Origin: Candidatus Gastranaerophilales bacterium | GTDB taxonomy: Bacteria > Cyanobacteriota > Vampirovibrionia > Gastranaerophilales > Gastranaerophilaceae | Reading direction: 5' to 3' | Length of the DNA: 33,331 bases | Assembly: GCA_944324195.1 (NCBI GenBank) | Contig: CALUVJ010000014.1 | Coordinates: 1 to 33,331, forward strand | Position numbers and translations under genes: made by a program | In this document: in pieces, positions 1 to 33,331 of the stretch | Position numbering within the stretch: the stretch's first letter is position 1 | Layout of the letters: each line of letters starts with the position of its first letter | Notes under the pieces: model-generated | Told to the model about the DNA's origin: nothing | Database searches by the model: none | The model's input: only the letters and a program-made list of their open reading frames with translations

Positions 1-240
1 GGAATTTACCATGCTTGCAGCTCTCCCTCCCTGCATGAGGGAGGGTTGGGGTGGGTGATAGACAATAACTTAAAAAGCGCCCGGTGCAACCACCTTGTAG
101 TAAAGTCAGCAGAGGGTTACGGAGAAGAACAAAACAAACGTGGAGTGATAATCTATGTCACCCGACAAGTCAAAGTTAAAAAAGATTTTCTCGTAGTGAC
201 AGGAGTATTAGTCGTGAGGGGTGAAGGGTGAAGCGAAACA
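1..240. repeat. Dispersed-repeat remnants upstream of the response regulator
   Basis: This non-coding stretch is built from pieces that recur at 32180-33200. It has a CCCTCCCT/AGGGAGGG hairpin at 25-45 followed by a TTGGGGTGGGTGATA tail, a block with AACAAACGTGGA and TGTCACCCGACAAGTCAAAG near 130-176, and a degenerate right end of the GIY-YIG-associated repeat (AGATTTTCTCGTAGTGAC) at about 183-200. No convincing gene is present. Confidence 0.75.
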
Positions 241-279
241 AAAATAGTTTGTCGGTTATGCATACTCAACAATAACTGA

Positions 280-308
280 TTGAAAAATAGGATTTAGAAT
301 AGTATAAT
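280..308 (+). promoter_or_regulatory. Sigma-70-type promoter of the response regulator
   Basis: TTGAAA (280-285) and TATAAT (303-308) are separated by 17 nt, the ideal spacing for a housekeeping promoter. The predicted start is near 315, giving a leader of about 45 nt, and an AAGG ribosome-binding site lies at about 348-351 before the ATG at 360. Confidence 0.75.
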
Positions 309-359
309 AATCTTTATCAGGCAGCGTTACACAAGTATTCCCGGGAAATAAGGTAAAAA

Positions 360-1070
360 ATGGTTGAGAAAAAAAGAATATTAATAGTAGATGATGACCC
401 TGAAATTCGGGACTTATTGGAGTTTGATATATCATCAAGCGGTTATTTTGTTGATACTGCTTCAGATGGTATGGAAGGACTTAACAAAGCACTTAACAAC
501 AAGTATGATATAATTCTTTTGGATGTAATGATGCCAAAGATGAACGGTTTTGATGTTTGCAAAAATATTCGTCAGGCAAAAATAAACGTTCCGATATTGA
601 TGCTTACTGCCAAAGGTACAATTGGAGATAAAACCAGCGGATTTGACAGCGGTGCTGATGATTACTTGGTTAAGCCGTTTGATATTCAGGAAGTTCTTCT
701 GAGAATACGCGTTCTTTTGAGACGAAATCAACCGCAAGAAGAGAATTTGATGTCAAATGAAATTCTTGAAGCCGGTGAGATTGAAATCTTACCGGATACT
801 TTAGAGACCGTTGTTCTGAATAAAAAAATGAAACTTACACCTACTGAATTTGAGATTTTATACTGTTTAATGCAGCATTTCAATAAACCTGTAACTCTGG
901 CAACACTGCTTGAAGAAGTTTGGGGCTACAGCAGCGACGAGGATGTAAGGATGCTGAGAGTTCATGTCGGGGCTTTAAGAAATAAAATAGAACCTGACCC
1001 TAAAAAACCAAGATATTTGCACACCGTTACAAATGTCGGTTACAAATTAACCCCTTTTGGAGAAGTTTAA
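360..1070 (+). CDS. OmpR/PhoB-family response regulator, orphan
   Basis: This is a two-component response regulator of 236 aa, expected to be a cytoplasmic transcription factor. Residues 5-122 form a receiver domain with the acidic pocket (Asp11-Asp13), phospho-acceptor Asp55 in DVMMPKMNG, Thr83 and Lys105. Residues ~135-232 form a winged-helix DNA-binding domain with the LTPTEFEIL and VRMLRVHVGALRNKI stretches typical of OmpR/PhoB proteins. An AAGG ribosome-binding site and a strong promoter lie upstream. No histidine kinase is adjacent and the next genes run convergently, so the partner kinase must be elsewhere. It resembles cyanobacterial RpaB-like regulators in architecture, but I cannot assign an orthologue from sequence alone. 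Confidence 0.95.
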   Translation: MVEKKRILIVDDDPEIRDLLEFDISSSGYFVDTASDGMEGLNKALNNKYDIILLDVMMPKMNGFDVCKNIRQAKINVPILMLTAKGTIGDKTSGFDSGADDYLVKPFDIQEVLLRIRVLLRRNQPQEENLMSNEILEAGEIEILPDTLETVVLNKKMKLTPTEFEILYCLMQHFNKPVTLATLLEEVWGYSSDEDVRMLRVHVGALRNKIEPDPKKPRYLHTVTNVGYKLTPFGEV

Positions 1071-1586
1071 CTATTTAGGTTTTACTCTCGGACCGTTTAA
1101 GGAATGATAAAGATTCATAATTTCTGTATCATATTGTTTGCCTTTTATAAGTCCTTTAAAAACTTCTGCAACAAATTCTCTGCCGTCATTTTTGGCGATT
1201 GCACGTTTTGAAACTTCTTTTTCTATTTTTTCAATATTGGCATTTTCCCAGATTTTTTTGCATTCACTTACAGCCGGCATTTGCTGAAAATGCAGCCAGT
1301 GCCCGATTTCATGAAACAATGTGTCAAATTTTTCACTTTCCGGCTTTTTTAGATTGGCTTTGGAAATAAAGAGATACAATTTGTCAAAAATTTTTACACA
1401 ACTGGATTGTGTAATAAATTTGGGGCGGAATGCTATTTGCTCAGGCAGCTTTTCAACCCTTCCTTCAAGCAATTTAAGTCCTTCTTCCTGATATTTTCTG
1501 GTTTTTGTATTATTTTTGTTTAAATACAAAAGAGAATTGTAAACATATTTGTATTTTAACGCTACTAGTTTAGGGCTGATTTTCAT
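1071..1586 (-). CDS. Putative zinc metallopeptidase-like protein (HEIGH motif)
   Basis: The 171-aa protein has an HExxH zinc-binding motif (His92-Glu93-Ile-Gly-His96) in a helix followed by WLHF. An acidic GREFVAEVF helix (Glu137, Glu141) downstream could supply the third zinc ligand, as in gluzincins. No signal peptide is obvious. Its ATG overlaps the TGA of the upstream acyltransferase-like gene by 4 nt (ATGA), so the two are probably translationally coupled. The natural substrate is unknown and I do not recognise the family. Peptidase activity is an inference from the motif only. Confidence 0.7.
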   Translation of the reverse strand: MKISPKLVALKYKYVYNSLLYLNKNNTKTRKYQEEGLKLLEGRVEKLPEQIAFRPKFITQSSCVKIFDKLYLFISKANLKKPESEKFDTLFHEIGHWLHFQQMPAVSECKKIWENANIEKIEKEVSKRAIAKNDGREFVAEVFKGLIKGKQYDTEIMNLYHSLNGPRVKPK

Positions 1587-2536
1587 AGTTTAAAAATCTC
1601 CCCTTTGCTGTGTTTTAAATCAAATTTTGCTTCCTTGCCGCAGCATTCCATATTTTTCATTAAAATTCCGGAAATAAACGGTACAATTCTATTTACGCCG
1701 ATATTTTCCCCGTTTTCAGTAATAGCAATTTGGTCATTATTACCATAAAATTCTGATAATTTTTTGTCAAAATATTTTGAATCCGCATTCCCTCTTGTTG
1801 CATAATACTGCCCGTTTGTTTTGGAAAACACAATTTCGTTTCCCATATGTATGGCACTTTCTCTTTTGTTATGTGCAAACCCGAGCGGAATGACTTTCAT
1901 ATGCTCCTTTTCTTCCAATATTCTTTTTATAATAGCGGAAACTCCCGGTTGGAATTTGAATTTAAGCGGCAAAAATACCAGTGATGCAAGTGCACCTTCA
2001 GGAAAAATAAATAAATTAATTTTGCCGTCAATTAATTCCTGTGTAAGTTTTTTTATAACAACGGCATTCTCATTTTTTTTGCCTTTATCGCCAATGCCGG
2101 CATTTATCGGAACGGCACCCATCCATTTTAATTCTTCCCCGTTGTCTTTTGTTCTTTGAATCACACCGCTATTGGCCAAAATCCTGCTTCTGGGGCAGAT
2201 GTCGCCTTTGGATTGATAGAGATATTCTCTGTACAGGAGAGTATTAAAAAATTTTGCGGCATTAATGTCTTTTACCTGATCGCTCGTATGATTCATAATA
2301 AAAATATGCGGTTCATTGGAGCGTACAATGTTTTGGAGCTTTCCGGATTCCACGTTAATTTCTACCACTTGATTACAAACTTTTTTAACTTTTTGATAAA
2401 TGTATTTAATATACTCGGCAGAATCAACGCTAAGCTTTTTATAAGCCGGCGTTTGACCAGACAAAAGGGCGGAACTCTTAAAGTTCAGCCCTCTCGCATA
2501 ATTTTTATTTTCAGTAACAGAAACCGGTAAAATCAT
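1583..2536 (-). CDS. Atypical PlsC/LPLAT-like acyltransferase
   Basis: This protein of about 317 aa looks like the glycerolipid acyltransferase (LPLAT) superfamily. It has an H-box-like NHTSDQ around residue 82, a VPINAG stretch and a clear FPEGA substrate-binding motif near residue 180. The H-box does not follow the usual His-x4-Asp spacing (the nearest Asp is His-x2-Asp or His-x6-Asp), so catalysis is uncertain. An in-frame TTG start at 2548 overlaps the upstream stop; I prefer the ATG at 2536. The N-terminus has the GLNFKSS type of short Phe motif seen in neighbouring small proteins. It is followed by, and overlaps, the HEIGH-protein gene. Confidence 0.65.
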   Translation of the reverse strand: MILPVSVTENKNYARGLNFKSSALLSGQTPAYKKLSVDSAEYIKYIYQKVKKVCNQVVEINVESGKLQNIVRSNEPHIFIMNHTSDQVKDINAAKFFNTLLYREYLYQSKGDICPRSRILANSGVIQRTKDNGEELKWMGAVPINAGIGDKGKKNENAVVIKKLTQELIDGKINLFIFPEGALASLVFLPLKFKFQPGVSAIIKRILEEKEHMKVIPLGFAHNKRESAIHMGNEIVFSKTNGQYYATRGNADSKYFDKKLSEFYGNNDQIAITENGENIGVNRIVPFISGILMKNMECCGKEAKFDLKHSKGEIFKL

Positions 2537-2541
2537 CTTAA

Positions 2542-2802
2542 TTAGCAATCACAACCGGAATCTTCACGTTGTTCTTTTGGAGTTCCAAGCGCAGCATCAC
2601 AGCAAGGATCAACCGGATTCCAACCTTCGTCATTACCGATAAGAAGTTCATTGTCAACTGATTTATCAGGTTTTGAAATTCCTTTTACAAAAGTATCTGC
2701 AGCCAGACCTGCTCCTGCTGCCGCCATAAAACCTGCTGCGGCTTTCTTAATAACTTGCTGCTTGTTACCGAATGTTGTTACACCAATAGCGTTAATTTTC
2801 AT
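2542..2802 (-). CDS. Small protein with Ala-rich helix and Cys-rich tail
   Basis: I do not recognise this 86-aa protein. It begins MKINAIGVTTFGNKQQ, continues with an Ala/Gly-rich, weakly hydrophobic segment (about residues 20-38), and ends in a cysteine-rich acidic tail (CCDAALG...DSGCDC). The ATG at 2802 is preferred over the upstream ATG at 2826 because a purine-rich AGGAAAAAGGGAAAG ribosome-binding site sits just before it. It is close to the genes on either side and shares the short Phe-Gly N-terminal motif with the protein upstream (2827-3042). The paired Cys residues could bind metal or form disulfides; this is speculative. Confidence 0.6.
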   Translation of the reverse strand: MKINAIGVTTFGNKQQVIKKAAAGFMAAAGAGLAADTFVKGISKPDKSVDNELLIGNDEGWNPVDPCCDAALGTPKEQREDSGCDC

Positions 2803-2826
2803 CTTTCCCTTTTTCCTTTCTTCCAT

Positions 2827-3042
2827 TTAGGATGGTAGTTTTATACTTTTCCTTACCTTTGTAACCTTTGATAATATTGCAGAAAAAAATATCGGTACTA
2901 TGAATATACGTCGTGCTGCAGTATATGTTTTGCGGCAGAATGTTCTTCCTTTTTGCGGCAAGCTTTGTTTTCTTTCCGGTATATTGTTGTCAAATTGAAT
3001 TTTGGCACCAAAATTAATTGTATTTATACTGCAAATATTCAT
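2827..3042 (-). CDS. Small basic protein with INFGAK N-terminus, unknown
   Basis: This 71-aa unknown begins MNICSINTINFGAKIQF, is rich in Lys/Arg in the middle, has a short hydrophobic segment (IFIVPIFFSAIL, about residues 47-58), and ends with a basic tail. It ends directly before the next gene's reading frame. No strong ribosome-binding site is seen, so expression is uncertain. Its support comes mainly from the N-terminal motif it shares with neighbouring proteins and from its position in a minus-strand cluster. Confidence 0.4.
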   Translation of the reverse strand: MNICSINTINFGAKIQFDNNIPERKQSLPQKGRTFCRKTYTAARRIFIVPIFFSAILSKVTKVRKSIKLPS

Positions 3043-3118
3043 ATCTTAAGCATGATTTTAGCATATGTTTTGCATTGTGCAACAAAAGTATATACGATTT
3101 TTAGAAAAATTTACATAA

Positions 3119-3907
3119 TTAATTATTCAATTTATCCAGAATTTTTTGTGTAGTCAGAGTTCCGCAGAATAATGAAAGAAAAATAATCGGAACTCGGAGT
3201 TTGGCTTTCAAATGTTTGGTAAGTGTACTTGATGCGGACAGAAATATCAAAGGCACCAGTGTGTCATTAACAAGATACTCTGTTGTATTTTGTAATTTTT
3301 TATCAAGTTCTTTATGCTGAGCAATGTTTATTGCGTCTGCACCAATTGTTCCCGATGTCAGAATTTTAATTTTCGGTAAATCCGAAACACTTGTATATAG
3401 GACATTTCTTGTGTTTTCATCCGTAAATTTTGCAAGATTATCTTCAATGTATGTTGAAATTTTATCTTTTTCCGGCTCATAAGGTATGTGTTTAGGTTGT
3501 TCAAAGGAAGTTTTTGAGAGCAAATAATCCGCACTTAGTGCCCCGATAATACCGGCTGCAGTTGACATAAATCCGGCTGATAATTCCCGAACTATTTCTG
3601 TTGTATATTGCAAAGATGTTTTTATGCCGTTTTTTATGCCGGAAATATTAACTTTTTTTGAAATGTCGTTGATTGCTCTGTTATATATTTTTGACTTCAT
3701 AATTTTATTAGAAGCAGCTTGATTGACAAACATACCTAATGCGGCTCCTGACAAAATTACACAGTCTTTTACCAAAAAACGATCTTTATATTCCGGACTT
3801 GCCGTTTTATAATCTTTGTAAGTTTTATAACAGCCGCTTGCTATAAAAATCCCGGCTGAAAGTGTTGAAGATTCAAGAATTTTATTTATTGAAACAGGTG
3901 TTTTCAT
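3119..3907 (-). CDS. Hypothetical protein with several weakly hydrophobic helices
   Basis: This 262-aa unknown has about four to five Ala/Gly/Ser-rich hydrophobic helices (roughly residues 14-27, 47-64, 110-130, 212-228 and 236-252), separated by charged regions. It may be membrane-associated. There is no cleavable signal peptide and no catalytic motif I recognise. It is divergent from the ABC permease gene at 3953, with only 45 bp between the two starts, so their promoters overlap or sit back to back. Its family and function remain unidentified. Confidence 0.65.
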   Translation of the reverse strand: MKTPVSINKILESSTLSAGIFIASGCYKTYKDYKTASPEYKDRFLVKDCVILSGAALGMFVNQAASNKIMKSKIYNRAINDISKKVNISGIKNGIKTSLQYTTEIVRELSAGFMSTAAGIIGALSADYLLSKTSFEQPKHIPYEPEKDKISTYIEDNLAKFTDENTRNVLYTSVSDLPKIKILTSGTIGADAINIAQHKELDKKLQNTTEYLVNDTLVPLIFLSASSTLTKHLKAKLRVPIIFLSLFCGTLTTQKILDKLNN

Positions 3908-3952
3908 ATTAAATATCTAAGCATAAAAACAGGTTTATACTAAAATAAAAGT

Positions 3953-4759
3953 ATGAAAAAATTTTTTTTGCATGCCATTTTAATACTTATCGGATTATCT
4001 ATGGTTATTCCGTTTTTTGCCATGTTTTTAATTTCATTAAGCGGAAATGAAAATATTTTTACCGATTATAAAAATATCAATCTTTCTTTAATTGCATACA
4101 AAAACGTATTTTCATCTATTCCTGTATTGAGATATTTTTTAAATAGTCTTATAGCGGCTCTTATAACAACTATTTTTCAGGTAATAATTTCTTCTCTTGC
4201 CGGCTACGGTTTTGCGAGATTGGAATTTAAAGGCCGGGATTTTTTGTTTTTTATAATTGTACTAACGATGATGGTTCCTCCTCAGGTCAATATAGTGCCG
4301 TTATTCTTTATTATGAGTAAACTCGGATGGATAAATACTTATCAGGCATTAATAGTACCGGGAATTTTCGGCGGTTTTGGCGTATTTATGATGAGACAAT
4401 ATTTTTTAGAATTTTCAAAGGATTTGGAGGAAGCTTCCAGGCTGGATGGGTGTAATAGTTTTCAGACATTTTGTAAAATTGCACTTCCTTGTGCTTTGCC
4501 TGCAATTGCAACTTTAAGTATTTTTACTTTTGTAACAACATGGAACAGTTTTATGTGGCCGCTTATTGTTACCAATACCGAAAGTATGAGAACTTTAGCA
4601 GTCGGACTGACAATTTTCAAAAGTTCTTTCCGAGAAATTACACTTTGGGGAGAATTGATGGCCTGTTCTTGTATTTGTGCAATTCCGGTTATTTTAGTTT
4701 TTCTCTTCGGGAAAAAATATCTTATAGATAATCCGACGGAAGGTGCCGTAAAAGAGTAA
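3953..4759 (+). CDS. ABC transporter permease, MalG/UgpE (carbohydrate) type
   Basis: This is a 268-aa inner-membrane permease of the binding-protein-dependent sugar uptake family (MalG/LacG/UgpE type). It shows six hydrophobic segments starting at residues ~7, ~64, ~100, ~133, ~180 and ~236. The cytoplasmic EAA loop that docks on the ATPase is clear (EEASRLDGCNSFQTF, then KIALP, about residues 160-182). Usually a partner permease (MalF/UgpA), a solute-binding protein and an ATPase are adjacent; none is here, so this is an orphan. A TATACT -10 box lies 11 nt before the ATG, leaving an almost leaderless mRNA. The substrate is unknown; a sugar or glycerol-phosphate is the family norm. Confidence 0.9.
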   Translation: MKKFFLHAILILIGLSMVIPFFAMFLISLSGNENIFTDYKNINLSLIAYKNVFSSIPVLRYFLNSLIAALITTIFQVIISSLAGYGFARLEFKGRDFLFFIIVLTMMVPPQVNIVPLFFIMSKLGWINTYQALIVPGIFGGFGVFMMRQYFLEFSKDLEEASRLDGCNSFQTFCKIALPCALPAIATLSIFTFVTTWNSFMWPLIVTNTESMRTLAVGLTIFKSSFREITLWGELMACSCICAIPVILVFLFGKKYLIDNPTEGAVKE

Positions 4760-4800
4760 TAATTTTAAAACTTAAACATGACTTTTCGGAAACCCCCATT

Positions 4801-4834
4801 ATATAAATATCATACATATGAATGATATTTATAT
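4801..4834. promoter_or_regulatory. 13-bp perfect inverted repeat upstream of the TPR gene
   Basis: ATATAAATATCAT (4801-4813) is matched exactly by its reverse complement at 4822-4834, around an 8-nt spacer. It lies 40 bp after the permease stop and 59 bp before the TPR gene start. It has no G/C-rich stem or U-tract typical of a terminator, so an operator or a promoter-proximal structure is more likely. Confidence 0.5.
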
Positions 4835-4892
4835 GAAAATGTCAAGAATACCTGATAATATCCGATAATCATAAAAGGAAGGACGGTTGATA

Positions 4893-6590
4893 TTGTTTAA
4901 TACAATGAATACAGTACGCCCTCGCCCTTATCCACAGAGGGAGACCGGCAATTATAATGCAGCAGGGAAAGAAAGCACCGACAAGGATGGACATAATGGC
5001 GGTGCGCAGGATCAGCATCAGCAAAATCAGCGTACAGTAGCTCGCGGCCGTGCTGAAGATATGCAGCAGAGTCAAAGTGTACCGCCCCGTGCAGCGGTAT
5101 ATTCTTCCGCAAGTAATGCTTATCCTTCCGGATACCCGCAAAGACAGACATATCAGGTTCAGACTCCTCCTCCGATTCGCTATAGCCCGCATCAAATAAA
5201 TCCGATGCAATATCAAGCTGCACAAGCAGGCTATCAGCCTATAGGCAATCAAGTTTCCGGGCCTGCGCCGATGCCGGCACAGCAGCCGCAGCAGCCGCTG
5301 AGAAGTAATAAGGTTAATATAGCCCAAATACTTAAAGATTTTCGTAATACTATCAAAGCAATAGCAACACCGCCGGAAATAGAAGAACAAGTCAACCATT
5401 ATTTACAAATAGTTGAACAACAGGTGCGGGAAGCTAATCCGCAGGTTAATCTTATACAGAGTAACCTTAAAATTGCTGCTTCAATGCTGGACAGATATAT
5501 ATCAGATACATTGAATAAAGATTCAAAAGTTGTCCAAAATTGGCTTGATGCATTATTTTTACAAAAAATAAATTACAGTTATGATGAGTCAGAAGTTAAT
5601 CCGAATTTTTTGGTAAAATTCCCAGAAAACAGAAAAGAAGAAGCTAAGCCGGCTGCACAGCCGAAAGAGGAAGTAAAACCGGTACAAGAGGAAATTCCGG
5701 CTGAAAAAACTTTATCATACGAAGAAAATAATGCTGAAGTTGTAGAAATACAGCCGGAAGAATTAACACTTGAAGAAGAGTTTATTCAGGCTCGTCAAAC
5801 CATTTCGAAAAAACCTAATATAACAATTATTCCGCAGGATACAAAGTTAAAATCCTTGTTTGTGGAGGCTAAAAAACAAGCATTTTCCAACAATCCGCAA
5901 AGGGCAATGCAAATGTTTAAAGAAGCGTTCAATCGCGCGCAAGAACTTAAGGATAATGAAACTCAGTCAAGGATTTGTCTGGAAATCGGAAAGATTTATG
6001 ACGATAATGACCACTTTGTCCAAGCTCTAAACAGTTATAACAAATCATTACAATATACAACCGATGTTAATGTTAAATCAAGAGCACATTTTTCTATGGC
6101 TCAAATTTATGATGATATTAATGAAGTAGTGCCGGCCTTAAATCACTATATGACATCTATTTCATACGCCGGAAAATCAGATGATTTAATAGGACAATCA
6201 GATTCTCTTACAAGAATGGCCAATATATTTACTGACAGATATGATGAAGGCGCTTTTGATTATTACGATGTAGCGAGAAAACTGATTGAGCAAACCGCGG
6301 ATAATTCTATGAAAGGTTATGTTCTCAGTAATACTGCCGATGCTTTTGTTCAGTTCAGAAAAAATGATAAAGCTTTAAAATATTATGCAGAAGCGGTTAA
6401 AAATTACGAACTTTCAAATTCAAAAGAAGAAATAGCCAGGAATTATAAAGCTGCGGCAGAAATCATGATTGAATTTAAGAGTCCGAATAAGGCTAAATCT
6501 CTTTTAAAGAAAGCGCTTGTTAATGCGGTTAAAACGACAAACGAAGATTTGATTTCTGAAATAAATACTTTATTAGCTTCTGTTGAATAG
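4893..6590 (+). CDS. Large TPR-repeat protein with Pro/Gln-rich N-terminus
   Basis: This protein of about 565 aa has two halves. Residues 1-~140 are low-complexity, rich in Pro, Gln, Ser and Tyr, and likely disordered. After a helical segment (~140-225) and a Glu/Pro-rich linker (~245-310), residues ~320-560 contain about six tetratricopeptide-type helix pairs (for example RICLEIGKIYDDNDHFVQAL, then NSYNKSL). TPRs normally scaffold protein-protein contacts. A strong GGAAGGA ribosome-binding site at 4877-4883 points to a non-ATG start: TTG at 4893 has the better spacing, TTG at 4887 is closer, and ATG at 4905 is too far. No signal peptide is seen. The partner is unknown. Confidence 0.85.
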   Translation: MFNTMNTVRPRPYPQRETGNYNAAGKESTDKDGHNGGAQDQHQQNQRTVARGRAEDMQQSQSVPPRAAVYSSASNAYPSGYPQRQTYQVQTPPPIRYSPHQINPMQYQAAQAGYQPIGNQVSGPAPMPAQQPQQPLRSNKVNIAQILKDFRNTIKAIATPPEIEEQVNHYLQIVEQQVREANPQVNLIQSNLKIAASMLDRYISDTLNKDSKVVQNWLDALFLQKINYSYDESEVNPNFLVKFPENRKEEAKPAAQPKEEVKPVQEEIPAEKTLSYEENNAEVVEIQPEELTLEEEFIQARQTISKKPNITIIPQDTKLKSLFVEAKKQAFSNNPQRAMQMFKEAFNRAQELKDNETQSRICLEIGKIYDDNDHFVQALNSYNKSLQYTTDVNVKSRAHFSMAQIYDDINEVVPALNHYMTSISYAGKSDDLIGQSDSLTRMANIFTDRYDEGAFDYYDVARKLIEQTADNSMKGYVLSNTADAFVQFRKNDKALKYYAEAVKNYELSNSKEEIARNYKAAAEIMIEFKSPNKAKSLLKKALVNAVKTTNEDLISEINTLLASVE

Positions 6591-6599
6591 TTAATATGA

Positions 6600-6959
6600 T
6601 TAAATGTTAATAAACCTCAGAAATTCTTTCCAGAATCCTTTTGACGTACTTTCCCATTTGTGCGCAATACCTTTATAATAAGGTTCATAATCAGCTATTA
6701 TATTTCTTGGCAAACTTTTACCCTGCGAAAGTGTTTCTGCAATAAATTCAAGGTAGTCATCCTGCTCTTCTCTGTATTCGTAACTTTTATACCTTAAATC
6801 TTCATCAGCTTCAAGATGAATAAGAGCGTGATAGGCGCATTCAATACTTTTGTCGGAACTTTCAGGAAAAAGCATAATAGCTTCTCTTACTTTTTTTCTT
6901 TCGGTAAGTACGGCATAAATAAGTCGTCCGACATATTTTCTGTTTTTTATATCATCCAT
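6600..6959 (-). CDS. Hypothetical acidic helical protein
   Basis: This 119-aa cytoplasmic-looking protein is rich in Glu, Asp, Tyr and Lys and probably mostly helical, with a conserved-looking core CAYHALIHLEADEDLRYKSY. I do not recognise the family. Its ATG lies 7 bp downstream of the stop of the lipoprotein gene on the same strand, so the pair is likely one transcript. No good ribosome-binding site is visible, suggesting translational coupling. It ends 9 bp from the convergent TPR gene. Confidence 0.7.
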   Translation of the reverse strand: MDDIKNRKYVGRLIYAVLTERKKVREAIMLFPESSDKSIECAYHALIHLEADEDLRYKSYEYREEQDDYLEFIAETLSQGKSLPRNIIADYEPYYKGIAHKWESTSKGFWKEFLRFINI

Positions 6960-6966
6960 AATTTTA

Positions 6967-7212
6967 TTAATAAGGATCTTCTATTTTAATGTCAAAATTT
7001 AAAGCTTTTGGCCCAAAATAAGCATCATATCTTTGTTTTGGCCCTTCTGACAAGTCAATAACACCTTTATTTGCGCTGCTTTCAGGTTCGACATATTGTG
7101 CGAAACGCCTTTTTGATTTAATTATTGAGCCTGATTGTTTCTGGATACTACAAGCAGAAGTAATGATTGCAGTAATAGAAACACACAAAATAAGAGTGCA
7201 GAATTTTTTCAT
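6967..7212 (-). CDS. Small predicted lipoprotein
   Basis: This 81-aa protein has a lipoprotein signal: MKKFCTLILCVSITAIITSAC, with a hydrophobic core and a lipobox (TSAC) whose Cys21 would be lipidated. The mature part is short and basic, then acidic, ending KIEDPY. The ATG at 7212 is chosen over an upstream ATG (7227) because GAGAGG lies 7 nt before it and because the signal peptide then starts with the usual MKK. It is followed by the 119-aa unknown gene in an apparent two-gene operon. It is likely membrane-anchored; its function is unknown. Confidence 0.8.
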   Translation of the reverse strand: MKKFCTLILCVSITAIITSACSIQKQSGSIIKSKRRFAQYVEPESSANKGVIDLSEGPKQRYDAYFGPKALNFDIKIEDPY

Positions 7213-7317
7213 ACTTAGACCTCTCATTAAACTTATTATAACATATTAAATTTTGGATTTCAGTACTCCGGATGTATTATTAATTCTTATTCCTCTGGTA
7301 ATTTTTCAAAAATAGTT

Positions 7318-7323
7318 TATAAT
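7318..7323 (+). promoter_or_regulatory. -10 box (TATAAT) upstream of the small acidic protein gene
   Basis: The TTTATAATAAACATG context is repeated almost exactly upstream of grcA (30251-30263). With a start site near 7330, an in-frame ATG at 7328 would lie at or before +1, so the ATG at 7355 is the more plausible translation start. No clear -35 box is visible. Confidence 0.5.
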
Positions 7324-7354
7324 AAACATGCAATGTATAATTTTGGACAGAATT

Positions 7355-7615
7355 ATGTCTTTCGATTTTAGTAATATCAACCCTATTAATAAAGCGCAAT
7401 CTGCATATAAGGACGGCAGCGGTATGGGCGGCGGCGGTATGTATTTTCGTCAGGGAAAAAGACGTAAGGGCGAAGAAGATGAAGATATGTTTGAACGCAG
7501 TGAAGAAAAAGACCCTAATGAAATAGATTTTGAAACGGAATTAAAAGAAGAAGATATTCCAAAAGATAATTTGGTGAATAAATTTGTAAACTGGTTCCGA
7601 ATCAGAAAACATTAA
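7355..7615 (+). CDS. Small Gly-rich, acidic protein, unknown
   Basis: This 86-aa unknown begins MSFDFSNINPINKAQSAY. It has a Gly-rich patch (GSGMGGGGMY, about residues 22-31), a Lys/Arg patch, a long Glu/Asp-rich middle and a basic C-terminus (FVNWFRIRKH). Much of it is probably disordered. The start at 7355 is preferred over an ATG at 7328 because a TATAAT box at 7318-7323 would place the transcript start at about 7330. A GGA is 7 nt before the chosen ATG. No family is recognised. Confidence 0.6.
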   Translation: MSFDFSNINPINKAQSAYKDGSGMGGGGMYFRQGKRRKGEEDEDMFERSEEKDPNEIDFETELKEEDIPKDNLVNKFVNWFRIRKH

Positions 7616-7685
7616 TTTTGTCATATATTAATATGATTTTCACTTATATTTGTACTCTATATAGCCGATTTTGTTCCGAATTTTG

Positions 7686-7713
7686 TTGAACTTTGTATTC
7701 AAATTGGTACAAT
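7686..7713 (+). promoter_or_regulatory. Promoter of the fimbrial locus
   Basis: TTGAAC (7686-7691) and TACAAT (7708-7713) are spaced by 16 nt, with a predicted start near 7720. An AGGG ribosome-binding site follows about 9 nt before the ATG at 7748. This is the only clear sigma-70-like promoter seen at the head of the fimbrial gene set. Confidence 0.55.
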
Positions 7714-7747
7714 CGTAGTAATGGTGTCATAATCAGGGTATTTTTTC

Positions 7748-8605
7748 ATGAAAAAAACATTGTTAACAATACTTTTAGCGGGGGCGTTTTTTTGCCTTCC
7801 GGCAGGAGCGGCCATGGTAATCATGGATTATCAGGGCGATACGATTGTCCGGCCGCAGAGTGTTGAGCGCAATTTAATTCTTAACAGTGATGACGGGGGT
7901 GTGTATAATGTAGCGGTGAGACCGCTGGAGGACGCTTTAAGGAGTGCGGACGGAAAGGTTAATATACCATTGGAGAACTTGTATATCAATAATACGAGAG
8001 AGGACGTGTATTTGAGATATAACGAGTATTCCAACCTTTTCGAGAATCTTACGATGGGCGGAGTCGGGAAGAACATGACCGCCAAGATTCGGGATTTCGG
8101 GATGGTTCCGGCCGGTGTTTACGGTATAAATTTTGAAATACAGGCAACGGAGATTCAGACGGGACAAACTGTTACTTCAATGTTCAATCTGCAGTTTATT
8201 GTTCCGACGACTCAGGAAATCAGCCTGTTTAATGAAGTTCCGCGGATTGTAGTAAGCGCCGATGATGCGTTTAATAAAGCGAAAAAAGTTTCAAACGAGA
8301 CTTCGCCGATGATTTATATCAACTCCAATTGTGATTGGGAGCTGGTAATAAGTGCGGATAATTTTGGCGACGGAGTCGGGGATTATTATGTAAGAACCGT
8401 TGCGGCATCATCTAATGTCGGTGAAAGATTGCTGGAGAGAGTTTTGCTTCAGCAGGGGAAAGATATTGTTATTGCCAAAGGCAAAGCGCCCGCCAATAAT
8501 GAGTTTGTGTCAGTAGAATTTTCTCTGGAGAGTAAAGACGGCAAATTTATTCCCGCGGGGAATTACGAAAACCGAGTGAAGTATATATTGAGGGAAAGCG
8601 AATGA
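7748..8605 (+). CDS. Secreted beta-rich protein of the fimbrial locus
   Basis: This 285-aa exported protein has a signal peptide (MKKTLLTILLAGAFFCLPAGA, cleavage after about residue 21). The mature part looks like two beta-sandwich units, each closing with a Pro-Ala-Gly-x-Tyr element (VPAGVYGINFEIQ near residue 121 and IPAGNYENRVKYIL near residue 268), a pattern common in pilins and coat-type subunits. It heads the locus that encodes the chaperone, pilins and usher. A minor or tip subunit or an adhesin is the likeliest role, but a second chaperone-like protein is possible. No specific family is recognised. Confidence 0.75.
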   Translation: MKKTLLTILLAGAFFCLPAGAAMVIMDYQGDTIVRPQSVERNLILNSDDGGVYNVAVRPLEDALRSADGKVNIPLENLYINNTREDVYLRYNEYSNLFENLTMGGVGKNMTAKIRDFGMVPAGVYGINFEIQATEIQTGQTVTSMFNLQFIVPTTQEISLFNEVPRIVVSADDAFNKAKKVSNETSPMIYINSNCDWELVISADNFGDGVGDYYVRTVAASSNVGERLLERVLLQQGKDIVIAKGKAPANNEFVSVEFSLESKDGKFIPAGNYENRVKYILRESE

Positions 8606-8625
8606 GGTGATTGAGATTAGTGAGT

Positions 8626-8657
8626 AGTGATTAAGTGATTAAGTGATTAAGTGACTA
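8626..8657. repeat. 8-bp tandem repeat AGTGATTA, four units
   Basis: Three AGTGATTA units are followed by one AGTGACTA. The same octamer array recurs at 11848-11887 and 33220-33251. It lies just after the stop of the first fimbrial-locus gene and 28 bp before the GIY-YIG element. Confidence 0.9.
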
Positions 8658-8685
8658 AGCAGATAGAAGTGGTGATTATGTGATT

Positions 8686-9096
8686 GTCATTGCGAGGAGC
8701 GTCAGCGACGAAGCAATCCATAAAAAATGGCTAAACCTTCCAGAGTAATCTCAAAGTATTTGACAAATGAATAAACAAGGTTATGTATACATATTATTTA
8801 ATAAAAAGAATGGAACATTATACGTAGGTGTAACATCGAATCTGGTCAAGCGAATATATGAGCATAAAAATAAATTAGCAGACGGTTTTACTAAAAAATA
8901 TGGTGTAGATAAGTTAGGATATTTTGAAAAATATGATGATATGTACAATGCGATAGAAATAGAAAAACAATTAAAAGCAGGGAACAGACAAAAGAAAATA
9001 GATTTAATAGAAAAAAATAATAAAGAATGGAGAGATTTGTACAATGAAATAATTAATTAATGGACTGCCACGGCTCTAACGAGCCTCGCAGTGACG
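8686..9096 (+). mobile_element. Inverted-repeat element carrying a GIY-YIG nuclease gene
   Basis: The left end (8686-8720) starts GTCATTGCGAGGAGC and ends GAAGCAATCCA. The right end (9061-9096) starts TGGACTGCC and ends CTCGCAGTGACG. Reverse-complemented, the right end matches the left at about 26 of 35 positions, with several differences being C/T or A/G (compatible with G-U pairs). The only gene between them is the GIY-YIG ORF (8767-9060), whose stop abuts the right end. Nearby repeats at 9163-9298, 10957-11061 and 12009-12107 have the same ends but lack the ORF. Confidence 0.65.
8767..9060 (+). CDS. Small GIY-YIG family endonuclease-like protein
   Basis: This 97-aa protein is essentially a stand-alone GIY-YIG nuclease domain of the UPF0213/YhbQ-like type. 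The GIY element is YVYIL (residues 6-10) and the YIG element is GTLYVGVT (16-23). The candidate catalytic Arg29 lies in LVKRIYEHK and the metal-binding Glu66 in AIEIEKQLK. There is no fused DNA-binding domain. No ribosome-binding site is visible; the start lies in TTGACAAATGAATAAAC, which matches the TTGACAACTGAATAAAC found inside the ORF-less repeat copies. The gene fills the inside of an inverted-repeat element, so a role in the element's mobility is plausible but unproven; a host repair role is the alternative. Confidence 0.85.
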   Translation: MNKQGYVYILFNKKNGTLYVGVTSNLVKRIYEHKNKLADGFTKKYGVDKLGYFEKYDDMYNAIEIEKQLKAGNRQKKIDLIEKNNKEWRDLYNEIIN

Positions 9097-9109
9097 AAGC
9101 CATCCGAAA

Positions 9110-9161
9110 CGTCATTACGGGGGTAAATTGATTTAACCTGTAAGTAAAATTATTAATTTGG
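9110..9161. repeat. GGGGGTAAAT-type dispersed repeat, about 52 bp
   Basis: Copies of a CGTCATTNCGGGGGTAAAT block followed by GATTTAAYCTGTAAG and ending in a TTTGG-like stretch occur here, at 11099-11153 and at 11916-11970, with partial copies near 33192. The first two abut the left end of a GIY-YIG-type palindromic repeat. Confidence 0.75.
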
Positions 9162-9162
9162 C

Positions 9163-9298
9163 GTCATTGCGAGGAGCGTCAGCGACGAAGCAATCCATAA
9201 ATAGGGAATAGCCAAGACAGCCCGAAGCAATCTTGAACAAATTTGACAACTGAATAAACCGGACTGCCGCGAAAATCAAAGATTTTCCCGCAGTGACG
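9163..9298. repeat. ORF-less copy of the GIY-YIG-associated inverted repeat
   Basis: The left end (9163-9197) is identical to that of the nuclease-carrying copy, and the right end (9260-9298) has GGACTGCC and CGCAGTGACG flanking a GAAAATC/GATTTTC hairpin. The interior keeps TTTGACAACTGAATAAAC, which lines up with the start of the nuclease gene in the full copy. It resembles an internally deleted, non-autonomous derivative. It lies just upstream of the chaperone gene. Confidence 0.7.
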
Positions 9299-9332
9299 GG
9301 GTAAATTCAAAAGGTAAAAACAAGAGGTACAA

Positions 9333-10169
9333 ATGGTAAAAAAATTAAAACAAACAATTTTAGCAACAGGACTGGCAATGCTTATTGCAATGTCTGCATT
9401 TGCGTCAGTCGGTGTTGCTCCGACAAGAATTGAGATAAATGCAAACAAGGTCAAAAACAATTATGTAACAACGGCAATTGAGGTCAAAGGCGACAGCACG
9501 CAGCCGATGAGGTTTAAGGTTTATCCGGAATTTTTTACCATAAACGAAAAAGGTGAAGTTGTTATGGTTGAAAAATCCAACGACCCTCACGATTTATCGA
9601 AAAAAATCCGTTTTGTACCGTCTGAATTTACCGTGGCACAGGGAAAGAATCAGAAAGTCAGAATTAATATCGCGGGGCTTAATCAGCTTCCTGACGGTGA
9701 GAACAGGACAATGCTTTATATAGAGGATGTTAACCCGAAGGAAATGTCTGTTCCGACAGGCAGAGCCGGAATCGGAGCCCAGCTGATTATCAAAACAAGA
9801 GTCGGGGTTCCCGTATATGTGGACAAAGGTAAAGTTACAAAGGAAGCGGATATTGAGTATTTCAATATTGTGAAAGGCAAGGACGGACTTTATACCGATA
9901 TGAAAATTGTCTCAAAAGGTAACAGCAAAGTCCGCTATACCGGAAGCGTCCAAATTATTCAGGGCAAAAAACTCGTTGACGAGTACACAATAAGCGGTAA
10001 GACCGTCGGCGAAAACAATTTTTATATCGATAAACAAAAAATCAAGACAGATAAGATAAAAGAGAGCGGTGAATATACGCTGCGAATGGTGGTTTCGTAT
10101 TTTGACGAAAACGGCAAACGCAAAAATATTAAAAAAGAAGCTAATTTAAATATAACAGGTAACGTGTAA
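9333..10169 (+). CDS. PapD-like periplasmic fimbrial chaperone
   Basis: This 278-aa protein has a signal peptide ending near SAFA (residue ~24) and an Ig-like chaperone domain. It begins VGVAPTRIEI and contains the donor-strand region FVPSEFTVAQGKNQKVRI (around residues 90-107) and ENRTMLYIEDV, corresponding to the PapD/FimC pattern of P-x-F-x-L-x-x-G-x-x-Q-x-V-R-I then R-x-x-x-x-x-x-x-V. A second beta domain follows. Such chaperones cap pilin subunits in the periplasm and deliver them to the usher. An AGAGGT ribosome-binding site precedes the ATG, and the pilin gene follows after 29 bp. The order chaperone-pilin-usher recalls the alternative (CS1/CFA-type) class. Confidence 0.8.
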   Translation: MVKKLKQTILATGLAMLIAMSAFASVGVAPTRIEINANKVKNNYVTTAIEVKGDSTQPMRFKVYPEFFTINEKGEVVMVEKSNDPHDLSKKIRFVPSEFTVAQGKNQKVRINIAGLNQLPDGENRTMLYIEDVNPKEMSVPTGRAGIGAQLIIKTRVGVPVYVDKGKVTKEADIEYFNIVKGKDGLYTDMKIVSKGNSKVRYTGSVQIIQGKKLVDEYTISGKTVGENNFYIDKQKIKTDKIKESGEYTLRMVVSYFDENGKRKNIKKEANLNITGNV

Positions 10170-10198
10170 AAGAAAAAAAAGAAAGGAAGGTTTACCCT

Positions 10199-10858
10199 AT
10201 GAAAAAAATGAAATTTACAAAATTGCTTCCTGCGGCATTTGCGCTGATGCTGCTGGGTTCTGCCGCGTATGCTGCGACAGATAATGCATCTTCACAGCTT
10301 CAAATTACGGTGCCGGAATTTATTAATATTACAAAAGAATCAGGTTCTGTAGAAACGGCAAGTGCAACATTTGATGATTCTTATACAACAATAAAACTGT
10401 CTCCGACATTGAATGCGACATTCAAAGTTATTAATAATCAGCCTGACAGAACGATTTATTTAAAAGGAACGGCACCTACAAGCGGAAGCGGTGAAGTAAA
10501 CGCGTTGTATGGCACAGATGAGCAACAGATGAAACTTGTATTTACAAATATAACTCATCAGGCAGAAGAAGCTGCAGTAACAAATATTACAAGCGGTTCA
10601 GGTACAGCTTTTGCAGATAATGCTAACGCAATAGCATTTGCGATTTCATCTTCTGCAAAATTTGCACCGGATTCATCATCAGGCGCTCAGGATGTAACAG
10701 GAACATTCTCTGATAATACGGCTTCTTATCAAATCAGCAACGGTATATACAATCCGGTTTACACAATCGGAACAACTGCAGAAGCTAATACGTTCTCAAC
10801 TCACGATACAAACGGAACGTATCAGGCAACATTGACATTAACAACAACAGGTCCGTAA
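10199..10858 (+). CDS. Pilin-like major subunit candidate
   Basis: This 219-aa exported protein has a signal peptide (MKKMKFTKLLPAAFALMLLG, cleavage near AYA-A at residue ~25). The mature part is Thr/Ser/Ala/Asn-rich and beta-strand-rich, ending YQATLTLTTTGP, a typical pilin closing strand. There are no cysteines. It has the strongest ribosome-binding site in the locus (GAAAGGAAGG) and directly follows the chaperone gene. A GGGGC/GCCCC hairpin follows the stop, so this gene may be expressed more strongly than those after it. By position and composition it is the likely main shaft subunit; no family match could be tested. Confidence 0.75.
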   Translation: MKKMKFTKLLPAAFALMLLGSAAYAATDNASSQLQITVPEFINITKESGSVETASATFDDSYTTIKLSPTLNATFKVINNQPDRTIYLKGTAPTSGSGEVNALYGTDEQQMKLVFTNITHQAEEAAVTNITSGSGTAFADNANAIAFAISSSAKFAPDSSSGAQDVTGTFSDNTASYQISNGIYNPVYTIGTTAEANTFSTHDTNGTYQATLTLTTTGP

Positions 10859-10860
10859 GC

Positions 10861-10874
10861 GGGGCATTTGCCCC
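10861..10874 (+). terminator. Possible attenuator hairpin after the first pilin gene
   Basis: GGGGC (10861-10865) pairs with GCCCC (10870-10874) around an ATTT loop, just after the pilin stop. The following tract (CCTTTCG) is not U-rich, so it could act as a 3'-end stabiliser or a partial terminator rather than a full stop. Confidence 0.35.
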
Positions 10875-10956
10875 CTTTCGGGGGGGTAAAGCATCCGCAA
10901 AAACACAACGCGGCGCACATCCAAGACAGTGACCGGAGGTCGAAGGGGGGGAAAGC

Positions 10957-11061
10957 GTCATTGCGAGGGAACGGTTAAAATATCCCGAAGCAATCTTGAA
11001 CAAAATTGACAACTGAATAAACTGGACTGCCACGAAAATCAAAGATTTTCTCGCAGTGACG
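10957..11061. repeat. ORF-less copy of the GIY-YIG-associated inverted repeat
   Basis: It starts GTCATTGCGAGGG and ends CTCGCAGTGACG. The left half is shortened and partly altered (GAACGG in place of GAGCGTCAGCGAC), and the core ATTGACAACTGAATAAACTGG is kept. It lies in the 354-bp spacer between the two pilin genes (10859-11212), which otherwise holds only repeat fragments. Confidence 0.65.
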
Positions 11062-11154
11062 GGATAAATAATTTGACAGGGTATTTAGACTACAAGTCCG
11101 GCGTCATTTCGGGGGTAAATGGATTTAATCTGTAAGCAGAACTACCAGTTTGGC

Positions 11155-11189
11155 GTCATTGCGAGGAGCGTCAGCGACGAAGCAATCCA
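11155..11189. repeat. Solo left end of the GIY-YIG-associated repeat
   Basis: GTCATTGCGAGGAGC through GCAATCCA is identical to the left end of the nuclease-carrying copy, but no right end follows. It stops 23 bp before the ATG of the second pilin gene, and may therefore be in that gene's leader. Confidence 0.7.
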
Positions 11190-11212
11190 AAAGAAATTAA
11201 AATAACCAAACC

Positions 11213-11830
11213 ATGAACAATAAGCAAACATTAAAATTATTAATACTAATAACAACCGCACTCACGGGCGCGGTAAAAGCTTACGGCTACGCGGAAGCTG
11301 AACAATCCTTACAAACAGATGTTCAGCCGGCAGTCGCCATAGAAAAATTATCTTCATCAAAAGAAACGGGGACGGTAAATCCGGAAACAGGCGCACATGA
11401 CGGGCTGAGCTCCGTATTCAGTATTCAAACCAACGGGAGTGACGAGGATTATGATTTTGTAGTTACATCAAAAATTATGACAGAGGGGGGTGAAGTATCA
11501 GGATATGGTAACAATGGAATTATTTTATTCGGGCATACTCTTGCAATGCCAACATCCGCCGCAATAGAGGATGCAAAGACCGGCGGAAACAACAACAAAA
11601 ACGTAATTGCGTATCCGGTTACAACCGCAATTACAAATCCGATGACAATTGAATTTCAAAACAATTACGGGATACACGGGGATTGTTATGTAGTAAAAGT
11701 TAACGGCGGAACGGAAGGAACCGTAACGCATAATGTAGGACAAAATCCTGTTGCGGGAACATACAGTGTCGGGCAGGATCAGGCAGGTGCATATCAGGCC
11801 GTTGTAACTTTTTCTGCAGTTAGTAAGTAA
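11213..11830 (+). CDS. Second pilin-like subunit
   Basis: This 205-aa exported protein has a signal peptide (cleavage near KAYG-Y or shortly after, residue ~25). The mature domain is beta-rich with no cysteine-pair motif and ends YQAVVTFSAVSK, parallel to the YQATLTLTTTGP end of the upstream pilin, so both probably share a fold. No good ribosome-binding site is visible; the start lies 23 bp after a palindromic repeat. A minor subunit or an alternative shaft subunit is the likely role. It lies between the first pilin and the usher and is separated from both by repeat-filled spacers. Confidence 0.7.
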   Translation: MNNKQTLKLLILITTALTGAVKAYGYAEAEQSLQTDVQPAVAIEKLSSSKETGTVNPETGAHDGLSSVFSIQTNGSDEDYDFVVTSKIMTEGGEVSGYGNNGIILFGHTLAMPTSAAIEDAKTGGNNNKNVIAYPVTTAITNPMTIEFQNNYGIHGDCYVVKVNGGTEGTVTHNVGQNPVAGTYSVGQDQAGAYQAVVTFSAVSK

Positions 11831-11847
11831 TGATAATTGAATAGTAA

Positions 11848-11887
11848 AGTGACTAAGTGATTAAGTGACTGAGTGACTGAGTGACTA
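11848..11887. repeat. 8-bp tandem repeat AGTGAYTR, five units
   Basis: Units read AGTGACTA, AGTGATTA, AGTGACTG, AGTGACTG and AGTGACTA. The following AGCAGATA also follows the array at 8626-8657, so the flank is part of the repeated segment. Confidence 0.85.
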
Positions 11888-11975
11888 AGCAGATAAGAGT
11901 GAGGTTCCAAGAATAACGTCATTGCGGGGGTAAATGTATAGAATCTGTAAGCAAAACCACCAGTTTAGAATTGTA

Positions 11976-11994
11976 GGTCAGGTTTTACCTGACC
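11976..11994. repeat. GTAGGTCAGG-type hairpin repeat
   Basis: GGTCAGGT pairs with ACCTGACC around a tiny T-loop in a TTGTAGG...CATAAC frame. Related hairpins are at 16231-16260 (GTCGGCTT/AAGCCGAC) and 32479-32504 (CAGGC/GCCTG); stem bases differ but pair in each. Confidence 0.65.
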
Positions 11995-12008
11995 ATAACT
12001 GGTTCAAC

Positions 12009-12107
12009 GTCATTGCGAGGAGCGAATGCGACGAAGCAATCCAAAACAAACATGACAACTGAATAAAACCGGACTGCCGCGAAAATCAAAGATTTTCTCG
12101 CAGTGAC
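12009..12107. repeat. ORF-less copy of the GIY-YIG-associated inverted repeat
   Basis: It starts GTCATTGCGAGGAGCG and ends CTCGCAGTGAC, with ATGACAACTGAATAAA in the core. It lies in the 360-bp spacer (11831-12190) between the second pilin and the usher, which otherwise holds the octamer array, a hairpin repeat and a copy of the GGGGGTAAAT repeat. No gene is seen there. Confidence 0.7.
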
Positions 12108-12190
12108 ACCAAATTCAGAACAATACTCAAAGGGAATACGGAAAACAATTTTCAACTTACAAAACTCCTATTCACACCCAAAACATCAAC

Positions 12191-15100
12191 ATGTTAAATA
12201 GAATAAAGAAAAATTTAATAGCTGTATTTGCCGGCATGCTGCTCGCATTACCGGTATTTGCGGTTGACTCTACGGTTACATATATTAATATCAATAACAA
12301 AGCATATCAGGACGTAGAAATCGCAATTACCGACAATGCGGAAATTCTCATACCGTTTAAGCAGCTTGCCGACATATTTAACATTCCTTATAACGCTAAC
12401 AGAGTCGATAAACAAATCGGATTTAAAACTTTTGACGGTAAAGAGGGTGTAATTAATCAGAACGGAGTTTTTGTTCAGGATTACGCGATTTCAAATAAAA
12501 AACCTGTTTTTCTCCGGCAGGGAATTATGGATGGAGTATTCAACGAAGCTTATATTACGCCTGATGCGGCATCAAAGATTTTTGGCGCAAAAATCAACGG
12601 AAATTACGAGGACTTAACCCTTACCGCCCAAGTTGAAAGAGATATTCCTCTGCTTCATAAACCTGAAAACCAAGCTGATGACAAGAGCCCTAAAGCTTAT
12701 CAGGACGTAGTTGCTCCTAAAAAACCGGGGTTAATTACACTGAATACAATCGGTCTGCGCTCAAACCTGATTAATGACAGTTTGACCGTCAGAGGAACAA
12801 ATTACCGTACCCTGAACGATACCTTCTCCGGAAGCACTCAGGCAAGTATTAACGGTAAAATTCTTGACGGAAAATACCGCATTGAAGCCACTGAATACCA
12901 CTATCGCTCTGACGCGTTTATGTTCGGCGGTATAACCGGTGCGTACAAAAACAGTATCAAAGATAAGCAGACCGGTAAAGAAAAACTCTGGTACGAGTTA
13001 GGTAAAGTCAAAGGCAGAAGCGATGTTGACGCTTCTATCGGTACAAATATTTTCGGCGCGCAAATCTGGAGTTATGACTACGAAAAAGAACGTCCGGATC
13101 AGCTTAACGGATATGTAAAACCGACAAGTCTCGTAAGAGTTACCGTAAACGACGGCGAACCGGTTTTATTAAGCACTTATGCCGGATACTATACATTAAA
13201 GGACGTACAGCTTCCGAGTCCTGTCAGGACTCTCAAAATCGAAGAGGTTAACGAGGACGGCTCCGTAGAAGTCATAAAAGAAGAAAAATATTCAATGTAC
13301 GGCGACAGACCTTTCGAAAAAGAACACAGAGGTTCTGCCTACGCCGGTGTATGGGGCTATCAGAACAGATTTTTCAGAGAAGGAAGCAATATCTACAGAG
13401 GCAACAACAAAAAGGTTACTGCAGGTATTGACTATCAGTACGGCGTTAAAGACAATTTGACTTTTGAATCACGCTGGACAGGCGATAAAATTTACGAAAA
13501 AAACGGTTCAAGCCTTTATTACCGGGTTCCGACAAACGATACTCTGCTCGTAAGCGGAACGCAGAAGAGTGTAAACTATCTTGAAGGTGCAACTTCCCTC
13601 AACAGTTTGGAATGGGTTAATCCGAAAAACAAAAATATTAAACTCCGCGCAACTGCAGGTGCAAGCGTGGCGCACGACGTGAGAGAAGAACATACACACG
13701 CGGGCTACATCGGAAAACTCGCCGGAGATTACGAAAAAGACCTCTCAAAATACGAAAAAGGCATATTTAAGCCGAAACGTTTCTTCGGAAGATTGGAACT
13801 TTTCCAGACGTCGCCTGATTTTTACATAGCAAGCAGTGATTCAACCTCCAAAAATGACCGCACGGGAGGAAAAGTCTCCGGAGGGGTCAGCTTTAATTCC
13901 ACAAACGCAAGCGGAAGCTACAGCAGATATTATTCCAATATGAACCACCGTTACAGAGGCGGTACAATTAAATTTGATGAAGCTTCAATCAATGCGTCTA
14001 CTAAAATTCCTAAGGTTGCAAGTCTGAGATTTAACAGTTACTACAGACGCGGTGAAAACGAACTCGGCAGAAACAAAAACTATTTTTATGATGCAAATGC
14101 TTCCCGTGACATAAAACGTTGGGCAAAAATTCAGGTCGGCCGCCGCGAAAGCTTATACGATACGCAATATGACGTTCAAACTCCAATAGAGAGAAATTAT
14201 CATTCAAAATACGCGGATAATTACGCGCAATTAGATGTGCCGATTCCTGGAAATCACGGTAAATTTACGCTCGGACATAACATTGTAAGATACAATACCT
14301 CTTCTTACAAAAACGGATATAACATGTTCCGCTTCGGTTACACTTTCCCGACCTGGAAAAGACTTACACTCGGGCTCGGTTTCGGATTCCGCTACCACGG
14401 GCAGGGCGGAAACGATTTTAACGTCAACCTCGGGTACAGAGCAAAATCCGGACAAACAATTGCAGTTGCTTACCAGTATTCGGAAAACGGCGGCTTCTTT
14501 ATTGATAACATGTTTACGCCGCAAACAAACAGACATTCAATTAACTTTATATTCAACGATGCGTTTCAGGTTTTCCATAACGGTTTGAAGTCCGTCGGTA
14601 CGGAGGATATGGACAAAGGTATTTTCGAAGCTGTCGCATTTGTTGATGTCAATAAAAACGGCAAATTCGATAAGAAAGTCGATGTTCCGATAAAAGACGT
14701 TCCTCTTATTACAAGCTGGACAGGTGAGACAAATTATACAAACAAACGCGGAAAAGCTTATTCCGCAAGTTTAACGCAGGGAATTTATACGGTTTCGCTT
14801 GATATGAACAAGCTTCCGATTACGGTTGCTCCGCAGACAAATGATATGATAAACAAAAAAGTTAAAATTGATGGCGGACAAACAACATTACTCGAAATTC
14901 CGCTTGTAAGTACCGTAGGTTCGGTCTCTGGAAAGCTCAGAATATTTGACGACTTTGCCAGAGATTTAAAAATAACCGATTTTGTTGTTGTGCTTCTTGA
15001 CGAAGAAGGAAACGAAGTTAATTATTCAACGGTCGATTCATCTGGCGAATTCTATATTTCAGGTCTGGCGCCCGGAAGGTATAAACTCAAACTGGATGAA

Positions 15101-15232
15101 AAATTTATAAATGCTTACGGTCTCGAGTGTCTGCCTTATAAGAGCGAAATAAGTATCTTTATTCCGTACGATTACAATACGCCGGTTGACATAACGGAGC
15201 AAAGCCTTGAATACAAGACTCTGGCTCTGTAA
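12191..15232 (+). CDS. Fimbrial usher-like outer-membrane protein
   Basis: This 1013-aa exported protein has a signal peptide (cleavage near VFA-V, residue ~24). Residues ~25-150 form a domain resembling copper-amine-oxidase-N/stalk domains rather than the classical usher PapC_N domain. From ~180 to ~810 it has an aromatic, alternating pattern typical of a beta-barrel. It includes a usher plug-like segment (VRVTVNDGEPVLL...YYTLKDVQLPS, then IEEVNEDGS, around residues 314-360). Residues ~815-1013 are carboxypeptidase/SdrD-type beta domains (FVDVNKNGKFDKKVDVPI; GEFYISGLAPGRYKL). Ushers form the pore that assembles and exports chaperone-delivered pilins. The length is within the usual usher range. 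It appears more GC-rich than flanking genes. Confidence 0.75.
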   Translation: MLNRIKKNLIAVFAGMLLALPVFAVDSTVTYININNKAYQDVEIAITDNAEILIPFKQLADIFNIPYNANRVDKQIGFKTFDGKEGVINQNGVFVQDYAISNKKPVFLRQGIMDGVFNEAYITPDAASKIFGAKINGNYEDLTLTAQVERDIPLLHKPENQADDKSPKAYQDVVAPKKPGLITLNTIGLRSNLINDSLTVRGTNYRTLNDTFSGSTQASINGKILDGKYRIEATEYHYRSDAFMFGGITGAYKNSIKDKQTGKEKLWYELGKVKGRSDVDASIGTNIFGAQIWSYDYEKERPDQLNGYVKPTSLVRVTVNDGEPVLLSTYAGYYTLKDVQLPSPVRTLKIEEVNEDGSVEVIKEEKYSMYGDRPFEKEHRGSAYAGVWGYQNRFFREGSNIYRGNNKKVTAGIDYQYGVKDNLTFESRWTGDKIYEKNGSSLYYRVPTNDTLLVSGTQKSVNYLEGATSLNSLEWVNPKNKNIKLRATAGASVAHDVREEHTHAGYIGKLAGDYEKDLSKYEKGIFKPKRFFGRLELFQTSPDFYIASSDSTSKNDRTGGKVSGGVSFNSTNASGSYSRYYSNMNHRYRGGTIKFDEASINASTKIPKVASLRFNSYYRRGENELGRNKNYFYDANASRDIKRWAKIQVGRRESLYDTQYDVQTPIERNYHSKYADNYAQLDVPIPGNHGKFTLGHNIVRYNTSSYKNGYNMFRFGYTFPTWKRLTLGLGFGFRYHGQGGNDFNVNLGYRAKSGQTIAVAYQYSENGGFFIDNMFTPQTNRHSINFIFNDAFQVFHNGLKSVGTEDMDKGIFEAVAFVDVNKNGKFDKKVDVPIKDVPLITSWTGETNYTNKRGKAYSASLTQGIYTVSLDMNKLPITVAPQTNDMINKKVKIDGGQTTLLEIPLVSTVGSVSGKLRIFDDFARDLKITDFVVVLLDEEGNEVNYSTVDSSGEFYISGLAPGRYKLKLDEKFINAYGLECLPYKSEISIFIPYDYNTPVDITEQSLEYKTLAL

Positions 15233-15270
15233 ACAAAGTTCTATTTAACATGAAAACACATATGTGTCTT

Positions 15271-15296
15271 AGCTGCCAAACGGCAGCTTTTTTTTT
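15271..15296 (+). terminator. Rho-independent terminator after the usher gene
   Basis: AGCTGCC (15271-15277) pairs with GGCAGCT (15282-15288) around an AAAC loop, followed by nine T. It ends the fimbrial transcription unit and separates it from the aryl-polyene-like operon. Confidence 0.9.
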
Positions 15297-15336
15297 GCAG
15301 TAAACGTTTATGCATAATCGGCTAAGATTTATATTG

Positions 15337-15342
15337 TATAAT
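15337..15342 (+). promoter_or_regulatory. -10 box of the acyltransferase gene, leaderless
   Basis: TATAAT lies exactly 6 nt before the ATG at 15349, so the transcript should begin at or next to the start codon. No good -35 box is apparent. Confidence 0.5.
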
Positions 15343-15348
15343 AATTTT

Positions 15349-16056
15349 ATGAAATATATTCGTTCAATAATAGCGGTGTTTTGTTTCGGAATATTTGGTG
15401 CAGGCTCAATTGTTCTTAACTTTTTATTGTTTCCGTTTATTAAAAACAATAAAGAATTATGTTCGGATATTATTCACGGTGTCTGGAAGTTCTTTTTGTA
15501 TTTGATGATGGCATTTGGACTTTTCAGGCTTGATATAAAAAATCTTGAAAAGATTGAAAATAAGGTCATTGCAGCAACACATCCGAGTTTTATTGATATT
15601 GTAATTTTAATCGGGCTTATTCCGCGGACAACTTGTGTGGTAAAAGAGTCGCTGGCCCGTAATCCTATTTTAAAACATATTATCGAAAGTATTTTTATCA
15701 CAAACGATGTTGATATCGATATTTTAAAAGCGGATTCAAAACGGATGCTGGATAAGGGTTTTAATTTCGTCGTCTTTCCGGCAGGGCGGAGACATCGGAA
15801 GGATGAGCATTTGAAGATGAAAAAAGGTGCGGCTTTAATAGCCCTGAATGCGGGAAAAAACATTGTACCTGTAAAAATTTCCAATGACGGGGATTTTTTG
15901 TATATTCATGAACCTTTTTACGCGGTAAACAACAGGTGTGTAACCTTTGAACTGGAGCAGATGCCGGAAATTAATATAAGTGATTACGCTGAAGATACGG
16001 AAATTTCAGCAAAACATAAGATTACGAAACAAATAGAGAAAGAATTGTATAGTTAA
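15349..16056 (+). CDS. PlsC-like acyltransferase of the aryl-polyene-like operon
   Basis: This 235-aa protein has an N-terminal hydrophobic segment (residues ~4-30) and an LPLAT domain. The catalytic H-box is intact (HPSFID, His78-x4-Asp83), but the FPEG motif reads FPAGRR (143-148), replacing the usual Glu with Ala. In described aryl-polyene (APE) clusters such an acyltransferase helps join the polyene to its lipid anchor; that role is inferred here. The ATG at 15349 is preferred over upstream ones because of the TATAAT box 6 nt ahead. A 313-bp gap with hairpin repeats and a second promoter separates it from the carrier-protein genes. Confidence 0.8.
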   Translation: MKYIRSIIAVFCFGIFGAGSIVLNFLLFPFIKNNKELCSDIIHGVWKFFLYLMMAFGLFRLDIKNLEKIENKVIAATHPSFIDIVILIGLIPRTTCVVKESLARNPILKHIIESIFITNDVDIDILKADSKRMLDKGFNFVVFPAGRRHRKDEHLKMKKGAALIALNAGKNIVPVKISNDGDFLYIHEPFYAVNNRCVTFELEQMPEINISDYAEDTEISAKHKITKQIEKELYS

Positions 16057-16357
16057 TAAAAAATGACACCCATCAATTAAGATAAGTGTCACTTTAGCCA
16101 TTTACAGGTTATGGCAGTTGCAGCTGTCGCCCCGATATTGTTATTATAACTTATTTTATTGATTTTTCAATCCTGCGGGTAAAATTATTCGTTTTCATTC
16201 AATGGAGCTGCCAAAATTAACTCCAACCAAGTAGGTCGGCTTTACCAAGCCGACATTAACTTTATCCTTAAAATTTACCTCCGAAAGCCGGCTAGTCGGT
16301 TGGGCATACCTGCCCAAAAAGATTTTTTTGTTTGAAGAATATTTGTATAGTTTATGA
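16057..16357. repeat. Intergenic region with hairpin repeats before the ACP genes
   Basis: No gene is seen here. It contains a weak TGACAC/GTGTCA pair (16064-16069 and 16086-16091, long loop), a perfect 8-bp hairpin GTCGGCTT/AAGCCGAC with a TACC loop (16235-16254), and GGGCA/TGCCC with a TACC loop just before a T-rich run (about 16301-16330). The middle one belongs to the GTAGGTC hairpin family; the last could serve as a terminator for the acyltransferase transcript. Confidence 0.5.
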
Positions 16358-16363
16358 TATAAT
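16358..16363 (+). promoter_or_regulatory. Extended -10 promoter of the acyl carrier protein gene
   Basis: TGATATAAT is a perfect extended -10 element (TGn-TATAAT). It ends 6 nt before the ATG at 16370, predicting a leaderless mRNA for the operon starting with the first carrier protein. Confidence 0.6.
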
Positions 16364-16369
16364 ATCGGT

Positions 16370-16627
16370 ATGAGTATAAAAGAAGATATAAAAAAATTAA
16401 TAATTGAATCACTGGCGCTTGAGGAAATAACTCCTGAGGATATCAAAGACGATGAGCCGTTGTTTAATGAAGGACTCGGACTTGATTCTATAGACGCGTT
16501 GGAACTTGGTATGGCAATTAAGCGCAAGTACAATATTTCTATGGAAGAAGATAAGGATGTGAATAAAAAGTATTTTTATTCCGTAAATACTTTGAGCGAA
16601 TTTGTGGAGTCAAAAATCAATGGCTGA
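16370..16627 (+). CDS. Acyl carrier protein 1 of the aryl-polyene-like operon
   Basis: This 85-aa acidic helical protein is an acyl carrier protein. Ser40 in GLGLDSIDALELG is the site for the 4'-phosphopantetheine arm that carries the growing chain. Length and fold pattern are normal for a free-standing ACP. It is the first of two adjacent, different ACPs, as in APE clusters. Its stop overlaps the start of the second ACP gene (ATGGCTGA). The mRNA is predicted to be leaderless. Confidence 0.9.
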   Translation: MSIKEDIKKLIIESLALEEITPEDIKDDEPLFNEGLGLDSIDALELGMAIKRKYNISMEEDKDVNKKYFYSVNTLSEFVESKING

Positions 16628-16874
16628 GAAGTTCACAAAAGAGCAGATTCTTGACGAGTTAAAAAAGATTCTGACAGAAGAGCTGGAAATTGATGAAAAT
16701 GATATTAAACCGGAGGCAAATTTATTTCAGGATTTGGATCTGGACAGTATTGATGCGGTTGATATAGCTGTTCGTATGCAGAAATTTACCGACAAAAAGC
16801 TTTCACCTGCAGAGTTTAAGAAGATTCAAACGATTAATGACGTAGTGGAAGCTGTATATGCTCTTCTCGGGTAA
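16620..16874 (+). CDS. Acyl carrier protein 2 of the aryl-polyene-like operon
   Basis: This 84-aa second acyl carrier protein has Ser43 in DLDLDSIDAVDIAVRM as the phosphopantetheine attachment site. The start at 16620 overlaps the stop of the first ACP gene by 8 nt, so they are translationally coupled; an upstream in-frame ATG would add six residues inside the previous gene. The downstream membrane-protein gene starts before this gene's stop. In characterised APE systems the two ACPs are not interchangeable; whether that holds here is unknown. Confidence 0.9.
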   Translation: MAEKFTKEQILDELKKILTEELEIDENDIKPEANLFQDLDLDSIDAVDIAVRMQKFTDKKLSPAEFKKIQTINDVVEAVYALLG

Positions 16875-17280
16875 AATCCGGCGGATAATTAAGGCTTTGG
16901 CGCCGTTTATCGGCATGTTTGCCGTTATTGGTTTGTTTCATTTTACCGACTTTGTTTTGCTGAAATATTATCCGCCTGTAATGAATTTTTGTCTGTTTTT
17001 TATCTTTTTTTCTTCTCTTTTTCAAGAGAGGACTGTTATACAAAAAATTGCGCTGGCATCTGATCCCAATTCAAATGAAGCTGTTATGAACTATACCAGA
17101 AATTTAACTTATATCTGGGCTGTGTTTACGTTTTTAAACTTTCTTGTATCAGCAGGTACTGTTTTTATGTCAGAAAAAGTATGGGCATTGTATAACGGAT
17201 TTATTTCTTATCTTCTTGTAGGAATAATTTTTATTATAGAATATATAGTAAGAATAAATTTTATGAGGAAGCATGGATAA
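16858..17280 (+). CDS. COG4648-like integral membrane protein
   Basis: This 140-aa protein has about four membrane helices (residues ~12-33, ~38-54, ~88-106 and ~110-132), with short polar linkers including SDPNSNEAVMNYTRNLTYIW. By position (between the ACPs and the AMP-ligase) and by pattern it corresponds to the small COG4648-type membrane protein found in APE clusters. Its molecular role is unknown in the family as far as I know. Both ends overlap neighbouring genes (17 nt with ACP2, 8 nt with the ligase), showing tight operon packing. Confidence 0.7.
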   Translation: MLFSGKIRRIIKALAPFIGMFAVIGLFHFTDFVLLKYYPPVMNFCLFFIFFSSLFQERTVIQKIALASDPNSNEAVMNYTRNLTYIWAVFTFLNFLVSAGTVFMSEKVWALYNGFISYLLVGIIFIIEYIVRINFMRKHG

Positions 17281-18589
17281 GTTTGAGGAGTTATTAAATA
17301 ATTTTATAACTACAGGGGAAATTACTTTCAGAACCGGCGGAACGGTTTCAGAAGGTAAGTTTGTAAAGGCGCATCTTTCAAATATGAAGGCAGAAATTGT
17401 TGATATGAAAGAGCAGCTCGGTTTGGATAGCAGTTATAAGTTTATATCTACAACAACTCCAAATCATAGGTGGGGATTCACTTTTCAGCTTTTGTATCCG
17501 GCACTTACCGGCGGAGAGATACAGTATAAGAGAGTTAATTATCCTGAAGATATTAATGTCGAAAATGCGGTTCTGGTAACGACTCCGTCTTTTCTTGAAG
17601 CTATGAGAAAGTATGGTGATTTGCCTAAGATTAATCCGAAAATTATTATGACAGCAGGGGCAAAGTTAGAAGATATAACTTTTGAGTTTGCAAAAAGTAT
17701 TGCAGAAAGAGTCATTGAAGTTTACGGAAGTTCAGAGAGCGGAAGTATTGCGTGGAGAGAGGATTATAAAAACGGTAGAATGAAGCTTTTCAAAGGTATG
17801 AAAGTGCTCGAAAACACGGAAGATTATACGAAGATTCACTCGGATTATTCTTCCTGCAATCCTGTTGTTTTAGAGGATAGAATAAAGGTTTATGATAACG
17901 GTGAGATTGAGTTTCTGGAGCGCAGGGGGCGTGTTTTGAAGGTTCAGGAAAAGCGGATTATGTCATCTGATGTGGAAGAAGAACTTAATAAACTGGATTT
18001 TGTAAGCGAGTCATATTGTCTTGAATTTGACAGAAAGCTTGCTTCTTTATGCGTTTTGAATGATGAAGGAAAAAAGTTTTTGCTGGAAAATGATAAACTT
18101 ACGCTTGTAAAAAAACTAAAATCGCAATTAACAGATAAGTTTGAAATTATTCCGCAGCGTTGGAAATTCTTTGATGAGATTCCGAGGAAAGAAACGGGAA
18201 AATTTGATAAAGATTTAATAAAAGAGTTGTTTGGGTTGAATTTATCTCTGCCTTTGATTCTTGCCCGACAGATAACGGACGGATATGCGGATTTAAGAAT
18301 GACATTTATCAATAACAGTAACTTTTTCAAGGGACATTTTGAAGGCATGCCGATTTTGCCTGGAGTTGTGCAATTGTTTTATGCAAACTGGTTTGCAAAG
18401 CTTGCGTTTGGAATTGATTGTTCTCAGGGACAAATCAGAAGAGTTAAGTTTTCAAACATTATTAAACCGCTAGAAATTGTAGAATTAGAGCTCAAGAAAA
18501 CGGATTCGGGAGTCAGTTTTAGGTATTATAACGAGGAAAAAACTTTCTCCTCAGGAATACTACCGGTAAAGAGCTTTTTGCAGGAATAA
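17273..18589 (+). CDS. Acyl-ACP synthetase (AMP-ligase)-hotdog dehydratase fusion
   Basis: This 438-aa two-domain protein combines steps usually made by separate genes in APE clusters. Residues 1-~320 are an adenylate-forming ligase: a phosphate-loop region (FRTGGTVSEGK, ~19-29), the YGSSESG motif (~151-157) and the C-terminal Lys motif PRKETGKFDK (~304-313). Residues ~325-438 are a FabA/FabZ-like hotdog dehydratase with FFKGHFEGMPILPGV and likely catalytic His355. The ligase lacks roughly the first 100 residues of a typical family member. Predicted work: load a starter aryl acid onto an ACP and dehydrate beta-hydroxyacyl-ACP. It overlaps the upstream gene by 8 nt. The fusion is seen directly; activity is inferred. 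Confidence 0.85.
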   Translation: MDKFEELLNNFITTGEITFRTGGTVSEGKFVKAHLSNMKAEIVDMKEQLGLDSSYKFISTTTPNHRWGFTFQLLYPALTGGEIQYKRVNYPEDINVENAVLVTTPSFLEAMRKYGDLPKINPKIIMTAGAKLEDITFEFAKSIAERVIEVYGSSESGSIAWREDYKNGRMKLFKGMKVLENTEDYTKIHSDYSSCNPVVLEDRIKVYDNGEIEFLERRGRVLKVQEKRIMSSDVEEELNKLDFVSESYCLEFDRKLASLCVLNDEGKKFLLENDKLTLVKKLKSQLTDKFEIIPQRWKFFDEIPRKETGKFDKDLIKELFGLNLSLPLILARQITDGYADLRMTFINNSNFFKGHFEGMPILPGVVQLFYANWFAKLAFGIDCSQGQIRRVKFSNIIKPLEIVELELKKTDSGVSFRYYNEEKTFSSGILPVKSFLQE

Positions 18590-18592
18590 ATT

Positions 18593-19009
18593 ATGAAAAA
18601 AATAGTAACAGAATTGAAAATAAAAGTGCCGTTTTATGATCTTGATCCAATGAATATTGTCTGGCATGGAAATTATGTAAAGTATTTGGAGCAGGCAAGG
18701 TGTGATTTTTTTGCCAAACTAGGATATGATTATATGCAAATGTACGCTGACGGCGTGATGTACCCGATAGCAAAAATGGATTTCAAGTTCATAAAATCTG
18801 CAAAATTTGAGGATAATTTAATAGTCCGCTGTACTCTAAAGGAACTTGAGCCTGCAATCATTATAAAATATGATATTGTAAGCGAGGATGGAGAAAAGAT
18901 TTTATCCGCTCACACAATGCAAATGGCTGTTTCGACAAAGACCGGAGAGACGTTGTTTGAAGCGCCTGAAAGATTGAAAAAGGCAATAGAGGATTTTGAA
19001 GAAAAATAG
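18593..19009 (+). CDS. Hotdog acyl-CoA/ACP thioesterase (4HBT/YbgC type)
   Basis: This 138-aa single hotdog-domain thioesterase shows the family active-site region YDLDPMNIVWHGNYVKYLEQAR, with Asp16 as the likely catalytic acid and the NYVKY helix following. It probably hydrolyses an acyl thioester, as in the thioesterase found between the dehydratase and LolA-like genes in APE clusters. It starts 3 bp after the fusion gene's stop and ends 1 bp before the next start, so it is co-transcribed. The exact substrate cannot be read from sequence. Confidence 0.85.
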   Translation: MKKIVTELKIKVPFYDLDPMNIVWHGNYVKYLEQARCDFFAKLGYDYMQMYADGVMYPIAKMDFKFIKSAKFEDNLIVRCTLKELEPAIIIKYDIVSEDGEKILSAHTMQMAVSTKTGETLFEAPERLKKAIEDFEEK

Positions 19010-19010
19010 T

Positions 19011-19517
19011 ATGAATAAATTTTTTGTTTTTTTATTTTTGCTTATATTTATGCCGCTTGCTAATGCTGCGGTTTTTGACCATGAAATGAAGCTGGAAGAG
19101 ATTTCTAAAAAGCTTCCGGAGCTCGCGAGTACAAAGTGTAAATTTAAGCAGGAAAAAATCATGTCCGGCATGGTTTTGAAATCTTCGGGCGATTTTACTT
19201 TTGAAAAAAATAAAGGTGTAACCTTCTATACAAATTATCCGATACAGAGTACTACTTCTTACACTTCAAGAGATTACAGACAGATAAATAATGTAATTAC
19301 TGCTATTTCCAGCAAATCTTATGCAAAGCTTGAAAAAGATTTTCGATTTTTCTATGAAGGAAATGAGAAAGTCTGGACGCTGGCATTGCTTCCAAGAGCA
19401 GGATCTAAGGCATTTGATTACTTAAAATCTATAGAGATTTCGGGAGACGGGGCTAAGATTACAAAAATTATTATTCTCGCCTGTGATAAAACACAAACAA
19501 CAATTTGGTTTATATGA
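19011..19517 (+). CDS. LolA-like periplasmic carrier protein
   Basis: This 168-aa exported protein has a signal peptide (MNKFFVFLFLLIFMPLANA, cleavage after ~19). The mature part fits the LolA/LolB beta half-barrel: an early CKFKQEKIM strand, then KSSGDFTFEKNKGVTFYTNYPI, where LolA proteins carry the substrate-binding sheet. In APE clusters LolA-like proteins are thought to ferry the lipid product across the periplasm. The ATG at 19011 is preferred to an upstream ATG inside the thioesterase gene. Its TGA overlaps the exporter's ATG. Confidence 0.8.
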   Translation: MNKFFVFLFLLIFMPLANAAVFDHEMKLEEISKKLPELASTKCKFKQEKIMSGMVLKSSGDFTFEKNKGVTFYTNYPIQSTTSYTSRDYRQINNVITAISSKSYAKLEKDFRFFYEGNEKVWTLALLPRAGSKAFDYLKSIEISGDGAKITKIIILACDKTQTTIWFI

Positions 19518-21484
19518 TTAAAAGAGTTTTATTTATAATATTTTCAATATTGTTTTTTATTTTTGCCTTTCTAAGAGCAAACCCTGTTGAAGTTGATTTG
19601 ATGGGTGCGTTTGTGAATCCGAATTCTCAGACGGAAAAATATCTGGTTAAGCTTGCAAACATATCTTCAAAAAGCGTAAATGTAATTTTTGAGGGCGGAA
19701 GTCCTGCTGAGGCTGAGGAGTTAAAATCGGATTTTCCGCAGATGAAAACAGATTTTCAGGACGTTGCGGAGGTTTATAAAAACTATCCGGCTAACTTTTT
19801 GGCGGAAAAAAAGAGGGAACTTTTAAAAACAAAAAAATATTCCGAACTCCAAAAAGAGGCGCTGGAGGGGCTTTATAATCCTTTGGGAATTTATATTGCG
19901 CCGCCGATTAGCGACCCTTATCTTCTGGCGACGGATTTTGTCCTCTCTAATGCAGGATTATATGACGACAGCGTGAGAGAGTTCGGCGGAAAATATTATG
20001 CGGTTTCGCACTTCAAGGTTCAGAATAACAAAGAACTTAAAACCCTAATAAACGCTGCGGAAGGGAAAAGTGTTTATCTCACCGGAACTCCGGTTCATTC
20101 GTATTTTGCCAGCACAAAATCAAATAACGAGATTAATTATATTTGTATAATCTCGACTCTGGCTCTTGTTCTGTTATGCAAATTCTATTTTCGCTCAATA
20201 AAAATTTTGATTCCGATAGGTTTGAGTATCCTGTTCGGATTTTTGCTCGGATATTCGGTCTCTTCGCTTGTTTTTGAAAAACTCCATGTACTCACGTTTG
20301 TTTTTTCTACCTCGCTTATCGGGATAAGTTTGGACTATTCGCTCCATTATTTTCTTAAAAAGGATAACAAGGTTTTTAAAAACAGCCTGACTTCTTCCAT
20401 GCTTACGACTGTTATCGCATTTTTGTTTCTGTATTTTTCTAATATAGAAGTTTTAAGGCAGGTCGGGATTTTTACCGCTTTCGGACTTATCGGAGTTTAT
20501 GCGTTTGTCTTGATTGTTCTTCCTATGTTTGGAGAGTTTAAGGATTTTAATACCTTTAAAAGATTCCCGATACCTGAAAAAACAATTCTTGCAATTGTTG
20601 CAGCCGTTATCATTCTTGGAAGTTTCAATATAAAATTCAACGACAATATCAAGAGTTTTTACACTCCGCCTGAAAATCTTCTGAAGGCTGAAAATTTGTA
20701 CAAAGAAGCTTTTAATACCGGAAATACCGAATTTTTGATTGTTAAAGGTAAAAATACGGATGAAATTTTGGAAAAAGAAGAAGCGCTCAATTTAAAAAAC
20801 TCAATCGGGCTGAGTAATTTTGTCTCTTCTAAAAAGCGTCAGGAAGAGAATTTGAAACTGGTTAAGGATTTGTACAAAAACGATTTGAAAAACTACGAGA
20901 CAAAAACGGGGATAAAATTTGAGCCTGCGGAAGGAAAAGTTTATGACGTAGAAAAATTCCCTCTGAAATCAGAGTTTTATCTTGATAACGGGGCGTCTTA
21001 TATTATAGTAAAAGAACATATAGACGGGAGCCTGAATCCTGCTGATGAAATCTCTAAGATGATGAGAATACGAAGGATTGACTGTCTTTTACTTCTTCCT
21101 TGCACTCTTTCGGTTTTATTTGTTCTCCTGAGTTTTATGTATGGATTTAAAAACGCGTTGAGAGTAAGTATTTCACCGATTTTGGGGATTTTATTTACGA
21201 TCGGAATCCTGTCGTTGTTTGGCGAAAGCCTGAATCTTTTTCATATTCTCGGACTATTCCTGATTGCCGGTTTCAGCCTTGATTATTCGATTTTCAGACT
21301 CAACTGCGGCGAAGGCTCAAAGGATGCGGTCTTTATGTCGGCGGCGTCTACCGCTTTTTCGTTTATGCTCCTGGGCTTTACGGGATTTAAACTTGTAAGC
21401 TCAATCGGAATAACACTTTTTATCGGAATTGTAACTTCATATATATTGAGTGTTTTGATAATTAATGAAAAACGTATGAAATAA
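19514..21484 (+). CDS. MMPL/RND-family lipid exporter
   Basis: This 656-aa inner-membrane transporter is arranged as two RND halves: one helix (residues ~2-20), a periplasmic domain (~21-210), five helices (~211-345), then a seventh helix (~360-378), a second periplasmic domain (~380-520) and five more helices (~522-652). Each half has a membrane Asp motif, GISLDYSLHY and AGFSLDYSIF, typical of MMPL proton relays. It is short for the family but complete in plan. The start overlaps the LolA-like gene (ATGA). It most likely flips or extracts the lipid-linked product. Gene order thioesterase-LolA-MMPL matches APE clusters. Confidence 0.88.
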   Translation: MIKRVLFIIFSILFFIFAFLRANPVEVDLMGAFVNPNSQTEKYLVKLANISSKSVNVIFEGGSPAEAEELKSDFPQMKTDFQDVAEVYKNYPANFLAEKKRELLKTKKYSELQKEALEGLYNPLGIYIAPPISDPYLLATDFVLSNAGLYDDSVREFGGKYYAVSHFKVQNNKELKTLINAAEGKSVYLTGTPVHSYFASTKSNNEINYICIISTLALVLLCKFYFRSIKILIPIGLSILFGFLLGYSVSSLVFEKLHVLTFVFSTSLIGISLDYSLHYFLKKDNKVFKNSLTSSMLTTVIAFLFLYFSNIEVLRQVGIFTAFGLIGVYAFVLIVLPMFGEFKDFNTFKRFPIPEKTILAIVAAVIILGSFNIKFNDNIKSFYTPPENLLKAENLYKEAFNTGNTEFLIVKGKNTDEILEKEEALNLKNSIGLSNFVSSKKRQEENLKLVKDLYKNDLKNYETKTGIKFEPAEGKVYDVEKFPLKSEFYLDNGASYIIVKEHIDGSLNPADEISKMMRIRRIDCLLLLPCTLSVLFVLLSFMYGFKNALRVSISPILGILFTIGILSLFGESLNLFHILGLFLIAGFSLDYSIFRLNCGEGSKDAVFMSAASTAFSFMLLGFTGFKLVSSIGITLFIGIVTSYILSVLIINEKRMK

Positions 21485-21518
21485 AAACGTGTGTGCTCTC
21501 GCCAATCTTTTATGCTAA

Positions 21519-21524
21519 TATAAT
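21519..21524 (+). promoter_or_regulatory. -10 box of the 192-aa unknown gene
   Basis: TATAAT at 21519-21524 precedes an AAAGGG ribosome-binding site and the ATG at 21549 (ATG 21543 is also possible). It suggests that the downstream unknown gene and the adenine deaminase gene start a new transcription unit after the exporter. Confidence 0.45.
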
Positions 21525-21548
21525 ATAAATACTGAAAGGGAAATGTTT

Positions 21549-22127
21549 ATGAAAACAGTGTCTAAAGGAGTCGAATTTGATCCGGGATTTGCCCCGTTTA
21601 TACTGGCTTTTAGAGGAACTATCGAATATTTGTATTTAGATATAAATAAATTTAAAAATCTTTCACAAAGAAAAATGAAATTCAGACAATATTATAAAAA
21701 GTTTTTGGAACTTTTTTATAATAATTTGGGGTTTTACATTGGATGCCTTTTATGGGCTGCTTATATTAAAACCCTGCCGGAGCAGGAAATATTAAATAAT
21801 TCATGTCTCGGCAGTAAATACGATGAAGCGGAAAATACCGCCGAAACAGATTTTATGATAAGGTTTCTTGAACTTTTTCCGAAAGATATGAAATATTTTC
21901 TCGGCATTAACTATACGATTAATTCTGATGATATGAAAGTTCTTGAGTTATATAAGGATTTCTTAATAATCAATAAAGGATTCGTAAATTCCAAAACAAA
22001 TAAAGATATACTTTTGCCAAAAGGCATGAAAACTGATGGTGCGGAAAACTTTAAAGATAAAATTGATGAAATTTTGAAAACCGAAAACCTTTCAAAATTC
22101 GTTGATTGCAAAAATTTAATTTTATAG
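21549..22127 (+). CDS. Hypothetical cytoplasmic protein
   Basis: I do not recognise this protein of about 192 aa. It is mostly helical and charged, with no signal peptide and one moderately hydrophobic stretch (NNLGFYIGCLLWAAYI, about residues 58-73). The AAAGGG ribosome-binding site gives better spacing to the ATG at 21549 than to one at 21543. It ends directly before the adenine deaminase start (the AGGTGA that serves as that gene's ribosome-binding site overlaps its stop), so the two are co-expressed. A link to purine metabolism is only positional. Confidence 0.65.
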   Translation: MKTVSKGVEFDPGFAPFILAFRGTIEYLYLDINKFKNLSQRKMKFRQYYKKFLELFYNNLGFYIGCLLWAAYIKTLPEQEILNNSCLGSKYDEAENTAETDFMIRFLELFPKDMKYFLGINYTINSDDMKVLELYKDFLIINKGFVNSKTNKDILLPKGMKTDGAENFKDKIDEILKTENLSKFVDCKNLIL

Positions 22128-22133
22128 GTGAAA

Positions 22134-23867
22134 ATGTCAAATTTAATAAATGTAGCAAGAGGTCTTGAAAAAGCGGACTTAGTAATAAAAAACGCAAAAC
22201 TGGTAAACGTTTTGTCAGAAGAAATACATCCTTGTGATATCGCAATTACGGACGGAGTAATTGCCGGAATAGGTAAAGATTACCATGGTGAAAAGGAAAT
22301 TGACGTAAACGGGGCCTACGTAACTCCATCATTTATAGATGGGCATGTTCATCTTGAAAGTACTATGATGCTTCCGAATGAATTTGCCAAAGTCGTGCTT
22401 CCGGCCGGTACAACAACTGTTATTATCGACCCGCACGAGATTTCGAACGTTTTGGGGCTTCACGGTATAAGTTTTATGCACGAAGCAGTGAAAAATCTCC
22501 CTATAGATGTGTATACTATGCTGCCCTCTTGTGTCCCGGCAACACCCTTTGAGACTTCCGGTTTTGACCTGAATAGTTATGACCTTTCTCTTTTAATTGA
22601 TAAGTCCTGGGTTTTGGGTATTGCAGAAATGATGAATTTCCCGGGAGTATTAAACTTAGATAAAAACGTCATGGCTAAATTGGAACTTGCAAAATCAAAA
22701 GGCAAAAGAATTGACGGGCATGCGCCTTATCTTTCCGGTAAAGATTTATGTGCATATATTGCCGGCGGTGTAAAGTCCGATCACGAATGTACAACCCCGG
22801 AAGAAGCTATAGAAAGGCTCCGTCTCGGAATGTATGTTATGGTGCGCGAGGGTACTGCGGCAAAAGATTTAAATGCTTTGCTTCCGGTGCTTCAATCCTG
22901 CAATACCAGAAAATGTATATTTGTTACGGATGACAGACACCCTGCGGATTTGAACGAACATATTAACGGCATGGTAAGACGTACAGTAGAAGCCGGAGTT
23001 GATCCGATAAAGGCAATTCAAATTGCAAGTTTGAACACTGCAGAATACTTTGGATTGCAAAATCTAGGAGCCATTGCGCCGGGATATAAGGCTGATATGC
23101 TGATATTGCCGGATTTGAAAACTTTTAAGCCTGATATCGTAATCAAAGACGGGCAAGTTGTTGTTCAGGATGGAAAAATAACAATACCCGTTCCCAAGAA
23201 TGAAGAAATTTCGATGAGAAATTCCGTTAATGTGAGATGGATTACGCCGGATGATTTTAAAATTAATGCAGGAATTAAAGACGGAAAAGCCGCCGTAAAA
23301 ACGATAGAAGTTATTCCGCATCAGCTGATTACTAAAGCAGTAGAGTCAGAAATTAATATAGTTAACGGAAATGCAGTAAGTAACATAGAAAATGATACTT
23401 TGAAAATATGTGTTATAGAAAGACATAGAGCAACCGGCAATATAGGCAAAGGTTTTGTAAAAGGTTTCAATTTGAAATGCGGAGCTATTGCATCGACTGT
23501 TGCCCACGATTCTCATAACATGATTATAATCGGCACAAATGATGAAGATATGTACACGGCAGCAGTTGCTTTGATTAAATGCCGCGGCGGTAAAGTTGTA
23601 GTAAATAACGGTGAAATAATATCAGAACTCTCGCTTCCGATAGCCGGATTAATGTCAGACGGAGACTTTAATTACGTAGTTGAAAAATGTGAAGAATTAA
23701 ATAAAGCTGCCATGTCAATCGGCTGTACTTTAAATGACCCGTTTATGACAATGGGATTTCTGTCGCTGCCTGTTATTCCTGAACTTAAGATAACTGATAA
23801 AGGAATATTTGATACAAAGAAATTTGGTTTCATTGATATATTTGAATCTGCACCGGTAAAAATCTAA
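22134..23867 (+). CDS. ade: Adenine deaminase
   Basis: This 577-aa amidohydrolase converts adenine to hypoxanthine and ammonia (purine salvage or catabolism). The metal-binding motifs are present: DGHVHLESTMMLP near residue 65 (HxH then E), PHEISNVLG near 101, and ITDDRHPADL-like FVTDDRHPADL near 267. The C-terminal adenine-deaminase domain is complete, with AHDSHNMIIIGTND near 460. Length is normal for the Ade family. The ATG at 22134 with AGGTGA just ahead is preferred to a GTG at 22128. It is co-transcribed with the upstream unknown gene. Confidence 0.95.
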   Translation: MSNLINVARGLEKADLVIKNAKLVNVLSEEIHPCDIAITDGVIAGIGKDYHGEKEIDVNGAYVTPSFIDGHVHLESTMMLPNEFAKVVLPAGTTTVIIDPHEISNVLGLHGISFMHEAVKNLPIDVYTMLPSCVPATPFETSGFDLNSYDLSLLIDKSWVLGIAEMMNFPGVLNLDKNVMAKLELAKSKGKRIDGHAPYLSGKDLCAYIAGGVKSDHECTTPEEAIERLRLGMYVMVREGTAAKDLNALLPVLQSCNTRKCIFVTDDRHPADLNEHINGMVRRTVEAGVDPIKAIQIASLNTAEYFGLQNLGAIAPGYKADMLILPDLKTFKPDIVIKDGQVVVQDGKITIPVPKNEEISMRNSVNVRWITPDDFKINAGIKDGKAAVKTIEVIPHQLITKAVESEINIVNGNAVSNIENDTLKICVIERHRATGNIGKGFVKGFNLKCGAIASTVAHDSHNMIIIGTNDEDMYTAAVALIKCRGGKVVVNNGEIISELSLPIAGLMSDGDFNYVVEKCEELNKAAMSIGCTLNDPFMTMGFLSLPVIPELKITDKGIFDTKKFGFIDIFESAPVKI

Positions 23868-23919
23868 TATAGGAAGAAAGAACCCCCGAAGGAGTCCTTT
23901 CCTGTGTGAGCTGCCGGTT

Positions 23920-24534
23920 TTATAGAATTTCCATAACCGGTTCTGAGTGTTTAACTTCCGGTATTTCACGCAAATTCGGAAGTTCAAATTCTTTTGGAGG
24001 GTTTTTCGCCTCTGTTTCTTTTTCCGGCATTTGCGCTTTTGCTTGGGTTACTTTGGCTATGGCAGGATCCGGATTCGTTTTTTGCCTGTTGTATTCCAGC
24101 ATAATTTGTGAAACAAATCTTTTGGTCTCACTATAAGGAGGAATCGTTCCGCCAAATTTCTTAACATTACCGGGGCCGGCATTGTACGCTGCCAGTGCCA
24201 GTTCTGTAGAGCCAAACATTTTATACATCATTTTGTAATACGTAAGCCCCGCTTTAATATTTTCGCTTAAGTAATAAGGGTTAAAACCCATTTTGTGGGC
24301 TGTTGATGGCAATAATTGGAATACGCCGACGGCCCCGTAAGGACTTTTAAGTTCGTGTTTAAAACCTGATTCTTTTTTTGCAATACTCAGAGCCAATGCC
24401 GGATCAACATTCATTTCCAGTGAATGTTTGACAATGGTTTCCTTAATTACACTCTCGGGAGTCGGAGCAGCTTGAACCCTAGCGCACAGCAAAGCCAGCA
24501 ATGCAATAGTTGTTAAAACTGTTTTTCTAATCAT
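23920..24534 (-). CDS. Lytic transglycosylase (SLT domain), secreted
   Basis: This 204-aa exported murein-cleaving enzyme has a signal peptide (MIRKTVLTTIALLALLCARV, cleavage after QA, ~22) and an SLT domain at residues ~30-150. Catalytic Glu55 lies in AKKESGF, followed by YGAVGVFQLLPSTA and ALAAYNAGPGNV, all diagnostic of family-1 lytic transglycosylases. A Pro/Glu/Lys-rich tail follows. The ATG at 24534 has AGAGGA five nt ahead, so longer upstream starts are unlikely. It acts on peptidoglycan in the periplasm. Its leader of about 175 nt may be structured. Confidence 0.92.
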   Translation of the reverse strand: MIRKTVLTTIALLALLCARVQAAPTPESVIKETIVKHSLEMNVDPALALSIAKKESGFKHELKSPYGAVGVFQLLPSTAHKMGFNPYYLSENIKAGLTYYKMMYKMFGSTELALAAYNAGPGNVKKFGGTIPPYSETKRFVSQIMLEYNRQKTNPDPAIAKVTQAKAQMPEKETEAKNPPKEFELPNLREIPEVKHSEPVMEIL

Positions 24535-24725
24535 TGAAATCCTCTTATATATTGTAAATTGAATCCCGTACACTATTGTAAAAATCCTTACTACGGTTTC
24601 ACTTTGTTCTCGTTTGGCTCCAAATAAAGCGTCTTTCCTAAATTTTTTGTTACCATGCTCCAAAAACTTGTTAGGCGACTATCCTCATTTTTCCCCGCAC
24701 TCCGGCTCGGATAAATAATTATACA
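24535..24725 (-). promoter_or_regulatory. Long, possibly structured leader of the transglycosylase gene
   Basis: On the minus strand a TATAAT (about 24717-24722) is followed by about 175 nt before the ATG. Visible pairings include TTTGG/CCAAA around AG and CCGTA/TACGG enclosing a longer loop. Conserved-looking motifs are CCGAGCCGGAGTGCGGGG and GTCGCCTAAC. Transglycosylase genes are known targets of c-di-AMP (ydaO) and other riboswitches, but I could not match this leader to any consensus. Confidence 0.3.
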
Positions 24726-24795
24726 GGACTTATGTCAAAAATATATTAATATAAAAAAGGAAAAATTTCAACCCTGAGACATTAATTACTATACT

Positions 24796-24817
24796 AAATA
24801 GCCCGATTGGACTATTT
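24796..24817 (-). terminator. Hairpin overlapping the STAS gene stop
   Basis: AAATAGCCC and GGACTATTT can form a 9-bp stem with one mismatch and a GATT loop, overlapping the stop of the minus-strand STAS gene. There is no clear U-tract on either strand, so terminator activity is uncertain. Confidence 0.3.
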
Positions 24818-25142
24818 ATACCAGACAAAAATTTCTGTTTAAAAGTCTGCGGTGGTTGGTTATAAAATCTTCTTCAGTGGTATAAAGATTCATTATCTTA
24901 TCAAAATTCATGATAATAAATAACGAAAATATGTCCGAAGGAATATTAAAAAGACTAATCCCGGCACCTTTTATCATTTCCAGAAAATCAATTGTGCAAT
25001 CTTCCGCAAAGCTTAAATCAATACCTATATTTAAACCCTCATGCCGGTTTATTTCCTGTTCCAGCCTTACAGTTTCTCTCAAATCCAAGCGCGGACTCAG
25101 CGGGGTAATTATACAAAATTTTTGAACAGTTCGGATTTCCAT
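24816..25142 (-). CDS. STAS-domain protein, degenerate
   Basis: This 108-aa protein resembles the STAS fold of anti-sigma-factor antagonists (SpoIIAA type): IGIDLSFAEDCTIDFLEMIKGAG around residues 39-61, followed by beta/alpha elements (FSLFIIMNFDKIMNLY) in the expected order. The usual (M)DSSG loop with the phosphorylatable Ser is replaced by CTIDF, so canonical regulation by phosphorylation seems unlikely. No kinase or sigma-factor gene is adjacent. A -10-like element lies just before the ATG. The partner is unknown. Confidence 0.6.
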   Translation of the reverse strand: MEIRTVQKFCIITPLSPRLDLRETVRLEQEINRHEGLNIGIDLSFAEDCTIDFLEMIKGAGISLFNIPSDIFSLFIIMNFDKIMNLYTTEEDFITNHRRLLNRNFCLV

Positions 25143-25285
25143 ATTATTATATTAATAATTTTTTCAAAAAAGATTAATTATCCGAAATTATAAAAAATCT
25201 CAAACTAAGGTATTAAATTTTACCGGAAACTCTTTTTATGCTATTATTAACCCAAAAGAAGTAATAAACTTAGGAGATAAATAAT

Positions 25286-25945
25286 ATGCAAGCAAGACGT
25301 GCAGCAAGAGAATTGGCGCTGATACTGTTTTCCCAATTTGATAAAGAAATAACAAAGTATACTAAAAAAGATTTTGAAGATATAATGCTGAAGTCAGTGA
25401 GAATCCTCTCGAATTCAGCATCGGAAGAACTAAAACTTACAGTCGGTTCACTGATTGATATTAAAGACATGCTTGATACGTATGAAGCGGAGCATGAATC
25501 TAATTTGTCACGCCCTATGGGTGCTAAAAACAGACCGGTCAAAATTCCTTTGACTGATGAAATGATTAGTAAAGTTGATACGATGATTGATGTTGCTGAA
25601 AAAGCAATACTTGCATTGGAAATTGCGGAATTTGCAACTCTTGAAAATCAATCTGAGGTTAAAAATTATACAGTGGAAATTGCTGAGCAGTTTAAGTTGC
25701 ATCATAAAGAAATTGATGCGGAAATTCAAAAATATTCCAATGGCTGGGATATATCAAGATTGGTAAAAATTGACAAAGATATTTTAAGAATTGCAATTAC
25801 CGAGCTTCTTTATATAAAAAATGCTCCGATAAAGGTTGTTGTTGATGAAGCCGTAGAACTTGCAAAGAAATATTCTACAGAAGATTCTTCCTCATTTGTT
25901 AATGGAATTTTAGCAAAAGTTATAGTTGAAAACGGGTTAAAATAA
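25286..25945 (+). CDS. nusB: Transcription antitermination factor NusB
   Basis: This 219-aa all-helical protein is NusB, which with NusE (S10) binds boxA RNA in rRNA leaders to prevent premature termination. The C-terminal core is typical: LVKIDKDILRIAITELLYIK, then APIKVVVDEAVELAKKYSTEDSSSFVNGILAKV. The extra N-terminal length relative to the ~140-aa proteobacterial form matches the longer NusB seen in cyanobacteria-related lineages. An AGGAG ribosome-binding site lies about 7 nt before the ATG. The tandem-repeat protein gene starts 3 bp after the stop and ftsY follows, forming one operon. Confidence 0.93.
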   Translation: MQARRAARELALILFSQFDKEITKYTKKDFEDIMLKSVRILSNSASEELKLTVGSLIDIKDMLDTYEAEHESNLSRPMGAKNRPVKIPLTDEMISKVDTMIDVAEKAILALEIAEFATLENQSEVKNYTVEIAEQFKLHHKEIDAEIQKYSNGWDISRLVKIDKDILRIAITELLYIKNAPIKVVVDEAVELAKKYSTEDSSSFVNGILAKVIVENGLK

Positions 25946-25947
25946 GC

Positions 25948-26298
25948 ATGAAAAAAATAGTTGTATTATTTACAATTTTATTGTTAAACGGGCTGACAGT
26001 ATACAGTGCACATGTAAATTATTGGCCTGACGGTTCAATCAGATCTATCGGAGATGAACAAGTACAGCATTGGCCTGACGGTTCAATCAGATCTATCGGA
26101 GACGAACAAGTACAGCATTGGCCTGACGGTTCAATCAGATCTATCGGAGATGAGCAAGTACAGTATTGGCCTGACGGTTCAATCAGGTCTATCGGAGACG
26201 AACAAGTACAGCATTGGCCTGACGGTTCAATCAGATCTATCGGGGGCAAACAAGTACAGTACTGGCCTGACGGTTCAATTAGGTCTATAGATGACTGA
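25948..26298 (+). CDS. Secreted protein made of 16-residue tandem repeats
   Basis: This 116-aa protein has a signal peptide (MKKIVVLFTILLLNGLTVYS, cleavage about residue 20), then five full and one partial copies of WPDGSIRSIGDEQVQ(H/Y). The unit resembles MORN/YwqK-type strands (aromatic-P-D/N-G-x-I-x-S-x-G), which form beta-hairpin arrays. The gene starts 3 bp after nusB and its stop overlaps the 5' side of the longer ftsY reading frame, so it is embedded in the nusB-ftsY operon. No partner toxin or antitoxin is adjacent. Near-identical DNA copies indicate recent expansion, and the copy number probably varies between strains. Confidence 0.75.
   Translation: MKKIVVLFTILLLNGLTVYSAHVNYWPDGSIRSIGDEQVQHWPDGSIRSIGDEQVQHWPDGSIRSIGDEQVQYWPDGSIRSIGDEQVQHWPDGSIRSIGGKQVQYWPDGSIRSIDD
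26023..26295 (+). repeat. 48-bp tandem repeat, 5 full units plus a partial
   Basis: Units start at 26023, 26071, 26119, 26167 and 26215, with an 11-codon partial unit at 26263-26295. Units differ by only a few bases (for example GATGAA/GACGAA/GATGAG and CAT/TAT). The unit length is a multiple of three, so gain or loss keeps the frame and the downstream ftsY intact. Confidence 0.95.
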
Positions 26299-26317
26299 AA
26301 AAACAACAGGTGCGGCG

Positions 26318-27226
26318 ATGTTTAACTTTTTTGATAAATTAAAAAATACCGTTTCAAAAACTGCAAAAGCGCTTGTAGGAAACGTTGTTGATGCAGTTTC
26401 GGGTGAAGAAGAATTTTCGGATTTTATTCTTGATGATATGGAGGATTTGTTAATCAGTGCAGATTTGGGTGTGGATTATGCCACACAACTTGTTGATAAA
26501 CTCCGTAAACAGAACAAAATCAAACCTTATGAAGTAAAGGAATTTTTGCAGAATGAATTTATGACTACTCTTGACTCTGCCGGTTCCTGCAAACTTAATT
26601 ATAATAATGAAGGGTTGAATATATATTTCATAACCGGAGTCAATGGTGCCGGAAAAACAACGCTGATAGGAAAATTAGCTTATCGTTTTAAACAGGAAGG
26701 CAAAAAAGTTTTGATTGCGGCGGGAGATACTTTCAGAGCTGCAGCGGAAGAACAGGTTGATATTTGGTCAAAACGCTCGGGGGCAGATATTGTACGACGT
26801 GACAAAGCAGATCCGGCTTCTGTTGTATATGAAGCCATTCAGAAAGCGCGAAATGAGAATTATAATGTAGTTTTAGTCGATACTGCAGGAAGGCTCCAGA
26901 ACAAATTTAACTTGATGGAAGAATTATCGAAAATTAAAAGTGTAATAGATAAGAATGCGCCGGATGAGTTAATGGAAAGTATTCTTGTTATTGATGCAAA
27001 CACCGGCCAGAACGGGCTTCAGCAAGCAAAAGTCTTTAAAGAGTGCGTTAATCTCTCCGCCGTAGCTTTAACAAAATTGGATGGTTCCGCCAAAGGTGCA
27101 ATAGTACTGGCAATTGCAAAAGAGCTTGCTTTGCCGGTAAAACTTGCAGGTGTCGGTGAAAAAATGGAAGATTTAAAAGACTTTGATTCTAAAGAATTTA
27201 TTCAAGCCCTTTTTGAACAAAACTAA
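26318..27226 (+). CDS. ftsY: Signal recognition particle receptor FtsY
   Basis: This 302-aa SRP-receptor GTPase docks ribosome-SRP complexes at the membrane. It has a short amphipathic start (MFNFFDKLKNTVSKTAKALV), an N domain and the G domain with G1 GVNGAGKTTLIGKLA, DTFRAAAEEQ, G3 VDTAGR and G4 TKLDGSAKG. The acidic A domain of E. coli FtsY is absent, as in many lineages. The ATG at 26318 with AGGTG five nt ahead is chosen over an ATG at 26291 that overlaps the tandem-repeat gene. Its stop overlaps the stop of the convergent gene at 27223. Confidence 0.95.
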   Translation: MFNFFDKLKNTVSKTAKALVGNVVDAVSGEEEFSDFILDDMEDLLISADLGVDYATQLVDKLRKQNKIKPYEVKEFLQNEFMTTLDSAGSCKLNYNNEGLNIYFITGVNGAGKTTLIGKLAYRFKQEGKKVLIAAGDTFRAAAEEQVDIWSKRSGADIVRRDKADPASVVYEAIQKARNENYNVVLVDTAGRLQNKFNLMEELSKIKSVIDKNAPDELMESILVIDANTGQNGLQQAKVFKECVNLSAVALTKLDGSAKGAIVLAIAKELALPVKLAGVGEKMEDLKDFDSKEFIQALFEQN

Positions 27227-28350
27227 ATTCTCGTTTTAATTTTGCCTGCTTTTGCACGTTTTTTACGTCTCATAAGGTCTACAAAGGCTTCAAGTCTTGT
27301 TATGTATCCGGCCTTTCCGGTTTGTTCATCCATAATAAGAGTAAGAATCGGAATTTCATGGTTTTCTCTCATTGTAGGGAAAATATTTTGTGACATTATT
27401 TCCGGCATGCAAGTAAACGGAGAAATATGGATAATTCCGTCTTTTCCTTTTTCGTCAGCAAAAACAACATCTGAAACGCACTCCAATGCGTCTCCGCCTA
27501 TATCGCGCATAAGATAAGGTTTTGCCATTTTTTCTGCTCTCTGCAGGTGTGTTTCCGGCGGCCTAAAGGCTTTTGGAATAATAGCATCTTTGAGAAAACT
27601 CCCGACTGTCAGGCTTCTTCTTGTTTGAACTCCCATTTTACCGAGTTCACGCTCAATGTTTTGATTGGAAAATTCGTCGTTTACAAGATAAATCTCACCT
27701 GTTATATCAACGTTTAAGACCTCTCTGTTCGGATCTATTTCCGTTTTTTCAATTTCTTTTAATGCAGCTTCATAAGCTTTCTTTAAATCATGGGTTGAAT
27801 TGGCTTTATCTATCAATCTTAATGCCTTTTTATAATTTTTTTCGGCATCACCAAACCTAATCTCACGAGCTCTGTAATATGATAAAGCACTGTTCAAATC
27901 ATCAATTGCAAAAATTTTGCGCATTGTAATATTTATTGCACGTAAAATAAGAATAGGATCATTCTTTCCTGAAATTTCCCGTAAAAATTTGTACAATCCC
28001 CGTATCCCGTCATATAATGATAATTCGATATAATTAGCGTTATATCCGAGTTCTTTTAAAGTTGTGTGAATATTAGAGCCGTACTGCCCCAATCTGCATA
28101 TTCCCGGAGAAGTAATCATTGCAACATAATCAGCTCCGCCTTCTATTGCTTCAATAAAATTGCCTAAAATTAATTTATACGGCAAACAAATAGCCTCCGG
28201 AGAATTTTTGGTGCCGTAAGATAAGGTTTTTTTACTTGTATAAGGCGGAACGTAAGGTTCAACTCCTATTTTTCTTAAACCGGCTGCCCAGGCTATTGAT
28301 ATTGTTCCCATATGAGGAAACGCAACTTTTATTTTTTTATTCTTTGCCAT
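27223..28350 (-). CDS. 2-hydroxyacyl-CoA dehydratase D-component / CoA-activase-like protein
   Basis: This 375-aa protein looks like the COG3581 group related to HgdB, the iron-sulfur component of (R)-2-hydroxyacyl-CoA dehydratases and their activases. It starts KIKVAFPHMGTISIAWAAGLRKIG, then has PEAICLPYKLILGNFIEAIEGGADY, ITSPGICRLGQYG and ISPFTCMPEIMSQN. The Cys in these motifs (about residues 55, 85 and 310) are candidate cluster ligands. Members of this group are widespread in anaerobes but of unclear function. GGAGAGGT precedes the ATG. It is divergent from mutL and convergent with ftsY. The partner activase ATPase is not adjacent. Confidence 0.8.
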   Translation of the reverse strand: MAKNKKIKVAFPHMGTISIAWAAGLRKIGVEPYVPPYTSKKTLSYGTKNSPEAICLPYKLILGNFIEAIEGGADYVAMITSPGICRLGQYGSNIHTTLKELGYNANYIELSLYDGIRGLYKFLREISGKNDPILILRAINITMRKIFAIDDLNSALSYYRAREIRFGDAEKNYKKALRLIDKANSTHDLKKAYEAALKEIEKTEIDPNREVLNVDITGEIYLVNDEFSNQNIERELGKMGVQTRRSLTVGSFLKDAIIPKAFRPPETHLQRAEKMAKPYLMRDIGGDALECVSDVVFADEKGKDGIIHISPFTCMPEIMSQNIFPTMRENHEIPILTLIMDEQTGKAGYITRLEAFVDLMRRKKRAKAGKIKTRI

Positions 28351-28409
28351 TATATTTACCTCTCCACCTTGTATTTACTTTATTATAGCATGATAAAAAT
28401 ATTTTGGAG

Positions 28410-28415
28410 TATAAT
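28410..28415 (+). promoter_or_regulatory. -10 box of mutL, leaderless
   Basis: TATAAT ends 7 nt before the ATG at 28423, which is also where the conserved MutL N-terminus begins (MGRIVQLSKNVINQIAAGEV). A leaderless or near-leaderless mRNA is therefore predicted. Confidence 0.6.
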
Positions 28416-28422
28416 AGAAACT

Positions 28423-30201
28423 ATGGGTAGGATTGTTCAGCTTTCAAAAAATGTCATTAATCAAATTGCGGCGGGAGAAGTTATTGAGCGGCCTGCATCC
28501 GTGGTAAAAGAACTGGTTGAAAATTCCATAGATGCAGAAGCTTCTAAAATAAGTATTCAAATTTCTAACGAATGCAGGAATATTCGTATTGCGGATAACG
28601 GTACAGGTATACATCCGGATGATATTATTCTGGCGTTTTCGAAACATGCAACCAGTAAAATTGAAACTGGAGAGGATTTATATTCAATAAAAACGATGGG
28701 CTTTAGAGGAGAAGCGCTTGCAAGTATAATTTCTATCTCAAAGCTCACCTGTATTACAAGGACTAAGGATTTTGATTTTGGTACAAAAGTGGAGTGTGAG
28801 GATTCCGAGGTAAAACAATCCAAAACAGGTTCTGCTGTCGGTACTATTATGGAAGTTAAGGATTTGTTTTATAACATTCCGGCAAGATTAAAGTTCTTGA
28901 AATCCGCAAAAACAGAGTTTTTGTATATTAATGAACTGGTACAATCGCTTGCGCTGGTTCATCCTGAGATTGCATTTGAATTGAAAAATAACGGGAAAAC
29001 CGTTCTGAAAACAACAGGGCAGGGTGAAACTCTGCAGGTTTTAAAAGAAATTTTTCCGGAAGATATTTCAAAAAACTTAAGGCAGGTTTTAAAAACGGAT
29101 AAGATGTCAGGCTTAAAGATTTCGGGATTTGTAAGCACTCCTGACTATACCAGAGCCAGCAAAAAGGATTACTATTTGTACGTCAATTACCGTACCGTAA
29201 AATGTCCGATATTCCAAAAGTCAATAGATACGGCTTATAAGAACCTTATCGGCTCCCGCTATCCTTTTATTATTCTAAATTTGGAAATCCCGCCTGCAGA
29301 TGTGGATGTTAATGTTCATCCTACAAAAAAAGAAGTTAGATACAAAAATCCAAATCAGATATTTAATTTTATATATTCAGCAATTGACATGGCATTATCC
29401 GGAATTATTGAAAAGGATAATAAGGAGGACTCGCACATGGCAAAATCTGAACCTGATAAGGATTCGGATGATATTTATGTAAGCGGGACATTAGATTTGC
29501 AGCAAATACTTGCAAAACCTGAGGAGCCAAAAGTAATAAGTTTTCCGAGGGCACATGCAGCTCCTGTTCAGCCGCAATATGAGAGTCAAAAATTTGAGAC
29601 GCCAAAGTTTGAGCAGCCAAAGTTTATTGAATCTGCCCATATAGAACAAGAAGAATTAATTATAGGACAGTACCGCAAAACTTATATCTTAATAGAAAGG
29701 GAAGAAGGGCTCGAAATTGTTGACCAGCATATAGCGGAAGAAAGATATATTTATGAAAAATTAAAAAAATCCAAAAATATTGATTGCCAGCTTTTATTTA
29801 TATCTGATGTTCTGGAGATTTCACCGCAGGATAAAGAACTTTTGGAATCTCATAAAGATAAATTGGAAAAATTCGGATATGATATTGATTTTATATCTGA
29901 CCATGAAGCAATTTTCAGGAAAGTGCCGCAGTTGATTTCCAAGGTTTCGCCCAAGGAAATCCTGGCCGATATATTAGAAAATATTTCAGGCAATATTGAC
30001 AATATTGAGGAAAGTATTTTAATAACAACTTCCTGCAAGGCAGCAGTGAAAGCCAATACTTATTTAAATCAATTCCAGATGCAAGAAATTATTAAAAATT
30101 GGCGTACCTGCGAAAAGCCTTTTACCTGCCCTCATGGACGTCCTATTTCCAAAATAATAGAGCATAAAGATATTGCAAAGTTTTTTCAGAGGACAAAATA
30201 A
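28423..30201 (+). CDS. mutL: DNA mismatch repair endonuclease MutL
   Basis: This 592-aa mismatch-repair protein couples MutS to strand incision. The N-terminal GHKL ATPase (residues ~1-330) starts VINQIAAGEVIERPASVVKELVENSIDA and has DNGTGI and GFRGEAL. A variable Pro/Glu linker (~340-430) leads to the C-terminal dimer/endonuclease domain with DQHIAEERYIYE (the DQHA-x2-E-x4-E motif with Ala to Ile), SCKAAVKA and CPHGRP, indicating a nicking MutL of a MutH-free system. The start at 28423 is fixed by family alignment and the -10 box; the reading frame remains open upstream by 37 codons. Confidence 0.95.
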   Translation: MGRIVQLSKNVINQIAAGEVIERPASVVKELVENSIDAEASKISIQISNECRNIRIADNGTGIHPDDIILAFSKHATSKIETGEDLYSIKTMGFRGEALASIISISKLTCITRTKDFDFGTKVECEDSEVKQSKTGSAVGTIMEVKDLFYNIPARLKFLKSAKTEFLYINELVQSLALVHPEIAFELKNNGKTVLKTTGQGETLQVLKEIFPEDISKNLRQVLKTDKMSGLKISGFVSTPDYTRASKKDYYLYVNYRTVKCPIFQKSIDTAYKNLIGSRYPFIILNLEIPPADVDVNVHPTKKEVRYKNPNQIFNFIYSAIDMALSGIIEKDNKEDSHMAKSEPDKDSDDIYVSGTLDLQQILAKPEEPKVISFPRAHAAPVQPQYESQKFETPKFEQPKFIESAHIEQEELIIGQYRKTYILIEREEGLEIVDQHIAEERYIYEKLKKSKNIDCQLLFISDVLEISPQDKELLESHKDKLEKFGYDIDFISDHEAIFRKVPQLISKVSPKEILADILENISGNIDNIEESILITTSCKAAVKANTYLNQFQMQEIIKNWRTCEKPFTCPHGRPISKIIEHKDIAKFFQRTK

Positions 30202-30214
30202 ATTTATTTTCTTT

Positions 30215-30257
30215 TGTTGTATAAACAACAGAAATGTAGTTTAACATGATTTATAAT
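30215..30257 (+). promoter_or_regulatory. Promoter region of grcA with TGTTGT/ACAACA palindrome
   Basis: A TGTTGT-ATAA-ACAACA inverted repeat (30215-30230) lies 21 nt before a TATAAT box (30252-30257) within ACATG-ATTTATAATAAA-CATGT. The arrangement resembles a redox-repressor (Rex-like) operator upstream of a fermentation gene, but the sequence is not a perfect Rex site. An AAAGGAG ribosome-binding site follows before the ATG at 30296. Confidence 0.4.
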
Positions 30258-30295
30258 AAACATGTAAGTTAAAGATAAAACAAAAGGAGATAAAA

Positions 30296-30538
30296 ATGAC
30301 TACACAGCAAGAAGAAAATTTAATCAATTTGTTAGACGGATATGTAGAAAAAGGCGGACATCATTTAAATGTAAATGTTTTCAACAGAGACACATTATTA
30401 GATGCGCAAAAACATCCTGAGAAATATCCTCAACTTACAGTAAGAGTTTCAGGATATGCCGTAAACTTTATTAAATTAACAAAAGAACAGCAGGATGATG
30501 TTATTTCAAGAACTTTTCACAGCTCATTAGCCGGCTGA
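30296..30538 (+). CDS. grcA: Autonomous glycyl radical protein, GrcA/YfiD-like
   Basis: This 80-aa protein matches the C-terminal glycyl-radical domain of pyruvate formate-lyase and of E. coli YfiD/Grc[28 protein letters not shown], then [26 protein letters not shown]. Gly53 in VRVSGYAV would carry the radical. It is shorter than E. coli YfiD (127 aa) and lacks the N-terminal half, so it is nearly the bare domain. Such proteins can replace a damaged glycyl-radical segment in pyruvate formate-lyase. Its context with D-lactate dehydrogenase fits mixed-acid fermentation. No PFL gene is in view. Confidence 0.88.
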
Positions 30539-30625
30539 TAACCATATGTAAATAACTTTCGATGAGGATTTCTTGAAAGGTAATCTTTCTCTTGGACCAT
30601 TAACTCAAAAAATAAAACATGTTCG

Positions 30626-30649
30626 GGGCTTATTTTTATAAGCCCTTTT
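30626..30649. terminator. Bidirectional terminator between grcA and the D-LDH gene
   Basis: GGGCTTAT (30626-30633) pairs perfectly with ATAAGCCC (30638-30645) around a TTTT loop. T-runs follow in the grcA direction, and an A-rich tract lies on the other side, serving the convergent D-lactate dehydrogenase gene, whose stop is at 30648. Confidence 0.85.
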
Positions 30650-31658
30650 ATATTACACTGTTTTGTAAATTTCCTTTTGAGAATTCATTTATGTTGGCCA
30701 TTGTAATATTCAATATTCGATTTATTGCTTCTATAGAGTTAAAAGCGGTATGCGGTGTTATTATTACATTATCCAGCTTAAACAGTTGTGAATTAATTAT
30801 TGTTTTTTCAAGTGTAGCTTTATCAAGCCTGTTCAGTCCTATCATGTAATCAAAATCTGCAATGGTTTCTTCGCTTTCTAAGACGTCAAGTCCGGCTCCT
30901 GCAATTTGTTTGGTTACAAGTGCATCGTACAGTGCTTTGGTATCTATAAGTTCTCCTCTTCCGGTATTTACGATAATTGCCGTATTTTTCATTTTTTCAA
31001 AACTGCTTTTGTTAAACATATGGTAATTATCTCTAGTAAGAGGGGCATGTATTGATATAAAATCGGATTCTTTCAACAGAGTGTCAAAATCGGTGTATTT
31101 AACATTATACTTTTGTTTCATCTCTTCTTTTTCAAATTTATCATAGGCCAGAATTTTCATATCAAGTCCGTAAGCTATTCGTGCAAATGCTGCGCCTATA
31201 GCACCAAGTCCTACAATCCCGGCAGTTTTTCCGCAAAGCTCCGTGCCTATAAGATTTTGCGGCAAAACCTTTCCTTCTTTGTAATTATTATAAGAGACCG
31301 TAACTTTCCGGCATACGTCTAAAAGCAGTGCAAGTGCAAATTCTGCTACCGTAACATTTCCGTATCCGGGAGAGTTAACCACTGCTATATTGTTTTCTTT
31401 GCAATAGTCAATATCAATGTGATTAAATCCGACAGAGCGCAGAGCAATTAGTTTTAGGTTTTTAAATTGTTCAAGAACTTTTCTGTTAACTCTGGAGGAG
31501 GTGAATACTGATATAATTTCTGCATCTTTATATTCATCTTTTACCGGCAGCATGTCGTTCAGAGTATTAGAATCCAAATAATACTCATATTTTCCCCGGT
31601 TATTGTTATTCAAAAATTCTTCTTCGTAGTTTTCTACATCGAAATAAACAATTTTCAT
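30648..31658 (-). CDS. D-2-hydroxyacid dehydrogenase, probably D-lactate dehydrogenase
   Basis: This 336-aa NAD-dependent enzyme likely reduces pyruvate to D-lactate to regenerate NAD+. It has the Rossmann motif GIVGLGAIG (147-155), active-site Arg234 (NTGRGE), Glu263 and His303 (TPHTAF), all of the D-isomer-specific dehydrogenase family; the overall pattern suits the LdhA/VanH branch. AAGGAG precedes the ATG. It is convergent with grcA. Other 2-hydroxyacid substrates cannot be excluded. Fermentative control is likely but no operator was identified. Confidence 0.88.
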   Translation of the reverse strand: MKIVYFDVENYEEEFLNNNNRGKYEYYLDSNTLNDMLPVKDEYKDAEIISVFTSSRVNRKVLEQFKNLKLIALRSVGFNHIDIDYCKENNIAVVNSPGYGNVTVAEFALALLLDVCRKVTVSYNNYKEGKVLPQNLIGTELCGKTAGIVGLGAIGAAFARIAYGLDMKILAYDKFEKEEMKQKYNVKYTDFDTLLKESDFISIHAPLTRDNYHMFNKSSFEKMKNTAIIVNTGRGELIDTKALYDALVTKQIAGAGLDVLESEETIADFDYMIGLNRLDKATLEKTIINSQLFKLDNVIITPHTAFNSIEAINRILNITMANINEFSKGNLQNSVI

Positions 31659-31742
31659 GGTCTGCTCCTTGCTTTTTGCAATTTTATTATAACTGAAAAT
31701 AGAAAAAATACATAAGAAAAGTAGTTAACATTTTGAGATGTT

Positions 31743-31748
31743 TATAAT
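31743..31748 (+). promoter_or_regulatory. -10 box of tRNA-Leu
   Basis: TTTATAATAG gives TATAAT at 31743-31748, 13 nt before the mature tRNA 5' end at 31762, a normal distance for a tRNA promoter. Confidence 0.6.
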
Positions 31749-31761
31749 AGAATATAAATAT

Positions 31762-31846
31762 GTCGATATGGCGAAATTGGTAGACGCGCATGATTCAGGT
31801 TCATGTGGAGAGATCCTTGGGGGTTCAAATCCCCCTATCGACACCA
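31762..31846 (+). tRNA. tRNA-Leu (CAG anticodon), CCA encoded
   Basis: The acceptor stem GTCGATA pairs with TATCGAC, followed by ACCA. The D-arm, anticodon stem CATGA/TCATG with loop TTCAGGT (anticodon CAG at 31796-31798), a long class II variable arm and a T-arm with GGTTCAAATCC are all present. The class II arm and CAG agree with leucine. The 3' CCA is encoded in the gene. Confidence 0.97.
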
Positions 31847-31885
31847 TACAACGAGACGGCAACAACAGTTGCCGTCTCGTTGTAT
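31846..31885 (+). terminator. 18-bp perfect hairpin after tRNA-Leu
   Basis: From the final A of CCA, 18 bases (core ACAACGAGACGGCAAC, 31848-31863) pair without mismatch to GTTGCCGTCTCGTTGT (31868-31883), with outer A-T pairs and an AACA loop. No proper U-tract follows (ATTATAAG), so this may be a processing or termination structure. It abuts the mature tRNA end. Confidence 0.55.
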
Positions 31886-32034
31886 TATAAGAATTACAGT
31901 TTTTTATAATTAATCCCCGCAATATCTTTATTCCTTCTCTATTCAGGTACTGCTGTCCCGAATAATTTTATAAACAAATTCAGCAGTCTATCAGATATGT
32001 GCAGATTTGGAATATTCTAAGATGTCAAGATATA

Positions 32035-32388
32035 AAGACCCCTCTCCCGAATTCCTAAGCTCGCAGGGCTCGCCAAGAAATTCTTCCCTCTCCCGGGGTA
32101 AATGAAATCAAGTTTGATGTGAAATTACAAGCCGTACGCAAGCAAAGGGGCGAGGGGGTAAATGAATTGGGCTGGGAATAGAGCTCCCTCCCTGAATGAG
32201 GGAGGGTTGGGGTGGGTGATAATTGGTGAAGGGTGAAGGGAAATAAAACAAAAAACTCTCAACGCAACTGGCCAGTAGTAAGTCATTCGAGGGTGACCTG
32301 GAAAAATAAAACAAACGTGGAATGATAACCAATGTCACCCGACAAGTCAAAGTGAAAAATGTCATTGCGAGCGTAGCGAAGCAATCCA
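32035..32388. repeat. 354-bp direct repeat, copy 1
   Basis: Almost identical to 32692-33044 (few substitutions and a one-base gap). It contains CCCCTCTCCCG-type sequence, the CCCTCCCT/AGGGAGGG hairpin (32186-32206), the AACAAACGTGGAATGATAACC block, and a short GTCATTGCGAGCG...GCAATCCA palindromic repeat at its end. The interval 31886-32034 before it shows nothing I can identify. No gene is seen. Confidence 0.9.
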
Positions 32389-32427
32389 GTGGACTGCCGC
32401 GAAAATCAAAGATTTTCTCGCAGTGAC
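32361..32427. repeat. Compact copy of the GIY-YIG-associated inverted repeat
   Basis: GTCATTGCGAGCG...GCAATCCA is followed directly by GTGGACTGCC and the CTCGCAGTGAC right end. Only a few bases lie between the two ends, so this is the fully collapsed form of the element. The same left half, without a right half, ends the second copy of the direct repeat (33017-33044). Confidence 0.7.
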
Positions 32428-32515
32428 AGGGGGTGCAGTCGTGAAGAGTGAAGAGTGAGGGGTGAGGGGAAAGCGAATTGTAGAGCAGGCTTTGCCTGAC
32501 AATAACATAAAAAAA

Positions 32516-32601
32516 TGTCATCCCGAACTTGGTTCGGGATCTTACCCAAAATCAAGTATAACGCCAAGTTGGTAAGATGCTGAAACAAGTTCAGCATGAC
32601 A
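32516..32601. repeat. Second type of inverted-repeat element (TGTCATCCCGAAC)
   Basis: It starts TGTCATCCCGAACTTGG and ends with GGTAAGATGCTGAAACAAG followed by TTCAGCATGACA. The two ends are about 31-nt inverted repeats; each end is itself a hairpin (CCCGAAC/GTTCGGG and GCTGAAC/GTTCAGC) and the differing bases remain paired within each hairpin. No gene lies inside. Confidence 0.75.
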
Positions 32602-32640
32602 AATAACAACCGATATCACCTGACAGGTCATAGTTAAAAC

Positions 32641-32691
32641 GTCATTGCTTGACATGTACAATTGCGAGGAGCGTTAGCGACGAAGCAATCC
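32641..32691. repeat. Left-end repeat interrupted by a 17-bp insertion
   Basis: GTCATTGC is followed by TTGACATGTACAATTGC before GAGGAGCGTTAGCGACGAAGCAATCC resumes the normal repeat. The inserted piece can be read as a 12-bp TTGACATGTACA flanked by two copies of ATTGC. Confidence 0.7.
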
Positions 32692-33044
32692 AAGACCCCT
32701 CACCCGAATTTCTAAGCTCGCAGGGCTCGCCAAGAAATTCTTCCTTCTCCCGGGTAAATGAAATCAAGTTTGATGTGAAATTACAAGCCGTACGCAAGCT
32801 GAGGGGCGAGGGGGTAAATGAATTGGGCTGGGAATAGAGCTCCCTCCCTGAATGAGGGAGGGTTGGGGTGGGTGATAATTGGTGAAGGGTGAAGGGAAAT
32901 AAAACAAAAAACTCTCAACGCAACTGGCCAGTAGTAAGTCATTCGAGGGTGACCTGGAAAAATAAAACAAACGTGGAATGATAACCAATGTCACCCGACA
33001 AGTCAAAGTGAAAAATGTCATTGCGAGCGTAGCGAAGCAATCCA
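32692..33044. repeat. 354-bp direct repeat, copy 2
   Basis: Matches 32035-32388 with small differences (CTCACCCGAATTTC versus CTCTCCCGAATTCC; one base shorter at the CCCGGG run; GCTGAGGGG versus GCAAAGGGG). The hairpin is at 32842-32862. It ends with the same short palindromic repeat. No gene is present. Confidence 0.9.
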
Positions 33045-33331
33045 ATTGCAGCGCAACCCGCTTGTAGTAATGTCAGCAGAGGGTGACTGCGGAAAAATAA
33101 AAAATATTAACCCCTCACCCCTACCCCCTCTCCCACAAGGGGCGAGGGGAAGGCGCGACCCAATGTCACCCGACAAGTCATAGTGAAAAATGTCATTGCG
33201 GGGGTAAATGGATTTTATTAGTGACTAAGTGATTAAGTGACTGAGTGACTAAGAGGGTAAATGAATTGGGTTGGTAAGTGGAACTACAAGCTTAACGTCA
33301 TTGCGAGGAGCGAAAGCGACGAAGCAATCCA
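33045..33331. repeat. Repeat mosaic at the window end
   Basis: This non-coding tail has a CCCTCTCCCACAAGGGGCGAGGG stretch near 33125-33148, a TGTCACCCGACAAGTCA block near 33163, a GGGGGTAAAT block near 33199, the octamer array AGTGAYTR (four units, 33220-33251) and the left end of the GIY-YIG-associated repeat (33297-33331) cut by the window edge. No gene is seen. Confidence 0.8.

Follow-up and report, generated by a model that had tools for sequence, protein, structure and literature searches.

An operon of a Gastranaerophilales genome is probably one fragment of a dispersed aryl-polyene-type pathway

The apeD-E-F-G-HI-K-L-M gene set, encoded at positions 15310-21484 of the window (the whole 33,331-nucleotide stretch analyzed, on contig C14 of draft genome G000), is very probably a fragment of a functional aryl-polyene (APE)-type, or type II polyketide, pathway whose remaining genes lie at separate loci. 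The gene presence, gene order, co-retention among relatives, and purifying selection described below were observed directly.

All genes of the set lie on the forward strand. The first encodes an ApeD-like PlsC-type acyltransferase (15310-16056; PF01553, E 5e-14), which belongs to the set, occupies the slot that in contiguous clusters adjoins apeC/apeE, and lies upstream of 16370, the start given in an earlier note on this DNA. A 313-bp intergenic gap with hairpins (16057-16369), shared in part with G019 and absent in G002, separates it from genes for two distinct acyl carrier proteins (ACPs), each exceeding the threshold of a separate ACP model and retaining an intact DSID (Ser) motif: an ApeE type (16370-16627; NF006617/PRK09184, 86.4 bits, cutoff 70) and an ApeF type (16620-16874; NF003757/PRK05350, 106.2 bits, cutoff 65). 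These are followed by a 140-aa membrane protein (16858-17280) that had no Pfam match and was assigned to ApeG by position, its syntenic counterparts in relatives being 58-93% identical; a fused ApeH-ApeI protein of 438 aa (17273-18589; PF00501, with an ApeI-like PF22818 match at E 1e-5); an ApeK thioesterase of the YbgC/FadM hot-dog type (18593-19009; TIGR00051, 73.9 bits, cutoff 68.7); a LolA-like periplasmic carrier, ApeL (18996-19517; a weak match to NF053544 LolA2_flexi, E 2e-6, below cutoff); and an MMPL/RND exporter, ApeM (19505-21484; TIGR03480, E 1.4e-10, below cutoff). The profile scores of ApeL and ApeM are below curated cutoffs, and their presence is supported by synteny and co-occurrence: ApeL has syntenic homologues in relatives (the G021 stretches examined yielded no LolA), and ApeM is restricted to genomes having an APE set. 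All genes named in the earlier note were thus present in the order given, except that the ligase and dehydratase it had listed separately form a single fused protein.

Upstream, a terminator-like hairpin with a T-run (15271-15288, forward strand; identified by a consensus scan, which does not prove function) lies between apeD and an usher-like gene (12191-15232), and promoter-like sites occurred at chance level only. A role for the usher-like gene in the APE pathway was weighed and discarded on the distribution of its orthologues, which are present in G006, G014, and G017, all without APE genes, and were not found in the APE-bearing genomes G007, G011, and G019.

The collinearity with aryl polyene clusters proposed in the earlier note was borne out, since the genes in the window follow exactly the order seen in the right arm of the unbroken APE clusters of related genomes; therefore, this layout is not due to chance. 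The ketosynthases (KS), ketoreductase (KR), and second dehydratase (DH) had been reported as missing, which is true of the locus and not of the genome, just as the term "minimal" suits the locus and not the pathway. A genome-wide search for APE-type KS, chain-length factor (CLF), and KR genes recovered them from contigs C80 and C110 (and from C53, discussed below), in agreement with the proposal that chain-building enzymes are supplied from elsewhere; the window-type genes are spread without co-localization over C14, C80, C110, and C8. Contig C80 carries ApeP-ApeQ-ApeR, in which the KS has ApeR as its best PDB match (7f27, also 4ewg), the dehydratase matches ApeP (6qsr_B; PF22817 over cutoff), and the ketoreductase ApeQ exceeds the cutoff of NF004200. 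Contig C110 carries a KS with ApeO as its best PDB match (6qsp_A, 7f28_B) and a 180-aa, half-size chain-length factor matching ApeC (6qsp_B) and PF13723. The genome therefore encodes, outside the window, an ApeO-ApeC KS-CLF heterodimer and a second KS, ApeR, together with ApeQ and the dehydratase ApeP, in addition to the dehydratase ApeI of the window operon, with the KS, KR, and DH motifs intact.

A search for the operon in relatives showed that the window-type ligase, ApeR, ApeO, ApeM, and acyltransferase co-occur in the same eight of 22 genomes of the genus (G000, G002, G003, G007, G011, G012, G019, and G021); the matching-type ApeO/ApeC, ApeP, ApeQ, and ApeR are co-retained across these eight species. 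The dispersed sets form one clade in a concatenated tree (support 100). The eight genomes likewise form one clade (99/95) on a shallow tree with many open forks based on FabF, used as the species marker after rpoB was dropped for lack of a match in G000, G014, and G019; thus, their shared presence does not represent eight independent events. Among relatives, intermediates connect unbroken clusters to arrangements of four or five loci, and the breakpoints differ between lineages. In every window-type gene measured, dN/dS was ∼0.02-0.16 where dS was not saturated, indicating strong purifying selection and thus a dispersed working pathway rather than a decayed copy.

A decayed copy had been envisaged in the earlier note should a complete cluster exist elsewhere, and one does: on contig C53 of the same assembly lies a further APE cluster, which is contiguous and includes ACPs and an exporter of its own (O-P-Q-R and C-D-E-F-G-HI-K-L-M, with M cut by the contig end). 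That cluster and the missing N-terminus of the window ApeH would both fit a redundant copy in decay, with the product made from C53 only; however, this is very unlikely and largely refuted by the purifying selection on the window-type genes, by the existence of O, C, P, Q, and R partners dedicated to them, and by the seven other species that carry the dispersed set and no C53-type one. The cluster on C53 may itself be a binning contaminant, which also weakens the decayed-copy explanation; no full-length homologue of its 1043-aa neighbor occurs in the genus, and its GC content (36.8%) and tetranucleotide correlation with the window (0.98) fit the genome without being decisive. That the window operon instead works with the KS, KR, and DH of C53, which are encoded in the same assembly, while the C80 and C110 genes belong to something else, is scarcely credible, given that window-type and C53-type sets form separate clades in the concatenated tree, that G011, G021, G003, and L124 retain physical linkage between genes of the C80 or C110 type and genes of the window type, and that seven species lack the C53 type altogether.

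The dispersal could also be an artefact of assembly or binning, the cluster being contiguous in the real genomes: all genomes are draft MAGs, the ends of C80 and C110 lie in repeats, with the apeP|apeO break of G000 at these contig ends, and in G021 apeO itself is broken at a contig end. The apeP|apeO separation in G000 is certain only through comparison with G002 and G019, but in those genomes both fragments, P-Q-R and O-C, are internal to contigs 20-65 kb long, and unrelated genes fill 7-27 kb at the expected partner position. Moreover, the separation is identical in G000, G002, and G019, all three of which have a matrixin gene beside apeR, a SpoIID gene directly follows apeC in both G000 and G002, and other genes extend for 15 kb and 12 kb on the two sides of the window operon, which together make an artefact highly improbable. 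The sequences flanking the fragments show little conservation from one species to another, so that the dispersal may reflect a general scrambling of gene order in the genus. Lowest in probability is a simple aryl or acyl-ACP conjugate made for export. The absence of KS and KR at the locus had led the earlier note to propose that the product is not a polyene, which found no support, as KS, CLF, KR, and both DHs of the matching type are all co-retained.

For the dispersed pathway favored here, the enzymatic activities, starter, and product are predicted from sequence. A starter acid would be loaded onto one ACP by the shortened ApeH and extended with malonyl units carried on the second ACP by the ApeO-ApeC ketosynthase/chain-length factor and ApeR, each round including reduction by ApeQ and dehydration by ApeI/ApeP to yield a conjugated polyene. 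ApeK and acyltransferases (ApeD and an LpxL-type enzyme) would then transfer the polyene to a lipid, and ApeM, ApeG, and ApeL would carry it to its destination, the outer membrane. In all likelihood a polyene is still made, with or without an aryl cap, and it would probably be a pigment held in that membrane. Ancestrally, the cluster would have been contiguous, followed by stepwise rearrangement inside the genus with every enzymatic step retained.

The head-group enzymes present a different pattern. The ApeHI fusion comprises a shortened acyl-AMP ligase (approximately residues 1-318) and an ApeI hot-dog dehydratase matching crystal structures 6qsr_A (ApeI) and 3esi, with a PF22818 score just below cutoff. 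Relative to ApeHI homologues of 533-544 aa, ∼100 N-terminal residues of ApeH are missing, and the second P-loop glycine is lost; the A5/A7/A8/A10 residues are kept in all eight genomes, the catalytic residues other than this glycine are invariant, and the predicted model has the ANL core fold. Starter loading is therefore not assured. An O-methyltransferase of the lineage type is kept in G011 and G021 and was not found in the other six genomes, including G000 (84% complete); all eight retain an LpxL-type acyltransferase (on C8 in G000). Chorismate lyase (PF04345) was found in none of 37 genomes, which are incomplete drafts and may draw on other starter sources, and aromatic ammonia lyase (PF00221) only in G030, itself without an APE set; both are also absent from genomes with full-length ApeH. 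ApeH and the O-methyltransferase, the parts that would act on an aromatic head group, appear to be eroding. Since the genes for elongation, reduction, dehydration, and export have been strictly retained despite being unlinked, while the ApeH N-terminal part, its P-loop, and the O-methyltransferase appear to erode and the search for known enzymes forming 4-hydroxybenzoate or coumarate found none in APE-bearing genomes, the pathway of this clade could conceivably be undergoing re-tooling toward a polyene that lacks the customary methylated aryl head, a tentative reading that we consider rather unlikely.

The clade offers a graded series of living species in which a cluster has been taken apart with every enzymatic step under selection, so that it becomes directly testable whether clustering is required for the pathway to work or merely for its horizontal transfer. 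A rule demanding co-localized genes would describe the window locus as lacking a chain-building pathway. No report of APEs in Gastranaerophilales was found in the literature searched, so that its occurrence in these gut-dwelling relatives of cyanobacteria may be undescribed so far.

Homologues of apeC, D, E, F, G, H, I, K, L, M, O, P, Q, and R of the APE clusters of E. coli CFT073, Xenorhabdus doucetiae, and Acinetobacter baumannii, assigned by profile, structure-sequence, or position, are all present in this genome; apeN and apeA were not recognized in the stretches read. Unlike in E. coli-type clusters, the genes here occupy three or four loci, ApeH is shortened and fused to ApeI, and an LpxL-type acyltransferase occupies the place for which a glycosyltransferase/acyltransferase (ApeJ) is known, whereas ApeC is half-size, as in crystal structures (PMC8358021). 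Flexirubin clusters of Bacteroidota follow a related aryl-polyene logic, and the LolA2 and FlxB profiles match below their cutoffs; however, the KR scores above cutoff for a FabG family, and the DarB match is negligible. Close counterparts are also the contiguous APE-type clusters of other Gastranaerophilales (G010, G027, G032, L125-L130, L133, L158, and C53), which retain the apeO-P-Q-R order of E. coli (PMC8253772) and contain the same 13 genes in a divergent layout, R-Q-P-O <> C-D-E-F-G-HI-K-L-M, but are unbroken and encode an ApeHI of full length (533-544 aa where measured); those of G010, G027, and G032 additionally carry an O-methyltransferase gene adjoining apeM.

All of the genes that the earlier note had listed, from the two acyl carrier proteins through COG4648, ligase, dehydratase and thioesterase to the LolA-like protein and the MMPL exporter, were found in that order at 16370-21484; ligase and dehydratase were both present, but as one fused 438-aa protein (17273-18589) rather than as two separate genes. 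A PlsC-type acyltransferase gene (15310-16056) is also part of the set, and a terminator-like hairpin (15271-15288) lies between it and the usher-like gene upstream. Neighboring genes from apeE through apeM overlap or abut, the arrangement expected of a single transcript, and apeD and apeE are spaced by a 313-bp gap. The product of the usher-like gene (12191-15232) is a 1013-aa outer-membrane protein carrying an SdrD_B-type domain at its C terminus; orthologues of this gene occur in some members of the genus but not all, in a distribution unlinked to the presence of aryl polyene (APE) genes. A 194-aa protein of no recognized family is encoded after apeM (21543-22127); its homologue in the relative G002 lies instead near the apeO-apeC fragment.

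The supply of chain-building enzymes from elsewhere, as proposed in that note, was borne out on two other contigs of the same genome, G000, with genes named by their best match among solved structures. The G000 assembly is a draft MAG whose 115 contigs total 1.84 Mb, with completeness of 84.5% and contamination of 3.1%; the window corresponds to its contig C14. A ketosynthase scan of this genome recovered five ketosynthase genes, one of which, on contig C95, is of the FabF type present in nearly all relatives. Contig C80 encodes a dehydratase, a ketoreductase, and a ketosynthase consecutively, the first matching ApeP (6qsr_B) and the last ApeR (7f27, 4ewg); contig C110 encodes, divergently, a ketosynthase matching ApeO (6qsp_A, 7f28_B) and a half-size ketosynthase-like protein matching the chain-length factor ApeC (6qsp_B). 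In the window fusion protein, it is the C-terminal part that matched ApeI (3esi, 6qsr_A). A matrixin-type metalloprotease gene (L007:4525-5076) adjoins apeR in G000, G002, and G019 only.

Among the 37 genomes searched, 22 of them from the same genus (G000 included), the window-type ligase, C80-type ApeR, C110-type ApeO, ApeM, and an LpxL-type acyltransferase were each present in exactly eight of the 22 genus genomes (G000, G002, G003, G007, G011, G012, G019, and G021); G010, of the same genus, carries a contiguous cluster of another type, and no such set was found in the remaining 13. The eight genomes form a single clade on the FabF tree (support 99/95) and thus represent one inheritance, not eight independent co-occurrences; the weight of the co-retention lies in the absence of any loss of these five genes across eight lineages after linkage was gone.

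The contiguous order, apeR-Q-P-O divergent from apeC-D-E-F-G-HI-K-L-M, was found in the relatives G010, G027, and G032, on contig C53 of G000, and, among public MAGs, in L125-L130, L133, and L158. Within the window's clade the breakpoints differ, forming a graded series: G011 is cut at D/E; G021 is cut before M, and a contig break falls within its apeO; G003 at P/O; the MAG L124 at F/G; G007 and G012 at P/O, F/G, and L/M; and G002 and G019 at P/O and C/D, with an additional K/L cut in G019. On the concatenated tree, L124 and G021, in which apeP still adjoins apeO, sit among lineages without P-O linkage, and the P/O junction was thus probably cut three times. G031, from another family of the order, has an independent D/E cut, its halves ∼70 kb apart on one contig (L121 and L049, G031:C21). 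The usher-like block precedes apeD in the window and follows apeM, in the opposite orientation, in G003; an inversion from apeD to apeM would account for both the C/D break and the changed usher-like neighbor. The closest named record, L124 (ApeR 82% identical), is a Candidatus Gastranaerophilales MAG, as are most of the next-closest records, which points to this order for G000. APE-type ketosynthases also occur in public MAGs titled Brachyspira and Heliobacteriaceae (L126 and L159), of which L126 is probably misnamed, with a complete Gastranaerophilales-type cluster inside.

Taken alone, the P/O separation in G000 could be an assembly break, since C80 beyond apeP and C110 beyond apeO both run out in copies of one dispersed repeat. 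In G002 and G019, both fragments (P-Q-R and O-C) are internal to their contigs, where 7-27 kb of unrelated sequence with other genes occupies the place expected for the partner. No such doubt attaches to the C/D separation in G000: apeC is directly followed by a SpoIID gene, and apeD is preceded by the usher-like gene. Dispersed, partly palindromic repeats occur at 32186-33275 and 155-204 of the window and at L007:7487-8049, L008:1-266, and L280:6924-6999; this repeat family, which includes the copies at the contig ends beside apeP and apeO, is a possible driver of both rearrangement and assembly breaks.

A complete APE cluster elsewhere in the genome, which the earlier note had associated with the window operon being a decayed copy, is present in the assembly: on C53, 13 genes form one complete divergent cluster with full-length ApeHI (L006 4034-13515), the final gene being truncated where the contig stops. 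This cluster could belong to the genome or be a contaminant, as contamination of the bin stands at 3%; its composition fits G000, no full-length homologue of its neighboring gene was found in the genus, and on the concatenated tree it was closest to G010 and the goat-gut MAG L127. In either case, the window set does not look like its decayed copy, as it has its own partners and occurs in seven other species without any other set. Decay was likewise unsupported by pairwise dN/dS among G000, G002, and G019, which was ∼0.02-0.16 for every gene measured where dS was estimable (a set excluding LolA and the LpxL-type acyltransferase) including 0.04-0.08 for the shortened ligase domain, values that are rough because dS exceeds 1 in many pairs and is saturated in some.

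At 438 aa, the window protein is short beside ApeH-ApeI homologues from contiguous clusters (533-544 aa), and the N-terminal loss is unequal among the eight genomes (483-484 aa in G007 and G012, 452 in G011, and 435-441 in the others). All eight proteins lack the second glycine of the phosphate-binding loop, and all eight share unchanged YGSxE, Asp, Arg, and Lys motifs of the adenylate-forming family. The fusion's predicted model (mean pLDDT 80, pTM 0.50) retains the adenylate-forming core at residues 1-219 (Z 17-19), and short forms of this fold exist, as in the solved 350-residue protein 4gs5. The window ApeH reads as a compact ligase, probably still active, that may still accept an aryl acid.

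Least certain of all is the starter unit and, with it, the head group that the product carries. An O-methyltransferase and the LpxL-type acyltransferase adjoin apeM in the contiguous clusters of G010, G027, and G032; the acyltransferase was kept in all eight window-type genomes (C8:30212-31075 in G000). The O-methyltransferase was kept in G011 and G021 and not found in the other six, with a relic in G003 between apeM and the acyltransferase (L041:12616-12804, E 4e-10). Chorismate lyase was found in none of the 37 genomes and aromatic ammonia lyase in only one, itself without APE genes; these absences say little about the shortened ApeH, since genomes with a full-length ApeH lack both lyases too. 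No report of aryl polyenes in Gastranaerophilales turned up in the literature searched. As a whole, the window pathway is of a known kind but in dispersed form; in the contiguous clusters of relatives, the O-P-Q-R order matches that of the Escherichia coli APE cluster (PMC8253772).
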